DNA from: an uncultured Pseudomonadota bacterium
GTDB taxonomy: Bacteria; Pseudomonadota; Gammaproteobacteria; Steroidobacterales; Steroidobacteraceae
Length of the DNA stretch: 64,000 nt
Direction of reading: 5' to 3'
Assembly: GCA_903832085.1 (NCBI GenBank)
Contig: CAIKZZ010000008.1
Coordinates: 40,258-104,257, forward strand
The position numbers and the translations under genes are program-made. Positions 1-64,000 of the stretch are shown here, one piece after another. The notes under the pieces are model-generated. The model worked only from the letters and a program-made list of their open reading frames with translations. It was not told the DNA's origin and made no database searches. The first letter of the stretch is position 1; each line of letters begins with the position of its first letter.

Positions 1-2
1 GT

Positions 3-110
3 GGCGGTGGTGGCGGCTACGGCGGTGGTCGTGGAGGTGGTGGCGGCTATGGCGGTGGTGGCGGTGGCTATGGCGGTGGCGGCGGTGGCTACGGCGGTGG
101 TCGCAACTGA
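3..110 (+). CDS. C-terminal glycine-rich tail of an RNA-binding protein (5' end outside window)
   Basis: The frame starting at base 3 reads almost only glycine with regularly spaced tyrosine and arginine (repeats of the GGGGGY and GGGR type) and ends RN-stop. Tails of this kind follow the single RRM domain in bacterial cold-inducible glycine-rich RNA-binding proteins. The RRM itself would lie upstream of the window, so the assignment rests on the tail alone. A strong intrinsic terminator follows 30 bases later. The ORF listed from base 1 in another frame is an artefact of the GC-rich repeat. Confidence 0.6.
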   Translation, partial: GGGGGYGGGRGGGGGYGGGGGGYGGGGGGYGGGRN

Positions 111-139
111 GCGACGACGGGCACGCACTGCGCGTACTA

Positions 140-167
140 AAAAACCCCGCCCCTCGGCGGGGTTTTT
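140..167 (+). terminator. Rho-independent terminator
   Basis: Perfect 12-bp stem AAAAACCCCGCC / GGCGGGGTTTTT with a 4-base loop, ending in a T run. It closes the glycine-rich protein gene. Confidence 0.9.
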
Positions 168-214
168 CATTAAGGTAGGCTCTGATTCATTTGCGGCAAA
201 AAGCTCTACCTCTT

Positions 215-1135
215 ATGCACTCTTACACCTCTCGTTCCTGCCTGATTGCACTCACTTGGTGGTTCTTGGTCTCGATCACGCTTGGTCTCACAGGATGTGC
301 TGGCAGGCAATCCGGCCTCCCTCATCGGTCTGTTGACCGTGCATCTACAACAGTCGCAGGCCTGCCAGACACGAATCCTGCCACCCTCGCGTTACTCGAT
401 CAGATCATCGCGAACCCCAATCGCACTGAATCGATCCGCGCCCGCGATCGCTACCTGCACCCACGAGAAACCTTCCAATTCTTTGGCATCCGTGCCGACA
501 TGACAGTACTTGACGTTTGGCCGCAGGCTGATGGGTGGTCAACCCAACTACTCGCACCACTACTGCGTGAGAAGGGGCACTACTACATTGCAAGCTATGA
601 TCCCGAATCCTCGCTCCCTTTTGCCCAAGGACAATTGTCAGAGTTACGCCAAAAACTGGCTGGGTCACCAGCTTTGTACGACAAAGCCACCCTCACGGCG
701 CTCGACGTCCCAGGCGCTACACACCCGGTATCTGCAGGATCGGCTGACATGGTGGTCAGCTTTCTTAACCTGCATACATGGCTAGCACACGATAGGGCGC
801 TACCCATGCTAGGCGCCATGTACGACTCGCTAAAACCAGGCGGCATTCTGGGTCTCGTGGATCACCGCGCAAACAAGGACGCGCTGCCAGACCCCAAGGC
901 CAAAATGGGCTACGTTGCTGAGTCACTAGCAATCTCACTTGCACAACAAGCGGGGTTCGAGCTGCAAGGGTCCAGTGAAATAAACGCCAACCCTGCCGAC
1001 ACTCATGATTACGAGCTCGGCGTATTTGTCCTTCCACCCACCTATCGCCTCGGTGAAAAGGACCGTGCTCGTTACAGCACGATCGGCGAAAGCGACCGCT
1101 TCACGCTGGTTTTCCGCAAACCAAAAAAACCATGA
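215..1135 (+). CDS. Methyltransferase-like predicted lipoprotein
   Basis: About 306 residues from the ATG at 215; the ORF track uses a TTG 24 bases earlier. The N-terminus is a lipoprotein signal: a basic start, a hydrophobic stretch, then LTGC with Cys at residue 28. The body resembles a family of exported class I SAM-methyltransferase-like proteins: an RARDRYLHPRETFQFFG segment, then TVLDVWPQADGW where motif I should be, and later a SADMVVSFLNLH segment and GGILGLVDH. The usual glycine cluster of motif I is missing here (PQADGW). SAM is cytosolic, so a membrane-anchored periplasmic enzyme is odd and the activity is uncertain. A hairpin terminator follows directly. Confidence 0.75.
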   Translation: MHSYTSRSCLIALTWWFLVSITLGLTGCAGRQSGLPHRSVDRASTTVAGLPDTNPATLALLDQIIANPNRTESIRARDRYLHPRETFQFFGIRADMTVLDVWPQADGWSTQLLAPLLREKGHYYIASYDPESSLPFAQGQLSELRQKLAGSPALYDKATLTALDVPGATHPVSAGSADMVVSFLNLHTWLAHDRALPMLGAMYDSLKPGGILGLVDHRANKDALPDPKAKMGYVAESLAISLAQQAGFELQGSSEINANPADTHDYELGVFVLPPTYRLGEKDRARYSTIGESDRFTLVFRKPKKP

Positions 1136-1137
1136 AA

Positions 1138-1166
1138 GCGCTTAGGCGCATGGAGCGCCTAAGCGC
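1138..1166 (+). terminator. Hairpin terminator
   Basis: Perfect 12-bp inverted repeat GCGCTTAGGCGC / GCGCCTAAGCGC with a 5-base loop, three bases after the stop of the methyltransferase-like gene. No T run follows, so it may work as an mRNA-stabilising hairpin instead. Confidence 0.6.
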
Positions 1167-1223
1167 ATAGCGTGTCATTATTTAGTACACATACCCGTGA
1201 CAGATCACCAAAGGCTATCGACC

Positions 1224-1802
1224 ATGGCAAAAAAACTCCAAATAACCGGCCTTAAAATCCCGCTACCAAAACATAAAGACCTTGATGCAGATCTACAGAA
1301 GTATTTTTCCGTATGTGAAGAAAAACTTGGTTTTGTACCCAATGTTTTGCAAGCCTATAGTTTTGATCAAGCAAAGCTGCGCACATTTATTGGTCTTTAT
1401 AACGAGCTCATGCTCGCGCCATCTAGCCTATCCAAACTAGAACGCGAAATGATCGCGGTCGTCGTATCAAGCGCTAACCGCTGCTACTACTGCTTGAGCG
1501 CCCATGGAGCTGCCGTCCGCAGCATGAGTAAGGATCCAGAGCTTGGCGAAATGTTAATACTGAACTGGCGCACAGCCCGCCTTAGCAATCGTCAACACGC
1601 CCTGCTGCAGTTTGCACATAAACTCACGCTAACACCCGCGGATGTCGACGAGACAGACCGCGCAGCTCTAAGAAAGGCCGGCTTAAAAGAAAAAGAAATC
1701 TGGGACGCAGCGAGCATCGTAGGATTTTTTAATTTTACCAATCGTGTGGCAACGGCAACCGACATGCAGCCAAACCCTGAATATCGAACACAGGCACGCT
1801 AG
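1224..1802 (+). CDS. AhpD/carboxymuconolactone decarboxylase-like peroxidase-related protein
   Basis: 192 residues from the ATG at 1224, which has an AAAGG ribosome site about 10 bases upstream; the GTG at 1197 lacks one. All-helical AhpD-like fold: an N-terminal region with LGFVPNVLQAYS, then LEREMIAVVVSSANRCYYCLSAHG, carrying the CxxC redox pair and nearby His of this family. This matches the 'uncharacterized peroxidase-related enzyme' group (TIGR01926 type), thought to reduce hydroperoxides through the CxxC thiols. The physiological substrate is not known. The Nudix gene starts 24 bases downstream and may be co-transcribed. Confidence 0.85.
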   Translation: MAKKLQITGLKIPLPKHKDLDADLQKYFSVCEEKLGFVPNVLQAYSFDQAKLRTFIGLYNELMLAPSSLSKLEREMIAVVVSSANRCYYCLSAHGAAVRSMSKDPELGEMLILNWRTARLSNRQHALLQFAHKLTLTPADVDETDRAALRKAGLKEKEIWDAASIVGFFNFTNRVATATDMQPNPEYRTQAR

Positions 1803-1826
1803 ACCATCACCGGAGGAGCTCCTGAA

Positions 1827-2384
1827 ATGCCAGTACGTTCGCGCCGCGTTTACACAGGGCGCGTGATCTCACTCGATCTGACCGAGGCGCTACTCCCGAA
1901 TGGTCACCAGATAGAGCTTGAAGTCGTCAATCATCCCGGTGGCGCTGCGATTGTTGCTATAAATACTGCACAGGAAGTCTGCCTACTCAGACAGTATCGA
2001 CACGTGGCAGGCGGCTGGTTGTGGGAGGTCCCTGCAGGAAAACTTGATCATGGTGCCTCACCGGAACATACCGCCCGACGGGAACTCAGCGAGGAAGCAG
2101 GCATTGCTGCAGCGCAATGGGAGACGCTAGGGACCATTTTAAGTTCCCCAGGTGTGCTTGCGGAAACAATCCATCTGTTTTTGGCTCAGGCACTCACGCA
2201 AGTCACTCCAAAACCCGACCAAGACGAAGTGCTAGAAATCCATTGGATACCGCTGAATGTCGCATTAACCCATGCGCTAAACGGCACTCTGTTGGACGCT
2301 AAAACCATTATCGCGTTAGCACGTGCTGCCCACCGACTGGGGCTCACAGCCGCGTCATCGCCAGTGCCACCTCTACCAATCTGA
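1827..2384 (+). CDS. Nudix hydrolase, ADP-ribose pyrophosphatase type
   Basis: 185 residues with a strong GGAGGAG ribosome site before the ATG. The layout is that of NudF/ADP-ribose pyrophosphatases: VVNHPGGAAIVAI, LLRQYRHVAGGWLWEVPAGKLD, then the Nudix helix with RRELSEEAGI. The family hydrolyses ADP-ribose and related nucleoside diphosphates to AMP and a phosphosugar with Mg2+. The core REUXEEXGU part is intact, but the Glu expected seven positions into the Nudix box (Gx5E) is Ala77 here (GKLDHGA). A downstream SSPG..AE segment fits ADP-ribose enzymes. Probably forms a dicistron with the AhpD-like gene. Confidence 0.85.
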   Translation: MPVRSRRVYTGRVISLDLTEALLPNGHQIELEVVNHPGGAAIVAINTAQEVCLLRQYRHVAGGWLWEVPAGKLDHGASPEHTARRELSEEAGIAAAQWETLGTILSSPGVLAETIHLFLAQALTQVTPKPDQDEVLEIHWIPLNVALTHALNGTLLDAKTIIALARAAHRLGLTAASSPVPPLPI

Positions 2385-2476
2385 AAGTACACAGCTGTAA
2401 AACTTGAAAAAACGCTACAAAGGCGAAAAAGTGTTACTCTTGAAGGGTCGATGTCGAAGGATCAACAGGCACACCG

Positions 2477-2821
2477 ATGAACACGCGTACAAAATCACTC
2501 AGCAGCGTCCCAGATGAGCAAGGCTCGCAACGCGGCCACGTGACGCACGATGCCCGCGGCAACGCGGTGTGGCAATGGAACACAGAGCCTTCTGTGAACC
2601 AAGTGCGCGCGACCAACCTCAGTCTTGAAGTATCAGATACTGAACTACTACGTGGCGGCAGAGTCAGCCATACCGTCAATACGGTCGCGACATCAGTGGG
2701 CTATAACCCCTACGAGAGTGGCCTACTTAACAAGCAGTCACGCCCAAAGAAACGCGACCTGCACGAGTTATCACGCTGGATCGAACAGAAAAACGCCAAG
2801 CGCGATGAGAACTTCGACTGA
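2477..2821 (+). CDS. Conserved hypothetical protein, small and charged
   Basis: 114 residues, no signal peptide or membrane segment. Segments resembling gammaproteobacterial hypothetical proteins are DARGNAVWQWN near residue 25, VGYNPYESG near 75 and KKRDLHELSRWIEQ near 92. The N-terminal half is polar and low in hydrophobic residues, which suggests partial disorder. It converges on the HAD gene with 14 bases between the stop codons. No function is assigned. Confidence 0.7.
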   Translation: MNTRTKSLSSVPDEQGSQRGHVTHDARGNAVWQWNTEPSVNQVRATNLSLEVSDTELLRGGRVSHTVNTVATSVGYNPYESGLLNKQSRPKKRDLHELSRWIEQKNAKRDENFD

Positions 2822-2835
2822 CTCGGCAGATCACT

Positions 2836-3531
2836 TTAAGCCAGTGCATCCACAATTGTGAGCAACTGGTTTAAGTCAGCAATTTCATAATCGGCTTTTC
2901 TTAACTCAGCCGGCCACTGAGACTGATTGCGGTTCATCCACACCGTACGTAGGCCCGCAAGACGAGCGCCCTGCACGTCAGCAAGTGCGTCGTCTCCCAC
3001 ATGTAAAATCGTCCCCGGCAATGCATTTGCGTGCCGCACTAAGGCCTCGAAAATCAGCGCATCAGGTTTCGCAGCGCCTACTCCTGCAGCATCAAGTGAT
3101 CCTGCAAAAAAATGCCCGATCCCCACACGATGGACACACGCGTTACCATTGGTCAACGCATAGACCGGCAGGCGCTGACACAACTGCGCCAATACGGCCG
3201 GCGCCTCATCAAACAGCGTAATCCGGTTGCGTTCCTCCAAAAAGATCTCAAACGCCGCTTCTGCGAGTGCCTCCTGAACTCCTGTCTCCCGCATCGCATG
3301 GCGCAATGACTCCGCCCGTATGAAGGTCATATCATGTGACCGATGAGGATGCGCTTGGGCAATCACACTACGCAGTTCTCTAAAAGCTGCCGTAGAGTAC
3401 CGCTGGTGAACTTGTGGCGCATGCGCTGCAAGCCAACTTGTAAGCACGGTCTCCGCCCGCTCAAGTACCGGCGGGGTATCCCACAGGGTATTATCAAGAT
3501 CTAGCGAAACAGCGCACAGTTTGGTTTTCAT
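2836..3531 (-). CDS. HAD-family phosphatase, YigB-like
   Basis: 231 residues from the ATG at 3531, which directly precedes the conserved start KLCAVSLDLDNTLW; the track's longer start adds a non-conserved leader that would overlap the divergent gene. Four HAD motifs are visible: DLDNT (nucleophile Asp and acid Asp), ALTNGN, AAKPD with the catalytic Lys, and HVGDDALADVQGA. Family I enzymes of this build include YigB of E. coli, which dephosphorylates the riboflavin precursor and FMN, and related pyrimidine nucleotidases; the exact substrate cannot be told from sequence. The divergent glycerophosphodiesterase starts only 22 bases away. Confidence 0.85.
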   Translation of the reverse strand: MKTKLCAVSLDLDNTLWDTPPVLERAETVLTSWLAAHAPQVHQRYSTAAFRELRSVIAQAHPHRSHDMTFIRAESLRHAMRETGVQEALAEAAFEIFLEERNRITLFDEAPAVLAQLCQRLPVYALTNGNACVHRVGIGHFFAGSLDAAGVGAAKPDALIFEALVRHANALPGTILHVGDDALADVQGARLAGLRTVWMNRNQSQWPAELRKADYEIADLNQLLTIVDALA

Positions 3532-3553
3532 TAGGACATTATCCGGATCCACC

Positions 3554-4525
3554 ATGCAAACGTCACCTCTAACGAACCAACCCCCTCGCCCGATCGTCAT
3601 CGCCCACCGCGGCGCCTGTGGCTACCTGCCAGAACACTCATTCCCAGCTAAAGCCTACGCCCACGCAGTCGGTGCTGATTATCTTGAACAAGATGTCGTC
3701 CTGACTCGTGATGACGTGCCCGTGGTCTTTCATGACCTGATTCTGGAAGAAGTCACCGATGTGAAAACCATTTATCCATCACGGAGACGTGCAGATGGGC
3801 ACTGGTATCTCATTGATTTTAGCTACGCTGAACTGCAGGAACTGAGCTTACACGATCGTATCGATCCGATAAGTGGCGCACCAACCTGGCCCCAGCGCTT
3901 CGGCGAACACTTACCGCTACGTATCCATTCGCTAGCGGAAGAGCTGGCCTTTGTCCGTGGACTCAATCGTGCAACCGGCCGCCATGCCGGAGTCTACACG
4001 GAGGTTAAAAGCCCAGGCTGGCACCGCTCTGAAGGTAAAGACCTCTCGCCATTAGTGCTCGGGGTACTAGGCGATTTTGGTTACCGCAGCGCTAGTGATG
4101 ACGTCTGGCTACAATGTTTCGATGCTGCTGAATTGCTACGTATTCGAGACTCACTCGGATCTCGCCTGCGACGAGTGCAACTCATTGGTGAAAACGACTG
4201 GCAGGAATCAACCACCGACTACGAAGCCATACGCTCGCCACAGGGGCTTGCCACTGTCGCTGGATACGCGGACGGTATCGGCCCTTGGATACCGCAGATT
4301 GCCACCTGGCGCGCTGACCATGGGGCAGCGCATATCACACCGCTGGTAGCCGACGCCCACGCCGTAGGGCTCGCTGTGCATGCCTATACGTTACGGACAG
4401 ACCAACTACCAGACCACGCGACCGGACCCGACCAAGTCCACGCTGCCTTGTTTAATGTTGCTAAAATAGACGGCCTTTTTAGTGACTTCCCTGACGTTAC
4501 CCTCCGTTTTCTACAAAACAGATAG
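3554..4525 (+). CDS. Glycerophosphodiester phosphodiesterase, GlpQ-like
   Basis: 323 residues from the ATG at 3554. It carries the GDPD signature IVIAHRGACGYLPEHS, followed by GADYLEQDVVLTRDDVPVVFHD, with the catalytic HRG...EH and metal-binding ExD residues. The length and sequence are closest to periplasmic GlpQ, which cleaves glycerophosphodiesters to glycerol-3-phosphate and an alcohol. However, the enzyme begins almost directly with the catalytic strand and shows no signal peptide, so it may act in the cytoplasm like UgpQ. A glutathione transferase gene follows 9 bases downstream. Confidence 0.9.
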   Translation: MQTSPLTNQPPRPIVIAHRGACGYLPEHSFPAKAYAHAVGADYLEQDVVLTRDDVPVVFHDLILEEVTDVKTIYPSRRRADGHWYLIDFSYAELQELSLHDRIDPISGAPTWPQRFGEHLPLRIHSLAEELAFVRGLNRATGRHAGVYTEVKSPGWHRSEGKDLSPLVLGVLGDFGYRSASDDVWLQCFDAAELLRIRDSLGSRLRRVQLIGENDWQESTTDYEAIRSPQGLATVAGYADGIGPWIPQIATWRADHGAAHITPLVADAHAVGLAVHAYTLRTDQLPDHATGPDQVHAALFNVAKIDGLFSDFPDVTLRFLQNR

Positions 4526-4534
4526 GACAGAACG

Positions 4535-5191
4535 ATGCCGCTCACACTGGTAATCGCTAATCGTAACTACAGTTCATGGTCATTACGGCCGTGGATTTTT
4601 CTAACCCATCTGGGCTTACCATTCGACGAAGTGCTACTTCCACTTGATACACCGGAATTTACAGCGCGCGTCCATGAGTATTCACCCACTGGTCGCGTCC
4701 CAGCATTAGTTGATGGCGATCTCGTAATTCACGAGTCGATAGCGATTTTAGAGTACGCGAGCGAGCTTGCTGGTGGCGCTGGATGGCCAGGAGACCGTGC
4801 CACACGTGCCGTCGCACGCGCCGTTGCTGCTGAGATGCATGCGGGCTTTAGCGCACTACGTAACGCCTGCCCAATGAACCTGCGCGCTTCCAATCGAAAG
4901 ATTATCCTGACGCCTGCCGTTACCGACTGTGTTACTCGCCTCGATGCTCTGTTTACAGCACACCGCTCAAAGCATCACTCACGTGGCCCATGGCTATTTG
5001 GCGAGTATTCGGCAGCAGACGCCATGTATCTGCCCGTTGCATTGCGCTTTAAAACCTACAATCTGCAGGGACTTGGACAGATCGCTAGCGCCTATCTATC
5101 GACGCTCACCGAAGACCCACTACTAGCACCCTGGATGCAAGCGGCTCTTGCTGAAACACAGGTTGTCGCTCACGATGAAGTCGGCGAATGA
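4535..5191 (+). CDS. Glutathione S-transferase family protein
   Basis: 218 residues. N-terminal thioredoxin-like domain with NYSSWSLRPW, where the Ser cluster occupies the place of the glutathione-activating residue, then TGRVPALVDGDLVIHESIAILEYA (the cis-Pro and the glutathione-binding ES pair), followed by the helical C-terminal domain. The family conjugates or reduces with glutathione in the cytoplasm; the substrate is unknown. An AGGACAG ribosome site overlaps the end of the upstream glpQ-like gene, suggesting one transcript. It converges on apt. Confidence 0.88.
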   Translation: MPLTLVIANRNYSSWSLRPWIFLTHLGLPFDEVLLPLDTPEFTARVHEYSPTGRVPALVDGDLVIHESIAILEYASELAGGAGWPGDRATRAVARAVAAEMHAGFSALRNACPMNLRASNRKIILTPAVTDCVTRLDALFTAHRSKHHSRGPWLFGEYSAADAMYLPVALRFKTYNLQGLGQIASAYLSTLTEDPLLAPWMQAALAETQVVAHDEVGE

Positions 5192-5206
5192 CTCTCGCTG
5201 GCGCAA

Positions 5207-5731
5207 TTAGCGCTGGAGCAATACATGTGCGGGTATATCTTTAAGCAACGCACGGCCATTAAGCGCTGCAATCTCGAGCACAAAGGCACATGCAACAATC
5301 GTCGCGTGGCTGCGTTCCAATAGCGTAATCCCTGCAGCTGCGGTGCCGCCCGTGGCCAGCACATCATCGATCAGCAACACTCGATCGCTTCCATCAAGAG
5401 CGTCTTGATGAATCGCTAGACTATTCGTGCCATATTCTAGGGCATAGTCTACCGTCTGGGTCGCCCGCGGCAGCTTTCCAGGCTTTCTGATCGGGATAAA
5501 ACCCACATTCAAGGCCGCCGCTGCCATGGCACCGAAAATAAAACCACGCGCATCAATACCGGCAACGGCCGTAAGCTGCGACGACCGAAAAGGCTCTACC
5601 AATTGCGCAACGCTTGTCTTCAAGGCACTCGCATCACGCATTAATGGCGTTAAGTCTTGAAAAAGAATACCTGGAGACGGGAAATTCTCTACCGGCGTCA
5701 CAAACGCATTAAGGTTCACTACCCGGCTCAT
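5207..5731 (-). CDS. apt: Adenine phosphoribosyltransferase
   Basis: 174 residues, normal for Apt. N-terminal FPSPGILFQDLTPLM, then GIDARGFIFG (adenine and pyrophosphate loop), and the PRPP-binding motif VLLIDDVLATGGTA. It salvages adenine with PRPP to AMP in the cytosol. Its ATG overlaps the stop of the upstream ATP-grasp gene by four bases, so it is the last, translationally coupled gene of the five-gene minus-strand operon. Confidence 0.95.
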   Translation of the reverse strand: MSRVVNLNAFVTPVENFPSPGILFQDLTPLMRDASALKTSVAQLVEPFRSSQLTAVAGIDARGFIFGAMAAAALNVGFIPIRKPGKLPRATQTVDYALEYGTNSLAIHQDALDGSDRVLLIDDVLATGGTAAAGITLLERSHATIVACAFVLEIAALNGRALLKDIPAHVLLQR

Positions 5732-6759
5732 ATGTTTGCTCTCCAGGCGGCTTGGTAGCCAACCCCTAAATTAATGATCTTGGCCAGCAACTCACTGTAT
5801 GTCACACCAGCGGCCTTCGCTGATTGGGCGAGGTCTTCTGCCGCAGCTAAATTAGGGTTTGCATTGGCTTCTAAGACGAACAAAGCGCCGTTCGGCGCAA
5901 CACGAAAATCCATGCGCGCGTACCCCGTCAGGTGCAGTGCGCGATAAATGCGCTTGGCCAGACGCCCCAACTCCGCCACAACCGCTGGGGCCAAGTCGAC
6001 TGCCTGATCCGTGCTGATACCGTGATGCTCTTGATACCGCCGATCCCATTTAACCTTGCGCGTCGCAATCGGGGCCTGACCTTGCGCCATTGAACCAAAG
6101 TTTAGCTCCCACAGCGGTAATGTCTGTAGACGCTCATTACCAAGGATGCTGACGTAGATTTCGCGGCCGCCAATATATTCTTCCACTAATGCATCGCTTT
6201 GAGTCTGGGCGTGCACAAACTCAATGCGCTCTTTAAGGCTCACTGGGTTGTCGCATACCGACGCTTGAGCGATCCCTAAAGAGGCATCGTCTGTCGCCGA
6301 CTTAACAAATAGCGGGTAGCGCAGTTTGCGTGGCAACTGTATTCGACGCCCTTTACGAAATACCGCGAAGTGCGGCGTCGGAATCCGATGATATGCCAAT
6401 AATTGCTTAGACAGTACCTTGTCGCGCGACAACATGAGCCCACGGGGATTACAGCCTGTATACGGCTGGCGCAGTAGCTCGAGAAAAGCGACCACATGCT
6501 GATCATGCTTTACGATGCCGTCGAATTCTTCCAAAAGATTAAAAACAATATGTGGCTTCCACTCTTGGATGGATTCCCGCAACTCACTCAAGCTATCGTA
6601 AAGACCGATGCAACGCACATCGTGTCCTACAGACTTTAAATGGGACACGACATCATATTCAGTACGCCACTCGTCAATATCGCGCTGCGCCTGGCCTGCG
6701 AGGCTATCAGGCGGAATCAGTGACCCATGTACTGCGACTAAAATGCGTAAACGCTTCAA
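5728..6759 (-). CDS. ATP-grasp ligase, D-Ala-D-Ala ligase-like
   Basis: 343 residues with a TTG start preceded by AAAGGTTGG; no in-frame ATG lies nearby. ATP-grasp fold: N-terminal HIVFNLLEEFDG and YTGCNPRGLMLSRDKVLSK, central FVKSATDDASLGI and LVEEYIGGREIYVSIL, then YARMDFRV and FVLEANANPNLA with the Mg-binding Glu and Asn. This is the Ddl superfamily architecture, but the N-terminal substrate region is not that of a cell-wall Ddl. It probably joins a carboxylate to an amine in some other pathway. Sits between the phosphatase/ADP-ribosylglycohydrolase gene (31-base gap) and apt (4-base overlap). Confidence 0.8.
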   Translation of the reverse strand: MKRLRILVAVHGSLIPPDSLAGQAQRDIDEWRTEYDVVSHLKSVGHDVRCIGLYDSLSELRESIQEWKPHIVFNLLEEFDGIVKHDQHVVAFLELLRQPYTGCNPRGLMLSRDKVLSKQLLAYHRIPTPHFAVFRKGRRIQLPRKLRYPLFVKSATDDASLGIAQASVCDNPVSLKERIEFVHAQTQSDALVEEYIGGREIYVSILGNERLQTLPLWELNFGSMAQGQAPIATRKVKWDRRYQEHHGISTDQAVDLAPAVVAELGRLAKRIYRALHLTGYARMDFRVAPNGALFVLEANANPNLAAAEDLAQSAKAAGVTYSELLAKIINLGVGYQAAWRANI

Positions 6760-6790
6760 GCTGCCAACCTTTTATGACGACCTGACAAAG

Positions 6791-8329
6791 CTATTCTGCA
6801 GCGATGCTTGCAAGGGCTGCAGCCAGCAAACTATCAGCAGTAGCTGTGATCTTAGCGCGTTCGAGCAGTGCTGCCACCCAGTGCGCTGGCAGGGATTGCG
6901 CTCCAAAAACAGCACCCGCAAGTTGGCCGGTGAGCGCGCCATGCACGTCAGCATGTGATCCAAGATTAACTGCTTTCAGCACGCAGCTTTTGTAATCGTC
7001 ACCACGACTCAGCGCCCATATGGCTAGTTTCAAGGCATTCACTACATGGCCATCGGCGGTTGGCATATAGCTAGCAGTATTCCACGTGCCAGCTGCAATC
7101 GCTGCAATCTCAGGTTTCAGTGGCGACTGCGTCCAGAGCCCCTCAATAGGCGAGAAAAAAGGCGCGGTCAGCTCCGTGCGCGTGGCACCTTGCAATGCGC
7201 CAATAACCAGAGCAGCAAAATAGCGCGCCGCATCAAGAACCACTGGCGCCTGGTGCGTCGTGCGTACCACATCGACTGCGAGCTCAATCGCGCGCGCAGG
7301 ATCGGCAAGGCTGTAAGCTGCAGCAACGCCCACTCGCACTAGAGGTTCAGCATCAGCGATTGATGGGTCATGGGAGCCTGCGTATGGCTTACCACTCCAC
7401 TTCGCCTGTGCGATAGCCTTGGCTGTTCCAGCACTAATTCCAACACAATGACCTGTGGCGGAACCAATGCCTAAGCGCTGCCACTCGTGCAGTTTTCCCA
7501 TAAAATCAGTCGCCACAAAGCCCTGCTCGGACAATAGACTCGCAGCCAATATCATAGCGATTGCCGTGTCATCCGACCAAGCGCCGCGCGGCAAGTCGTA
7601 CGGCCCACCACCAAGCAGATCAGCCAACGGCGTAAATGTACCCGCCTTACGATACTGCACTGGAGCCGCCAACGCGTCGCCGAGCGCAAGCCCCAGCACT
7701 AATCCTTGATAGCGATCGCTCAACAGCTGCGTAACTTGTGGCCCAAATGTTTGCTCGCTAATGACGTCCACAAAGCGCCCAGCCTCGTCCCAGCTGCTCA
7801 CGTAACGTATCTGTTCATCAGTCTCAGGCGTGCAAGGCCATTCGTGCACGCGGCCAGATGCATCCCAAAGCGATGCGAGCTGGCTAAGCGCATCAACACC
7901 GCTACCGCAATGTCGTGCTAGATAGCAGCCTGCAACCATACCGGTGCGTCCGATACCAGCACGGCAATGGATGTAAACTTGGCGCCCCGCTGCGAGCGCG
8001 GCATCAATCTCGTCCAGGATCTCTGTCATATGATGCGGATATTCGGGGACGCCATGATCCTTGATTGGGCGACGCGAGTAGGTGACTGTTTGACTGGTAT
8101 CGTAAGGGCTTGGTAAAAAGCGATCGTATGGCGGTAATTCATGTTGCCACGTCAGATCAATAAACCAATCGATGCCCAGTGAGCGCAGGTGTGCAAGACG
8201 TGCTGGTACTGCCTCTGCATCCAACATATCAGCCGAAGCTAACGGATAGGCTCCTGCCAACAGTTTTCCAGGAACAATCCAGTACGTGGCGTCGGGCAGA
8301 TCACCACTTTTCACACTACGCGTCGTCAT
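6791..8329 (-). CDS. Fusion of dual-specificity phosphatase and ADP-ribosylglycohydrolase domains
   Basis: 512 residues in one unbroken frame. Residues about 15-185 form a cysteine phosphatase of the DSP/PTP type: IKDHGVP supplies a candidate general-acid Asp91, and [10 protein letters not shown] (Cys122, Arg128) is the phosphate loop. Residues about 205-510 are an ADP-ribosylglycohydrolase (ARH/DraG) domain: [15 protein letters not shown], then WSDDTAIAM (251-259) for the first metal site. The second metal site, normally GGDxDT, reads GSHADV (457-462), so one Asp and the Thr are replaced. The ATG overlaps the ttcA stop (ATGA) and has AGGA upstream. Combines phosphate removal with ADP-ribose chemistry; the target is unknown. 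Confidence 0.88.
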
Positions 8330-9255
8330 TCCTCATCAGCCACAGAGGCGATAGCAGAACGCTCTTCCGCATGACGTTGCGCATCCAGTCCAGCAAAATT
8401 GAATAGCCCTGAGTCGAGCAACTGAGACGGCGCCACGTTCTGCATAGCAGAAAATATCGACTCCAGCCGTCCAGGACTGGCGGCATCCCAGTCACGCAGC
8501 ATGCGACCAATACGTTCGCGCTCAAGATTTTTTTGGGATCCGCATAAGGTACATGGAATGATCGGAAAGCGTCTCGCCCGCGCGTACCGCTCAATCTCAC
8601 GCTCGGGCACATAGGCGAGCGGCCTGATGACGATGTGACGACCATCGTCTGATAGAAGTTTTGGCGGCATAGACTTTAACTTGCCACCATGAAATAAATT
8701 CAAGAATAACGTTTCGAGCATGTCATCACGATGGTGACCGAGCGCGATTTTGGTAATGCCATTTTCTGCAGCGTAACGGTATAGCGCGCCACGCCGTAAA
8801 CGAGAACACAGACCGCACATGGTCTTGCCCTCCGGTATTACTCGCTTAACCACACTGTAGGTGTCCTGCTCGATCACATGCCAGGCAACGCCAAGTGCGG
8901 TCAGGTAATCGGGTAACACGTTGTCAGGAAATCCGGGCTGCTTCTGATCAAGATTGATCGCGATCAGTTCAAAACTGATCGGCGCGCTGCGTTGCAATGA
9001 CAACAAGACATCCAGCAGCGTATAAGAATCCTTACCCCCAGATAGACACACCATCACTTTGTCGCCTTCGGCAATCATTGAGTAATCATCAATGGCTTTA
9101 CCGACAAGACCACGTATCTCGGCTTGCAGCCGCTTAAATGACTTTGAGGTACGGGCCCCAGTCCCATCAGGTGACGATTGAGCTGTCGTAGTGCGATGCC
9201 CTATCGAATGCAGCGGTACCGTGATTGTGGTCGTATTCGGCATCAACAAGCTCAC
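8326..9255 (-). CDS. ttcA: tRNA 2-thiocytidine biosynthesis protein TtcA
   Basis: 309 residues. The PP-loop SGGKDS lies at 72-77, and two CxxC pairs (CGLC at 147-150, CTLC at 235-238) hold the [4Fe-4S] cluster of TtcA. The protein thiolates cytidine 32 of certain tRNAs. [28 protein letters not shown] is the typical TtcA middle. The N-terminal 35 residues are poorly conserved; the GTG start overlaps the M32 gene stop (GTGA), and an ATG 12 bases in, with GGTGAG upstream, is an equal candidate. Confidence 0.95.
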
Positions 9256-10751
9256 CGCGGCTCCAGATACTTATGTTCAAGGTAGCGCAGCGCTGGAGCT
9301 GCGGACAAAGGACGTCCAGTCGCGTCCTGCACCAGTTCCTGTACCGTCATTTTAGCGCCTAGCGCGTGCACAGTCTCTGCCAACCAGCCAACAAGCCCCG
9401 CAAAGTCGCCACGAATAATTTCCTCGTCGAGGTCTTCCCGCGTCGCTTGCACTTTTTCCCATAACTGCATCGAAATCAGAGCTCCCACCGCTGACGCAGG
9501 GAAATAACCAAAGCGTCCAACGGCCCAGTCCAAATCCTGTAAGCAGCCTTCCGCGAGATTCTGCGGCACAATGCCGAGACGCATCTCAGCGGCACTCGCC
9601 CATGCTTCCGGCAGGTCTGCGACTGGCAACTCACCTGATAGCAGCCTCTTCTCGAGCTCATATCGCATCAGCAAATGAGCAGGGTATGTGAGCTCATCTG
9701 CATCAATACGCAGCAACCCATGGCGGACTCGCGTGAGGTGCCTATAAATATTCTCGGCCTGCCATTCCTGCCCTGTCACACCATAATGTTTTTCTAGTAA
9801 CGGCTGCAGGTAGGTAGCAAAGGGCCTGCTGCGTGCGAGCACCATTTCCATCAGCAGCGACTGGCTTTCCTCGAGCGCCATACCACGATTGCGACCCACT
9901 GGCTGATCATGCCACTCGCGCGGCAAACCGATGTCATAGAGCGCATGTCCAGTTTCGTGCAAGGCACCAAGTAACCCCTGAAACGGATCGTTGATATCAG
10001 ATCGAGTCGTAACCCTTATATCGCCCGCCATGCCCTCAGTGCAGCCATGCTCGCTTTCATCCAGTCGTCCACGCTCAAACGGAAACCCAAGCGCTTTCAT
10101 CACTTCCATACTCAGCGCTCGCTGCTTCGCAAGCGGAAACTTACCTTGGAGCGGCACCGCTGGTGTAGCGATCTGTAGCTCAATCGCTTCGCGAACCAAT
10201 GCTGGTAGTCGCCTCGCAAGGGCTTTGAAAAGAACATCGATATCAGTCGTGCTAACCCCGGGGCTAAACTCATCCAGTAGCGCGTCGTAGGGCGAAAGAT
10301 TCAGGTGCTGCCCAAGCAGCGCAGCCCGATCGTGAGTCAGATGCACTACCTCTTCAAGATGGGGCGCAAAATCTTCATAGCGATTCGTGCGACGTGCTTC
10401 TCTTAACTGTAGCTCCGCGCGTGCACTTGCTTTGGCGAGACGTGAAACGAGCGTATTGGGAGTCGCCAGTGCATGGTCTCGCTGCCGGCGCATTTCACGC
10501 AAATTAGCGACCTGCCAGTGCTCTAGCCCTTGTGCGTTTGCGGTCGCTCGGTCAATCAGGCGCGACACTTTAGGGGACACCAAAATCGCATGACACTCCA
10601 TCTCGATGGCAGCGAGCTGCTCCCCTCGGACATCAGCGCTCGCGCGCGGCATCATCACCGCCGCGTCCCAACGCAGCACAGCGAGCGCGCCACGAAACGC
10701 GTGGAGGCGCCTGAACTCCTCTTCAAGCTGCTGATACGGTGAGGCGGCCAT
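9252..10751 (-). CDS. Carboxypeptidase Taq-type (M32) metallopeptidase
   Basis: 499 residues from the ATG at 10751, chosen because AAAGGA lies six bases upstream; the track's GTG seven codons earlier has no such site. M32 features: [13 protein letters not shown] with the zinc-binding HExx[15 protein letters not shown] with the downstream Glu ligand, and the family's helical layout throughout. These are cytosolic Zn/Co carboxypeptidases that trim C-terminal residues from peptides. First gene of the five-gene operon ending in apt; the 290-base region upstream must contain the promoter. Confidence 0.93.
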
Positions 10752-11010
10752 GTCGTCCTTTGAAAAACTCACCGCGCGATGCGCGAAGGCGGCGGCTTAC
10801 CCAGTGTGGCTGGCCCTGTCAGCACGGTGGTTCTGACGACATGAGTGTACCAGTTTGGCCCCCTCCTAGCCCCCCTGATAGAGTCTAAAATATTGATTTA
10901 TATGATAAAAGATAAATTTTAAGCGCTTGACATGCCGCTGGAAAGAGCACTTTTTCAGCCCCGCCGAAGGGCGCACTCAACGCTCAGCAACACCACCCAG
11001 GCACCGGCAC

Positions 11011-11040
11011 GAGCCTTAAGGCTAGGTAAACCTAAGGCTC
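11011..11040 (-). terminator. Possible terminator hairpin after the MaoC-like gene
   Basis: Inverted repeat GAGCCTTA / TAAGGCTC with a smaller TAGG/CCTA stem inside, 22 bases past the stop of the hydratase gene. There is no T run. The rest of the 10752-11061 stretch shows no convincing gene; it must contain the promoter of the M32 operon in its AT-rich part (about 10880-10920). Confidence 0.4.
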
Positions 11041-11061
11041 GCCGCTGCGGCTGAGTTTTGC

Positions 11062-11532
11062 TTAAAAGTACAAGCGCAGTACGACTTCAGCGATACAAGC
11101 AGGCTTGGTTTCACCTTGTATGTCAATCGTCACTTGCTCGGTAATCTGGATGCCGCCGCCTTTGAACTCCTCAAATGCCAATAGCACCGAGCGTGAACGA
11201 ATCTCAGCCCCTGCACGCACAGCATTAGTGAAGCGCACTTTGTTAAGACCGTAATTAATGACTGTGCGGACCCCTGGGTGCGAAGGTCGGTCGGCATCGA
11301 CGAGGCCCCGCAAATAGGGAATCAACGACAGCGTCAGAAACCCATGTGCGATAGTTCCGCGCCACGGAGACTCAGCGGCGGCACGGGTTGGATTGACGTG
11401 GATCCATTGCCGATCATCCGTCGCCGCGGCAAAGGCATCAATACGTGACTGGTCAATCACTACCCAGTCACTCACATGGACTTCCTGGCCAACTTGCTTG
11501 GTCAGCTGCTCACGAACCTGTTCGATAGACAT
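11062..11532 (-). CDS. MaoC-like (R)-specific enoyl-CoA hydratase/dehydratase
   Basis: 156 residues, single hot-dog domain. The hydratase 2 motif is present: FAAATDDRQWIHVNP (Asp and His of the active site) followed by IAHGFLTLSLIPYL. Enzymes of this type hydrate enoyl-CoA to (R)-3-hydroxyacyl-CoA (PhaJ), and its place directly next to phaC-phaE suggests monomer supply for polyhydroxyalkanoate. NodN-like proteins have the same motif, so the PhaJ role is inferred from context. It follows phaC by 66 bases on the same strand and may share its transcript. Confidence 0.88.
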   Translation of the reverse strand: MSIEQVREQLTKQVGQEVHVSDWVVIDQSRIDAFAAATDDRQWIHVNPTRAAAESPWRGTIAHGFLTLSLIPYLRGLVDADRPSHPGVRTVINYGLNKVRFTNAVRAGAEIRSRSVLLAFEEFKGGGIQITEQVTIDIQGETKPACIAEVVLRLYF

Positions 11533-11598
11533 CGATTGCGCCCCTTAAAAAGTACCAACGAATGGTTTACATCATACTGAAAACTAAAGCTGACTGAG

Positions 11599-12648
11599 TC
11601 AAAGTCGTTTTAACCATGCCGCAATCTTCGGCGGCAGCGTATGAGCTCGACTGCCCACATAAATGCCGATATGACCCGTCTGAACCGCCAGCTCCTCGTA
11701 GCGTTCTGACCGCACCAGAGCGCCGAGCGCCTTCGATGCTGCAGGCGGCACCAGGTGATCTTCAGTCGCGTAGATATTCAGAATAGGCATACGCAGCGCA
11801 TCCAGCCGAGCGGCACGGCCAGCGAGGCTTAGCGTGCCATTAACGAAGCGATTTTCCTGATAAAACCAGGTAACGAACTCAGCAAACGCGGCCCCCGCTT
11901 GGTCTGGACTATCAAAAATCCATTGCTCCATGCGCAGAAACGTCGCGAGGACCTCTTGCTGATCAGGGTGATCCACCAAGGTCAGATACTTCTGCAAGGT
12001 GAGCCGAAACGGCATCAGACTCAAAAAAGCAGCGTTCAACCACGCACCAGGCACGTTGCCGACGCTGGCTACCAATTTCTTGATATCTACGCCACGCACC
12101 CACTTAGACAGCACATTATCATCGGTCTGAAAATCCACAGGCGTCACCATGGTGACTAGTTTTTTGATGCGCTGTGGCTCCAAACTCGCATAGATCAACG
12201 ATAAGGTCCCGCCCTGACACACGCCGAGTAGATGGATAGGAGCTGATTTGCCGACGGTCTGCACCGCCCGGTCGATATCCCGCAGCACATAATCACTGAG
12301 AGTCGTGTGTCGATCTGCGCGGTCCGGATAACCCCAGTCCAACAAATACACATCCAGTCCATGTGCCAGCAGCCCTGCAATCATTGATCGATCGGGCTCC
12401 AGATCCAATACCGATGGGCGGTTAACCTGCGCATAGATAATCAAAACACGTGGCCGCCGACTAGCCTTAGCGCCGGAACGATAGCGATATAAAGTGACCT
12501 TTCCCTGTGTATAAAGTGCATCCCGTGGCGTGGACCCCGGGATGACGTCAGACAGTCCTCTGACCGTGTGCAGCGCCTGTGCGCAGCGCAGCTTAAATTG
12601 CGCAAGCTCGTCTATGGCAGCGCTACTGTCCGTGGTGTGGCTACTCAT
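11599..12648 (-). CDS. phaC: Class III polyhydroxyalkanoate synthase subunit PhaC
   Basis: 349 residues, the short length typical of class III synthases. It has the lipase-like box GVCQGG with catalytic Cys144, Asp297 in ATEDHLVPP and His326 in QTGHIGIYVGS. It polymerises (R)-3-hydroxyacyl-CoA onto the growing polyester at the granule surface, in complex with PhaE. Its ATG overlaps the phaE stop by four bases (ATGA), so the two subunits are translationally coupled. VDFQTDDNVLSKWV is characteristic of PhaC enzymes. Confidence 0.95.
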   Translation of the reverse strand: MSSHTTDSSAAIDELAQFKLRCAQALHTVRGLSDVIPGSTPRDALYTQGKVTLYRYRSGAKASRRPRVLIIYAQVNRPSVLDLEPDRSMIAGLLAHGLDVYLLDWGYPDRADRHTTLSDYVLRDIDRAVQTVGKSAPIHLLGVCQGGTLSLIYASLEPQRIKKLVTMVTPVDFQTDDNVLSKWVRGVDIKKLVASVGNVPGAWLNAAFLSLMPFRLTLQKYLTLVDHPDQQEVLATFLRMEQWIFDSPDQAGAAFAEFVTWFYQENRFVNGTLSLAGRAARLDALRMPILNIYATEDHLVPPAASKALGALVRSERYEELAVQTGHIGIYVGSRAHTLPPKIAAWLKRL

Positions 12649-13349
12649 CGCACACGCATTTTAGCTAACGGCCGCGGTGTCCGCTGAGCACTTGCCTGTT
12701 TGGTCTTAAGCTTCTTTGCTGTCACGCGGCGCTTGGTCGAGCCTGTAGTCGATTGCGTCGCAGCCGTTGGGGCAGTCGCTGTACGCAATTCGCAACGTCG
12801 CAACGCATCATGCAAAGCGTCCATCTCAGAGCGGGTTGGCATACCGAGTGATGCGGCAGCATGCTCCATCGCGGCGTTTAGGCGAATACGCTCATCGATG
12901 AATGCATTTAGCAGTCGCGTTTGGGCGTCGATGAATGGATCGCTGCGCACGGTAGTTTGATAGGCGGCCTCCATAGCACCAACCCACGTATCAAAGGACT
13001 CACGCAAGCTCGCTCCAGCAGCAACCGGCTGATGAGTCGCGTACTGCGCGGCGGCATCCAACAGCGAGCTCATGAGCAGTTGCATGCATTGCGAACCAGC
13101 GTGCGCTTTACTTAAAGGGTTGCCAGCGCCTGCCATCGTCGAGAGCTCTGCCCACGTTTTCCAATATTCGGCGGCTTGCTGGCTAGCGGCAGCAACTACT
13201 TTTTCAGTGCCATCGACCTGTGCCGCGAGTGCTCGCAGACACTGCTCAATGGCAGCGAGCGCCGCCGTCTCCCGGGACTGAGGTTGGGCGTGCTCGCCCG
13301 CAAGGAGCACATTCCACAAGGCAGTCCAGGCAGCGTAGTCGGGCATCAT
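12645..13349 (-). CDS. phaE: Class III PHA synthase subunit PhaE, short form
   Basis: 234 residues upstream of and overlapping phaC. Assigned mainly by position and overall type: helical, Ala-rich, with a WVGAMEAAYQ segment and the FIDAQTRLLNAFIDERIRLNAAMEHAAASLGMPTRSEMDALHDAL region typical of the PhaE C-terminal half. The C-terminus is a basic, Lys/Arg/Thr-rich tail (TKRRVTAKKLKTKQ). Characterised PhaE proteins are usually longer, around 350 residues, so the N-terminal half seems shortened. It activates PhaC and helps start granules. It is divergent from phaP. Confidence 0.8.
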   Translation of the reverse strand: MMPDYAAWTALWNVLLAGEHAQPQSRETAALAAIEQCLRALAAQVDGTEKVVAAASQQAAEYWKTWAELSTMAGAGNPLSKAHAGSQCMQLLMSSLLDAAAQYATHQPVAAGASLRESFDTWVGAMEAAYQTTVRSDPFIDAQTRLLNAFIDERIRLNAAMEHAAASLGMPTRSEMDALHDALRRCELRTATAPTAATQSTTGSTKRRVTAKKLKTKQASAQRTPRPLAKMRVR

Positions 13350-13484
13350 GCGCGCGTCTGCCTTTGGTGCGTCACAGCATATTTGCCGGAAATATCGACC
13401 GATGCATAGTGCTCAGCGGCAACGGTTTTATGCATAACAGTATGATTTATATAGTTTAATGAGATCATCGTTAAGAGTCTAAAA

Positions 13485-13531
13485 ATTTGTTGCATTGCAC
13501 TATAATCAGGTTATACTGCATCGCAACAAAT
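13485..13531 (+). promoter_or_regulatory. phaP promoter inside a large imperfect palindrome (probable operator)
   Basis: Two 21-base arms, ATTTGTTGCATTGCACTAT(AA) and the matching right arm ending GCAACAAAT, pair at 18 of 21 positions around a 5-base spacer. Each arm holds a TGC-N3-GCA core (13491-13499 and 13517-13525), close to the CTGC-N3-GCAG site described for PhaR repressors of phasin genes. The palindrome covers a sigma-70-like promoter, TTGCAT (13490) - 16 bases - TATACT (13512). It also lies between phaE and phaP, so one regulator could control both. Confidence 0.75.
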
Positions 13532-13557
13532 CTTCAGAGACTTGAGGAGTGCCCACC

Positions 13558-13923
13558 ATGACGAAGACTGCTGCTGAAATCAATGCATTCACAGAAAACT
13601 CGCGCAAGTTCGCAGAGCCGGCGCAGCGTTTTGCCGCAATGTCCGCACAATTGACGGAGAGCTTTCTGCGCCACAGCTACGAAGCGGCAGGCGATTTTCT
13701 GAACTTAAGTATCGCTGCGCTGCATAGCGCCACACAGGCCAAAGACGTCCCAGAGCTAGTCAGCAAGCAGTCTGAACTTGCCCGCGCCTGTATGGAAAAA
13801 CAGACCGAGCGATCAAAAGACCTGTTCAAACTTGCCAGCGAAGGCCAAGCCCATGTCACTGAGTGGTTCGACCAGACCACCAGCGATTTTAACGCACGCG
13901 CCCAGACGACGAAGGCAGCCTAA
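13558..13923 (+). CDS. phaP: Phasin family protein
   Basis: 121 residues from the ATG at 13558. The track's GTG at 13549 overlaps the GAGGAG ribosome site (13544-13549), which sits eight bases before this ATG and so decides the start. Short, helical, Ala/Gln/Glu-rich phasin: FTENSRKFAEPAQRFAAMSAQLTESFLRHSYEA, then ELVSKQSELARACMEKQTERSKDLF. Phasins coat PHA granules and control their number and size. It is divergent from phaE-phaC and is probably repressed through the palindrome over its promoter until polymer forms. Confidence 0.9.
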   Translation: MTKTAAEINAFTENSRKFAEPAQRFAAMSAQLTESFLRHSYEAAGDFLNLSIAALHSATQAKDVPELVSKQSELARACMEKQTERSKDLFKLASEGQAHVTEWFDQTTSDFNARAQTTKAA

Positions 13924-13933
13924 ATCTCTCAAT

Positions 13934-13963
13934 GCATCCAAAGGCCGACACGCCTTTGGATGC
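13934..13963 (+). terminator. Hairpin downstream of phaP
   Basis: Perfect 12-bp stem GCATCCAAAGGC / GCCTTTGGATGC with a 6-base loop, 10 bases after the phaP stop. No T run follows; it probably protects the mRNA end or works together with the next hairpin. Confidence 0.65.
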
Positions 13964-13978
13964 CGATCGACCCCCCTC

Positions 13979-14017
13979 GGGATGGTGTGTAGCAATGCGC
14001 ACCGTCCCTTTTTTTAT
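13979..14017 (+). terminator. Rho-independent terminator of phaP
   Basis: Stem GGGATGGTG / CACCGTCCC (one G-U pair) followed by seven T residues and ATT. This is the likely true termination point of the phaP transcript. Confidence 0.75.
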
Positions 14018-14131
14018 TCTGCCTGCCCCGACATCAGTTTGAGCATACGCCGCAAAAAACCCTCACAATGCAGTACGAATCGCTAGGAAGCGATCACCGT
14101 GACTACGGCCGGATCTTAAAGGGCATCGCTT

Positions 14132-14485
14132 ATGCTAAATCCACAAATCATTGATTTTTGCACACCAAATTTGGGCGCTGAGAGCCCTATCGATGCAGAC
14201 AAAGTCGTCTCTGGTAGTCCGCTCACACAGCTTGATAACCGCTATAGCGATCCGACAGACCATTTCCATTGTGGGATTTGGGCTAGCACGGTGGGCAAAT
14301 GGACCATTCATTACACCGAACATGAGTTCTGCCACCTACTAGCAGGTCGTGTACGTCTCACCGCTGACGATGGCACAGTCCGCGATCTAAGCGCTGGCGA
14401 CGCATTTGTGATTCCAGCAGGATTTCGTGGCACGTGGGAAACGTTGGAAAACGCGCGTAAATACTACGCGCTGTACCAACCCTAA
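14132..14485 (+). CDS. Cupin domain protein (ureidoglycine-aminohydrolase-like cupin)
   Basis: 117 residues, a single small cupin of the Cupin_3 type. HYTEHEFCHLLAGRVRLTADDG gives the first cupin motif (metal-binding E and H), and LSAGDAFVIPAGFRGTWE the second. AAAGGG lies eight bases before the ATG. Members are found next to catabolic genes, but many have no known activity. No clear partner gene is here: phaP ends upstream with a terminator and the PBP7 gene follows 94 bases on. Confidence 0.85.
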   Translation: MLNPQIIDFCTPNLGAESPIDADKVVSGSPLTQLDNRYSDPTDHFHCGIWASTVGKWTIHYTEHEFCHLLAGRVRLTADDGTVRDLSAGDAFVIPAGFRGTWETLENARKYYALYQP

Positions 14486-14579
14486 CGATGTATGCCGGCC
14501 AGCACGACGTAACACGTAGATATTTACAGAGATTTTGTTAGACTCGCGCTATTAATTACACAGGTCACTGACATAGCCA

Positions 14580-15476
14580 ATGATGAACGGTCGCTACAAG
14601 TCCCTCTACTTAGCGCCACTGCTCGCGCTGACACTCGTCGCAGTCACTGCCTCACCGGCCTATAGCCGCACGCACCACGCGACGAATGCAACGAATAACG
14701 GCACACCTTCTTTAAAATCAAGCGCCGCGCTCGTGCTAGACGAGTCCACGTCATCGGTGCTGGTGGCGAAGCACGCTGACATGGCCATACCGATCGCTTC
14801 AATCACCAAGCTCATGACAGCGCTAGTTGTGCTAGAGGCCAATCAGTCGCTCGATGAGGAAATATCCATTACGGCTGAGGATCAAAATCTTGATAAGCCA
14901 ACCACGTCACGCTTGCCAGTAGGCACCCGCTTAAGTCGTGGGGATTTTCTGCATCTAGCCCTCATGTCCTCTGAAAATCGAGCAGCCCACGCACTAGGCC
15001 GCAACTACCCAGGTGGTCTGCCAGCCCTGGCCGTGGCCATGAACGCCAAGGCAAAAAGCCTAGGCATGACTTCTGCACATTTCGTTGAGCCGACTGGTTT
15101 GTCCAGCGACAACGTCGCAAGCCCCGCGGATCTCTCAAAGCTCGTGATGGCCGCTGCCAAAAACGAAACAATCCAACAGTTTTCGACCGACAGCAGCTAT
15201 GCGGTCCCAGTTGGCAAACGCCAAAGCTCAGTCCAGTTTCGTAACACGGACCCGCTGGTGAATAGTCCGGATTGGAACATCATCGTGCAAAAGACCGGCT
15301 ACATTGCTGAAGCGGGCCGCTGTGTGGTCATGAAAGCTGTGATCGCTGGACGTTCAACCATCATTGTGTTGCTGGATTCGATCGGCAAGCAAACCCGCAT
15401 CGCTGATGCACGCCGTATCAAAAAATGGTTAGAGGCCCGTTTAAGCGCTGACGCTCGCCAAAGCCATAAGGCCTAA
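14580..15476 (+). CDS. pbpG: D-alanyl-D-alanine endopeptidase (penicillin-binding protein 7 type)
   Basis: 298 residues with a cleavable signal (hydrophobic LYLAPLLALTLVAVTAS, then Ala-rich cleavage region). S11 serine peptidase motifs: SITK (Ser74, Lys77), SEN (131-133) and KTG (238-240). PBP7/PbpG acts in the periplasm, cutting D-Ala-meso-DAP cross-links in peptidoglycan; the length and lack of a C-terminal membrane anchor fit PbpG better than DacA/DacC. It converges on the M14 carboxypeptidase gene. Confidence 0.9.
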   Translation: MMNGRYKSLYLAPLLALTLVAVTASPAYSRTHHATNATNNGTPSLKSSAALVLDESTSSVLVAKHADMAIPIASITKLMTALVVLEANQSLDEEISITAEDQNLDKPTTSRLPVGTRLSRGDFLHLALMSSENRAAHALGRNYPGGLPALAVAMNAKAKSLGMTSAHFVEPTGLSSDNVASPADLSKLVMAAAKNETIQQFSTDSSYAVPVGKRQSSVQFRNTDPLVNSPDWNIIVQKTGYIAEAGRCVVMKAVIAGRSTIIVLLDSIGKQTRIADARRIKKWLEARLSADARQSHKA

Positions 15477-15500
15477 CACGGGCCCAGAGAGGCTATACGG

Positions 15501-18317
15501 TTACTTGCTCGGTTTGACTCCAACGATCGCTTCCCAGTTGATCAGCGCATTCCACACCAAGCGCTGATCGCCGCGATTTAAATCGCGGTGCAACGGGTTA
15601 AAATTAAACGCCACCACATGCCCTTGACCCACCGGTAAATCAAAAATCGCGGGCCGCCCTACTAGATTGCTTTCACCCCATGCCTGACCGCTGACAACAA
15701 ACGGCGCGCCATCACGATCGCCCCACTCCATGACGACACCGGATGCATCCACGGGCCCATCCAAACACGTGGTGCAGTAGGCCATACGCAACCAGCGACG
15801 CGGCGTCGCATAAAGCGGAAAATTTTGGCGAAACACATGCGTACGCGGTGCATAGCCGTACGCAATCGGATGATCTGGCTGCGCAAAGGTGACGCGCAGA
15901 TGCGCGCCGGGGGTACGAGTGGCAGCGCCCTGCGCCGCAGCGGCGGCATCGGCCCCGCCGCCTGTAGTGCTCCGTGGTACGCCGCCAGCGTCACGCCGCA
16001 CCCCGCGCACGATGCCACCCTCAAGCGCCAGCATCGAACCGCTACCTAAGGACACGAACAAACCGCCTCCCTCAATAAATCCCTGCACATGCTGTAACCC
16101 TAACCAGCCAATGCCGCCCGTGATGTCATCCGAACTTGCAGGTGTCCCCAAACTTGGCGTCGCTGCGGTCTTGCGAAAGGCCATCGGTCCCCAAGCCTTC
16201 GGGATGCCGTGTATTTGCTCAGCGAGCTCCAAATCCACATGACCATACAGCAGCACATCTAAGCGCTTAAGTTGCTTGCCGTCACGAATATCCTCGTCAC
16301 GCACATAGGTGTAAGGAATGTGGCGCTGATCCAGTGCATAACGCAGCCAACCGATGGAGTCAGTATCAGCCCATGGCACCCAGAGACCCAAACGCGGCGT
16401 GCGCGCCACATGCTGAGGCACCACCGGCACGACATTGCTCGCCGTAAATTCAAGGCCCAAAGTCCGACTGACCTCGGCAAGCTTTATCGCCGTCGGCGCG
16501 CTCCCCGGCACGATCCATGAGCCAGCCGGGTACTCGATACCATTCAGATGAAAGCTTTTTTCTGCCACATGAATAGCGACATCACGCAGGGCAAAACGTG
16601 CCTCAAGCAAGCTTTCCTGCCCGGTATCTCGCAGCACATACCATGAACCTGTACCCGATACGCTGCCCACGATCGCCGGCGCATGCTCCAGCATATCCAT
16701 GGGAGTCGCGCGGACCGCTGGGTCGACCGTGGTACTGACGCTCAAGTGATAATGCGCAGGCAAAGACCAAGACACGTCATCGTACGGTTCACCGCCGTCC
16801 TTCGGATATTCCTGCGGACTTAACAAGTCGATGGCATAGCGTCCATAGGGCTGATCTAGCGTCACCACATAGGTCCCAGCAGGATAGTCGCCATCGCTTA
16901 AGTGCAAGGACGTCGTCGTCCGCTTCACCTCAATGCGTTGCGCCAGTAGCCGACTCACCAACGCGGCCACCCGCATAGGATCACCCTGATCGGCAGTCAT
17001 AAGATAGGCATAGGGAGGATGCTCAAGACCTGCGCGCCACGAGTGGTATCCCTTTCGATAAAAACTCGTTAAAAAATCTTTGGCGTGACTTGCGACCTGA
17101 TCAAGCGCCGCTAACGCACCCGTCTCGTTGTAATTCACTGTGTTGCGAGCAGACCAAGCAAAAGACTCTTTAGGCGGAGGGCTCACTCGGTACCATTCGC
17201 GACTCGTCTCCTCCGGCTGCAACTGAGTATTCAACGTTTCGGCAGTGCCATTGCCATATGTTTCATACCCACGACCGATGGCGTTATGGTTCATTGCCAC
17301 AGAATCTGAGTACAGATGAGAAAAGCCCTCGCCAAAATTCCACGTCGATACGCCCGGCATACCCAACGCAGTCATCGCCTGCACTTCGTGAAAACTCAAC
17401 TCCAAAAACTCGGTGTACGTAATGGGATCAATGTTTGGGTTGTAAGGGCCTGTCCCGTTCCACGTCATCAGTAAAGGAACGGCCTCGTGTAGATCATGTA
17501 CAACAGTGGGGTGCCATTCATGAAACATGCCGTGTATGGCCTGCGTCGTGGCATGGGTCTGCTGGTGCGCGTCGCGATTGATATCAACAAAAGTATATTT
17601 AGACCAATAGGGTGGCGCCTGCCGGGGCAGAGTGGCTTTGTCAGTCTTGCCCTTTAGATAGGTGTAAAACCACTCCACTTGTTTGTCACGACCATCTGGA
17701 TTGGAGACTGGGTTGAGTAGCACAACCATATTTTCCCGAATCTTCTGAATCATCGGCTGCTCGGACACTGCCAACCGATACGCAAGTTCTAGTACCGATT
17801 CGGTGGAGCCGGTTTCATCGGAGTGGGGACCGGCATTAAAGTAATAAATTGGACGCCCTTCGGCGATCAAGCGCGTGGCGCCTGCCTCATCGACCAAGCG
17901 CGGATCGGCGAGCAAGCGCGTGATGTCTTTTAATCGACCGAGCTTTTTAATCCCGGCTTCATCGGCGATCGCCAGCATCAGAATTTCGCGGCCCTCTTCA
18001 GATTGACCAATGTTAAAAACTTTCACCCGCGGTGAGGCGGCGGCAAGGGCGCGACTGTAAGCAAAAGCGACCGTGGAATTTACAAGCTCGCCTGGCGCCC
18101 CAGGAATACGATGCAAAAATGACCGTGGCGAGGGCACGGTGGCGGATGACGGCAGGTATGACACCCAGGGCGAACCAAACCGTGGTTCCGTGGTGGCTGC
18201 CGCGATCTCCTCTATCGAACCCGCTTCCGCTTGATCAGGCCCGGTATCTACGGGCAGCGCCTGCGTCGGTGCGCAGGCACTTATTAGCAACCCCATGATC
18301 ACAAACCGCTTCAACAT
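15501..18317 (-). CDS. M14-family zinc carboxypeptidase, large exported form
   Basis: 938 residues. A signal ending ISAC suggests a lipoprotein. The M14 catalytic domain covers roughly residues 50-430: NAGPHSDETGSTE gives the HxxE zinc pair, NPVSNPDGRD follows, and VVHDLHEAVP the third ligand. The long C-terminal half (about 450-930) has a NEW1-like mix of segments ending in a region with GGGLFVSLGSGSML and GQGHVVAFNFNPLHR that looks like a glutamine-amidotransferase-like (beta-galactosidase trimerisation-type) fold, as in other large exported M14 peptidases. It removes C-terminal residues from peptides at the cell surface or in the periplasm. Around residue 820 there is a short low-complexity Ala/Gly/Arg stretch. 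Confidence 0.88.
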   Translation of the reverse strand: MLKRFVIMGLLISACAPTQALPVDTGPDQAEAGSIEEIAAATTEPRFGSPWVSYLPSSATVPSPRSFLHRIPGAPGELVNSTVAFAYSRALAAASPRVKVFNIGQSEEGREILMLAIADEAGIKKLGRLKDITRLLADPRLVDEAGATRLIAEGRPIYYFNAGPHSDETGSTESVLELAYRLAVSEQPMIQKIRENMVVLLNPVSNPDGRDKQVEWFYTYLKGKTDKATLPRQAPPYWSKYTFVDINRDAHQQTHATTQAIHGMFHEWHPTVVHDLHEAVPLLMTWNGTGPYNPNIDPITYTEFLELSFHEVQAMTALGMPGVSTWNFGEGFSHLYSDSVAMNHNAIGRGYETYGNGTAETLNTQLQPEETSREWYRVSPPPKESFAWSARNTVNYNETGALAALDQVASHAKDFLTSFYRKGYHSWRAGLEHPPYAYLMTADQGDPMRVAALVSRLLAQRIEVKRTTTSLHLSDGDYPAGTYVVTLDQPYGRYAIDLLSPQEYPKDGGEPYDDVSWSLPAHYHLSVSTTVDPAVRATPMDMLEHAPAIVGSVSGTGSWYVLRDTGQESLLEARFALRDVAIHVAEKSFHLNGIEYPAGSWIVPGSAPTAIKLAEVSRTLGLEFTASNVVPVVPQHVARTPRLGLWVPWADTDSIGWLRYALDQRHIPYTYVRDEDIRDGKQLKRLDVLLYGHVDLELAEQIHGIPKAWGPMAFRKTAATPSLGTPASSDDITGGIGWLGLQHVQGFIEGGGLFVSLGSGSMLALEGGIVRGVRRDAGGVPRSTTGGGADAAAAAQGAATRTPGAHLRVTFAQPDHPIAYGYAPRTHVFRQNFPLYATPRRWLRMAYCTTCLDGPVDASGVVMEWGDRDGAPFVVSGQAWGESNLVGRPAIFDLPVGQGHVVAFNFNPLHRDLNRGDQRLVWNALINWEAIVGVKPSK

Positions 18318-18388
18318 ACGAATCCTTAATGCGATGTGCAGCTCACTGAACCCATATTAAATATCGTAACCACCATCGAACATGGCAC

Positions 18389-18844
18389 TTAAAAAGTACC
18401 CTTCACTTCAAATGGAATGGAGTGTAAGAATGCAAGGTCCGTGGTGACCGTGCCAGACATGCGATACGCCGTTTGGTGCGAACTCTCTTTCAGATGACCG
18501 ATCAGTTTTAAGACAATCGGCGCGAGATTGGTGCTCAGATCCACCTCAAATTGACTATCAGCGCGCGCGCCGACAAGGAAGGACTGCACGCTTTGCCCGG
18601 TCCCTAAACGCTCGCCGTCGCAATCCAAGGTCAAGGACACCCGCTGAACTGGCAGCGACACGCTATTGGGATTATGGATGGCAATCCGCGCCCGAAAGGT
18701 CTGTTGTGTCAGTTGTGCATGTACAAGGTCTAAATGGGCCAAAGATAACGTGGGCCGCTCTAAGTGCCCCGTTAGACCCGCGCATCCTGCGAGCAGTAGC
18801 GCCAGCAAAGCGCAGACCGCTCTTTTAACGTAGACACTCGCCAT
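18389..18844 (-). CDS. LEA14/WHy-domain lipoprotein
   Basis: 151 residues from the ATG at 18844, which has AGAGGAGT at the right spacing; the track's earlier start is not needed. Lipoprotein signal with lipobox LLAGC. One LEA type 2 (WHy) domain: FRARIAIHNPNSVSLPVQRVSLTLDCDGERLGTGQ is the typical immunoglobulin-like strand pattern with the NPN motif. Bacterial members are envelope lipoproteins of unclear role, linked to desiccation or envelope stress by analogy only. The M14 gene lies 71 bases downstream on the same strand. Confidence 0.85.
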   Translation of the reverse strand: MASVYVKRAVCALLALLLAGCAGLTGHLERPTLSLAHLDLVHAQLTQQTFRARIAIHNPNSVSLPVQRVSLTLDCDGERLGTGQSVQSFLVGARADSQFEVDLSTNLAPIVLKLIGHLKESSHQTAYRMSGTVTTDLAFLHSIPFEVKGTF

Positions 18845-18983
18845 AACAAGACTCCTCTGGGCACATCTTCCCATGGTTGCGACGCAGGGGCCTAGTTGGG
18901 TGCCTTGCCGTGAAAAGAGCCCTGATGGAGCCTTGTGCTACATATACAGCGATGTTCTTAATAGTATTGATTTCGTAATATCA

Positions 18984-19004
18984 TTAACTATATTATACAG
19001 TTAA
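18984..19004 (+). promoter_or_regulatory. Palindromic probable PadR operator
   Basis: A 21-base near-perfect palindrome with arms TTAACT(A)TAT and ATA(C)AGTTAA; only one symmetric pair mismatches, around a single centre base. It ends 50 bases before the padR start, in an AT-rich promoter region shared with the divergent LEA14-like gene. PadR proteins often repress their own operon from such sites, so this is the likely autoregulatory operator. Confidence 0.6.
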
Positions 19005-19054
19005 CTTAATTATTCAATCAGTTATCATCATTCACAGCTCAGCAGCGACAGTTA

Positions 19055-19435
19055 ATGACCGATACGCACAGTAAAACAGCACTCAAATTCCATAAAGAAC
19101 TCAGCTCAGGCTTGATTGCCTTGGTTTTGTTGTCCACCCTGAACGAAGCGGCGAGCGATCTGTATGGATACGAGATCACGAAGACCTTGTCCGCCCTCAA
19201 TCCTGCAGCGCCGGTCAAGCTCGGCGCGGTTTACCCCGTGTTGCGCTCGCTCGCCGCACAAGGACTGCTCTCCAGCCGTATCGTGCCCTCATACTCCGGG
19301 CCGCCGCGACGCTATTACCGGATTACTCCGCTAGGCACACAGATGCTTAGCGAGTGGCTCGTCATCTGGCGCAGTAGCCGCGCGTTTGTGGATGCGGCAA
19401 CGGGCGCGCCTAGTAACCATGAGCATCGCACATGA
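19055..19435 (+). CDS. PadR-family transcriptional regulator
   Basis: 126 residues. Winged-helix domain of PadR type: GLIALVLLSTLNEAASDLYGYEITKTLS, then KLGAVYPVLRSLAAQGLLSSRIVPSYSGPPRRYYRITPLGTQML, with the YP.L..L recognition helix and the wing. The C-terminal dimerisation part is short. The ligand is unknown. Its stop overlaps the start of the next gene by four bases (ATGA), and that gene overlaps the third likewise, forming a three-gene coupled operon probably controlled by PadR itself. Confidence 0.9.
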   Translation: MTDTHSKTALKFHKELSSGLIALVLLSTLNEAASDLYGYEITKTLSALNPAAPVKLGAVYPVLRSLAAQGLLSSRIVPSYSGPPRRYYRITPLGTQMLSEWLVIWRSSRAFVDAATGAPSNHEHRT

Positions 19436-19995
19436 GTTGCGCCCTCGTTGCAGACACGTTTTTTAGCGCTCGCCTCAGCGGAGCACTGGAAGAGGCCATT
19501 CAATGGAGTGGTGAGACGCTTGAGTGCGATGGGATGCGCCGCCCGGACGGACGTGGTTTACGGATTAGCTTCACCGGCCAAGACGGTAGCGCACACCTGA
19601 CACTCGTTATCGGTGCGCCAGAATTAGCGGAAGGCCTCTCGACGAAAGCCGTGCCCGTCAACGTCACGTTGATTCGTGAAGGCCATGCGATTTACGGCAC
19701 ACGTGGGGCCAACAAGTGCCTACTGGATGAGGTAACTCAGCACCCGATTAGCCAGCCCACGCCCCCATCTGTCGCGAGCACCGGCGACACCAGCGCGCAA
19801 GCCACGATCGCCATGCGGTTTTGGCGTATTGAAGCCCGCGGCTTTTGCTTAGAACCGGTGCGTTCGATTGCAGACCCTTCCGATGCGATACTGCTCAGCA
19901 CGTTTGACTTTCGCGGCCAAATTTCCTGGGAACCAGACCTGCCAGTGACCACGCCCGGACACGCTCCCGACGCCACACCCAACAGCACACCATGA
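19432..19995 (+). CDS. Hypothetical protein in PadR operon
   Basis: 187 residues, not recognised. No signal peptide or membrane segment. Beta-rich look: ISFTGQDGSAHLTLVIGAP, VNVTLIREGHAIYGTRGANKCLLDEVTQH, a Pro/Ser/Thr linker near 100-120, then RIEARGFCLEPVRSIADPSDAILLSTFDFRGQISWE, and a Pro-rich end. Coupled by four-base overlaps to both neighbours, so it works with or beside the PadR regulator and the exported DUF192 protein. No function assigned. Confidence 0.7.
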   Translation: MSCALVADTFFSARLSGALEEAIQWSGETLECDGMRRPDGRGLRISFTGQDGSAHLTLVIGAPELAEGLSTKAVPVNVTLIREGHAIYGTRGANKCLLDEVTQHPISQPTPPSVASTGDTSAQATIAMRFWRIEARGFCLEPVRSIADPSDAILLSTFDFRGQISWEPDLPVTTPGHAPDATPNSTP

Positions 19996-20474
19996 TTACA
20001 AAAACATCACTACTTGCAGCGCTGGCAGCCCTATTTTTATGGAACTCAGCATTCAGCGCAGACGGCCCGCCCATCGCGCCACTGACTAGCTTCACGCACG
20101 ACACCTTAGTGATTGACTCGCACGGCATGACTCACAGCTTTCGTGTGTACCTCGCCACCACTGAAGCTCAGCATGCGCAAGGGCTCATGTTTGTGAAAAA
20201 ACTCGACCCCGATCGCGGGATGTTGTTTATTTTTGACCAACCTCAAGTGACCGCATTCTGGATGAAGAACACCCTCATCCCACTCGATCTGCTGTTTGTC
20301 GCTCCAAACGGCCGCGTGATACGTATTGCACCGAATGCTCAGCCGCTCTCTTTGGAGTCCATCAGCTCCATGGGAACGATCTTAGGCGTCCTTGAGCTAG
20401 CCGGAGGCTCCTGCGACCGACTGCACATACAGACCGGCGATCGAGTCCTGTATCGTGCATTTCAAGCTGGCTAA
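19992..20474 (+). CDS. DUF192 exported protein
   Basis: 160 residues with a signal peptide ending near NSAFSADG. One DUF192 domain follows: FRVYLATTEAQHAQGLMFVKKLDPDRGMLFIFDQPQVTAFWMKNTLIPLDLLFV, with the FWMKNT hallmark. The domain is a small beta barrel found in periplasmic proteins of unknown activity. The start overlaps the preceding gene by four bases, and a strong terminator follows 20 bases after the stop. Confidence 0.92.
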   Translation: MITKTSLLAALAALFLWNSAFSADGPPIAPLTSFTHDTLVIDSHGMTHSFRVYLATTEAQHAQGLMFVKKLDPDRGMLFIFDQPQVTAFWMKNTLIPLDLLFVAPNGRVIRIAPNAQPLSLESISSMGTILGVLELAGGSCDRLHIQTGDRVLYRAFQAG

Positions 20475-20490
20475 AACAGAAATCAACCAC

Positions 20491-20523
20491 AAAAAAAATG
20501 GCGGGCATAAAGCCCGCCATTTT
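20491..20523. terminator. Bidirectional Rho-independent terminator
   Basis: Perfect 12-bp stem AAAATGGCGGGC / GCCCGCCATTTT with a 5-base loop. Reading minus it ends in eight T, reading plus in four. It serves both the PadR operon and the first TonB-dependent receptor. Confidence 0.92.
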
Positions 20524-20543
20524 CATCCAAGGTCAGTTCCTGA

Positions 20544-23500
20544 TCAGAACTGCGCAGTCAGCGTCGCAAATACGTAGCGACCGAGTGCGTCATACACCTG
20601 TGGGAAGGTATTGCCGTTGCACTGCGAGCCTGGGCAATCCGAGTTACCAAAGACCGGTGGATCCTTGTCTAACAGGTTTTGGATGCCTAAGCGCAACGTC
20701 AGCTTGTCGGAGGCTTTAATAGCTGCCGTCAGATCGAGATAATCCCGAGCATCCAGCTGCGCGTCGGTATTGGAAATTGCACCGGTGGCAATCGTACCCT
20801 GCGCCGCCAAGTTGCTATTACCGCTCAACGCATCAACCTTGACCGCGTTGAAATGACGCCAGGCCAAGGACAGGTCCAAGCCCTTCCACGGTGTCTGCCA
20901 GGTTGTACGCAACGTGTGACGCCACTCAGGGTTCGGCGTGCCACAAATGTTGCCATAGTAACCAACGCAGTCATACCCTGTGGAAGAGTCTGCAGCGATC
21001 GGCGTGATCTTATAAGCCTGCATGTACGTGCCTAGCAAGGCCGTGTGAATCTTGCCATACGCCCCGAGCTGGAACGTATACGACAAATCAACATCGATAC
21101 CCTTTTCCTCCAACGTACCGACGTTGGCGAGCTTGTCGACCACGTAGCCGTTGTTGGACAACCATAACGAGCCGTTGATATCGCGATGCACGAGATCACA
21201 CAACACGCCGTTGTTGAGACACTCTTTAAGAATCGTATCAGCGCCAATACGCTGAATAACATCGTTGATCTTAATATCAAAATAATCGATCTGCGCACGG
21301 AAGTTTGGCAGCCATTGCGGCGTATAACCCACACCAAACGACGAGGTCAGCGCGGTTTCAGGCTTCAGTTGAGTGTTACCACCGATAAAGCCGTTGTACT
21401 GCACTGCCGGGTTCGCAATGATGTTGCCATACTGCGAGGCAGATACACCTGTGCGAGCGCACTGTGCCGCAGAGTAGCTTGGGCTTGGACCCGTGCAAGG
21501 ATCAGTCACGCCATCAAGACCCACTTGCTGTGCCGAATACAATTCGCCCACGTTCGGAGCGCGCACGGCGTGAGCAAAGCTCGCGCGTAAACGCACCTCA
21601 TCCACTGGCGACCACTCAAGACCAAACTTGAAGGTGTTGGTGTTAAAGCCTAACGAATAGCTGGAATAACGATAGCCAGTTTCAAAGGCGAGTGATTTTG
21701 CAAGCGACGCGTTGTCGATCAACGGCACACGTGCTTCCATGAACAACTCACGCGACGCAATTTCGCCCGACAGCGGCAGAATGGGTGTGCCACCGCAGTT
21801 GCCGCAGTCACCCGATTGGTATTCCAGATCAGGCGTGTAGGTCGATTTGACCTGACGCCACTCGGCACCAACGTTGACTCGTACACCGGACTTGGCTGTC
21901 GGCAGCTGCCAACCATACTTACCAAGGTCACCGGTGACGTTGCCACTGACAATAAACTGCTGCACTTCACCACGGATCAGCAATGGGATGCCGATGTAGT
22001 TGGTCGCCGCTGGCGTGACGCCGCCGTAATTCCAAATATTCCATGGCACGCAGGTCGGATCAGTTCCATTCTGTACGGAGCGGCACTCCGGGCCGTTAGG
22101 GCCTTGCACCACATCGAGCGCATTGTTCATACGCCGCAAGGACACGTCATTGTTGTAATTTTCAACCAGCTGCGTGTAGCCAAACTGCCCATAGGTATCA
22201 TACGACCATGTGTCGTTGATAATCCCTTTGCTGCCGATCACTAAGCGCAGCGACTGGTGTCCCAAGTCATCTTGGCGTGGGCCACCTTCCACGTTACGCC
22301 GACCGAGCAAGAACGCGACGGGCTTATTCGGATCCGCAACGCCACCGCACCACGCATCGAGCTCAGCTGCCGTAAACAAAGGGTTACCGCAAGTCGAGTT
22401 GGCGAGCCCTGCGCCGAAGAAGAACGCCGTGGGTGCAATCTGCGCGATCGAGCGATCGTTCATGTACTGCACTTCGCTGTAGACATCTGCATGCTCATTA
22501 AACTCGTAGTGCACGAAGGCACCGGCCGAGTAACGCTCATCCGGTCTCTGAAAGTAATTGAGCGGGCCGTAGTTGTAACGGTAAGAGTTATTCCAATTGG
22601 TCAGACCATTGGGTCCCACCGTCTTGCTGCCGCCGATAATTGTGCCGGTCGCAGGATCGACCGGAATAAAACGGCCAGTGGCTGCGGATGACGAACCACC
22701 GCAAGAGAACTTACCGCCCGAATCATATGACCCCGCCACGTAACCTGAATTTAAGGTACACGCGCTGTAGTCGTATGAGGCTTGCAATACGGGGGCCACT
22801 TTACGGTAGGTGGCGTACATCGTCGCATTACCCTTGCCATCACCGGAGTTAAATCCAAATAAGAACGACAGATCCTTGGTTTGGCCTGTGTTCACATTGC
22901 CAGGAGCCGTCGCAAAGTTTGCGCCCGTGTCTGAGTTGAACTGCGGCACGGCATCGCCTGCACCTTGTGGGTTGTGCTGGCTGTGGTTGTAAAAGCCGTA
23001 ATTTGTGCTGATTTTTACGCCTTCAAAATGCGTATTCAGCACAAAGTTGACAACACCCGAGACCGCGTCCGCGCCATACACCGAGGATGCGCCACCCGTT
23101 AGAAGATCAATGCGCTCAATCAACTCCGCAGGGACTTGGTTCAGATCGGATGCGCTACCACCACCCGGATCACCAGGACCTAAACGGCGTCCGTTCACCA
23201 GCACCAACGTGCGCTGTGCACCGAGTCCGCGCAGATCGACTTCTGCTGTGCCATTCGATCCGTTAGAAATGTTTGAGCCTTGTGACGCGAATACCTGGGG
23301 CAAAGAGTTGAGCAAGTCCTCAATGCGCGTCACGCCAGTTTGTTCGATATCGGCCGCACCCACCGCCACCACAGGACTGATGGAGGTCTCGTTCGGTAGC
23401 GCGAGACGCGAACCCGTGACCACGACGTCATCGAGTACGGTGTTTTGCGCGTTCGCTGGTGCGGTTTGCGCATGAGCGGCTCCGAACGACGCGAGCACGC

Positions 23501-23561
23501 TGCCAGCAAGCGCGAGGCGCACGCTCGTTGCCAGCACTTGATTGCCAATACGACTTGTCAT
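20544..23561 (-). CDS. TonB-dependent receptor 1
   Basis: 1005 residues. Signal peptide ending GAAHAQ, then the TonB-box-like DDVVVTGSRL, plug domain (IEQTGVTRIEDLLNSLPQV, VDLRGLGAQRTLVLVNGRRL, GGASSVYGADAVSGVVNFVLN) and a 22-strand barrel ending in FATLTAQF. Extracellular loops hold many Cys pairs (for example DCGNCGG, TCVPWNIW, DCPGSQC). It imports a bound ligand using TonB energy. The ligand cannot be named; adjacent sulfotransferase and hydroxylase genes suggest a modified peptide or other unusual substrate. It is paralogous to the receptor at 33283-36339. Confidence 0.95.
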   Translation of the reverse strand: MTSRIGNQVLATSVRLALAGSVLASFGAAHAQTAPANAQNTVLDDVVVTGSRLALPNETSISPVVAVGAADIEQTGVTRIEDLLNSLPQVFASQGSNISNGSNGTAEVDLRGLGAQRTLVLVNGRRLGPGDPGGGSASDLNQVPAELIERIDLLTGGASSVYGADAVSGVVNFVLNTHFEGVKISTNYGFYNHSQHNPQGAGDAVPQFNSDTGANFATAPGNVNTGQTKDLSFLFGFNSGDGKGNATMYATYRKVAPVLQASYDYSACTLNSGYVAGSYDSGGKFSCGGSSSAATGRFIPVDPATGTIIGGSKTVGPNGLTNWNNSYRYNYGPLNYFQRPDERYSAGAFVHYEFNEHADVYSEVQYMNDRSIAQIAPTAFFFGAGLANSTCGNPLFTAAELDAWCGGVADPNKPVAFLLGRRNVEGGPRQDDLGHQSLRLVIGSKGIINDTWSYDTYGQFGYTQLVENYNNDVSLRRMNNALDVVQGPNGPECRSVQNGTDPTCVPWNIWNYGGVTPAATNYIGIPLLIRGEVQQFIVSGNVTGDLGKYGWQLPTAKSGVRVNVGAEWRQVKSTYTPDLEYQSGDCGNCGGTPILPLSGEIASRELFMEARVPLIDNASLAKSLAFETGYRYSSYSLGFNTNTFKFGLEWSPVDEVRLRASFAHAVRAPNVGELYSAQQVGLDGVTDPCTGPSPSYSAAQCARTGVSASQYGNIIANPAVQYNGFIGGNTQLKPETALTSSFGVGYTPQWLPNFRAQIDYFDIKINDVIQRIGADTILKECLNNGVLCDLVHRDINGSLWLSNNGYVVDKLANVGTLEEKGIDVDLSYTFQLGAYGKIHTALLGTYMQAYKITPIAADSSTGYDCVGYYGNICGTPNPEWRHTLRTTWQTPWKGLDLSLAWRHFNAVKVDALSGNSNLAAQGTIATGAISNTDAQLDARDYLDLTAAIKASDKLTLRLGIQNLLDKDPPVFGNSDCPGSQCNGNTFPQVYDALGRYVFATLTAQF

Positions 23562-23603
23562 TGATGATCCCCTACAACCTATGGTGATGATCGGCCAAAC
23601 ACG

Positions 23604-23632
23604 GCACCGGCGTCATGTCATGCCGCCGGTGC
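23604..23632 (-). promoter_or_regulatory. Leader hairpin upstream of TonB-dependent receptor 1
   Basis: Perfect 9-bp inverted repeat GCACCGGCG / CGCCGGTGC with an 11-base loop, 43 bases before the receptor start and so inside its probable mRNA leader. The remaining 318-base spacer (23562-23879) shows no gene; it is AT-rich near 23780-23820, where promoters for both divergent genes are expected. Confidence 0.45.
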
Positions 23633-23879
23633 ACAGTGTACGCCCAACGAGTTCCCCCTCGTCTCAGAAGCATAACAAGAATATGGTATCGCCTCACCAT
23701 CCAAACGATTATGACCACCTAACCCCGATCACTAACCACCCCCCCCAGATGCCTAGGCTTAAGATCAATGAGTAGCTTTATTTAACATACTGATTTATAA
23801 GGTTTTTATATATTCCGTTTTTGCGCCATCGCTACTTAGCCTAAGTTGAGACTAGACGCGAGCATCGCAGCCTTGCACC

Positions 23880-25490
23880 ATGGTGCTCTTAAAATCGCCC
23901 AGTTCGGCCCCCATGCCCACGCCCAGCCTCCACGATTACCAGCAAGCCATCGTTGCCCATATGAACCGTCAGGACTGGGCATCCGCGGCGACCACGACCG
24001 CCAGCTGTCGGAAGGCATGGCCAGACGATCGCACGGGCTGGCTGCTAGGCAGCTTTGTGGCGCTGCTTGCGGATAAAAAAGACGCGGCTCTCGCCCTCAT
24101 GGACGAGCGACTGAGACTCGACCCCTCCGATCTACAATGCTTAATACAGCAAGCCGAGTGTTTGCTTGCGCTTGGCCGGGCGGATGAGGCACTCGCGGCC
24201 GCCGAGCGCGCGGCAGTCAGTGCGCAGGGCATTCCCGATGCGCTCGATGCGATTGCCGCATTTTTGGTGCACGCCAACGCACCGAGTCGAGCCCGCGAGT
24301 TATATGACAGCGCACTCGTGCTGACACCTAACCGCACAGATCTGCTCGGCAAACGCGCGATGGTGTCGCGTTTCTTAGGCGATTTTAAAGCCGCTGAACG
24401 CGACTATGAAGCACTACTTGCCATCGAGCCCGCCAACGCCAGTGCCCTTAAAGAACGTGCTGAGCTCACGCGCCAGTCCCTCGATCACAATACCATTCCA
24501 GCAATGGAGCGCTCCCTAGCAAGCTCGGTACCTGACTCCAAAGATGCCGCTACCCTGCACTTTGCGCTCGCAAAATCCTTTGAAGACACCGGCAACTACA
24601 CCAGTAGTTGGGACCATTTAGGTCGCGGCAACGCAATCGAACGAGCCCTTATTCAGTATGACGTTCGTACCGACTGCGACCTTATGCAACAACTCACAGC
24701 AACGTTCCCAGCGTCGCAAAAAAAACCACTACTGTCCGCAAACACAGGACCCATCTTCATCGTCGGTCTGCCGCGCAGTGGTACCACGCTGGTCGAGCGC
24801 ATCCTTGGCAGTCACTCACGCATTTATCCAGCGGGTGAACTGCCTGCGTTGTCCGAAGCGCTCACGGCTGCGATGGTCAAAACCTCAGGCCTTGAACGCT
24901 TTACACGGGAGCAGTACATCAGCGCGCTGCGTGTGCTCCCCCCGGAACTGATCCGCGACGAATACTTAAGTCGGGCGCAGGCGCGTCGCGGTGAAAAAGA
25001 TTTTTTTACAGACAAACAGCCCACAAACTTTTTTTACTGCCCAGTAATCGCGCAGGCATTTCCAGACGCTCGCATCATCCATCTGACTCGCCATCCACTG
25101 GCTACCTGCTATGCGATCTATAAGACGCGCTTCCAGGGCACCTATCCTTTTGCCTACGATTTACGCGAACTGGGCGACTTTTATATCGGTTACACCAAAT
25201 TGATGGCGCACTGGCATGCCGTTTTGCCTCATCGCATACACGATCTTTCCTATGAGAGGCTGGTCACCCACCCAGAAGAGACAATCCGAGCGCTCTTCGA
25301 ATATGTGGGGTTAAACCTAGAGGACGCATGTCTTAACTTTCATGCAAACCCCACAGCCACCACGACTGCCAGCGCGGTTCAAGTTCGTCAGCCGCTATAC
25401 GACTCGTCCGTTCATCAGTGGCAGAATTACGCGTCTGAATTGGCTGACCTCCGACGACAGCTCGAGCTTGCCGGCATTAAGATCCAATAG
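23880..25490 (+). CDS. TPR-containing sulfotransferase 1
   Basis: 536 residues (start uncertain; an ATG at 23913 is an alternative). Residues about 15-230 are tetratricopeptide repeats. From about 300 a sulfotransferase domain: FIVGLPRSGTTLVERILGSHS is the PAPS 5'-phosphosulfate loop, FTDKQPTNFFY follows, and RIIHLTRHPLATCYAIYKTRF the 3'-phosphate-binding region. The C-terminus has VRQPLYDSSVHQWQNY. This TPR-ST type transfers sulfate from PAPS, possibly onto a protein or peptide held by the repeats. No signal peptide, so cytoplasmic. It faces away from receptor 1 across a 318-base spacer. Confidence 0.92.
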   Translation: MVLLKSPSSAPMPTPSLHDYQQAIVAHMNRQDWASAATTTASCRKAWPDDRTGWLLGSFVALLADKKDAALALMDERLRLDPSDLQCLIQQAECLLALGRADEALAAAERAAVSAQGIPDALDAIAAFLVHANAPSRARELYDSALVLTPNRTDLLGKRAMVSRFLGDFKAAERDYEALLAIEPANASALKERAELTRQSLDHNTIPAMERSLASSVPDSKDAATLHFALAKSFEDTGNYTSSWDHLGRGNAIERALIQYDVRTDCDLMQQLTATFPASQKKPLLSANTGPIFIVGLPRSGTTLVERILGSHSRIYPAGELPALSEALTAAMVKTSGLERFTREQYISALRVLPPELIRDEYLSRAQARRGEKDFFTDKQPTNFFYCPVIAQAFPDARIIHLTRHPLATCYAIYKTRFQGTYPFAYDLRELGDFYIGYTKLMAHWHAVLPHRIHDLSYERLVTHPEETIRALFEYVGLNLEDACLNFHANPTATTTASAVQVRQPLYDSSVHQWQNYASELADLRRQLELAGIKIQ

Positions 25491-25511
25491 GCGTTCGCGC
25501 ACGCATACTGA

Positions 25512-26087
25512 CTAATGTACGCGAGTCACCTTGCAGTCACGCCCAGTTGCCGTCTTAATCCGAAATGACCCGAATGCGCCGCGCACCAGACGCACCGTAT
25601 CACCAAGTTTTAATAGCAAATCACCAGCCGGGGTCAGTTCACGCCATGCCTGGCCATTATCGAGGTTAAACACGACTCGCCCATCGTCTTGCAACGCAAG
25701 TCCCATCACGCGCGCCCTCAATTCTGGAATTTCAGTCGGCTGGCCTGGCTGAACATCGCGCGCCACAATAGTCGCGGGTGGTAGCCCAAATTTTTCAGTG
25801 GGCGTCAGTCGAGCTACTGGCGTGACGGGCGAGGCCGTGCCCTTTGCGGCAGACTCGGTTGGTGAGGTAGCGCTTGCTATATCAACAACGCGGCTAGTAA
25901 CACTCGTCTCGTCGTCGAGCACCGCGCTTTCTCGATCAAAGCAAGCAAGCCTCTCATTGGTATCGCGAATAGCCCGACACTGCAATAAAGCATGCACTCC
26001 AGTGTCGGCAAAAGCCGAACTCATTATCAGAGTCGCAACCATGCTTACAGCCGGCAGTGCCCCTTTCAAACCCCACTCGCTACGCAT
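25512..26087 (-). CDS. Small exported protein with N-terminal Cys pair (paralogue A)
   Basis: 191 residues with a GGGGGA ribosome site. Signal peptide to about SSAFADTG. A short cysteine segment, LLQCRAIRDTNERLACFD, then a variable linker, then a C-terminal domain with VVFNLDNGQAWRELTP, LKLGDTVRLVRGAFGSFRIK and a final RDCKVTRVH. The same order (Cys pair, linker, LDNGQ.W...GS) appears in the protein at 30964-31473, in the mirrored position after an AspH gene. Function unknown; a periplasmic partner of the neighbouring enzymes or receptors is possible. Last gene of the run ST2 - AspH1 - this gene. Confidence 0.8.
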   Translation of the reverse strand: MRSEWGLKGALPAVSMVATLIMSSAFADTGVHALLQCRAIRDTNERLACFDRESAVLDDETSVTSRVVDIASATSPTESAAKGTASPVTPVARLTPTEKFGLPPATIVARDVQPGQPTEIPELRARVMGLALQDDGRVVFNLDNGQAWRELTPAGDLLLKLGDTVRLVRGAFGSFRIKTATGRDCKVTRVH

Positions 26088-26108
26088 GACTCAATCCCCC
26101 GCTATTTC

Positions 26109-27431
26109 TTACAGTCCCATCGGCGGTAACCCTTCGCCTTCATAAAAATCAGCAATCGCGATCATCGCTTCTCGCACTAAATCACGCTCCATCAGCGTGA
26201 GTGCTGGATGCCATATATCAAAAATCAGTATGGCGCGAGGGATATCAGAATCATTCCATGCCTCATGCTCAATGGTGTCGTCAAAGGCCCACGCACGGCC
26301 CACTTGCCACTCGCGCGTTTCGCCACCGACTCGGAACCCGCATCCCGGCGGCACGATCAATGGCAAATGGACTGTCAAGCGCGTGTTGGTAACACCTGTA
26401 TGCGCCGGAATATGTGTCTTTGCATCGAGAATAGAAAAAAATGCCGTTGGCCCGCGACCAGGAATATCGACTTGGGGCGTTTTACTCAGCGCCACCATCG
26501 TCTGAGGGCAGCGCACGATACGCTCTTCCTGTCGCGCACCTTCGTTACTCAGAAAGTAGGCGCCCCAGCGCCTCGAGTGATTGAGTTCGCGCCACTGATT
26601 CAAGGGCACACCATCCGGATAGGCGATATACGGCTGCATACCACCCACGTCCTCGCGCAATAGCTGCGTCAATTCTTCGCGGATCGCCCCGGTTGCATAC
26701 TCTAATTCTTCCATCCATGGAAAATCGCGCCGCGGGTAGTACTCATGATTTGTCAGAAACGGAAAATGCATGAATGTTGGCTGCGGTGCGTAAATTTTCG
26801 TGCGCCCCAAAATCTGCGCAATTGAGCGCTCAAAACGCTGACGCCCATCGCGCGGATCACTGCGCCGTATAGGCCCAACGCGCGCCTCAATAGAACTCGC
26901 CAAACTCGATGCCGCCTCTGCCACGCGCGAACGCGCATGCTTGACGTGCGCCTCCAATGCCGGCGGTAGTCTTAGTTCAGGCGACAACGTATCCAACGCA
27001 TTTTTATACACCTGCGCTGCAGCACGTGACCTGCCCATCAGATCAAGCACGGCGCCTTTTTGCAGCAGCACGACTAAGTGCGCAGGATCAAGCGCCAAAG
27101 CGCGCTCTAAGGTGACCAGTTCCGCATCGCGACGACCCAGCGCACGCTCAGCTGCAGCCACACTCAGCCAAAACTGCACATAATTCGGCGCGCTCTCGGC
27201 GGCTGCCTGAAACAATGCGAGCGCTGACTCTGCATCTCCAGCGCTCAGCATACGTCGCGCACTTTCATGCAATACGAGCGGGTGATTCGGCAGCAACCTC
27301 TGCGCCTCATTAAAACATTGCTGCGCCTGTTCACTTTGCCCTTGCGCGAGCAGCTGATCTACCTGCGTCATCAAATTGACAACTGTGGTTTCTAAAGTCG
27401 CGCGTGTCGCATCAGCCAAAGTCTTACTCAT
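26109..27431 (-). CDS. TPR protein with aspartyl/asparaginyl beta-hydroxylase domain 1
   Basis: 440 residues. N-terminal TPRs (about 15-150), then an AspH domain in the C-terminal 230 residues: TAFFSILDAKTHIPAHTGVTNTRLTVHLPLIVP carries the first Fe-binding His (in TVHLPL), and WAFDDTIEHEAWN the second, as in mammalian AspH, which also uses only two His ligands. LIFDIWHPAL ends the core. These 2-oxoglutarate enzymes hydroxylate Asp/Asn side chains of proteins or peptides. No signal peptide. It lies 15 bases after ST2 and 21 bases before the small exported protein; its paralogue is at 29657-30964. Confidence 0.93.
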   Translation of the reverse strand: MSKTLADATRATLETTVVNLMTQVDQLLAQGQSEQAQQCFNEAQRLLPNHPLVLHESARRMLSAGDAESALALFQAAAESAPNYVQFWLSVAAAERALGRRDAELVTLERALALDPAHLVVLLQKGAVLDLMGRSRAAAQVYKNALDTLSPELRLPPALEAHVKHARSRVAEAASSLASSIEARVGPIRRSDPRDGRQRFERSIAQILGRTKIYAPQPTFMHFPFLTNHEYYPRRDFPWMEELEYATGAIREELTQLLREDVGGMQPYIAYPDGVPLNQWRELNHSRRWGAYFLSNEGARQEERIVRCPQTMVALSKTPQVDIPGRGPTAFFSILDAKTHIPAHTGVTNTRLTVHLPLIVPPGCGFRVGGETREWQVGRAWAFDDTIEHEAWNDSDIPRAILIFDIWHPALTLMERDLVREAMIAIADFYEGEGLPPMGL

Positions 27432-27446
27432 GGTGTCAGTATATCC

Positions 27447-29438
27447 TCAAGATCCATGCGGATAGCGCTCAACTAAGGGGCCGAGTGCGCGCCTTAGTGG
27501 CTCGAGCCAAGCCTCATACTCACGCCAGCGATCCACAGACTCTGAATAAATCGGCTGCCTCACCTGCTCTGAACTAATCGTGGTGACGACTCGGCGTGTG
27601 TTGTAGAACTGTAGGCATCCAGCTTCAAAGGGAAGCTGGCAATACGCAAGCAAGCGGCGCACTTCGCTCTCAGGATCAGCCACTAAGTGCTCGTAGTGGA
27701 CTCGATGAATACGGCCTGGCAAAACCTGATCATAGTGATCCATTAACGCCACATAATCGGCGTAAAAGCGCCCCATATCGGCTTGGTCGTAGCTAAAGCC
27801 CATGCCTTTTGCAAAAAGCTGCTTGTAACACGAAAACCCCCCACCCAATGGGTGGCGTCGAGCATCAATAATGGCCGCGTTAGGAAACATCAGGTGGATA
27901 ATCCCGACATGCCCAAAATTGAATAAGTTCTTATCCACAAAACGCGGCTTGCCTAAAGGCCGATGAATACTTGTGCGCTCAAGATACCGCGCGGCGCACG
28001 CCGCAAACACCGACGAATCAAGTGCGCTGAGCGACTCAGGGTATGCGCCTGTCGTTGGACTCACAATGATCTCGTAGCCAGCAGCGGCTAAATCCGGCAG
28101 CTCACGTGTCCCTTCAATTTGCGAATGGCTGCTTAGGATTTGTTCAAGTAAGGTGGATCCAGAGCGTGGCAAGCCCACAATAAAAATCGGATCAGCGCGA
28201 TCAATGCCCCAACCTTGGCGCTGATCGAAAAAATCTTGCGTAAAGAACTCTCTGTCGCGTGCGACATCGCTGCTCATGACATCCGGATCGTAGACAAGCG
28301 TTGAGCGCTGAGTACGATTGCCACGCTCATAATGGCTAAAGGACGTTGCATACTTGCCTTGGTCCTCAAATGCCTTGCCGAGCGCGAATTCAATATGAAC
28401 CGTATCGGCCTGACGCAACTGCGCGCTTGCCAATAGGTCGCCCATTTGCTTGATTTCAGCCTCGCCAAACCGAAACATTTTTAAGTTCGCAAGACTCCAA
28501 TACGCAGCGCCAGACTCGGGTCGCAACGTCAGCACTTTTCGATAGGCATCAATGGCCGCCTGCTGATCGCCTTGTGCACGCAGCGTATGCCCCATGAGTA
28601 GCCAGAGCATTTCACTCGTCGGATGATCGATAAGCGCACAACGTGTGACCTCAATCGCCGCTTCATTGGAACCGAAGACCCGTAACGTTTGGGCTTTCAG
28701 ATGGATGTAAGTGGTATTCGTTGGATCTGCTGCGAGCAAGCGCTCGAGCTCTACTAACGCCGCCTCATGCTGGTGAATGGTGTGCAGCAATTGAGCCAGC
28801 TCAAACCGCGCACGCGCGTCTCCAGGCGCTTCCTTGAGGCACTCGCGCAGTTGCCGTTCGGCTGCTGGATAATTGCCCTGCCGCGACGAGATATCGGCCA
28901 GATACCGCAGCGCGACCGTGTCTGTAGGCACCAACTTTAAGCGCGCCTCAAATAGCGCCTGTGCCGTCGCGAGCCGATTCTCGGCAAGGGCTACACTCGC
29001 ATCCCCGAGTTCCACGGGGTCTGCAATCAACGCCATATAACTCGCGTAGGCGCGATCGCCCATCACTGTCTGGCCATCCGCAAAGTAAAGCGCCGCGAGT
29101 GCACGCCACGCATCGGCAAGACCCGCATCTAATTGCACTGCCTGCACCAGAGCCGCACGGGCCTCAGCAACGTGCCCCACTGCCAGTAATGCACGACCCA
29201 TCTCCAGCGCCAAAAACGCGGATGCGGGCAGCATCGGCGATAAAGCCTTGAGTATTCCTAGGGCTTTACCAGGGTCATTGAGCTTCGTGCAGGCCGTCGC
29301 CAAGAGCAACTGGGCCTCGGTGTGTCCCGGATGCTCTGCAAGCACCAGACCAGCCAGCTCGGCCGCGCGCGCAGGATCCGTCTCCAGCGCCACGATGGCA
29401 CGCATCATCTGTATATCCGCCGAGGGACTCATGGGCAC
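27447..29438 (-). CDS. TPR-containing sulfotransferase 2
   Basis: 663 residues from the GTG at 29438, which has GAGGAG nine bases upstream; an ATG two codons later and a TTG seven codons earlier are alternatives. About ten TPRs fill residues 10-390, the longest repeat region of the three homologues. The sulfotransferase domain has FIVGLPRSGSTLLEQILSSHSQI (PAPS loop), RFVDKNLFNFGHVG, AAIIDARRHPLGGGFSCYKQLF, and QVRQPIYSESVDRWREYEAWL at the end. It is the first gene of the minus-strand module and is divergent from AspH2 across about 220 bases. Confidence 0.92.
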   Translation of the reverse strand: MPMSPSADIQMMRAIVALETDPARAAELAGLVLAEHPGHTEAQLLLATACTKLNDPGKALGILKALSPMLPASAFLALEMGRALLAVGHVAEARAALVQAVQLDAGLADAWRALAALYFADGQTVMGDRAYASYMALIADPVELGDASVALAENRLATAQALFEARLKLVPTDTVALRYLADISSRQGNYPAAERQLRECLKEAPGDARARFELAQLLHTIHQHEAALVELERLLAADPTNTTYIHLKAQTLRVFGSNEAAIEVTRCALIDHPTSEMLWLLMGHTLRAQGDQQAAIDAYRKVLTLRPESGAAYWSLANLKMFRFGEAEIKQMGDLLASAQLRQADTVHIEFALGKAFEDQGKYATSFSHYERGNRTQRSTLVYDPDVMSSDVARDREFFTQDFFDQRQGWGIDRADPIFIVGLPRSGSTLLEQILSSHSQIEGTRELPDLAAAGYEIIVSPTTGAYPESLSALDSSVFAACAARYLERTSIHRPLGKPRFVDKNLFNFGHVGIIHLMFPNAAIIDARRHPLGGGFSCYKQLFAKGMGFSYDQADMGRFYADYVALMDHYDQVLPGRIHRVHYEHLVADPESEVRRLLAYCQLPFEAGCLQFYNTRRVVTTISSEQVRQPIYSESVDRWREYEAWLEPLRRALGPLVERYPHGS

Positions 29439-29656
29439 GGTACGGATCTCCTCGACCAAGGTAGCAAGCCATTAAAGACTGTCTGCCAGCGGCACGCAAA
29501 CGCCACAGCTTACCCCCCCCCACGGAGCGCCGATGCCCGCAAAAGCTATGTAGCCGAACGCGACCACCTGAGTCAACGGCCTAAGCGCTGCGCCGCGGTG
29601 CAGCGGCGCGCACGAACAGCTACAATCGACTGCAGTTCTCCTGCGAGGTCACTCAT

Positions 29657-30964
29657 TTGAGCAGCACAGCCCCTGGGGTATTGGACGAGGCGGGGATCCT
29701 GCGCGCCTTGCAGATATCAAAAGCGGACGCAGCCGCTGGCCGCGTCACTGAGTCTGATCAGCTGCTAGCACGTATTGCTGAAGCCGCCCCCCATCACCCC
29801 GCGGTGCTCAACGAGCTTGGCGTGCGCATGCTGGCTCGCGGCTCAGCAGAACAAGCGCAGGCACTGTTTACACGCGCCACCAGCGCGGATCCGCGCCATC
29901 CCGCCCTCTGGGCCAATCTCGCGAGTAGCCTCAAAGCACTCGGCCGGCGCGACGAGGAGCGCGATGCCATTGACAAGGCGCTCGAACTCGAACCGCGCCA
30001 CCTGTCCGCTCTTTTGCAAAAAGGGGCTTACCTGGAAGAGACGGGCGATGTGCGCAGCGCGGCCCGCACCTACCAAAACGCCTTGGAATGCATTGCACCC
30101 AATGCACCCGTACCCGCTGCGATTGCAGATACCCTACAACATGCCAAGCAAGTGGTGGAATCTGATTACAACGATTTGACCCGAGCGCTGGAAGAGCCTT
30201 TGGTTGCGATCCGCGCAGCGCACGGACAACGTCGCGAGCCCCGCGTCGATCAGTGCTTGGACATTCTGATGGGCCGTCGCAAGATCTATCACTCGAATCC
30301 CACGTGGATGTACTTCCCTGGATTACCAGCGATCGAGTTTTTTGAGCGAGCAGACTTTCCGTGGCTGGACGCCTTTGAAGCGGCCACCGACGACATCCGC
30401 AGTGAGTTAATGCGGATCCTCGTGGCCGATCGAGAGGGCCTACAGCCCTATGTCGACTATCCCGTCACGATGCCGCTAGACCAGTGGCGCGAGCTCAATC
30501 GTTCACGACGTTGGAGCGCCTACTTTCTATGGAACCAAAGTCGACCGGAAGCCGCTCACATCGCGCGCTGCCCAATCACGGCCCGTATTCTCGAGACCGC
30601 TCCGCGCTGCCGAGTCGAGTCCCGCGCGCCGACTGCTTTCTTCTCCATATTGGACACCAATACCCGCATACCGGCCCATGTCGGCATCACCAACACACGC
30701 GCAACAGTCCACGTACCGCTCATTATTCCGCCCGATTGCGGCTTTCGTGTTGGCAACACGACCCGCGAATGGGTACCAGGGCAGGCTTGGGTGTTTGATG
30801 ACACCATCGAGCACGAAGCATGGAATTTATCGGATACACCGCGCGCCATTCTGATCTTTGATATCTGGAACCCGCTGCTAACTGCCGTCGAGCGCAGCAT
30901 GATTCAGACCGCCACAGAAGTTTACGTCGAGCACTACGCACTACCTCCAGACCAGATCCGGTGA
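29657..30964 (+). CDS. TPR protein with aspartyl/asparaginyl beta-hydroxylase domain 2
   Basis: 435 residues. The TTG start is supported by GAGGT eight bases upstream. Layout matches the paralogue at 26109-27431: TPRs (LGVRMLARGSAEQAQALFTRATSADPRHPALWANLASSL and the next repeats), then AspH domain with IPAHVGITNTRATVHVPLIIP and WVFDDTIEHEAWN, both Fe-binding His kept, and ILIFDIWNPLL. It hydroxylates Asp/Asn in an unknown protein or peptide, probably held by the TPRs. The stop overlaps the next gene (TGATG). Confidence 0.92.
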   Translation: MSSTAPGVLDEAGILRALQISKADAAAGRVTESDQLLARIAEAAPHHPAVLNELGVRMLARGSAEQAQALFTRATSADPRHPALWANLASSLKALGRRDEERDAIDKALELEPRHLSALLQKGAYLEETGDVRSAARTYQNALECIAPNAPVPAAIADTLQHAKQVVESDYNDLTRALEEPLVAIRAAHGQRREPRVDQCLDILMGRRKIYHSNPTWMYFPGLPAIEFFERADFPWLDAFEAATDDIRSELMRILVADREGLQPYVDYPVTMPLDQWRELNRSRRWSAYFLWNQSRPEAAHIARCPITARILETAPRCRVESRAPTAFFSILDTNTRIPAHVGITNTRATVHVPLIIPPDCGFRVGNTTREWVPGQAWVFDDTIEHEAWNLSDTPRAILIFDIWNPLLTAVERSMIQTATEVYVEHYALPPDQIR

Positions 30965-31473
30965 TGCCCATGCAGCTACCTAAGATGCTTCTCATCAGCC
31001 TGCTGTGCAGCGCAGCGTGCTTGGCTGCCGACATAGACCCCAGTGCGTTGCAGCGCTGTGCAGCCATTGCCAGTGATGCCACGCGACTGCAGTGTTACGA
31101 CACCTTGGCCGGCCGACCGATGACAGCACCTCAGGATCTTGCGTCTACCAATCACACCCTGCCCACTGGCACAGCAGCATCGACGACGGCGCCAGCCGCC
31201 ACAGAGCCTGCGAGCAGCTTTGGGCTCAGCGCAACGCAGCTCAATGTCGCCAAGCCAACGACTGATGCGGTACAAGGGCGAGTCGTTAACTTAGCAGAGA
31301 GTGCAACCCAGCAACTTATGGTCACATTAGATAATGGACAAGTGTGGCAACTTACCGGCGAAGATGCGCATGTGAATGTCGGCGAGCAGGTCACGATACG
31401 ACGCGCCGCGCTGGGCTCATTTTTGCTCATCACCAAACTTAAATTTGTGTACCGCGCGCACCGTATCAAGTGA
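30964..31473 (+). CDS. Small exported protein with N-terminal Cys pair (paralogue B)
   Basis: 169 residues from the ATG at 30964, which overlaps the AspH2 stop as TGATG. Signal peptide MPMQLPKMLLISLLCSAACLAAD. Then ALQRCAAIASDATRLQCYD, a Thr/Ala linker, and a C-terminal domain MVTLDNGQVWQLTG...VNVGEQVTIRRAALGSFLLI. It matches the protein at 25512-26087 in order and in the Cys, LDNGQxW and GSF positions. The gene is translationally coupled to an AspH, so the two products very probably belong to one process. Confidence 0.8.
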   Translation: MPMQLPKMLLISLLCSAACLAADIDPSALQRCAAIASDATRLQCYDTLAGRPMTAPQDLASTNHTLPTGTAASTTAPAATEPASSFGLSATQLNVAKPTTDAVQGRVVNLAESATQQLMVTLDNGQVWQLTGEDAHVNVGEQVTIRRAALGSFLLITKLKFVYRAHRIK

Positions 31474-31546
31474 TTATCTTGGTGGCGGAACATCGCGGCC
31501 ACATCATTAGCATGACTCGCCTTAATGCGCGCATACAGGCCTGACA

Positions 31547-33178
31547 ATGACCAGAAACACGGACGCAGATACCGCAACGTTGCGCGCGGTCCTTGAGGCC
31601 GCTCAAGCGCGAGATTTTACGCGTGCAGGCATGCTTGCCAATCAAGCACTCGCCACGGGTCTTGAGCATCCACTATTACTGAACGTCGCAGCCACTGTAC
31701 TCGAACATGCTGGCAAATTTAACGACGCAATCGTACTGCTAGAGCGCGCCGTTGCCATCGCCCCCGCTGATATCGGTGCCCGCAACGCCCTCGCCTTGGT
31801 TTTGCAACGGGTAGACAGGCCCGCAGATGCGCTGATCCATCTCGATGAAATCTTAAAGCTCGACCCAAACCTTAGTTTTGTCCACGTCAGCAAGGGCAAC
31901 GCGCTCATGAGTTTGGGCTCACTCGGCCGCGCCAAACTATGCCACATGCATGCACTGACGCTAGAGCCAGAAAATGTGATTGCTCAGGCAGCATTGGCCT
32001 CCATTGCGAGTCACTTCGGTTTACACGAGGAGGCAGCAGACTGGGCGCACCGCGCACTCGCCAAAGTACCGAATCTGCCGGATGCGACCATTGTGCTTGC
32101 TACTGCGGAACTGGCCGCCGGTCGCGCCACGAATGCAGAGAAACTTGCACGGCGCCTACAACTAGATCCGCGCTTAAGCACTGCCGATCAAGCGCGCGCT
32201 TTTGGCATCATTGCCGATGCCTGCGACGCCAGCGGCCGTTACACAGACGCCTTTAACGCCTACACCTTATGTAACGCCGCACTGCAGGCGGTGCATCGCA
32301 CGCTCGCCAGTGGGACGAGCGTACTCGACTATGCGCGTGGCATTAACGTCGCCTTGCGCCATGCTAACCCACGCTGCTGGCAGCCACAGAGTCAGCACGT
32401 ATCACCCAGCGCTGACGAGCCCACCGACCATGTCTTTTTACTGGGCTTCCCTCGTTCAGGGACCACACTGCTAGAAGTGGTACTCGATGGCCACCAGGAT
32501 GTTGTCAGCCTTGAAGAGCATGAACTTCTCATCGACTCGGTCGTCCATTTTTTTAATGAGCCGCTGCGGTTTCAGGATCTAGAGCAAGCAGATGAAGCCA
32601 CACTGGCTCCACTACGAACGGCGTATTGGGACCATGTCAAAGCTGCTGACGTGCGGTTTGCAGGCAAGGTCTTTATCGATAAACATCCGTTAAATACTTT
32701 AAAACTGCCACTCATCGCCCGCCTATTCCCGCGCGCCAAGATTTTGTTTGCGTATCGTGATCCGCGCGATGTGGTACTCAGCTGCTACCGACGACGGTTT
32801 AAGATGAACAAAGCGATGTACGAACTGCTCACCTTGCCCGGGGCTGCGGCTTTGTATGACACGGTAATGGAATGCGCTGAGCGTATGCGACCACTCGGTG
32901 GCCTGGCATGGCACGATGTGCGTTATGAGGATCTGCTGCTGGATCTACCCGGCGCAACACAAGCGATCTGTGGGTTTTTGAACCTACAATGGCAGCCACA
33001 GATGGTGGACTTCGGCCTGCGCGCGACGGCGCGGGAGCATGCAACCCCAAGCACCGCGCAGTTGAGTGGTGGTCTAAAGCACAGCAGCCAAGGGCACTGG
33101 CGACACTATGCGTCTGCACTGCAGCCCATAGAACGCACACTCGCGCATTGGGTGCAGCGGCTCGGCTACCCACCTTAG
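31547..33178 (+). CDS. TPR-containing sulfotransferase 3
   Basis: 543 residues. TPRs in residues 10-230, then sulfotransferase: VFLLGFPRSGTTLLEVVLDGHQ (PAPS loop), FIDKHPLNTLKLPLIARLFPRAKILFAYRDPRDVVLSCYRRRF (3'-phosphate site with RDPRDV), and a C-terminal HSSQGHWRHYASALQPI. It differs more from ST1 and ST2 than those do from each other and may accept another target. Third gene of the plus-strand module AspH2 - small exported protein - ST3, with a 73-base gap. Confidence 0.92.
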   Translation: MTRNTDADTATLRAVLEAAQARDFTRAGMLANQALATGLEHPLLLNVAATVLEHAGKFNDAIVLLERAVAIAPADIGARNALALVLQRVDRPADALIHLDEILKLDPNLSFVHVSKGNALMSLGSLGRAKLCHMHALTLEPENVIAQAALASIASHFGLHEEAADWAHRALAKVPNLPDATIVLATAELAAGRATNAEKLARRLQLDPRLSTADQARAFGIIADACDASGRYTDAFNAYTLCNAALQAVHRTLASGTSVLDYARGINVALRHANPRCWQPQSQHVSPSADEPTDHVFLLGFPRSGTTLLEVVLDGHQDVVSLEEHELLIDSVVHFFNEPLRFQDLEQADEATLAPLRTAYWDHVKAADVRFAGKVFIDKHPLNTLKLPLIARLFPRAKILFAYRDPRDVVLSCYRRRFKMNKAMYELLTLPGAAALYDTVMECAERMRPLGGLAWHDVRYEDLLLDLPGATQAICGFLNLQWQPQMVDFGLRATAREHATPSTAQLSGGLKHSSQGHWRHYASALQPIERTLAHWVQRLGYPP

Positions 33179-33226
33179 GCTGCGGGCGACACGGCACCAA
33201 GCAACAAACTTGTGTGGCCAAAAAAA

Positions 33227-33249
33227 ACGGCGGGCATTGAGCCCGCCGT
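33227..33249 (-). terminator. Rho-independent terminator of receptor 2
   Basis: 9-bp stem ACGGCGGGC / GCCCGCCGT with a 5-base loop. On the minus strand it is followed by seven T, so it chiefly ends the receptor 2 transcript; on plus it has few T. The GGCGGGC core is the same as in the receptor 1 terminator. Confidence 0.88.
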
Positions 33250-33282
33250 CATTCTGCCTAAGCGAAAGTGTGACTTCCGAAC

Positions 33283-36200
33283 TTAGAACTGTGCCGAGAT
33301 GTGCGCGTACATGTAACGACCCATTGTGTCGTACGTGCCCACCCAGGTGTTGTCATTACACGTCAAGTTTGGGCAGTTCGAATAGTTGCCGTTGTATGCC
33401 AACGGTGGCAACCGATCCGAAATGTTGTTCACACCCAAACGCAACGTCACGCCCGTGGCCACTGGCATCGATGCTGACAGATCGATGTAGTTCCACGCCT
33501 GATAATGAGCGCCCGGTGGGAAGTAGGGCTTCGCGAGCGCTGGGTTGCCGTCCGTCGAGTCCTGATCCACCGAACCGATATAACGCCACCGTGCGGTCAC
33601 ATCCAAGCCCTTCCATGGCGTCGCCCACGTGCTGGTAAACACATGACGCCACTTAGGCGTTGGCGAACCGCAGGTACTGCCGTAGAGGCCCGCGCAATCA
33701 AACGAACCACCGGTCGGCAAAGGCTGGGTGGTCAATGCCTGCACGTGGGTGCCGTTCAATGACAGACCCAACTTACCCATCGATCCCAACGACAGTGTGT
33801 AGTGCGAGGCCAGGTCGATACCCTTGGTCTGTACCGTACCAATGTTCTGCTCAGTAGCGGCAACATAGTCGTTGTTGTTGAACCAGAGCGAGCCGGTTTG
33901 TGGATCGCGATGGATCAAACTGCAAAGATCTTGTTGACCTGTGTTTGCGCAGTTGGCGATGATGGTATCTGACGACAGCGACGCGATCGTGTTCTTGATC
34001 TTGATGTCGTAGTAGTCGATCGTCACCACAAGCCCTGGAAGCGCTTTAGGCTGCATCACAACACCGAAGCTGAAGGTGTCAGCCACTTCAGGCGTCAGGT
34101 TCGGGTTACCACCAGACGATGTATTAATCTGCGCTGCGGTGTTCGGCAAAATCTTGCCATACTGACCCGCCGTGACGCCCGTGTTCAAACACTGCTGCAA
34201 AGTGTACTGCGGGGTTGAGCCCCAGCATGGATCAGCCACACCGCCTGAACCCACCACGGATGGGCTGTACAGGTCACCGATGCTGGGTGCGCGCACGGCG
34301 CGGTTGTAGCTACCGCGGAAGCGCACGTCCGAAATCGGCGCGTACTCAACTCCGAACTTATAAGTATTCGTGCTAAACCCTGAGGTGTAGGTCGAATAGC
34401 GATAGCCGCCATCGGCCGACAACACGTAGATGCCAGGCTTGTCATCAACCAAGGGGAGACGGAACTCACCAAATACTTCCGCGACATGGAAGCCACCGTG
34501 GATCGCACTGAAGGCGCCGTTGCCGCCCGATGCAAAGCCGTTCGCAAAGATGTAGTCCGGATCAAAATCGAAGTGTTCCTGACGGTACTCAGCACCCACG
34601 TTAACAATCACGCCGCTCGCAGCCGTCGGTACTTTCCAGCCGTACTTACCTAAGTCACCCGTGGCAGACGCCGACGCGATGTACTCAAGCGACTTGGTCG
34701 AGTAGGTCGACTGCACAGTCAGATACTTCAGCTGATCAGGGGTCACGCCGCCTGGGTTCCAAATATTCCATGGCACGCACGCGGTGTCTGAACCGTTGAG
34801 CGCTGAATTACACACTGGCGCACCTGCAGCGACGCCCGCGACACCACCGGTTGCTGGGTTCGGCACCACATCAAGCGCACGCAACACCTGCTGCGCCCCG
34901 AGAAAGCCGCCCTCCACGTCCTGGAAGGTCGTAATGCCGACCTGACCATGGATGTCGTAGGACCACGCATCGTTCAGTTTACCCTTCGCGCCCAAGACTT
35001 CACGGAACGAGTTTGAATAGTAATTATCCAAACGTGGACCGCTTTCCACACTGCGACGTGCGGCGAGCAGCGTGATGTCACCATTCGTACCGCCCCACTG
35101 AGCCTCGTTCGCTGCAATCGCACTTGGGCTGCAAATGGTCGAGGCAAAATCAGCCGGGATGAGTGGGTTTAAGTTCGAGCAATGCAAGTTCAGCTGACCG
35201 AACGCAAACAAGCCGCTGGGGCCGTACTGTGCGGTCGAGCTATTCCGCGCATACATGAACTCTGAGTACACGTTGGTGTGCTCGTTCACGTCATAATTGA
35301 AGAAGGCGCCGGCAGTGTAACGCTCAGAGGCGCGCTGCAGATAGCTGATGCCTCCGTAGTTATAGGAATCGCGCGAACCGTTGTAACCGCGGATGCCGCC
35401 CGCTGGATTGACCGTGGCGTCTGCAATGGCGGTGGAGGTGTGTCCGGCTGGGGTTAAGCCTAAGTCCAAGAAGCGTCCCGTGGCGCTGGAGCTTGAACCA
35501 CCGCAAGCCACTTGTTTGCCCGCTTTGATGGCGGTGATGCTGCCCGGCGTATTGAGCGTGCAACCGGCGTAATCGTATTGGTTGCCAACCGCAGGCTCGC
35601 TGTTCAAGTACCCAAAATACACCGTCGCGTTGCCTTTGCCGTCAGCAAAGTTCGATCCTGCAACGATGGAAACGTTCTTGTTCGCACCCGCGCGCACCGT
35701 GCCCTCTGGCGCTGGATTGTTACGCTGAGCCAACAAGTCCAACAAGAATTCGTTGTTGTTCTTGTGCTGATTGATGCCGTAATCGACGTCAACCTTAACG
35801 CCTTCAAAGTGGGTGTTCAGCACAAAGTTCACGACGCCCGCGACCGCGTCTGCGCCGTACACGGAGGAGGCACCACCGGTGAGTACGTCGACGCGCTCGA
35901 CCAGACCCGCAGGCAGCTGGTTGATATCAGCAACCGACGATGTGCCCAAGCCCGCGCCCGGGCTCATACGGAAGCCATCCACCAGCACCAAGGTGCGAGC
36001 GGAACCCAAACCACGCAAGCTCACCGTCGCGGTGCCGTTTGAGCTGATCGACTGCCCCGAGCTATTTTCCGCAACCACCTGCGGCAAGCTATTCAACAAA
36101 TCTTCGGCGCGCACAAGGCCCGTCTTTTGGATATCGATTGCCGTGAGGCTGGTCACGGGACTAATCGACACGTCATTCGGGGACTGCTGAATGCGCGATC

Positions 36201-36339
36201 CGGTCACAACCACGTCTTGCAACACAGGATCCGCTGGAGCGGTCTGCGCAAAGGCCGCATGGCTGCTAAGGGTTGTTGCCGTTGCAGCGAGGGCGAATCG
36301 AATTGCACGGCGGACCATTAGACTTGTTGAATTTTGCAT
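33283..36339 (-). CDS. TonB-dependent receptor 2
   Basis: 1018 residues from the ATG at 36339, chosen because it has GAGGGA upstream and starts a proper signal peptide (MQNSTSLMVRRAIRFALAA... ending HAAFAQ). Then DVVVTGSRIQQ as TonB-box region, plug with IQKTGLVRAEDLLNSLPQV, VSLRGLGSARTLVLVDGFRM and GGASSVYGADAVAGVVNFVLNTHFEGVK, and a barrel ending YAHISAQF. Shares the plug, ACVPWNIW and other loop cysteines with receptor 1, so the two are paralogues. Import ligand unknown. Confidence 0.95.
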   Translation of the reverse strand: MQNSTSLMVRRAIRFALAATATTLSSHAAFAQTAPADPVLQDVVVTGSRIQQSPNDVSISPVTSLTAIDIQKTGLVRAEDLLNSLPQVVAENSSGQSISSNGTATVSLRGLGSARTLVLVDGFRMSPGAGLGTSSVADINQLPAGLVERVDVLTGGASSVYGADAVAGVVNFVLNTHFEGVKVDVDYGINQHKNNNEFLLDLLAQRNNPAPEGTVRAGANKNVSIVAGSNFADGKGNATVYFGYLNSEPAVGNQYDYAGCTLNTPGSITAIKAGKQVACGGSSSSATGRFLDLGLTPAGHTSTAIADATVNPAGGIRGYNGSRDSYNYGGISYLQRASERYTAGAFFNYDVNEHTNVYSEFMYARNSSTAQYGPSGLFAFGQLNLHCSNLNPLIPADFASTICSPSAIAANEAQWGGTNGDITLLAARRSVESGPRLDNYYSNSFREVLGAKGKLNDAWSYDIHGQVGITTFQDVEGGFLGAQQVLRALDVVPNPATGGVAGVAAGAPVCNSALNGSDTACVPWNIWNPGGVTPDQLKYLTVQSTYSTKSLEYIASASATGDLGKYGWKVPTAASGVIVNVGAEYRQEHFDFDPDYIFANGFASGGNGAFSAIHGGFHVAEVFGEFRLPLVDDKPGIYVLSADGGYRYSTYTSGFSTNTYKFGVEYAPISDVRFRGSYNRAVRAPSIGDLYSPSVVGSGGVADPCWGSTPQYTLQQCLNTGVTAGQYGKILPNTAAQINTSSGGNPNLTPEVADTFSFGVVMQPKALPGLVVTIDYYDIKIKNTIASLSSDTIIANCANTGQQDLCSLIHRDPQTGSLWFNNNDYVAATEQNIGTVQTKGIDLASHYTLSLGSMGKLGLSLNGTHVQALTTQPLPTGGSFDCAGLYGSTCGSPTPKWRHVFTSTWATPWKGLDVTARWRYIGSVDQDSTDGNPALAKPYFPPGAHYQAWNYIDLSASMPVATGVTLRLGVNNISDRLPPLAYNGNYSNCPNLTCNDNTWVGTYDTMGRYMYAHISAQF

Positions 36340-36597
36340 AATTCCCTCAGAAAAAATCCATTCGGACTCTAAATTGCTCATCGTCAACCAGGTGCTGGCA
36401 GACCAAATATGGACGATCCAAACGCACATTCGCACGGTTGGACCCCATTAATGACAAGGACGTTACAGCAGGTCGTATCAATAAACAACTGTTTTAGGTC
36501 AGTTCCATCTAGGGATTTATGCCGCGAGAGACATTATTGTTGTTTTTATGCGACATTTAGCGTACGTAAAATGGCCGGCCTGCGTGGCCGTGCACTT

Positions 36598-37260
36598 TTA
36601 TGGTGCCGCCTCGGTAAACCAACAATTGGTAGCGACCGTGATCCGTGTATCCGCACCATAAAAAGGTGTGACCTCGTGGAAAAGATACGAGGGAAATACC
36701 ACCAACTGCCCAGCACGGAGGCGCATTTCCAGTGGCGCACAGGCATAGGTCCGCTCGAAGCCACGATTGGCCGGATCCACGTAGGCGCCGACCCCCTGCC
36801 GAGGATCAAACAGCCGCAATAGGCCGCTGTCAGGATGCTCCGGCACGACCGCGCCGGGCCGCACGCAATACACGGCAGACCATGACGCCAGCGGATGGTT
36901 GTGATTCACAAAACCACCAGCGTACCGCGACACGTGAAACCACGTGTGATTTTGCAGCGTCAGCCGCGCGAGATCCGCCAAGGTCTGTTGGGTGGTCTGA
37001 CACACGACCTGACCGATGGTATCTAGCATAAAGCGCCGCAGTTCCTGCACACAGGACTCTGGCCAACGAAACAAGTTAAACCGGCTTTCGAAAGTTTCAG
37101 CTTGCTGCGTATGACTCGGAGTGGGATTCCGAAACTCATCGTTTTCGCGCGCTAAAAAAAGCGCCTCTAAATCACGGTTCAGCGCCTCACATGACGCCAA
37201 GTGCGCCTCCCCAAACGGCACGGCGAACAACGAATTGATTTTGAGCCCTGCACCTACCAT
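36598..37260 (-). CDS. 2OG-Fe(II) oxygenase family protein A
   Basis: 220 residues from the ATG at 37260, which overlaps the stop of the upstream paralogue; the longer track start would run deep into that gene. TIGR02466-like oxygenase: TLQNHTWFHVSRYAGGFVNHNHPLASWSAVYCV holds the HxH metal site, and LRAGQLVVFPSYLFHEVTPFYGADTRITVATN has the distal His and the Arg that binds 2-oxoglutarate. Probably hydroxylates a small molecule or peptide. It sits between TonB receptor 2 and two paralogues. Confidence 0.88.
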   Translation of the reverse strand: MVGAGLKINSLFAVPFGEAHLASCEALNRDLEALFLARENDEFRNPTPSHTQQAETFESRFNLFRWPESCVQELRRFMLDTIGQVVCQTTQQTLADLARLTLQNHTWFHVSRYAGGFVNHNHPLASWSAVYCVRPGAVVPEHPDSGLLRLFDPRQGVGAYVDPANRGFERTYACAPLEMRLRAGQLVVFPSYLFHEVTPFYGADTRITVATNCWFTEAAP

Positions 37261-37907
37261 TGCGTCATCCCCGTCTGTCCGGGCGCCCTGTAGCGCACCC
37301 GCAAGGTCACCAATATCAAGTCCCCTGCTGCCCGGATCAAACCCACCTCGTGGGTCAAGCTCGCAGGAAATACCGCCATTTGGCCAGGCACTGGCTGCCA
37401 CGACGAATGTCCAGATGCATATTGAGGAACGAGCAGGCTATTGCTTGCGTCCTGAAACATGGTCGTGGGTCGCGGCTCAAACAAGCGCAGTGCCCCGCTA
37501 TCATGCCGCTCAGTCGAGGGTTCAGGGGCCGCAACACAGTAAACTGCACACCACGATGTCAGCGGGTAACTCGTCGCCGGCACACGCCCGTTGGGTCGCA
37601 CGATCGTGAACCAACCCAAGCCCTCAACCGACATAGAGTTCCAGCGCTCTTCAGAAAACTGATTCACGGATGACACAACCGAGTGCACCCCACGAAACAT
37701 CTGGGTCGCCAAACTGCGAACTTTGGGATCCGGCCACAACAAAAGATCCACCGCGCTTTGATAACGCAGCGGGTTTTGCCGCGCAGCATCAGCCGCGGCA
37801 TGCGCGTTAAAAAAACTGGCTAGCTCGCTATTTAAAGCCGCGGCCTCACCTAAACCCACCACGCCAAACGGCATGGCGAACAATGGCTGTACGAAATTAG
37901 TATCCAT
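37254..37907 (-). CDS. Degenerate 2OG-Fe(II) oxygenase paralogue B
   Basis: 217 residues, clearly homologous to its neighbours (SWCAVYCV, DSGALRLFEPR, PGQMAVFPASLTHEVG). The HNHP/HSHP metal site of the other two is ATSYP here (residues 111-115), and the 2OG-binding Arg of DTRITV is replaced by Leu (GDLILV). Only the distal His remains. The frame is intact and its stop overlaps the start of gene A by seven bases. It may be a non-catalytic partner or regulator of gene A, or an early stage of decay. Confidence 0.85.
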   Translation of the reverse strand: MDTNFVQPLFAMPFGVVGLGEAAALNSELASFFNAHAAADAARQNPLRYQSAVDLLLWPDPKVRSLATQMFRGVHSVVSSVNQFSEERWNSMSVEGLGWFTIVRPNGRVPATSYPLTSWCAVYCVAAPEPSTERHDSGALRLFEPRPTTMFQDASNSLLVPQYASGHSSWQPVPGQMAVFPASLTHEVGLIRAAGDLILVTLRVRYRAPGQTGMTQW

Positions 37908-38156
37908 ATTTCAGGCTACCGGCTCCTCGTGTCTCACGGGTTCGGGCGCTACACCCCGTCAACTTGGCTTCGAGTATAACGAACTCAAGCTCAACTGCCC
38001 GTTTCCCTCGGCGTACGAATCGGTCTTGATCCCTATTCCGTACGGCACCACGGCGTTCGTGGGCCCTACAGCCACTTAACTAAACAGGCTATACCACCTA
38101 TTCTAGAGACATAGCGCGCTCACCAATCACTCTACCGCAGAACGGGAACTCATCAG

Positions 38157-38810
38157 ATGAAGGCTCCGGAAATTCGTATTGAAACACTGTTTGCCACACC
38201 TCTTGCGCTCATCGAGCATCCGTACTGTGAAGCGCTCAACAGTTCGCTCGAAGAATTGTTCTTGTCACGTGAGACGTCGGCCTACCAAAATCCCCGGCCA
38301 TCGCACCTACCGCAACCCGAGACCTTTGAGAGCCGCTTCGATCTATTTCACTGGCCGGAGCCGGCGGTCCGTCAGCTACGCGAGTTCATGTTAGGATCAG
38401 TGCTCGACGTTGTGCGCGAGCTCAACCACTACACCCCTGAGGAAGTCGCAGCCCTCACCCTCAAGAATGACACTTGGTTTCATGTGATGAGGCGCAATGG
38501 CTCCTTCGTCGCTCACAGCCATCCCATGGCCTCCTGGTCTGCGGTGTATTGCGTACGTGGCGGTGAGGAGGTCCCTCAGCGTAAGGACAGTGGACTACTG
38601 CGCTTTTTAGATACTCGCGGCACCACCAATTTTTTGGATGCGGGCAATGCGCGACTCGAACCTCCCTATAGTGCTGGACACTTTTCGGTACGCTTAAAAC
38701 CCGGGCAGCTCGTCATTTTTCCAGCACACCTCGTCCATGAAGTAGCGCCGTTTTTTGGATCAGACACCCGCATTACGGTTGCTAGTAACTGCTGGTTTGA
38801 TCGCCGCTAA
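38157..38810 (+). CDS. 2OG-Fe(II) oxygenase family protein C
   Basis: 217 residues, very close to gene A along its length: FESRFDLFHWPEPAVRQLREFM, TLKNDTWFHVMRRNGSFVAHSHPMASWSAVYCV with the HxH site, DSGLLRFLDTRG, and LVHEVAPFFGSDTRITVASN with distal His and Arg. All expected catalytic residues are present. Transcribed away from A and B across 249 bases (37908-38156) in which no gene could be supported. The MATE exporter follows 49 bases downstream and may share its transcript. Confidence 0.9.
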   Translation: MKAPEIRIETLFATPLALIEHPYCEALNSSLEELFLSRETSAYQNPRPSHLPQPETFESRFDLFHWPEPAVRQLREFMLGSVLDVVRELNHYTPEEVAALTLKNDTWFHVMRRNGSFVAHSHPMASWSAVYCVRGGEEVPQRKDSGLLRFLDTRGTTNFLDAGNARLEPPYSAGHFSVRLKPGQLVIFPAHLVHEVAPFFGSDTRITVASNCWFDRR

Positions 38811-38859
38811 TCTGCCGATATATGCCTCAGCCTGCTACAGATAACGCTACCATGTGCCG

Positions 38860-40233
38860 ATGAAACAACACAGCAATGCCCTGACTGAAGGGCCGATCGC
38901 GCGCTCTTTGATTGCCTTCACGATTCCCATTTTATTAGGCAACGTCCTGCAATCCCTGAATGGCAGCGTCAATGCTATCTGGGTGGGTCGCTTTTTGGGT
39001 GAAGCCGCTCTGTCGGCAACGGCAATTGCCAATAGTGTGCTTTTTTTATTGCTAGGTGGTGTGTTCGGAATCTCAATGGCTGCGACCATTTTGATCGCGC
39101 AGTATGTGGGCGCACAAAACATGGAGGCCGCACGGCGCGTCGTTGGAGCAAGCGGGACATTCTTTGCACTTATTGCGACAGTGATTGCGAGCGCAGGCTT
39201 TATTTGGGTCACTCCACTCCTAGTTGCTATGCATGCCCCCATACAAGCAATACCCCTCGCGCGCGATTATTTGCGCATCCTCTTTATTGCCATCCCATTT
39301 TTATATATCTACACCTATGTCATGGCGGTTTTACGCGGCGCGGGCGATTCAAAAACACCATTGAAGTTTCTGGTGCTATCGGTTGGCCTTGATATTGTCT
39401 TAAATCCGCTACTCATTTTTGGTGCCGGCCCGATTCCAAAACTCGGCATCGCAGGCTCTGCCTTAGCTACCTTAATTGCCAACGCAGTGAGCTTAGGCGC
39501 CTTGCTCACGTACCTTTATCGCAGCCGCCATCCGCTGTGTTTGAGAGGTAACGAACTGAGTTATCTGAAGTTCGATACCGCCATTGTCGCCACGCTCTTA
39601 AAGAAGGGCTTGCCGATGGGGCTGCACCTTGTACTGATTTCGGCGAATGCCGTTGCAGTGATCAGTCTTGTGAATCGCTTCGGTACTGATACAACCGCCG
39701 CCTATGGTGCTGTCTGGCAGTTATGGAATTACCTACAAATGCCTGCATTTGCTATTGGTGCTGCCGTGTCCTCTATGGCAGCCCAAAATGTCGGGGCCCA
39801 GCGCTGGGACCGCGTCTCACGGATTGCACACACCGGATTACTCTCGCATCTCGTGCTCACTGGAACACTAGTACTAATTTTACTTTTACTTAATCGTCAG
39901 GCGCTTAGCCTGTTCCTTGCCCCAGGCGCCGCTTTGAGCATCGCCGATCATATTAACCAAACAAGCGCTTGGTCATTCATTTTCTATGGCATTGCCATGG
40001 TTCTGTATGGCGTGGTGCGCTCTACGGGCGCGGTGATTGTGCCCGTCGTAGCCCTTGCGATCTCACTCTGGGGAGTCCGCTTACCGTGCGCCGCTTTGCT
40101 AATGCCATTATATGAAGCCGATGCGATTTGGTGGAGCTTCCCTATCTCCGCTTTAGTTTCAGCAACTCTCGCTGTCACCTATTATTATTTTGGCAACTGG
40201 CGCTCGGCTCATATGCTGCCTGCAACCAATTAG
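38860..40233 (+). CDS. MATE family efflux transporter
   Basis: 457 residues from the ATG at 38860 (the track's GTG is two codons earlier). About 12 membrane helices in two related halves; N-terminal LTEGPIARSLIAFTIPILLGNVLQSLNGSVNAIWVGRFLGEAALSA is typical of MATE/NorM-DinF proteins, with GISMAATILIAQYVGAQN following. It exports organic molecules using Na+ or H+ gradients. Behind an oxygenase gene on the same strand, it could export the product of the modification cluster, but a general drug exporter is equally possible. Confidence 0.92.
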   Translation: MKQHSNALTEGPIARSLIAFTIPILLGNVLQSLNGSVNAIWVGRFLGEAALSATAIANSVLFLLLGGVFGISMAATILIAQYVGAQNMEAARRVVGASGTFFALIATVIASAGFIWVTPLLVAMHAPIQAIPLARDYLRILFIAIPFLYIYTYVMAVLRGAGDSKTPLKFLVLSVGLDIVLNPLLIFGAGPIPKLGIAGSALATLIANAVSLGALLTYLYRSRHPLCLRGNELSYLKFDTAIVATLLKKGLPMGLHLVLISANAVAVISLVNRFGTDTTAAYGAVWQLWNYLQMPAFAIGAAVSSMAAQNVGAQRWDRVSRIAHTGLLSHLVLTGTLVLILLLLNRQALSLFLAPGAALSIADHINQTSAWSFIFYGIAMVLYGVVRSTGAVIVPVVALAISLWGVRLPCAALLMPLYEADAIWWSFPISALVSATLAVTYYYFGNWRSAHMLPATN

Positions 40234-40365
40234 GCGACTATTACTTACATCGCAAGGCGCTTCACCAAACGGCCGATGCGACAAAAATACTTACGGACTC
40301 CTGCTTTTTTAAAATGATTACAAGCAGGCATTCTCGTGCGGGTATGATGAGTGGACGGCATCACC

Positions 40366-42588
40366 ATGGAGCTCCTCGTGCCCTATTCCACGCGTCCTTG
40401 CGCAAAAGCGCTGTATCACATTCCACTCCTCCTGCTCTGCTTAGTATTTTCCATGACCACATCAGCGCACTGCCCCTGCAAAGCAACTCCTGAAGATAAT
40501 CTGCTGTTGCGTCCGTGGAGTGGCCCATTTGGTGGCGTCCCGCCCTTCGACAAGGTGCAGATTGGCGATTTTAAGTCGGCGCTCAGTGCTGCGATGGAGG
40601 ATCAACTTGCCGAGATCGCAACGATCGCTAAGAACCCTGCGCCTGCAACGTTTGAGAACACCATACTTGCTATGGAACGAGCGGGCCGCTCACTTGATCG
40701 AGTCAGTCGTGTTTTTGGGGTGTACACATCAACGCTAAATAGCACAGACGTGCAGGCTGTTGAGGCTACCATGGCGCCATTGCTTGCGGCTCATGAAGAT
40801 ATGATCGTACAAAACTCTGCGCTGTTTGCACGGATTAAAAGTGTTTATGCGACCCGTGACTCAACGCAACTGAATACTGAGCAACAACGACTTGTCTGGC
40901 TTGTTTACACGAACTTCGTACGCGCCGGCGCGCAGCTACTCCCCACACAGAAAGAACGCCTATCAACGATCAACCAAGAGCTTGCCACGCACTACACCAC
41001 ATTCTCGCAGAATCTATTATCCGACGAGAACGATCACTGGCTTGAACTGAAGACCGAGGCAGACTTTGTTGGCCTGCCTGTATCGGTTGCAAATGGATTT
41101 AAAGCAGCCGCTACCGCGCGTGGCATCAAAGCTTTAGGTGCGGTACTAAACACGCGCTCTAGTGTCGAGCCTTTTCTCGAGTACTCTACCCGGCGCGATC
41201 TGCGGGAAGCAGTATGGCGCACCTTCGTCAATCGTGGTGATAATGGTGACGCGCGTGACAATAATGCACTCGTCCAACAAATACTTAAGCTGCGAGCAGA
41301 ACGCGCGAAGCTATTGGGTTACCCGACGCATGCCCATTGGCGTCTTGAAAATGCAATGGCGAAGACTCCAGAGCGTGCTGTTGAGCTGATGGAGGCAGTC
41401 TGGCCTGCCGCCGTCGCTCGGGTACGTGAGGAAGTCGCGGACATGCAGGCAATCGCGGACAGTGATAGCGCCAAAGAGGGCGGACAGAAGCTCACGATTG
41501 AGCCTTGGGACTATCGGTTTTATGCCGAGAAAGTGCGTAAGGAAAAATACGACCTCGATGCGAATGAGGTAAAACCCTATCTGCAGCTCGAGAAACTACG
41601 CGACGGGATGTTCTGGGTAGCAGGACAACTTTATGGCTTTCATTTTCAAGAAGTGCCCAAAGGACAAGTGCCGGTTGCGCATCCAGATATACGAGTGTTT
41701 GAAGTCACAGATGATAAACGCCAGCATGTGGGTCTTTGGTATTTTGATCCCTATGCACGTAAAGACAAGCGCTCAGGCGCTTGGATGAACGCCTACCGCG
41801 ATCAGGAGAACTTTGATTCGGTTGTGCATACCATCGTGTCAAACAACTCGAATTTCAGTAAAGCAAAAGCGGGTGACCCAATTTTAGTTAGTTGGGAAGA
41901 CGCAACAACGCTATTTCATGAGTTTGGGCATGCACTCCATGGACTGTCATCGAACGTGCATTACCCTTCCTTGTCAGGGACTGCCGTTTCTAGAGACTAC
42001 GTCGAATTCCCATCACAGCTGCTTGAGCACTGGCTCTCAACTCCGGAAGTTTTAAATCGCTACGCACTGCATGTGAAGACCGGCAAGCCAATGCCAGTTG
42101 AACTCGTTGATAAAATTCGTCGGGCAGCGACGTTCAATCAAGGCTTCATTACAGTTGAGTATCTTTCAAGTGCCCTCATCGATATGAAACTGCATTTGGC
42201 AGGTGACGCCTTTATCGATCCTAAGCAGTTCGAAAAAGAGACCTTGCAGGCACTCGGGATGCCGCGAGAGATCGTCATGCGCCATCGAACTGCACAGTTC
42301 CAGCATGCATTTGCGGGCGACGGTTATTCGGCTGGCTATTACAGTTACCTGTGGTCAGACACACTATCCGCCGATGCGTGGGAAGCTTTCACAGAAGCCA
42401 ATGGCCCATATGATCTAACGGTCAGCGCCAGGTTAAAAACGGAAGTGCTGTCGATTGGAAACACCAAAGACCCAGCGGATGCCTATCGCGCTTTCCGTGG
42501 CCATGATCCCGGAATCGCAGCACTGATGCGCAAGCGTGGCTTTCCATTACCTAAAGCACCAGTTGGCGCTCCAGAAACTCAGCCGTAA
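40366..42588 (+). CDS. dcp: M3-family peptidyl-dipeptidase, Dcp-like
   Basis: 740 residues from the ATG at 40366, 15 bases after the track's GTG. Hydrophobic N-terminus (ALYHIPLLLLCLVFSMTTSAHC) suggests export to the periplasm, possibly as a lipoprotein. M3A peptidase with zinc motif LFHEFGHALHGL and the downstream FPSQLLEHW. Other Dcp segments are present: NRGDNGDARDNNALVQQILKLRAERAKLLGY, GLWYFDPYARKDKRSGAWM. It removes C-terminal dipeptides from oligopeptides. It converges on the NamZ-like gene. Confidence 0.92.
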   Translation: MELLVPYSTRPCAKALYHIPLLLLCLVFSMTTSAHCPCKATPEDNLLLRPWSGPFGGVPPFDKVQIGDFKSALSAAMEDQLAEIATIAKNPAPATFENTILAMERAGRSLDRVSRVFGVYTSTLNSTDVQAVEATMAPLLAAHEDMIVQNSALFARIKSVYATRDSTQLNTEQQRLVWLVYTNFVRAGAQLLPTQKERLSTINQELATHYTTFSQNLLSDENDHWLELKTEADFVGLPVSVANGFKAAATARGIKALGAVLNTRSSVEPFLEYSTRRDLREAVWRTFVNRGDNGDARDNNALVQQILKLRAERAKLLGYPTHAHWRLENAMAKTPERAVELMEAVWPAAVARVREEVADMQAIADSDSAKEGGQKLTIEPWDYRFYAEKVRKEKYDLDANEVKPYLQLEKLRDGMFWVAGQLYGFHFQEVPKGQVPVAHPDIRVFEVTDDKRQHVGLWYFDPYARKDKRSGAWMNAYRDQENFDSVVHTIVSNNSNFSKAKAGDPILVSWEDATTLFHEFGHALHGLSSNVHYPSLSGTAVSRDYVEFPSQLLEHWLSTPEVLNRYALHVKTGKPMPVELVDKIRRAATFNQGFITVEYLSSALIDMKLHLAGDAFIDPKQFEKETLQALGMPREIVMRHRTAQFQHAFAGDGYSAGYYSYLWSDTLSADAWEAFTEANGPYDLTVSARLKTEVLSIGNTKDPADAYRAFRGHDPGIAALMRKRGFPLPKAPVGAPETQP

Positions 42589-42589
42589 C

Positions 42590-43798
42590 TTAGTCACGAT
42601 ACAAGAGTAGCGACTCGCGAGTGGCACACCACTCGCGCTCGTCTTTATGCGCCATTGCTTCAAGATCTGCTGTGGTTGACGTCGGATCATCAACCCATTC
42701 GCGCAGCAAAGGACTGCCGTTGATGAGATCGATTGCCAAGCGCTCGTGCTCGTATTCATATGGAAAGTCACGCCATAGAGCGTAATCTGGGTATTCGACA
42801 CGAATGGCTTTTAATGCGATCGCGAGCAACCGCCACGGCTTAAAAAGCGCGTGCTGATAGGCAGGGTCATCCACATGAATCTGTATACCGTGGCACAGAT
42901 GGCCGGCGTGCTTGTGGAACGTCGGCTCAAACCAGCAAGGCCGTAAGCGACAGCCCTGCAGCCACGCCGGCGCCAACCGCTGCATGGTCTTTAGTAGGCG
43001 CTCAGCGTCAAGATCAGGGGCGCCAAACAACTCAAGCGCACGGGTTGTGCCGCGCCCCTCAGACAATGTGGTGCCTTCGAGCATCACCGTCCCCGCATAG
43101 GCGCGTGCCATCGACAGATTCGCCGCATTTGGACTTGGGTTAATCCAGCTGCGTACACCCAAGGGCCAGCCATAGCCTGGGCTCTGTGCTGGCTGCCAGC
43201 CTTGCAAAGCAATGACACGGTAGTCGACTGACAAGTTGAGATGTTGGATAAACCAGTGTCCGGCCTCGCCTAGGGTGAGCCCATGGCGCATAGGCAATGG
43301 CCCTGCTCCCACAAAGCTCTCCCAGCCCGCTCGCAACGCCAAGCCCTCGACTGGGCGGCCCGCGGGATTTGGCCTATCAAGCACCCACACGGACTTCCCC
43401 TTGCGTGCTGCGGCTTCGAGCACATAGCGCAAGGTCGTCAAAAAGGTATAAATCCGGCAGCCTAAATCCTGCAAATCGACCAGTAAGACGTCGAAAGTAT
43501 TGAGCATGGTGTCTGTCGGCCGACGCACCTCACCATACAAACTGAACACCGGCATGCCGTGGACGGGGTCCTGATAATCCATCGTCTCAACCATATTGTC
43601 TTGCTTCTCACCCCGGAGTCCGTGCTGCGGGCCAAATGCTGCGGTCAGCTGCATCGTTGGCACTAGCGCCAAGGCATCAAGTGAATGCTGGAGACCAGCT
43701 GTGACTGACGCCGGGTGCGCAAGCAGCGCAACACGTCTGCCTTTCAACGCGTCCTGTAACTGCGACTCATCAATTAGGCGATCGATACCAAATTTCAT
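42590..43798 (-). CDS. Exo-beta-N-acetylmuramidase NamZ-like (DUF1343)
   Basis: 402 residues; the start ATG overlaps the upstream stop as TGATG. DUF1343 hallmarks: GIDRLID, ALLAHPASVT, FGPQHGLRGEKQDNM, VFSLYGEVRRPT, DVLLVDLQDLGCRIYTF, and WVLDRPNPAGR. The family (GH171) includes NamZ, which releases MurNAc from the ends of peptidoglycan fragments for cell-wall recycling. No signal peptide is visible, so this copy may act in the cytoplasm. Coupled with the DOMON-like gene, a pairing fitting a shared carbohydrate-related role. Confidence 0.9.
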   Translation of the reverse strand: MKFGIDRLIDESQLQDALKGRRVALLAHPASVTAGLQHSLDALALVPTMQLTAAFGPQHGLRGEKQDNMVETMDYQDPVHGMPVFSLYGEVRRPTDTMLNTFDVLLVDLQDLGCRIYTFLTTLRYVLEAAARKGKSVWVLDRPNPAGRPVEGLALRAGWESFVGAGPLPMRHGLTLGEAGHWFIQHLNLSVDYRVIALQGWQPAQSPGYGWPLGVRSWINPSPNAANLSMARAYAGTVMLEGTTLSEGRGTTRALELFGAPDLDAERLLKTMQRLAPAWLQGCRLRPCWFEPTFHKHAGHLCHGIQIHVDDPAYQHALFKPWRLLAIALKAIRVEYPDYALWRDFPYEYEHERLAIDLINGSPLLREWVDDPTSTTADLEAMAHKDEREWCATRESLLLYRD

Positions 43799-44361
43799 CA
43801 CTCTTCTACCTGAGAAAAAGGCAACGACAACATAAAACCACGACGATCATGAAAATCCGGCATCGGTCCTGGGTGCGCAAGCGCAAAGTAATGGCACTTA
43901 CCGATCAAGCTTTTGATGACCATTGTAATGCCGAAATCCAATCGAGTGGCCAGCGCGTAATTCGGCAAAGTCGACAAATCAAATATGCAACGCACCATTA
44001 CCTCTTGCGCACTACACTCAGCGCGAGATAAAAGGACTTTTGTTTTTGTGAGATTACTCACTTTAACTCGATAATCTGAAAATGAGTATGCAGCCCAAGC
44101 ACCGGAAGAGGTGGCATTGATCTCGATATAGCCACTTTCTGTCGGCAGTGCCACAAAAGCTTCAAAACATGTTCCTTGCCACAGCCCGTCCGTAAAGATT
44201 TGATCGGCAGAATCAGGCCACGATATATCGTTGATTGACCCACAAAGCGTATAAACAACGGTAATACAGCTACCCGTGCGCGTAACCCTCGCCGTCGCTT
44301 GAAGCTCCAACGGGGACTCGGAAGCGGGATTTTCAAGCAGTGGTAGTGAGGGAGTTCGCAT
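43798..44361 (-). CDS. DOMON-like domain protein
   Basis: 187 residues. Beta-sandwich family related to type 9 carbohydrate-binding modules: LWQGTCFEAFVALPTESGYIEINATSSGAWAAYSFSDYR is the conserved core, and the end has CHYFALAHPGPMPDFHDRRGF. No signal peptide. Activity unknown; a sugar-binding role is likely from the fold and from its coupled neighbour, the NamZ-like muramidase, whose start overlaps its stop. Confidence 0.85.
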   Translation of the reverse strand: MRTPSLPLLENPASESPLELQATARVTRTGSCITVVYTLCGSINDISWPDSADQIFTDGLWQGTCFEAFVALPTESGYIEINATSSGAWAAYSFSDYRVKVSNLTKTKVLLSRAECSAQEVMVRCIFDLSTLPNYALATRLDFGITMVIKSLIGKCHYFALAHPGPMPDFHDRRGFMLSLPFSQVEE

Positions 44362-44401
44362 TGACTCATGCTACCGCGCGCCGCACAGCTTCGGCGACCA
44401 T

Positions 44402-45052
44402 TTAACCTGCACGCCGAAAGGTGAGGTTATAGCGTACACCCTGCGTCGTTCCGACCACGCGCGGGCTCAAGCGGCGCACCGCATGAAAACCCTTTCGCGC
44501 CTCACGGCCAAAAACGATTACGTCCCCATCCTGCAGTAGCATCGGCACACCAGGGCCCGCTCGCGTGGCTCCATACCAAACAAAAACAGCCGGCAGTCCA
44601 ATCGATACAGACACGATGGGATGGCTCATGTCTTTCTCGTCATGATCACGGTGAGTACCCATTTGCGCACCCACGACATAGCGGTTGATCAGACAGCAGT
44701 CAGGCTGAAAACTACCGAAGCCGGCGACCTGTGCTGCTTGCAGCGCAAGCGCGGCAAAAGATTGCGGCATTGGCGGCCAAATTTGTGATGACTCAGGATC
44801 CATGGCTGCATACCGATAACCACGGGCATCACTGACCCAGCCCATCTCACCGCAATTGGTGATTGCCACTGACATGCGCCCCCCACCTGGGGTGCGCATA
44901 TGGCGAAATGGCGCACTTACCGCTACCTGCTCTATTAGATCAATTAACGGCGAGGTCGATACAAATCGACGCAATAGGACCACTGCAGGCGCTAACTCTT
45001 GCGCCGCGGTATCTTGAACTTCCGCAAACAGATCTGTCTGATCGATCACCAT
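44402..45052 (-). CDS. alkB: Alpha-ketoglutarate-dependent dioxygenase AlkB
   Basis: 216 residues from the ATG at 45052, because E. coli AlkB starts at the matching DLFA segment; the track's start 13 codons earlier overlaps the MOSC gene. Conserved stretches: PFRHMRTPGGGRMSVAITNCGEMGW, FQPDCCLINRY, THRDHDEKD (Fe-binding His and Asp), VSIGLPAVF, RKGFHAVRRL (second His) and RYNLTFRRA (2OG-binding Arg). It repairs 1-methyladenine and 3-methylcytosine in DNA and RNA by oxidative demethylation. Confidence 0.95.
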   Translation of the reverse strand: MVIDQTDLFAEVQDTAAQELAPAVVLLRRFVSTSPLIDLIEQVAVSAPFRHMRTPGGGRMSVAITNCGEMGWVSDARGYRYAAMDPESSQIWPPMPQSFAALALQAAQVAGFGSFQPDCCLINRYVVGAQMGTHRDHDEKDMSHPIVSVSIGLPAVFVWYGATRAGPGVPMLLQDGDVIVFGREARKGFHAVRRLSPRVVGTTQGVRYNLTFRRAG

Positions 45053-45065
45053 TCGTACCGGTGAG

Positions 45066-45518
45066 TCAGCGACTGACGTGAGACACGCCATCGCCTACCG
45101 CGATTAAGCCTGTCTTCAGCACTCGAGCACGCAAACCACCTTTATTCGCAAAGAACTTCAGCACTTCACGATGAGTGCGTCGCTGAAATAATCGACAAGG
45201 CTCAGCGAGCTCTACGCCTTGAAGCAACGAGTCTCCTACCAAAAACTCTTGTCCAACCAAATCGTTGAGGCGCACACCACGTGTCACTATATTACGCCTA
45301 GGCATATCAGCACCGAGCTCTATACCCGTCTCCTGACAAAACGCTTCGATATGCTCTGACTCAATCAGTGTCACACCTTGGTCTCCAGAACCCTTTAACG
45401 CGATGTCATAATAACGATCACCGACAAGTCCACAGTCCGCAACACACTCAACCGATGCAACAGTGCGCATCGGTGCACCACGCTTTTCGGCAACAAAAAT
45501 GCTAACCACGCTAGTCAT
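45066..45518 (-). CDS. MOSC domain protein
   Basis: 150 residues, a stand-alone MOSC domain as in YiiM-like and other small MOSC proteins. GLVGDRYYD near 31, VTLIESEHIEAF, RRNIVTRGVRLNDLVGQEFLVGD, and ELAEPCRLFQ with the conserved Cys. MOSC proteins bind molybdenum cofactor sulfur species; the role of the stand-alone form is unclear. The alkB start lies 13 bases downstream, so the two may be co-transcribed. Confidence 0.9.
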   Translation of the reverse strand: MTSVVSIFVAEKRGAPMRTVASVECVADCGLVGDRYYDIALKGSGDQGVTLIESEHIEAFCQETGIELGADMPRRNIVTRGVRLNDLVGQEFLVGDSLLQGVELAEPCRLFQRRTHREVLKFFANKGGLRARVLKTGLIAVGDGVSHVSR

Positions 45519-45594
45519 TGGCTATGCCTCCAGCCTAGGCTACAAAAAGTCACTTAAAAATAAAAAGGCCATTAGTAAAAATTAACTTGCAGCA

Positions 45595-45622
45595 GCATAG
45601 CTATTTTTAAATAGCCCTATGC
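45595..45622 (-). terminator. Possible terminator hairpin of the GNAT gene
   Basis: Inverted repeat GCATAG-CTATTT / AAATAG-cc-CTATGC overlapping the stop codon region of the acetyltransferase gene, with a two-base bulge. No clear T run on the minus strand. Low confidence. Confidence 0.3.
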
Positions 45623-46300
45623 CAAGAACGCGCTCAAACGCTCTCGCTGCTGACCCGCAGCGGTCTGGTTGTCGGCTGATAACCAGCGCTGATATCCGTT
45701 TCGCAACTTTTGCCATTCGCCGTCAAGTATAGAATACCAAGCGGTATCTCGATTGCGGCCCTTCACCCACATGTGCTGTCTAAACAGCCCCTCGAACTGA
45801 AACCCGAGACGCACTGCCGCGTACCGAGATGGCTCGTTAAGCGCATCGCACTTCCATTCGAAACGCCGATAGCCCAACGTGTCAAAAACATAGCTGGCCA
45901 TCAAGAAAAAAGCCTCTGTGGACTGACGCGAGCGCGCCATTGCAGGGCCCCATAGAATATTGCCGATTTCAATGACACCATGCTCTGGCACTATGCGCAT
46001 TAATGACTGACGGCCATAGGTCTGCCCGCTACTTGGATCGACGCACGCAAAAAACAGCGGGTCGCTCGCTTGTAGTTTCGCGCTGATCCACTGTTCCATA
46101 TCCGCGACCGACTGAGGCGGCTCATCGCTCGGCAGATAACGAAACATTCGCTGTGCGTCCGGGTGCTGACCGAGCAATGCCAAGTCTGGCGCATGGCGTA
46201 GCGCCAATGGCTCCAGCCTAATGTAATGGCCGGTCAGCGTCGTATGGGATGGGCTCAGAGCAGGCTGCATATTGGAACTGTACACCAGCTCTTCAGCCAT
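45617..46300 (-). CDS. GNAT family N-acetyltransferase, RimJ-like
   Basis: 227 residues; an ATG at 46270 is an alternative start that fits homologues slightly better (GHYIRLEPLALRHAPDLALL follows soon after). Acetyltransferase_3 type: YGRQSLMRIVPEHGVIEIGNILWGPAMARSRQSTEAFFLMASYVFDTLGYRRFEWKCDALNEPSRYAAVRLGFQFEGLFRQHM, with the typical N-acetyltransferase strand and LGFQFEG. Acetyl acceptor unknown. It is divergent from the DUF885 gene. Confidence 0.9.
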   Translation of the reverse strand: MAEELVYSSNMQPALSPSHTTLTGHYIRLEPLALRHAPDLALLGQHPDAQRMFRYLPSDEPPQSVADMEQWISAKLQASDPLFFACVDPSSGQTYGRQSLMRIVPEHGVIEIGNILWGPAMARSRQSTEAFFLMASYVFDTLGYRRFEWKCDALNEPSRYAAVRLGFQFEGLFRQHMWVKGRNRDTAWYSILDGEWQKLRNGYQRWLSADNQTAAGQQRERLSAFLA

Positions 46301-46539
46301 CGCAGCGTCTCATGGACAAGAGTGTCGACGTCTAGGCACTGGTTGCACACGGCGCGCCTGTTCAATGACCTCCAGGGCCGACATGAAGAAATCCGTAACG
46401 TCCTCTGCCCAAATCCGCACGCGGCCAACCACTTTAAAAGCCGAAGACTTCCACCTCCTACAAAGCGCCACAGTCCAGCAGCTCCGGCTTCGCTATACTC
46501 AAGCCTAGTTGCCCTTCCATATCCCCCAGGAGCCCAAGC

Positions 46540-48243
46540 ATGCGCCGCACTCACTTTTTGTATGGCGTGCTACTCACGGTCCTTTGCTGCATTACGGCGC
46601 ACGCCGACAGTCTTAACGAGCTCGGGACCGACTTTTGGCAATGGCGGGGAGTCGAGCAGCCGTTTTCAACTGACGACATCCCTCGTATTGAGCGCCCCCA
46701 AGGCTACACTGTTGATTGGTCAGCAAAGGCCATAGCGCAGCGATTACAGGAACTGAGCCTCTTTGAGAGACGCTGGCAGAGCCTTGTCCCCGCACCTAAT
46801 ACGGCCATCCCACTTCAAGTCGACTACCGGCTGCTCGGCTCCGCAATTGCTCGGGTTCGCTGGGAGCTCGCCATCACTGAATCATGGCGGCGCAATCCAA
46901 GCTTCTATGTGGATCAAACCGTTGGCTCCGTTTTCGCACTGCTCCTCCAACCTGCACCCTTTACGGAAGCGCGCCAGCAGGCAATCATTACCCGCCTACG
47001 CACAATTCCAAAAACGCTTGTGGATGGTCGCGCCAATCTGACCGATGTTCGGCGGCCTTTTGCGACCTTAACTGTTGATGCATTAGAAAATATCGATCAA
47101 CGGCTCTCGCAGACGGTCGCCGCCCTCGCGCCACATTTCACAGCTCACAATCGTCGCGCTCTGCAAGCGCTTGCCCCCAACGTAAGTAAGGCCCTTGTTA
47201 GCTACCGCACCTGGGTCGCCGATATCATACATAGTGCGCGCCCAGACACTGCAATTGGCAGGGACAATTATCTTTTTTTCCTACGCAATGTGGCACTAAT
47301 AACCTATACGCCAGAACAACTGCTTGAGATGAGTGATCAGGAATGGGCGCGCGCGGTCGCGTTTGAGAGCTATCAAAAGGAGCGGTTAATTGGAACACCT
47401 GCAGCCGCGATCTTTGCCAATGCAGATGCACAAATTGCCGGTGAACGTCTTGAGGAGCAAAAGATCCGCGATTACTTAATGACGCAACATATTTTAAGTA
47501 TCCCCCAATCGTTGCATCATTACCGCAATTTACTGATCCCAGATTATCTGCAACCCCTAGCAGACTTTGGCGAGACTGATGATCTAACAAGCGCCACACG
47601 ACTCGATGAAGATGGCGTTAGCTATATCCAGGCGCCCACAGTTGATCTGGGGTTCTTCCGTCTCTCCACTGCTCAGGACCCGCGCCCTATCATTGTGCAT
47701 GAAGGCGTCCCAGGTCATTACTTTCAACTTTGCCTGAGCTGGTCACATCCAGATGCGCTTCGTCGCCACTACTACGACTCTGGCGCAAATGAAGGGATTG
47801 GGTTCTATGCAGAAGAAATGATGCTGCAGGCTGGGCTATTCGACGACAACCCCCGCACCCGCGAAACGATCTATAGCTTCATGCGCTTGAGGGCACTAAG
47901 AGTTGCAGTAGACGTGAGATTGGCTCTAGGGCTTTATACTATGCAGCAAGCTGCTGACTACCTTGAGAGAACCGTTCCAGTTGATAGAAAAACGGCACTA
48001 GGTGAAGCAGCATTTTTCGCTAGCGGCCCAGGACAGGCGATTTCCTATCAGATCGGTAAGATTCAGATTACGAAGTTTCTCTCCGATACAAAACGCGCAA
48101 AAGGTGAGCGCATGTCGTTACTGGATTTCAATAACTATTTGTGGAGCAATGGGAATGTACCAATCTCATTGCAGCGCTGGGAGCTCCTCGGTGATCCATC
48201 AGATGTACCTCCACTAGCTGAAATTAAAAGCGCAGCGCCCTAA
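46540..48243 (+). CDS. DUF885 family predicted exported metallopeptidase
   Basis: 567 residues, GGAG ribosome site before ATG. Signal peptide MRRTHFLYGVLLTVLCCITAHAD. DUF885 protein with IVHEGVPGHYFQLCLSW, an HExxxH zinc motif, and NEGIGFYAEEMMLQAGLF with a likely third ligand. Family members are probable zinc peptidases of the gluzincin group, but few are characterised. The S9 peptidase gene follows 52 bases downstream on the same strand, and a third peptidase (Dcp) lies nearby, giving a peptide-degrading neighbourhood. Confidence 0.9.
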   Translation: MRRTHFLYGVLLTVLCCITAHADSLNELGTDFWQWRGVEQPFSTDDIPRIERPQGYTVDWSAKAIAQRLQELSLFERRWQSLVPAPNTAIPLQVDYRLLGSAIARVRWELAITESWRRNPSFYVDQTVGSVFALLLQPAPFTEARQQAIITRLRTIPKTLVDGRANLTDVRRPFATLTVDALENIDQRLSQTVAALAPHFTAHNRRALQALAPNVSKALVSYRTWVADIIHSARPDTAIGRDNYLFFLRNVALITYTPEQLLEMSDQEWARAVAFESYQKERLIGTPAAAIFANADAQIAGERLEEQKIRDYLMTQHILSIPQSLHHYRNLLIPDYLQPLADFGETDDLTSATRLDEDGVSYIQAPTVDLGFFRLSTAQDPRPIIVHEGVPGHYFQLCLSWSHPDALRRHYYDSGANEGIGFYAEEMMLQAGLFDDNPRTRETIYSFMRLRALRVAVDVRLALGLYTMQQAADYLERTVPVDRKTALGEAAFFASGPGQAISYQIGKIQITKFLSDTKRAKGERMSLLDFNNYLWSNGNVPISLQRWELLGDPSDVPPLAEIKSAAP

Positions 48244-48295
48244 GAAACCAACGCACAGTGTGATCGATCAAATATTCTAACCTGCGGGTCTGAGC

Positions 48296-50515
48296 ATGAA
48301 AAAACTTCCAACGGCATTTCGGAGCTGCAGTCTTTCGCTCGCGCTATTCAGTATGCTTGCAAGCATCACGTTGACCGGTCCGCTGGCGGTTGGCGCAACC
48401 AAGACACTCGACCTTGATCGACTCTATAGCCTACCGTGGTTAATAGGAACTAAGCCACTAGCGCCAGCATGGTCACCCGACAGTCAGCACGTCGCATTTT
48501 TGTGGAACGATGCGGGGACGAACTTCTATGACGTGTGGATGACAGACACCACCACCCGTAAAGCAGCGCGCGTCACCGCTTTACCCCAGCCAGAGACGCC
48601 CCTGCATCCGGGAACTGATATTGCAAAATTGGAGCAAATTGCAGCTGCCGAAACTGATACCGGGGTATCGGAGGTTAGTTGGGCAGCCGACGGCAAGCAC
48701 CTGTTGTTCGTTTTTCACGGAAGTATTTACAGCGTCATTCCGGGGAGTAAACCCCACAAACTTAATGACCTTGCGACCCAACAAAGTGCGATAGCTCCCG
48801 CGCCCAAAGGAAACCAAATCGCGTTTTTAGCAAGTGGCGCACTCTACGTGGCTGGAATCTCCGAAGGTATGAAGGATGTCCGTGTCGTGTACGCACCAGA
48901 GGCACAGGGTGTCGAGGTTGAGGAATTTCACTGGTCACACGACGGCACACAATTAGCCTTCATAGAGACCGATAGCCACAAGGTGCCGCTGCGAGGCATT
49001 CCAGACTATTTAGGCGATGAAACGCGTCTGACGCTAGTAAAGCGACCATTTCCTGGTGAGTCGCCCGAGGCCAGACGCCTCGGCGTCGTTGGCACTCAAG
49101 GAGGGAGCGTGCATTGGTTGACGCTCGGCGGAGAGCCATCCGATCAGTATTTCACTTTGGCCTGGTCACCCGATGACAAATCGCTGCTGATCGACAAGAG
49201 CGACATCTATATCAAGAATCGTCAATTACTGGTTGTGCCACTGAGCACTGGTCATGCAGTGAGCGTCACGCAGGAAAGCGACAACAATAACGTAACAGCA
49301 GAATGGTGGTCAGACTGGGCAGCCGATGGCAAGGGGTTCTACTATGTGTCCGATCGTGAATACGATTACCACCTTTACTATGAGCCATTAACAGGAGGAA
49401 TCCCAACGCAGATCACGAATGGGAAATGGGCAATATTCTCTGTAGCCACCAGCGATGATCATCGGTCGATATTTTATACAAGCAATCAGGATGCTTTAGA
49501 GGAGCGGCAAGTCTATACATTAAGATCAGGAAGTCGTCATGCAACTCGCATCACATCAGCACACGGCACCCATGCGCCCGTAATCTCACCCGATGGCCGC
49601 TTTATCGCGGACATTTACTCGAGCGATAGCGAGCCACCCGAGCTCTATTTGCAGTCAACTACTGCAATCGGTAGTGCGCCCCTAGTAGCGACTCAGATTA
49701 CCCATTCACCACTCGCTGAATTTAGAGATTATTCGTGGGTGGCCGCGCGCTACGTGCAGTTTCCAAATACACGGGATGGGACGACACTGCATGCACGATT
49801 GACGCTTCCGCCCCATTTCGATGCCACAAAGCACTATCCCGCAATTTTAGGCTCGGTATACAGCAATACAGTCCACAACCAGTGGGGCGGACGTATCTAT
49901 CACCCAACGTGGGCGCTTGATCAGTTCCTAGCTCAACAGGGCTACGTGCTTATGAATGTAGACATTAGCGGCAGTTCTGGCTACGGCAAAGCATTTCGGC
50001 AACGCATCGCGCAGGACTATGGCGGTGTGGATGTAGAGGATCTATTGAGCGGCACGCAGTACTTAATTAAAACAGGCTATGTAGACCCTGCTCGAATTGG
50101 TATTTGGGGCAGTAGTTATGGCGGCCTGTTGACCACTATGTCGCTGCTCACAAAACCAGGCGTCTATAAAGTCGGCGTTGCTGGCGCACCAGCAACCAGT
50201 CTGTTCCATGCTCAAACCGGCGAGATGCGCACGATGCTTGCGCCACAAGACCATGCTCAAACGTATAGCAAATCGTCAGCCTTCCTAAAGTCTGGCGCAC
50301 TGCAGGACCACCTATTGATCATTCACGGCATGCGGGATGATACCGTGCTATTTAAAGACTCGATCACGCTCGTGCAGCGGTTAATCCTACAGGGACATGA
50401 TGTGGATCTCGTTGCATTGCCCGACGCGCCGCACGGTTGGGATACCAAGGGCCTCGCGCAAACACGCTTTGCATTTCACAAACTGGTTGATTATTTCGAT
50501 CGATACTTAAAATAA
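48296..50515 (+). CDS. S9 family prolyl oligopeptidase-like peptidase
   Basis: 739 residues. Signal peptide ending near TGPLAVGA. An N-terminal beta-propeller (PDSQHVAFLW, WAADGKHLLFVFHG, WSPDDKSLLIDKSD repeats) precedes the alpha/beta-hydrolase domain from about 500: DYGGVDVEDLLSGTQYL, GIWGSSYGGLLTTMSLL with the catalytic Ser, MRDDTVLF with Asp and DAPHGWD with His. It resembles dipeptidyl-peptidase IV/acylaminoacyl-peptidase types and probably degrades proline-containing peptides in the periplasm. It converges on sucD. Confidence 0.93.
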   Translation: MKKLPTAFRSCSLSLALFSMLASITLTGPLAVGATKTLDLDRLYSLPWLIGTKPLAPAWSPDSQHVAFLWNDAGTNFYDVWMTDTTTRKAARVTALPQPETPLHPGTDIAKLEQIAAAETDTGVSEVSWAADGKHLLFVFHGSIYSVIPGSKPHKLNDLATQQSAIAPAPKGNQIAFLASGALYVAGISEGMKDVRVVYAPEAQGVEVEEFHWSHDGTQLAFIETDSHKVPLRGIPDYLGDETRLTLVKRPFPGESPEARRLGVVGTQGGSVHWLTLGGEPSDQYFTLAWSPDDKSLLIDKSDIYIKNRQLLVVPLSTGHAVSVTQESDNNNVTAEWWSDWAADGKGFYYVSDREYDYHLYYEPLTGGIPTQITNGKWAIFSVATSDDHRSIFYTSNQDALEERQVYTLRSGSRHATRITSAHGTHAPVISPDGRFIADIYSSDSEPPELYLQSTTAIGSAPLVATQITHSPLAEFRDYSWVAARYVQFPNTRDGTTLHARLTLPPHFDATKHYPAILGSVYSNTVHNQWGGRIYHPTWALDQFLAQQGYVLMNVDISGSSGYGKAFRQRIAQDYGGVDVEDLLSGTQYLIKTGYVDPARIGIWGSSYGGLLTTMSLLTKPGVYKVGVAGAPATSLFHAQTGEMRTMLAPQDHAQTYSKSSAFLKSGALQDHLLIIHGMRDDTVLFKDSITLVQRLILQGHDVDLVALPDAPHGWDTKGLAQTRFAFHKLVDYFDRYLK

Positions 50516-50548
50516 GCGCTTGTAAAACACTCGCCACAAAACACTTTT

Positions 50549-51424
50549 TTAAAGCACCGATTTCAAAAGGCGCCCCATCTCAGCTGGATTACGGGTCACT
50601 TTAATACCACACTCTTCCATGACGGCGAGTTTTTCTTGCGCAGTGCCCTTACCACCGGAAATAATCGCTCCGGCGTGTCCCATACGTTTTCCGGGGGGCG
50701 CCGTAACTCCAGCAATGAAGCCAACGACTGGCTTTTTCATATTGTCTTTAATCCAGCGCGCACAGACTTCTTCGTCTTCGCCGCCGATCTCACCGACCAT
50801 GATTACCGCATCGGTCTCTGGATCGGCGTTAAAAAGCCTCATCACATCAATATGTTTCATGCCATTGACGGGATCACCGCCGATCCCGACACAAGTGGAT
50901 TGCCCTAAGCCCAGCTCCATCAACTGTCCAACGGCTTCATAGGTCAGTGTTCCAGAACGGGAGACAACACCGATGCGGCCTTTTTTGTGAATGTGGCCAG
51001 GCATGATGCCGATTTTGATTTCTTCGGGCGTAATCACACCGGGACAATTTGGCCCAACTAAAATAGTGTGCTTGCCCTGCATACGATAACGCGTGTTGAT
51101 CATGTCACGCACAGGCACGCCTTCCGTGATACAAATAACGAGGTCAAGTCCTGCGTCGACAGCCTCATCAATAGCAGCGGCTGCAAACGGTGGTGGCACA
51201 TAGATCACGGACGCTGTTGCGCCGGTTTGCTGTTTGGCCTCTTTGACAGTCCCAAAAATGGGAATTCCCTCGAAATTCTCGCCGGCTTTATTCGGGTTGA
51301 CTCCTGCGACGAAACACTCTTTGCCATTGGCATAGTCACGGCACATGCGAGTATGAAACTGGCCAGTTTTACCAGTAATTCCTTGGGTCATCACCTTGGT
51401 GTGTTTGTCGATCAGAATGCTCAT
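50549..51424 (-). CDS. sucD: Succinyl-CoA synthetase alpha subunit
   Basis: 291 residues. CoA-binding Rossmann domain ([18 protein letters not shown]), then ligase domain with [16 protein letters not shown] and [11 protein letters not shown], the catalytic phospho-histidine loop. With SucC it makes succinate, CoA and ATP or GTP from succinyl-CoA in the citric acid cycle. It follows sucC by 11 bases on the same strand. Confidence 0.97.
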
Positions 51425-51435
51425 GGAATTCTCTC

Positions 51436-52602
51436 TTAATGACTGCTAACAGCAGTGACGATCGCGCGCGCAGCGTCGGCCATATTGTCTGCGGAAATAA
51501 TCGGTAACCCGGATTTTTTCAACAGCTCTTTGCCTAAATCTTCATTTGTACCTTTCATTCGTACAACCAAAGGAACACTTAGATTCACCTCACGAACCGC
51601 TGCTATTACTCCTTCAGCAATGGTGTCGCAGCGCATAATCCCACCAAAAATATTGACGAGAATGCCCTTGACTGCAGGGTTCTTCAGCATGAGTTTGAAC
51701 GCTTCAGTCACTTTCTGCGCAGTGGCACCACCGCCCACATCGAGGAAGTTTGCCGGCTCCGCACCAAAAAGCTTGATGGTATCCATGGTCGCCATGGCGA
51801 GCCCTGCGCCATTGACAAGGCAACCAATATTGCCATTTAGCGAGATGTAAGACAGATCAAACTTGGAGGCTTCAATTTCTGCCGGATCCTCTTCATCAAG
51901 ATCACGCATTGCGACAATATCTGGATGCCTAAATAATGCGTTGCTATCAAAGTTCAATTTTGCGTCGAGTGCGAGTACCCGCCCGTCACCAGTAATGATG
52001 AGTGGATTAATTTCAGCTAAAGACGCGTCACATTCTGTGAAGGCAGTGTATAGACCTTGCATGAAGCGCACGGCTTCAGCTACCGACCCTTCAGGAATGC
52101 CAATGGCGCGGGCCACAGTCGCAGCATCTAGACTCGTGAGGCCGGCACCTGGATCAATCGCAATCTTATGAATTTTTTCAGGACTGTTAGCGGCAACTTC
52201 TTCGATTTCCATACCGCCTTCTGAACTCGCCATTAGCGTAATGCGTTGAGTTGCGCGGTCGACCACCATACCGACATACAGTTCCTTGGCTATGTCAGCG
52301 CCTTCCTCAACCAGCAACCTTTTGACAAGGCGCCCTTCAGGACCCGTCTGGTGGGTAATCAACGTCATGCCTAATATTTGTGAGGCTTGCTCACGAACAT
52401 CTTCCAGAGACTTCACCACTTTAACGCCGCCGCCCTTACCGCGACCGCCGGCATGGATCTGGGCCTTGACCACCCATACCTTGCCTCCGAGTTCTTGTGC
52501 GACCCGAACCGCATCCTCTACGGAAAAGCACGCCTGACCCCGTGGTGTTTGTACCCCGTACCGACGGAGAATCTCTTTGCCCTGATACTCATGGATATTC
52601 AT
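51436..52602 (-). CDS. sucC: Succinyl-CoA synthetase beta subunit
   Basis: 388 residues, standard length. ATP-grasp N-terminal domain ([65 protein letters not shown]) and C-terminal ligase domain ([37 protein letters not shown]). It binds the nucleotide and succinate. It is first in a sucC-sucD pair; no sucAB genes are adjacent in the window. Confidence 0.97.
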
Positions 52603-52652
52603 GTTTTATTCCGCTACTAGTCACGATGACACGACTCAACGAATCGACTGAC

Positions 52653-52672
52653 GTAACCTTTCAGGAGGTTAC
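52653..52672 (-). promoter_or_regulatory. Small palindrome in the sucC upstream region
   Basis: Perfect 7-bp inverted repeat GTAACCT / AGGTTAC around six bases, 50 bases upstream of sucC. It may be an operator or a leader hairpin; equally it could act as the end signal of an unknown transcript. The rest of 52603-52823 shows no gene. Confidence 0.35.
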
Positions 52673-52823
52673 GCCTTTACAGACTAGTCTACTTTACCTC
52701 GGACAGCGCATTATGTCCTAGTGGGTGTTGTTTACTGTCCTTTTACTGAATCTGTAGTCAGACCTGACAAATGCCTAGGAACGACATTTGAGCTACAGAT
52801 CATAGTTTACGAGCATCGCCAGG

Positions 52824-54089
52824 CTAGCGAATCAAAATGGCGCGAAAGTCATTCACATTCGTGCGGGTGGGTCCCGTAATCAATAGATCATCGAGTGCGG
52901 CAAAGAACGTATAAGCGTCGTTGTTAAGCAGATAGTTACGGACATTAAGGCCCAATGAGCTTGCTCGCAGCAAGGTATCTGGCGCGATCTGCGCTCCTGC
53001 GTTGTCTTCAGTACCATCAATGCCATCAGTATCGGCGGCGAGCGCGTGGACACCACTCAGCCCATCAAGGTCGATTGCGAGACTTAATAAAAACTCTGCG
53101 TTACGGCCACCTCGCCCAGAGCCAGAGACGGTTACCGTAGTTTCACCACCGGACAATAAAACACATGGGCTTCCTACAGGTTCACCTTGAAGAACTACTT
53201 GGCGAGCAATTTTTGCATGGTCCAAAGCAACATCTCGCGCTTCGCCTTCAAGACTGTCTCCGAGTATCCAAGGAGTCACCCCGTGTTTTCGCGCAACGCA
53301 CGCGGCAGCTTCTAAAGATGTCTGTGGTGACGCAATTAGGATATTAGAAACACGTTCTAGACGGACATCATTAGGCCGGATTGGCGCCCCCTCACCACGC
53401 TGTAAATTCCGCCGGACCGAGACCGGTACGGCAACTTGATAGCGAACGAGGATGGCCAAAGCTTCTGCACTAGTGGTCAGGTCAGCGACCGTGGGCCCTG
53501 ACGCGATGATCGAGAGTTCATCACCCGGCACGTCGGAGATGATTAGCGATACCACTTGAGATGGCGCACACCGTGCGGCGAGCTTACCCCCCTGTAGCTG
53601 AGACAAGTGCTTACGCACACAATTCATTTCGCGAATCGTCGCTCCAGAAGTGAGCAACGACCGTGTCACTGCCTGCAGATCAGCAAGAGAAATCCCAAGG
53701 GTGGGCAATGCCAGCAAGGCGGAGCCCCCACCGGATAACAAGCACACCACAAGATCATCAGATGTCAAACCGGTTACTAACGACGCAATGCGCGTGGCGG
53801 CTCTAAAGCCAGACTCATCGGGCACAGGATGCCCCGCCTCAATGACCTCGATATGACGTGTTGGTACTGCATGCCCGTAGCGGGTAATGACTAGCCCTTC
53901 GACCGGAGCCTGCCAGTGGGCCTCAAATGCTGCAGCCATTGCGGCTGCGGCTTTACCTGCTCCAATCACAATCGTACGGCCTCGAGGCTTAAAGATAGGC
54001 ATCGCAGCTGCCACCAAATCGGCAGGATCCGCCGCTGCAACGGCCGCGTGGAACAATTCCCTTAACAACAACCTATCGCTAACAGCCAC
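52824..54089 (-). CDS. Glycerate 2-kinase (MOFRL/DUF4147 family)
   Basis: 421 residues. Start is GTG with GGAGGA close upstream. N-terminal DUF4147 domain: IVIGAGKAAAAMAAAF, VCLLSGGGSALLALP, and IREMNCVRKHLSQLQGGKLA; C-terminal MOFRL domain: LSGGETTVTVSGSGRGGRNAEFLLSLA and ALAADTDGIDGTEDNAGA. The family phosphorylates D-glycerate to 2-phosphoglycerate; some members are annotated as hydroxypyruvate reductase TtuD. Divergent from the hydroxyacid dehydrogenase that could make the glycerate. Confidence 0.93.
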   Translation of the reverse strand: MAVSDRLLLRELFHAAVAAADPADLVAAAMPIFKPRGRTIVIGAGKAAAAMAAAFEAHWQAPVEGLVITRYGHAVPTRHIEVIEAGHPVPDESGFRAATRIASLVTGLTSDDLVVCLLSGGGSALLALPTLGISLADLQAVTRSLLTSGATIREMNCVRKHLSQLQGGKLAARCAPSQVVSLIISDVPGDELSIIASGPTVADLTTSAEALAILVRYQVAVPVSVRRNLQRGEGAPIRPNDVRLERVSNILIASPQTSLEAAACVARKHGVTPWILGDSLEGEARDVALDHAKIARQVVLQGEPVGSPCVLLSGGETTVTVSGSGRGGRNAEFLLSLAIDLDGLSGVHALAADTDGIDGTEDNAGAQIAPDTLLRASSLGLNVRNYLLNNDAYTFFAALDDLLITGPTRTNVNDFRAILIR

Positions 54090-54365
54090 GCATCCTCCGG
54101 ACTACACAAGCAGCGTCTTAATATAGTGAGTTACAGTCCTTTCACTATCATCGCAACCTAGACCACAATTAGACAGGTGCACGTGTTAATAAAATTGCAT
54201 ACACCGACAGATGGGTACTTTAAAATGACGGTATCGCAAAGTACACCATCGTGTGCTGCGTAGGTCGCACATGCTAGCTTGAGCTCGGATTACGGTTACC
54301 ACACACTCATCCATGGCAGCATATAAAATCACTTGCCCAAACTCATGGCCAGCCTAGGCGTTTCT

Positions 54366-55313
54366 ATGACACACCGAGTCGTATTTTTAGACCGAGAATC
54401 CTTACCAGTTCGGTTCACTGCACCTCAATGCGCGGTGCAATACACCGAATATGCTCAGACCCAGCCCGACACATTGCTGCAAAGACTAGCAACAGCAACA
54501 ATCGCTATAACAAATAAGGTGCCCTTATCCGGCGCAGTGCTCGCTCAGCTTCCGCAAATAAAACTGATTGCTCTCGCTGCTACAGGCTATAACTGCATAG
54601 ACACGGCATTCTGCAAAGAACACGCGATTGCTGTGGTCAATATCCGCGACTATGCGACACACACGGTGCCTGAACACGTCTTTTCTCTCATACTTGCCCT
54701 TAGACGAAACCTGTTGGCCTACCAAACTGCTATACGCGATGGACAATGGCAGCGCGCGACACAGTTTTGTTTTTTTGATGGCGAAATTCACGACCTACAC
54801 GGCTCGGTACTCGGCTTAATCGGCTTTGGATCTATTGGTAGGGCTGTCGCAAGCATCGCCTCTGCGTTTGGCATGCGCGTTATCTTTTTCGACCCTACTC
54901 ACCCTGCAGACGATCGCTCCCGGTCACTCGCCGATGTGCTTACAACAGCGGATATCATTTCTCTACACTGTCCGCTAACGCAAGCAACGCTCAACCTAAT
55001 TAGCGAACCTCAACTTCGCCTAATGAAGCGCAACGCACTGATTATTAATACGGCTCGTGGTGGCTTGGTCGACGAAACTGCGCTTGCAAAAGCTCTTACA
55101 CAGGGATGGATAGGCGGTGCGGGCTTTGATGTGCTCACCACCGAACCCCCGCGCGCAGGGCATGCGCTACTCGATCTACAACTACCTAACCTGCTTATAA
55201 CGCCCCATATCGCCTGGGCTTCCGTTGAGGCCATGGAGGGGCTAGCAGACCAATTGACTCGAAACATTGATGCATGGGCTTCAGGGACGCCGCGAAACGT
55301 GGTCGTGCTTTAA
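54366..55313 (+). CDS. D-2-hydroxyacid dehydrogenase, hydroxypyruvate reductase type
   Basis: 315 residues from the ATG at 54366, where homology starts (MTHRVVFLDRESL); the track's TTG lies 11 codons earlier. NAD-binding GLIGFGSIGRAVA, catalytic Arg in INTARGGLVDE, Glu in TTEPPRAG and His in ITPHIAWAS. It resembles glycerate dehydrogenases, which reduce hydroxypyruvate to D-glycerate. The divergent glycerate 2-kinase supports that reading. The 276-base spacer (54090-54365) holds no gene and probably contains both promoters. The stop overlaps that of the converging TorF-like gene. Confidence 0.9.
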   Translation: MTHRVVFLDRESLPVRFTAPQCAVQYTEYAQTQPDTLLQRLATATIAITNKVPLSGAVLAQLPQIKLIALAATGYNCIDTAFCKEHAIAVVNIRDYATHTVPEHVFSLILALRRNLLAYQTAIRDGQWQRATQFCFFDGEIHDLHGSVLGLIGFGSIGRAVASIASAFGMRVIFFDPTHPADDRSRSLADVLTTADIISLHCPLTQATLNLISEPQLRLMKRNALIINTARGGLVDETALAKALTQGWIGGAGFDVLTTEPPRAGHALLDLQLPNLLITPHIAWASVEAMEGLADQLTRNIDAWASGTPRNVVVL

Positions 55314-56035
55314 AAACTTTTTGTCATTTTTAACGTCACTTTTGTAGAGCAGCGTGATTCATGAATGCACTGTGCATATGTTATCGACGTGTCAGTAACC
55401 TGCAGGGAAACAGCCATACCTGCAAACGGTTTAGAGACTGAGACAAGCCACGTCATGTAATCTGGATAAATAAACGCGCGATTATTCTCCACGGTCACGT
55501 AGCCAATTCGCGCGCTACTAGTAATCTGGTGCGGAAAAACAATATCTGCGCCACCGGAGATGAATAATCCTTTGCCAGAGGCAAAAAAGTAATTTGGTGA
55601 AAGGTACGTCTCAAGTACCGGCACAACAGGTCCTGAACCCCAACTTATTTTGCTGCCTATTTCTGCAAAGTTGGAGTGCAGTGCTGGGTCTGCACCCGGG
55701 TAATCGTAATAGTACAGGCTAAGATCATAGTTGAATGCGCCGTGATGGGAGCGATACCCCACCGTCGCGTCTAGCTCTGCGTTCATCCCAAAATAGCGAA
55801 TCTTCGCAGCATACCCGTCGACATATATACCGCTGGGCAAGGACCACTCAAGCCCGAGCTGTGGGGACGGGGGACCATCGGATATATCAAAACCACGTGA
55901 AACGTAATGAGTTGCAACAGAGGCTTGGGTTACGACAGACGCCGCTGACGGAGCCTGCTCCTGCGCTAAAGCACGCCGCTCTATAGCTACACTAGCCATG
56001 ATGATTAACAGGGGCAGACTTCTATGGGCGTTCAC
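55310..56035 (-). CDS. TorF family putative porin (TIGR02001-like)
   Basis: 241 residues with a GTG start; an ATG at 55999 is a weaker choice because it shortens the signal. Signal region up to RRALAQEQ, then ATHYVSRGFDISDGPPSPQLGLEWSLPSGIYVDGYAAKI, the repeated tyrosine and glycine pattern of this small outer-membrane beta-barrel family. Ends LKMTKSF with the aromatic terminus of barrel proteins. Transport substrate unknown. It is divergent from the Nramp-like gene across 211 bases without a gene. Confidence 0.85.
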   Translation of the reverse strand: MNAHRSLPLLIIMASVAIERRALAQEQAPSAASVVTQASVATHYVSRGFDISDGPPSPQLGLEWSLPSGIYVDGYAAKIRYFGMNAELDATVGYRSHHGAFNYDLSLYYYDYPGADPALHSNFAEIGSKISWGSGPVVPVLETYLSPNYFFASGKGLFISGGADIVFPHQITSSARIGYVTVENNRAFIYPDYMTWLVSVSKPFAGMAVSLQVTDTSITYAQCIHESRCSTKVTLKMTKSF

Positions 56036-56246
56036 ACTGCATTATTGGACAGCGCTAGTTCACGGTCAACGATCATCTTGCCGCGCCCGATACAACAGCC
56101 CCACCTGGAGTTTGACAAATAGTGAACTCGAGGCGTTGCTGCGTGCGACACTTGGGACCCCACCAGACAAGCAACTGCGTAGCTGGTAATCCGACTATGG
56201 ATTGGTAGACATACATGCTTCCTAAAAATGCAATGGCCCGCTCCTA

Positions 56247-57563
56247 ATGACAAACCCAAAACGAGCGGTCGATGCGCTGGGCGACTTCCCTGTTCGGCCT
56301 TCTATCTGGGTACGGCTAGTGACGCGACCTTTATCCAAAATCGGCCCTGGTTTGATCACCGGCGTTGCAGATGATGATCCTAGCGGTATTGCCACCTACT
56401 CTCAGGCCGGTGCGCAATTTGGATTGAATATGCTTTGGACAATGCCGCTGGCATTTCCACTGATGGCGGTCATACAAGCCATGTGTGCAAAACTTGGGCG
56501 CGTGACGGGTCAAGGTCTCGCCGCTAACATAAAAGACTCGTTTTCGCCCACTGTGCTACGCATGCTGGTAGCGCTGCTTGTCTTAGCAAATACACTAAAC
56601 ATAGCAGCTGATATTGCTGCTATGGGCGAGGTAGGCGAACTGATCACACATGTGAATCGCCACTTCCTGACATTGGTCTTTGCGCTGGCTATGCTTGCAC
56701 TTCAGATCTATGTGCCATATCGACACTACGTCGTGTTTCTCAAATGGTTGAGTCTGTCTTTGCTAGCCTATGTGGGAGTGCTATTCACCATCAATGTGCC
56801 ATGGCACGAAGTGATAACGCGCACTATATTCCCTTCGTTTCGATTCACGGCTGAAGCCGCGACTGTAATTGTAGCCGTGCTTGGCACAACGATCAGCCCT
56901 TATCTTTTTTTCTGGCAGGCATCAGAGGAAGTTGAGGATATGCTGCGAAAGCCAAACACAAAGGCATTGCGCGCAGATGCATGTGACGCACCAGCAGAAT
57001 TGCGGCGTATCGAGCTCGACACGTGGAGCGGTATGTTTTATTCAAATATCACTGCCTATTTTATCATTTTGGTTACTGGGCTCACGTTACACGCGTCCGG
57101 CATCTCGAGCATAGACACAGCGGCCGACGCTGCTTTGGCTTTACGACCACTCGCTGGGAATTTTGCGTTCGCTCTTTTTGGGGCTGGCATCATCGGTGTC
57201 GGCCTTATTGGAGTTCCAGTACTCGCGGGTTCCGCAGCGTACGCTGTTGCGGAAACGATGGGCTGGCGCTGGAGCTTAGAATATAAGGCCCCACAGGCGC
57301 GCGGCTTTTACGCGACGATCGGGCTTTGCATGATAGCGGCGCTCGCAATTCAGTCGTCGCCCATCAGTCCGATGAAAGCGCTTTTCTGGAGCGCAGTCAT
57401 TAATGGCATTGTTGCGGTTCCTCTAATCGTCATTATTCTTCTATTGGTTTCTCGCCGATCCGTCATGGGCGAGTATGCCAGCGGCTGGTTTGCACTGACG
57501 ATAGGCTGGCTAACAGCAGCCACAATGGCCGTAGCAGCGATTCGTATGCTGCTGCCAGGCTAG
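56247..57563 (+). CDS. Nramp-related membrane transporter
   Basis: 438 residues, about 11 membrane helices. The Nramp fold is clear: KIGPGLITGVADDDPSGIATYSQAGAQFG in helix 1. Canonical Mn/Fe transporters have DPGN in helix 1 and MPH in helix 6; here the sites read DPSG (44-47) and TTISPYLFFWQ. The metal-binding Asn and Met are therefore missing, so the substrate is probably not the usual Mn2+ or Fe2+. Other segments (TGQGLAANI, GVGLIGVPVLAGSAAYAVAETMGW) fit a distinct Nramp subfamily common in proteobacteria. Confidence 0.88.
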   Translation: MTNPKRAVDALGDFPVRPSIWVRLVTRPLSKIGPGLITGVADDDPSGIATYSQAGAQFGLNMLWTMPLAFPLMAVIQAMCAKLGRVTGQGLAANIKDSFSPTVLRMLVALLVLANTLNIAADIAAMGEVGELITHVNRHFLTLVFALAMLALQIYVPYRHYVVFLKWLSLSLLAYVGVLFTINVPWHEVITRTIFPSFRFTAEAATVIVAVLGTTISPYLFFWQASEEVEDMLRKPNTKALRADACDAPAELRRIELDTWSGMFYSNITAYFIILVTGLTLHASGISSIDTAADAALALRPLAGNFAFALFGAGIIGVGLIGVPVLAGSAAYAVAETMGWRWSLEYKAPQARGFYATIGLCMIAALAIQSSPISPMKALFWSAVINGIVAVPLIVIILLLVSRRSVMGEYASGWFALTIGWLTAATMAVAAIRMLLPG

Positions 57564-57699
57564 ACAAAGACCCGACACGTCTGTCGGCTGCTCAAAGCCC
57601 GCACTAGGGAATTCCCTGATAGGAGTAGCGGCATATGCGGATGCTCATAACGCGCAGACACTGTAGATTAAAATCTCTCATACGCAATTGGGATATTCT

Positions 57700-58002
57700 A
57701 TGAACACTGGAACGATGACCAAATTGATGGAGGACATGCACACTGTTGTTGCAGATGCTGAGTCATTGCTCGAGGCAACGGCGCACGATGCAACGGAGCG
57801 TGCTCGAGCGGCTCGCGAGATGGCGACACTCTCCATTGGCAAGGCCCGAACCGCATTATCTGACTTTGAAGAGTCACTGAAAGCGCGAGCAAAAGCTGCG
57901 GCTCATGAGACCGATCAGTACGTACATGACAATCCATGGAAGTCGATTGGCATCGTGGGTGCCGTCGGCGTGCTTGTAGGACTTCTGCTCGGCCGGCGTT
58001 AA
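57700..58002 (+). CDS. YqjD/ElaB-like (DUF883) membrane protein
   Basis: 100 residues from the ATG at 57700, four codons after the track's TTG. Long amphipathic helix (LMEDMHTVVADAESLLEATAHDATERARAAREMATLSIGKARTALSDFEESLKARAKAAAHETDQYVHDNPWKSIGIVGAVGVLVGLLLGRR). The YVHDNPWKSIGI motif and the glycine-rich C-terminal membrane anchor are characteristic of YqjD, ElaB and YgaM, inner-membrane proteins linked to ribosome binding in stationary phase. First of three genes. Confidence 0.93.
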   Translation: MNTGTMTKLMEDMHTVVADAESLLEATAHDATERARAAREMATLSIGKARTALSDFEESLKARAKAAAHETDQYVHDNPWKSIGIVGAVGVLVGLLLGRR

Positions 58003-58003
58003 G

Positions 58004-58387
58004 GTGAACACAACTCCTGATACTGGGGTTGTCAAAGAACTGCGTCACGCATGCGCCAACGCAATTGACATGCTTAAAACGCGGGTGGCTCTATGTGCTA
58101 TAGAGACAGAGCAACACGTGTGGCATCTACTGACCTTGATGTGGATTGGATTTGCGACGCTAACAAGCATAGCGCTCGCTCTCATGCTCTTCACACTATT
58201 ATTCATTATTATGTTGTGGGATAGATCTCACCTCTTAGCCATAGGAACGGCTGCGTGCTTTTTCACGCTGCTTAGCATCGGATTGGTCACAGTATTATTA
58301 CAGAGGCTCGTGAGGCAACCACATTGGCTTTCGGCAACAACACTAGAACTACAGAAAGACTCGGAAGCACTACGAGATCATTCGTGA
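58004..58387 (+). CDS. YqjE-like phage-holin-superfamily membrane protein
   Basis: 127 residues; GTG start one base after the YqjD-like stop. Two predicted membrane helices: HLLTLMWIGFATLTSIALALMLFTLLFIIML and LLAIGTAACFFTLLSIGLVTVLLQRLV. Matches the YqjE family that accompanies yqjD in many bacteria. Its exact function is unknown; a membrane stress role is inferred from the neighbours. Confidence 0.85.
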   Translation: MNTTPDTGVVKELRHACANAIDMLKTRVALCAIETEQHVWHLLTLMWIGFATLTSIALALMLFTLLFIIMLWDRSHLLAIGTAACFFTLLSIGLVTVLLQRLVRQPHWLSATTLELQKDSEALRDHS

Positions 58388-58698
58388 CATCTAAACACTA
58401 TTTGCAAGTGCAGCGGCTTTTAATGCAAAAGCATAGCGCCTGCTTGCGATACGAAATGGCTCACACGCTGACGAATGTCGCTGGTAAATTATCAGTAGTA
58501 GAGCGCCTAGTGTCTCTCGCAAAGTCAGCAACGGGTCGCCCAGCCCTCTTAGTTGCTTTAGCGACGTTGGTCCTCGCACGAAACCGCCATAGCCGATGGG
58601 TTGTAAAATATGCTGCGATCGCTGTGCCATTGTGGCCTTTACTCAGAGCATTCTGGCAAAGGTCTGGATCGGCCCCCGCTAAACATGAAGGCGTTTAG
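58384..58698 (+). CDS. YqjK-like protein
   Basis: 104 residues from the GTG at 58384, which overlaps the YqjE-like stop as GTGA; the track's start 20 codons earlier lies inside the yqjE-like gene. N-terminal half is basic and helical, C-terminal half has a hydrophobic stretch (ALLVALATLVLARNRHSRWVVKYAAIAVPLWPLL). Assigned as YqjK mostly by position in the yqjD-yqjE-yqjK order. Function unknown. Confidence 0.65.
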   Translation: MTSKHYLQVQRLLMQKHSACLRYEMAHTLTNVAGKLSVVERLVSLAKSATGRPALLVALATLVLARNRHSRWVVKYAAIAVPLWPLLRAFWQRSGSAPAKHEGV

Positions 58699-58732
58699 CA
58701 GTCGCGGCAGCGTTGATCATGTGCGATAAGTT

Positions 58733-59536
58733 TTAGAGAAACCTGAACGCCAACACCGTTACGCCAGCAAAAACGGACCACTGTGGCGAGGCGGCTGTGA
58801 GGCCACGGGCGACGCCAAAATCCCAACACACGCTGCGTGATGATGTGTAACTTGCAGCCAGCAAGATTTGCCGCGTTTGTTCCGCACCAGCCTGTGAGGT
58901 CCCTGATAGCTCGCCGGCAAGCGCCCATGATCGAGGTAGGGTGCGTGATACAGCAGCAACCCACCGATTCTGCTCCTGTCCCTGCGCTGGCGCCGCAACG
59001 CCTAAACGTGTCACTGCATAATTTAAATCGACGTGGTAGGTCTCGCTGAGGTCCGCGCTATAGATGCTATTGATGGTGTAATCTGTCCGCCCACTAACGC
59101 TTTGGAACGGCTCTTTCGCAGTCGGCGTGCCTATCTGCAATTCCATGCCGAAAGCCGATCGATCGTTAATAGAAAATCGGCGTTTGAGCACAAACGACGT
59201 ATCTCCGAGTCCATACGATCTGTTTCCGTTATCGAGGAAGGCTGCAACTGCGGCCTCGCCATCGACCCGTATGCCCCAATCCGGGCTAAACGCAAGCTTG
59301 AGTGAATATGGCAAAGACTGCCGTCTGTTCAGCCCTGCCCCGGTCGTGATCCAACCCGACTCTATTTCAAGCCACCCTGGAGCGGATAGGGCCGCTGGCG
59401 TCGACACGGTCGGTCGGTAAGGAGTAACGGTCGGCGCATCGTCAGCAATATCCTCGGCAAGAGCAGCCGCGGCTGCGGCCACCAGTGCCCAAGCGCACAG
59501 CAGACATCCGACCAGAATAGTCGCGCGATTAGACAC
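58733..59536 (-). CDS. Outer-membrane beta-barrel 'transporter' family protein
   Basis: 267 residues; GTG start with AGGTGA upstream. Signal peptide MSNRATILVGCLLCAWALVAAAAAALAED. The rest alternates strands in the manner of the phenol-degradation-meta-pathway (Phenol_MetA_deg-like) outer-membrane family: WLEIESGWITTGAG, SLKLAFSPDWGIRVDGE, GLGDTSFVLKRRF, FSINDRSAFGMELQIGTPTA, and a terminal TVLAFRFL. Substrate unknown. Divergent from glnK across a 406-base spacer. Confidence 0.8.
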   Translation of the reverse strand: MSNRATILVGCLLCAWALVAAAAAALAEDIADDAPTVTPYRPTVSTPAALSAPGWLEIESGWITTGAGLNRRQSLPYSLKLAFSPDWGIRVDGEAAVAAFLDNGNRSYGLGDTSFVLKRRFSINDRSAFGMELQIGTPTAKEPFQSVSGRTDYTINSIYSADLSETYHVDLNYAVTRLGVAAPAQGQEQNRWVAAVSRTLPRSWALAGELSGTSQAGAEQTRQILLAASYTSSRSVCWDFGVARGLTAASPQWSVFAGVTVLAFRFL

Positions 59537-59856
59537 GTTTCACCTAATGGGGAGAGCTTCAAAACAGCACCTCAGAGGTTACCCCTACAGCACAGGAAAA
59601 CGCGACCAAGATCAAAGTGATTGCAATGAGCGCGCGCAACGACAACCGCACTACTATGGTGCGCTGACGGCAAATTCGCTCTTAATCAGTCCAACCGGCC
59701 CTAGGACAAAGCAGGATTCAGCCTACACAGAGAAAGGACGGTCAATGTGAGCGGGCGATTTAGAGAAGTTTAAAAACAATTCTTTTCAATGAGTTACCTC
59801 ATTTGTTGATCGACAGCTGCCACCTAAAAATATTTTTTGCACCACATCACTTTTAG

Positions 59857-59872
59857 TTGGCACGGAACTTGC
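59857..59872 (+). promoter_or_regulatory. Sigma-54 promoter of glnK-amtB
   Basis: TTGGCAC-N5-TTGC: the -24 GG and -12 GC elements (59858-59863 TGGCAC, 59869-59872 TTGC) match the RpoN consensus with correct spacing. It lies about 70 bases before glnK, as expected for a nitrogen-regulated operon activated by NtrC. A TGCACCA half-site at 59838 could be a partial NtrC site but is too close to be sure. The rest of the 59537-59942 spacer shows no gene. Confidence 0.9.
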
Positions 59873-59889
59873 TTGTTTTAAGTAAGCAA

Positions 59890-59912
59890 GCTGCCTTTTC
59901 GATAAAGGCAGC
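59890..59912 (+). promoter_or_regulatory. Terminator-like hairpin in the glnK leader
   Basis: Perfect 9-bp stem GCTGCCTTT / AAAGGCAGC with a 5-base loop, followed by CGTGTTTTTA, lying between the sigma-54 promoter and the glnK start. It looks like a weak intrinsic terminator, so it may work as an attenuator or as a 5' mRNA stabiliser. Confidence 0.5.
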
Positions 59913-59942
59913 CGTGTTTTTAAAGTTCAGGAGGGTCGATGC

Positions 59943-60281
59943 ATGAAGTACGTCACCGCATTTATCAAGCCGCATAAGCTCGACGAAGTACGAGAGGCAC
60001 TACAGGAAGTCGGGGTGTCTGGGCTTTCTGTGACTGAAATTCGCGGTTTTGGTCGGCAGAAAGGCCATAAGGAAATCTATCGGGGTGCCGAATACAAAGT
60101 TGAGTTCGTTGCCAAGATAAAGATCGAGACGGCAGTCAGGAGTGACCTCGTTGAACAAGTGGTTGAAGCCGTCACCAAAGCCGCTCACACCGGAACCATC
60201 GGTGATGGCAAGGTCTTTGTGTGGGACCTAGAGCAAGCGGTCCGCGTTCGGACCGGCGAAAAAGACGGTAATGCACTCTGA
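59943..60281 (+). CDS. glnK: Nitrogen regulatory protein P-II, GlnK type
   Basis: 112 residues, standard for P-II, with AGGAGG before ATG. Sequence signatures: MKYVTAFIKPHKLDEVREAL, VTEIRGFGRQKGHKEIYRGAEYKVEF with the uridylylated Tyr51 of the T-loop, and TGTIGDGKVFVWDLEQAVRVRTGE. It senses ATP/ADP and 2-oxoglutarate and blocks AmtB when nitrogen is plentiful. Called GlnK rather than GlnB because amtB follows 12 bases later. Confidence 0.95.
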   Translation: MKYVTAFIKPHKLDEVREALQEVGVSGLSVTEIRGFGRQKGHKEIYRGAEYKVEFVAKIKIETAVRSDLVEQVVEAVTKAAHTGTIGDGKVFVWDLEQAVRVRTGEKDGNAL

Positions 60282-60293
60282 AGGAAGATAACT

Positions 60294-61775
60294 ATGTACA
60301 AACTCTTGCTCTCTATAATGCTAGCCACCGTGCTAGCGACTGGACTGGGCCACGGCACAGCATCGGCACAGGAATCTGCCGCAACCACAGCCACTGAATC
60401 ACCGGCCGGCACAGCGCCACCCGCCAGCGCCGCCACTGAAGTTGCGACCCCGGCACCAACAGCCCCGCTGTTGGTCTCCACAGCTACCATCTCTGCTGGT
60501 GATACCGCGTGGATGCTGACGTCCACGGCGCTGGTCTTGCTCATGACAGTGCCAGGCCTTGCGCTTTTTTACGCCGGTATGGTGCGCAAGAAAAACGTTC
60601 TATCCACTCTGATGCAGAGCTTTGCAATCACCTGTGTCGCTACCCTACTTTGGTGGCTCATTGGTTACTCGTGGGCGTTCACACCAGGCAATGGTTTTTT
60701 GGGCGGTAACAGTCGCTTTCTGATGAACGGTATGACCTTCATGTTTGCGGCTAAACAACTGACCGTCTCTCACCTTGCGCTGACAATTCCCGAGACCGTC
60801 TATTCAATGTTTCAGATGACATTTGCCATTATCACGCCCGCATTGATCTGTGGCGCGTTTGCAGAGCGCATGAAGTTCTCTGCAATGCTCATTTTTATGT
60901 CTGTATGGTCGTTAGTCGTTTATGCGCCAATCGCGCACTGGGTATGGGAGCCAAGTGGTTGGCTCGCAGCCCGTGGCATTTTAGATTACGCCGGTGGCAC
61001 TGTCGTACACATCAATGCGGGCATCGCGGCTCTCGTTTGTGCACTAGTACTCGGCAAACGAGTTGGCTATGGCCGTGAGGCAATGCCACCTCATAACCTC
61101 GTACTCACGGTCATCGGCGCTTCACTGCTCTGGGTCGGTTGGTTTGGGTTTAATGCTGGATCCGCCGTTGCCGCCGATGGACGTGCTGGCATGGCGATGA
61201 TGGCCACACAGGTTGCCACGGCAGCAGCGGCGATGAGTTGGATGTTCGCAGAATGGATTTTCAAACATGGTCTACTCAACTGGCGCAGCCGCACTCGCGC
61301 CCCGTCTGATGAGGACGGCAATGCCAATGCGCGGGTATTTCAGGGAAAACCTTCTGTACTTGGAATCGCCTCAGGAGCGGTCGCAGGACTCGTCGCCATT
61401 ACCCCAGCGTCAGGCTTTGTAGGCCCCACAGGGGCGGCAATCATCGGTTTGATCGCCGGCATCGTGTGTTATGTGTCTGCGACCTCACTGAAACAACTAC
61501 TCGGGTACGACGACTCACTAGATGCTTTTGGCGTGCACTGCGTTGGAGGAATCGTGGGTGCACTTTTGACAGGCGTATTGAGTCAAAAAGAAATCTCTGG
61601 CTTGGACGCATCTTTCACAACCCAACTACTTGGTGTCTCTGTCACTCTGATTTATAGCGGTACGATGAGCTTTATCATTCTCAAAGTAATCGACTGGACA
61701 GTGGGCTTACGTGTATCTATTGAAGAAGAACGCGAAGGCCTTGACGTCGCCCTGCATGGCGAGCGTATCGAATAA
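60294..61775 (+). CDS. amtB: Ammonium transporter AmtB
   Basis: 493 residues with AAGGAAG before ATG. Signal peptide and an Ala/Thr-rich linker (about residues 20-60), then 11 membrane helices of the Amt family: DTAWMLTSTALVLLMTVPGLALFYAGMVRKKNVLS, HWVWEPSGWLA, DYAGGTVVHINAGIAAL (twin-His pore first His) and FGVHCVGGIVGALLTG (second His). It carries NH4+/NH3 across the inner membrane; regulated by GlnK. Confidence 0.97.
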   Translation: MYKLLLSIMLATVLATGLGHGTASAQESAATTATESPAGTAPPASAATEVATPAPTAPLLVSTATISAGDTAWMLTSTALVLLMTVPGLALFYAGMVRKKNVLSTLMQSFAITCVATLLWWLIGYSWAFTPGNGFLGGNSRFLMNGMTFMFAAKQLTVSHLALTIPETVYSMFQMTFAIITPALICGAFAERMKFSAMLIFMSVWSLVVYAPIAHWVWEPSGWLAARGILDYAGGTVVHINAGIAALVCALVLGKRVGYGREAMPPHNLVLTVIGASLLWVGWFGFNAGSAVAADGRAGMAMMATQVATAAAAMSWMFAEWIFKHGLLNWRSRTRAPSDEDGNANARVFQGKPSVLGIASGAVAGLVAITPASGFVGPTGAAIIGLIAGIVCYVSATSLKQLLGYDDSLDAFGVHCVGGIVGALLTGVLSQKEISGLDASFTTQLLGVSVTLIYSGTMSFIILKVIDWTVGLRVSIEEEREGLDVALHGERIE

Positions 61776-61789
61776 CGGATGTGCCCAAA

Positions 61790-61818
61790 GGGGTGTTGGC
61801 GTCTTCAGCCAACACCCC
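61790..61818 (+). terminator. Terminator hairpin after amtB
   Basis: Perfect 11-bp stem GGGGTGTTGGC / GCCAACACCCC with a 7-base loop 14 bases after the amtB stop. A second smaller hairpin (GCCGCC-ACA-GGCGGC, about 61822-61837) follows directly. T run is absent. Confidence 0.75.
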
Positions 61819-61906
61819 GTAGCCGCCACAGGCGGCGGCTCACCATAACGTTGAGATCGTCGCCAACTACAGACAGTCGTCCGTGATATTTTTTCAGGAA
61901 TTCAAA

Positions 61907-63089
61907 TTGAACCTCTTATACCTCGCAAGAAACTTCGCTTTCTACACAGCATTAACTCTGATCATGTTGGGGGCAGTCAGCACACAAGCTCTCAGCGATA
62001 CCATAGCTGCAACACCGTCTGAGCCCTCAGCGCCTGCGGCTGACACTCCCGCGCAGTTCACGGTCAATGGCTATATCGATTTCTCATACGAACACTTGAG
62101 TTCCTCAGGTTTGCTGGCAAATGGTGGACTTAGCCGAACATTTGATGGCTACGAAAACGGATTTCGAGTACAGCAGGCGGCACTAAATTTATCGTTTCAG
62201 CCTAAAGAAGGCTTTGGTTATGTTGTTAACCTTGTGGCCGGCCATGATGCGGCCGTATTTGCGCCATATCCCGCGAACCCAGGCAATACGAGACAGTTTG
62301 ACTACCCGCAGGCTTATCTGCAGTACGCAACGGACAATTTAACCGTCATCGCTGGACGATTCGAGACGCTAGCCGGCTATGAGCTGATTGACTCCCGCGG
62401 CAACAGTAATTTTTCGCGATCCGTGCTTTACGGCTTTGCGATTCCTTTTGCTCATGCTGGGGTCAGAGCCACTTACAATCCCAATGATCAATGGGTGCTC
62501 ATCGCAGGTGTCGTCAATGGCTGGGATGATCTTAAAGATACAAACTCATCAAAGAGTCTTGAGTTGGGCGTCGAATACCTACCGAGCAAGGAGTTTACCC
62601 TCCTTGCCCAGAGCTACCTAGGCACGGAACGATCTGGGGGCCTCGTCGAAACTGGACCTGAAGGCTCACGAGAGCTATTTGATACGGTTGCTACTTGGCA
62701 TTTGTCCGATGCAGTCACTATCGTTGCAAATGCTGACTATGGCAGGCAATCAAATACATCAAGCGTCACTCCTAAAGGTGTCAGCACCTCTACATGGAAT
62801 GGAATCGCGGGGTATTTAAACTACCAATTTAGTGACAAATTCAGGAGCTCTGCGCTTAGAATATTTTGACGATACCGATGGTTATCGGACAGGGATCATC
62901 CAAGCGTGGAAAGAAGCGACCCTAACTCTCGCCTATCTGCCTACCAAGCCTTTGGAGATCCGCTTTGAGTTGCGGCATGATTTATCAAACACGCCAGCTT
63001 TTATTGAGCACCTTGCGCCCAGCAATACAGCTCTATTGCTGACGGATCACCTAGATTCTTTAGCCATTGAGGCTTTGGTAAAATTCTGA
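61907..63089 (+). pseudogene. Porin of the amtB-linked outer-membrane barrel family, split by a frameshift
   Basis: Two frames make one protein. Frame one (TTG start at 61907 with AGGAA upstream; the track's GTG at 61883 is an alternative) encodes a signal peptide and barrel strands: VNGYIDFSYEH, FRVQQAALNLSFQPKEGFGYVVNLVAGHDA, YLQYATDNLTVIAGRFETLAGYE, then stops after NYQFSDKF. From about 62840 the family's last part continues in the +1 frame: GALRLEYFDDTDGYRTGIIQAWKEATLTLAYLP, ending ALVKF, a barrel C-terminus. One extra base (or two missing) near 62838-62846 would explain it. Such beta-barrels commonly follow glnK-amtB; a sequencing error cannot be excluded. Confidence 0.82.
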
Positions 63090-63143
63090 GTGTCTGAGAG
63101 AACGGTAGGAAGCACTCAGGTAGGGCTAGGCTGGTAGCCCATC

Positions 63144-63173
63144 GTTGCCCGCGGCATAGACGCCGCGGGCAAC
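63144..63173. terminator. Bidirectional hairpin terminator
   Basis: Perfect 12-bp stem GTTGCCCGCGGC / GCCGCGGGCAAC with a 6-base loop, between the converging split porin and the second porin. No T run on either side. Confidence 0.7.
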
Positions 63174-63202
63174 TGCTCAACAGAGCTATACTAGTCGTAG
63201 GC

Positions 63203-64000
63203 TTAGAACTTCAACCCGAAGTCCAACTGCAGTCGTTTATAATCCTCGTCGCGCGGAGCTGTGACAGGATCGGCCGTGCCGAAGTTGTTCAACGTATTGA
63301 TGAAGTACGTGGCATTTAACGTCCAGTTCTTTGCCGGTGCGTACCCTACCCGGATGATACTGCCATTGGTTGCCGTATTTCCGCCGCCGAAATCAGAATC
63401 GACGAACCCACCGAAATAGCCGTCTTTCTCAAGCTTCTCGTACGCGTAACCTAACTCCCAAGTGTTCTTGGCACTCGCCTTGCCAAGCAGCACGCCGGCT
63501 GTGTAAGCCTGATCCTGGCCGTTCTTCGCACCGCCGTTTGTTGCGTAATTCGCAAACAGTTGTAGCGGCAGCCCAGCAACCTTGGTATTTAGCTCCGCTG
63601 CGGCCTCTGTATTTTCATATGTGTACAGCAAGCTGCCGTTTGCATCAGTCGTGTTGCCGTTTGCAGCACCGCTAATCTGGCCAACTGTTGCCGCAGAGCC
63701 CTGCGATATCCAATACGGCTGGTGGTGCTGACATCCTCCACAGCTCGCATACATTAATGCGACGCTAAGATTTGTGTCACTGCTGAATGGATACTTCACG
63801 CCAACCTGTGCACCCGAGTAATTGGCGCCGTTACCTTGCTTAGACAGTGCGCTCGTGGGCAATCCTGTTGTCGGATCAACGTTATAGGTTGAGATTTCCG
63901 ACAGCCACAAGCCAAAGGCGTTGCCGAAGAAAATGCCGTGCTGGTAATTGACAGCAAGGCCCTCAGGGTTGATGTCATTATCGACTAAAATGCTTTGACC
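63203..64000 (-). CDS. Putative porin, 3' part (5' end outside window)
   Basis: The frame stays open to the window edge; translation continues upstream of the track's TTG as ...DNDINPEGLAVNYQHGIFFGNAFGLWLSEI. Tyrosine- and glycine-rich beta strands (YSGAQVGVKYPFSSDTNLSVALMYAS, TYENTEAAAELNTKVAGLPLQLFANYATN, WELGYAYEKLEKDGYFGGFVDSDFGGG) and the end LQLDFGLKF fit a PF16930-like putative porin. At least 265 residues are present. A CGGCQHH loop near the middle is unusual. Channel substrate unknown. Confidence 0.85.
   Translation of the reverse strand, partial: GQSILVDNDINPEGLAVNYQHGIFFGNAFGLWLSEISTYNVDPTTGLPTSALSKQGNGANYSGAQVGVKYPFSSDTNLSVALMYASCGGCQHHQPYWISQGSAATVGQISGAANGNTTDANGSLLYTYENTEAAAELNTKVAGLPLQLFANYATNGGAKNGQDQAYTAGVLLGKASAKNTWELGYAYEKLEKDGYFGGFVDSDFGGGNTATNGSIIRVGYAPAKNWTLNATYFINTLNNFGTADPVTAPRDEDYKRLQLDFGLKF

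Follow-up and report, generated by a model that had tools for sequence, protein, structure and literature searches.

Non-catalytic partner subunits have been documented for some enzymes. In trypanosomatids, the dead paralogues of the DHSc/DHSp and AdoMetDC/prozyme pairs activate their active partners (PMC3663545; PMC5201418), and in OGFOD1 a catalytic double-stranded beta-helix (DSBH) domain is packed onto a second DSBH domain that has no metal site (PMC4396695). UTY, formerly reported as inactive (PMC4140284), is one reason for caution in calling the protein described below inactive. Among 2-oxoglutarate (2OG)-Fe(II) oxygenases of the PF13759 / TIGR02466 type, the crystal structures 2RG4 and 3BVC were both deposited as uncharacterized proteins, and in the open-access literature we found no paper reporting that a stand-alone bacterial 2OG oxygenase has a partner subunit without catalytic activity. 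The B-A gene pair presented here would extend the idea of such subunits to an enzyme of this kind.

The window, by which we mean the whole analysed stretch of 64,000 nucleotides, carries three paralogues of this family. Gene B (37254..37907, minus strand), a putative pseudo-2OG-oxygenase whose frame had been described as intact in a sequence-only reading of this DNA, is indeed an open reading frame of 217 amino acids with an ATG start and no frame break. Gene A (36598..37260, minus strand; 220 aa) has the complete HxH...H...R pattern, namely, HNHP, HEV and DTRITV. Gene C (38157..38810, plus strand), whose start lies about 250 nt upstream of B in the opposite direction, is divergent, also has the complete motif and falls outside the conserved B-A unit. 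The Pfam cut-off for PF13759, 27 bits, is passed by A (56.8 bits) and C (58.2 bits), and B falls slightly short of it (25.7 bits, E 1.5e-5). Single-chain AlphaFold2 models of B (pLDDT 77.6, pTM 0.81) and A (pLDDT 77.9, pTM 0.80) are of moderate to good confidence. In the model search both retrieved 2RG4 and 3BVC first and prolyl hydroxylases next; for B, these two PF13759-type crystal structures were the best matches, with TM 0.6-0.7 and E about 1e-9. Thus, B is a real folded relative, predicted by its model to have the DSBH fold of PF13759 2OG-Fe(II) oxygenases, and the structure-model search rules out a chance frame or a different fold. Searching solved structures with sequence profiles gave no match for B, and 3BVC for A (E 0.0022).

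An alignment of B, A and C made with MAFFT has no gaps across the motif. The stretch around the metal site reads VPATSYPLTSW in B versus FVNHNHPLASW in A and FVAHSHPMASW in C, and the stretch around the arginine reads AGDLILVT in B versus ADTRITVA and SDTRITVA. This is what had been claimed for B, that is, ATSYP in place of the HxH site and Leu in place of Arg. In the window, then, the first histidine (H1) of B is Thr, the second (H2) is Tyr and the 2OG-binding Arg is Leu; the segment replacing the metal motif, PATSYPLT, occupies 37557..37580 on the minus strand, and the distal His (HEV; His186-Glu187) and D136 are retained, a point absent from the sequence-only reading. We take HxH, the distal His and the Arg to be the metal and 2OG ligands, both from general knowledge of 2OG oxygenases and from the alignment of A to 3BVC (HIH ... 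HEV ... R). A functional Fe(II)/2OG oxygenase has HxH or HxD/E ... H as metal ligands, where B has T-x-Y...H, and an Arg or Lys binding the C5 carboxylate of 2OG, where window B has Leu. These losses strongly support the proposal that B is non-catalytic and would not turn over 2OG. A shifted alignment supplying other His and Arg residues, which would have undone that proposal, is ruled out, since B and A/C from 21 loci align alike and the B model matches 2RG4 and 3BVC.

Orthologues of B were gathered in three ways. First, a search of the whole genomes of 98 relatives yielded six close orthologues from within the genus, plus one from a different genus of that family. Second, a scan of named species genomes yielded 20 loci, most of them in MAGs carrying the labels Gammaproteobacteria, Proteobacteria or Steroidobacteraceae. 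Third, an order-wide profile search added further B genes in genera g7, g19 and g21. After merging of duplicates the set comprised 21 sequences, including window B, and nearly all other members come from draft MAGs. B is therefore intact, with no frame-breaking stop, in at least 21 genomes, which span four or more genera of a single family. The draft state of these assemblies might lend some credit to the notion that the losses arose through faulty assembly or sequencing in a single metagenome bin, but the same losses occur in 20 further assemblies; because the orthologues share them, this explanation is already refuted, and we regard it as virtually impossible.

Across this set, H1 is lost in 20 of the 21 sequences, the replacements being T, I, A, E, Q, S and R; H2 is not His in 17; the Arg is replaced by Leu or Met in 20; and the distal His is present in 20. 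Every one of the 21 lacks H1 or the Arg. Another 15 positions do not vary across the whole set, and R134, Asp136, Arg141, Arg146, H167, W170, His186-Glu187 and R205 are conserved. The variety of replacements at H1, together with the 15 invariant residues, fits a site that catalysis no longer constrains, within a protein whose remainder is still required. These data also bear on whether B might be catalytic after all, using a rearranged site or a different cofactor. AspH is active with two His ligands only, and some 2OG oxygenases need just two protein metal ligands (PMC6817910), so residue loss by itself is no proof that B is inactive; the conservation of His186-Glu187, Asp136, Arg141 and Arg146, and the presence of all three His in one orthologue (L059), point the same way. 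However, no new invariant His, Asp or Glu appears in place of H1 or H2 in the 21 sequences, and Leu or Met stands at the Arg position in all but one of them, which makes an active B very improbable.

In a tree computed from the columns outside the motif, all B genes form one clade (SH-aLRT 99), nested among HNHP-type members in a containing group with SH-aLRT 99, in agreement with common descent of B and PF13759 members. The first branch within the clade is the copy from L010 and L065, in which the Arg is retained; for L065 it is in place in the gap-free alignment, and a gap shifts it in another alignment. This earliest-branching copy (L065:8001-8639, in genome G034), with the Arg but no first His, represents an intermediate stage of the loss. 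L059 (L059:8001-8645), with HSH, the distal His and Leu at the Arg position, is nested in the clade, its metal site having been kept or regained. Because L059 has the metal ligands and no Arg, and L065 the Arg and no H1, partial activity or ligand binding is possible in some B proteins. The simplest history is one duplication followed by loss of H1, then loss of the Arg, and retention since; loss of the catalytic residues, retention and coupling of B can all be placed on one tree. At a further locus (L052:7101-7977), a fragment corresponding to the first 46 residues of B lies next to an incomplete sulfotransferase frame, upstream of a full B; its appearance suggests either partial duplication in tandem or faulty assembly.

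Counting losses across the family, as the sequence-only reading had suggested, sets B apart. Complete members of the order other than B have HxH...H...R in 83 of 84 cases, and none of 43 class-level members lacks the motif (scored by pattern, with flagged ones judged by eye). Loss of H1 and of the Arg, each in 20 of 21 B proteins, versus 1/84 in the order and 0/43 in the class, is more than expected by chance. The sole exception among the 84, which has lost metal residues, is in genome G081 (L027:1435-3025), where an inactive PF13759 copy (HxQ, with the distal His changed to Gln and the Arg kept) lies directly upstream of an active one. The stop of this copy overlaps the next start, and the pair is independent of the B clade; further copies of the inactive paralogue were sought in five genomes and found in G081 only.

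A further check put forward with the proposal, to look for purifying selection in close relatives, comes out in its favour in Nei-Gojobori estimates. Since dS is close to saturation in most pairs, the estimates are confined to the least diverged ones, in which dN/dS is about 0.16-0.34 for B versus 0.08-0.21 for A in the same pairs. Mean pairwise identity is 49% for B versus 67% for A; B evolves faster than A, yet is clearly constrained. The faster rate of B, together with the overlap between its stop and the start of A, could be expected if B were a paralogue in decay, its reading frame maintained only for coupled translation of A. But coupling requires an open frame and not a conserved sequence, and dN/dS well below 1, the residues invariant in all 21 sequences and the retention of B in several genera run counter to decay, which we consider improbable. 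Intact frames and these dN/dS values rule out B as a pseudogene.

The overlap itself, which had also been pointed out, is confirmed in the window. The stop codon of B (TAG, 37256-37254) overlaps the in-frame ATG of A (37260-37258), the two genes sharing the 7 nt ATGGTAG (37254..37260, minus strand), a putative site of translational coupling. An in-frame A start overlaps the B stop in all 21 loci, situated 4-7 nt ahead of where B ends, and no B without an adjoining A was found among them. The complete A genes adjoining B all have HxH, the distal His and the Arg, and A-like genes without B are common. Gene overlaps of 4-7 nt are ordinary in compact operons. The fact that the overlap is kept in all 21 loci nevertheless indicates that B and A stayed one unit, and we infer that they are translated jointly. 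The monophyly of B, its residue losses, its dN/dS and its constant, overlapping position beside A favour a partner model, in which B is a non-catalytic subunit of A, and thereby support the pseudo-enzyme partner proposed in the sequence-only reading; the inactive-then-active overlapping pair of G081 is counted in favour of this model, as are the OGFOD1 and trypanosomatid precedents.

The surroundings of the pair are conserved as well. Comparison of neighbourhoods and Pfam matches identified, directly downstream of A, a TonB-dependent receptor with Plug and beta-barrel domains (33283..36435, minus strand); 16 of 21 loci have such a receptor following A in the same orientation. Other conserved neighbours are the TPR-sulfotransferases ST1 (PF13469; 31547..33178, plus strand) and ST3 (27447..29459, minus strand), a TPR-Asp/Asn beta-hydroxylase (PF05118; 29657..30964, plus strand), and a small protein with a signal-like N-terminus, a C..I...RL.CYD motif and no Pfam match (30961..31473, plus strand); genes of these kinds also lie near other B-A loci. 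The genome has two Asp/Asn hydroxylase genes in total, both in the B-A cluster. Small proteins with signal-like N-termini, no Pfam match and the motif C..I...RL.C[FY]D occur at both 30961-31473 and 25512-26087, are conserved beside the Asp/Asn hydroxylase, and are possibly substrates or accessory proteins.

In 15 of 21 loci B lies directly downstream of a TPR-sulfotransferase, the stop of which is within about 26 nt of the B start. This proximity invites a different interpretation, namely, that B forms no stable complex with A and that its empty active-site groove serves as a peptide-binding adaptor or chaperone for a substrate of the cluster, such as a receptor precursor, which B would pass to A, the sulfotransferases or the hydroxylase. 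TPR domains commonly bind peptides, and both their presence in the surrounding enzymes and the conservation of R134, H167, W170 and R205 in B are compatible with such a role. Against it, the tightest link of B, and a universal one, is to A, through the overlap, and no sulfotransferase lies directly upstream of B in the window, where C occupies that place. We therefore judge an adaptor acting apart from A to be unlikely, and return to B as a subunit of A as the probable reading.

Under this preferred reading, B, which has kept the DSBH fold and lost the residues holding Fe(II) and 2-oxoglutarate, would be made together with A from the overlapping frames, and the two would form a B-A heteromer, with A as the hydroxylating subunit and B stabilising A, holding the substrate, or both. 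The conserved surroundings suggest that the substrate belongs to the outer-membrane receptor system; in what is the weakest step of the model, it may be a protein or peptide of that system that is hydroxylated, and perhaps sulfated, before export. Among HNHP-type relatives without B, a TonB receptor lies within about 10 kb in 10 of 15 further loci, often with sulfotransferase and hydroxylase genes, where chance would give roughly one in six at the receptor density of the window genome alone. This genome counts 28 Plug matches over 2.65 Mb; with receptors so numerous, proximity by itself is weak evidence on the substrate.

A cassette with a TonB-dependent receptor, TPR-sulfotransferases, a TPR-Asp/Asn beta-hydroxylase, a small exported protein and an HNHP-type PF13759 oxygenase recurs across families of the class (window 20544-36435; L033-L038; L185-L195). 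A literature search for publications on the receptor/sulfotransferase/hydroxylase cassette found nothing relevant, and it appears undescribed in the literature searched. It is tempting to speculate, albeit with considerable doubt, that a two-gene bacterial 2OG hydroxylase with an obligatory pseudo-oxygenase partner forms, together with the TPR-sulfotransferases and the TPR-Asp/Asn hydroxylase, a dedicated and so far undescribed system of post-translational modification for a TonB-dependent receptor or for a peptide that the receptor handles. The B-A pair marks this recurrent cassette, and gives access to what may be an unknown modification acting on outer-membrane receptor systems.

With respect to known systems, A and B have the fold and overall alignment of PF13759 / TIGR02466 proteins (2RG4, 3BVC) in common, and A also their HxH...H...R pattern, whereas B lacks H1, H2 and the Arg and scores just under the Pfam threshold. 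Human AspH resembles the cluster in its combination of TPR and PF05118, present here in a neighbouring gene, but most B proteins differ from it in keeping a single metal His and no 2OG Arg. In OGFOD1/Tpa1, as in B-A, a catalytic DSBH unit is tied to a metal-free one, physically in the former and through a predicted complex in the latter. There, however, both units are in one polypeptide with the catalytic domain first, whereas B and A are separate overlapping genes with the inactive one first; we take OGFOD1 as a structural precedent and claim no close sequence relation. Finally, prozyme-type pairs are unrelated eukaryotic enzymes whose complex and activation are experimental, while both are predicted for B-A; what the two have in common is a dead paralogue retained beside an active one, and at the sequence level B is such a paralogue, under purifying selection and kept together with A.
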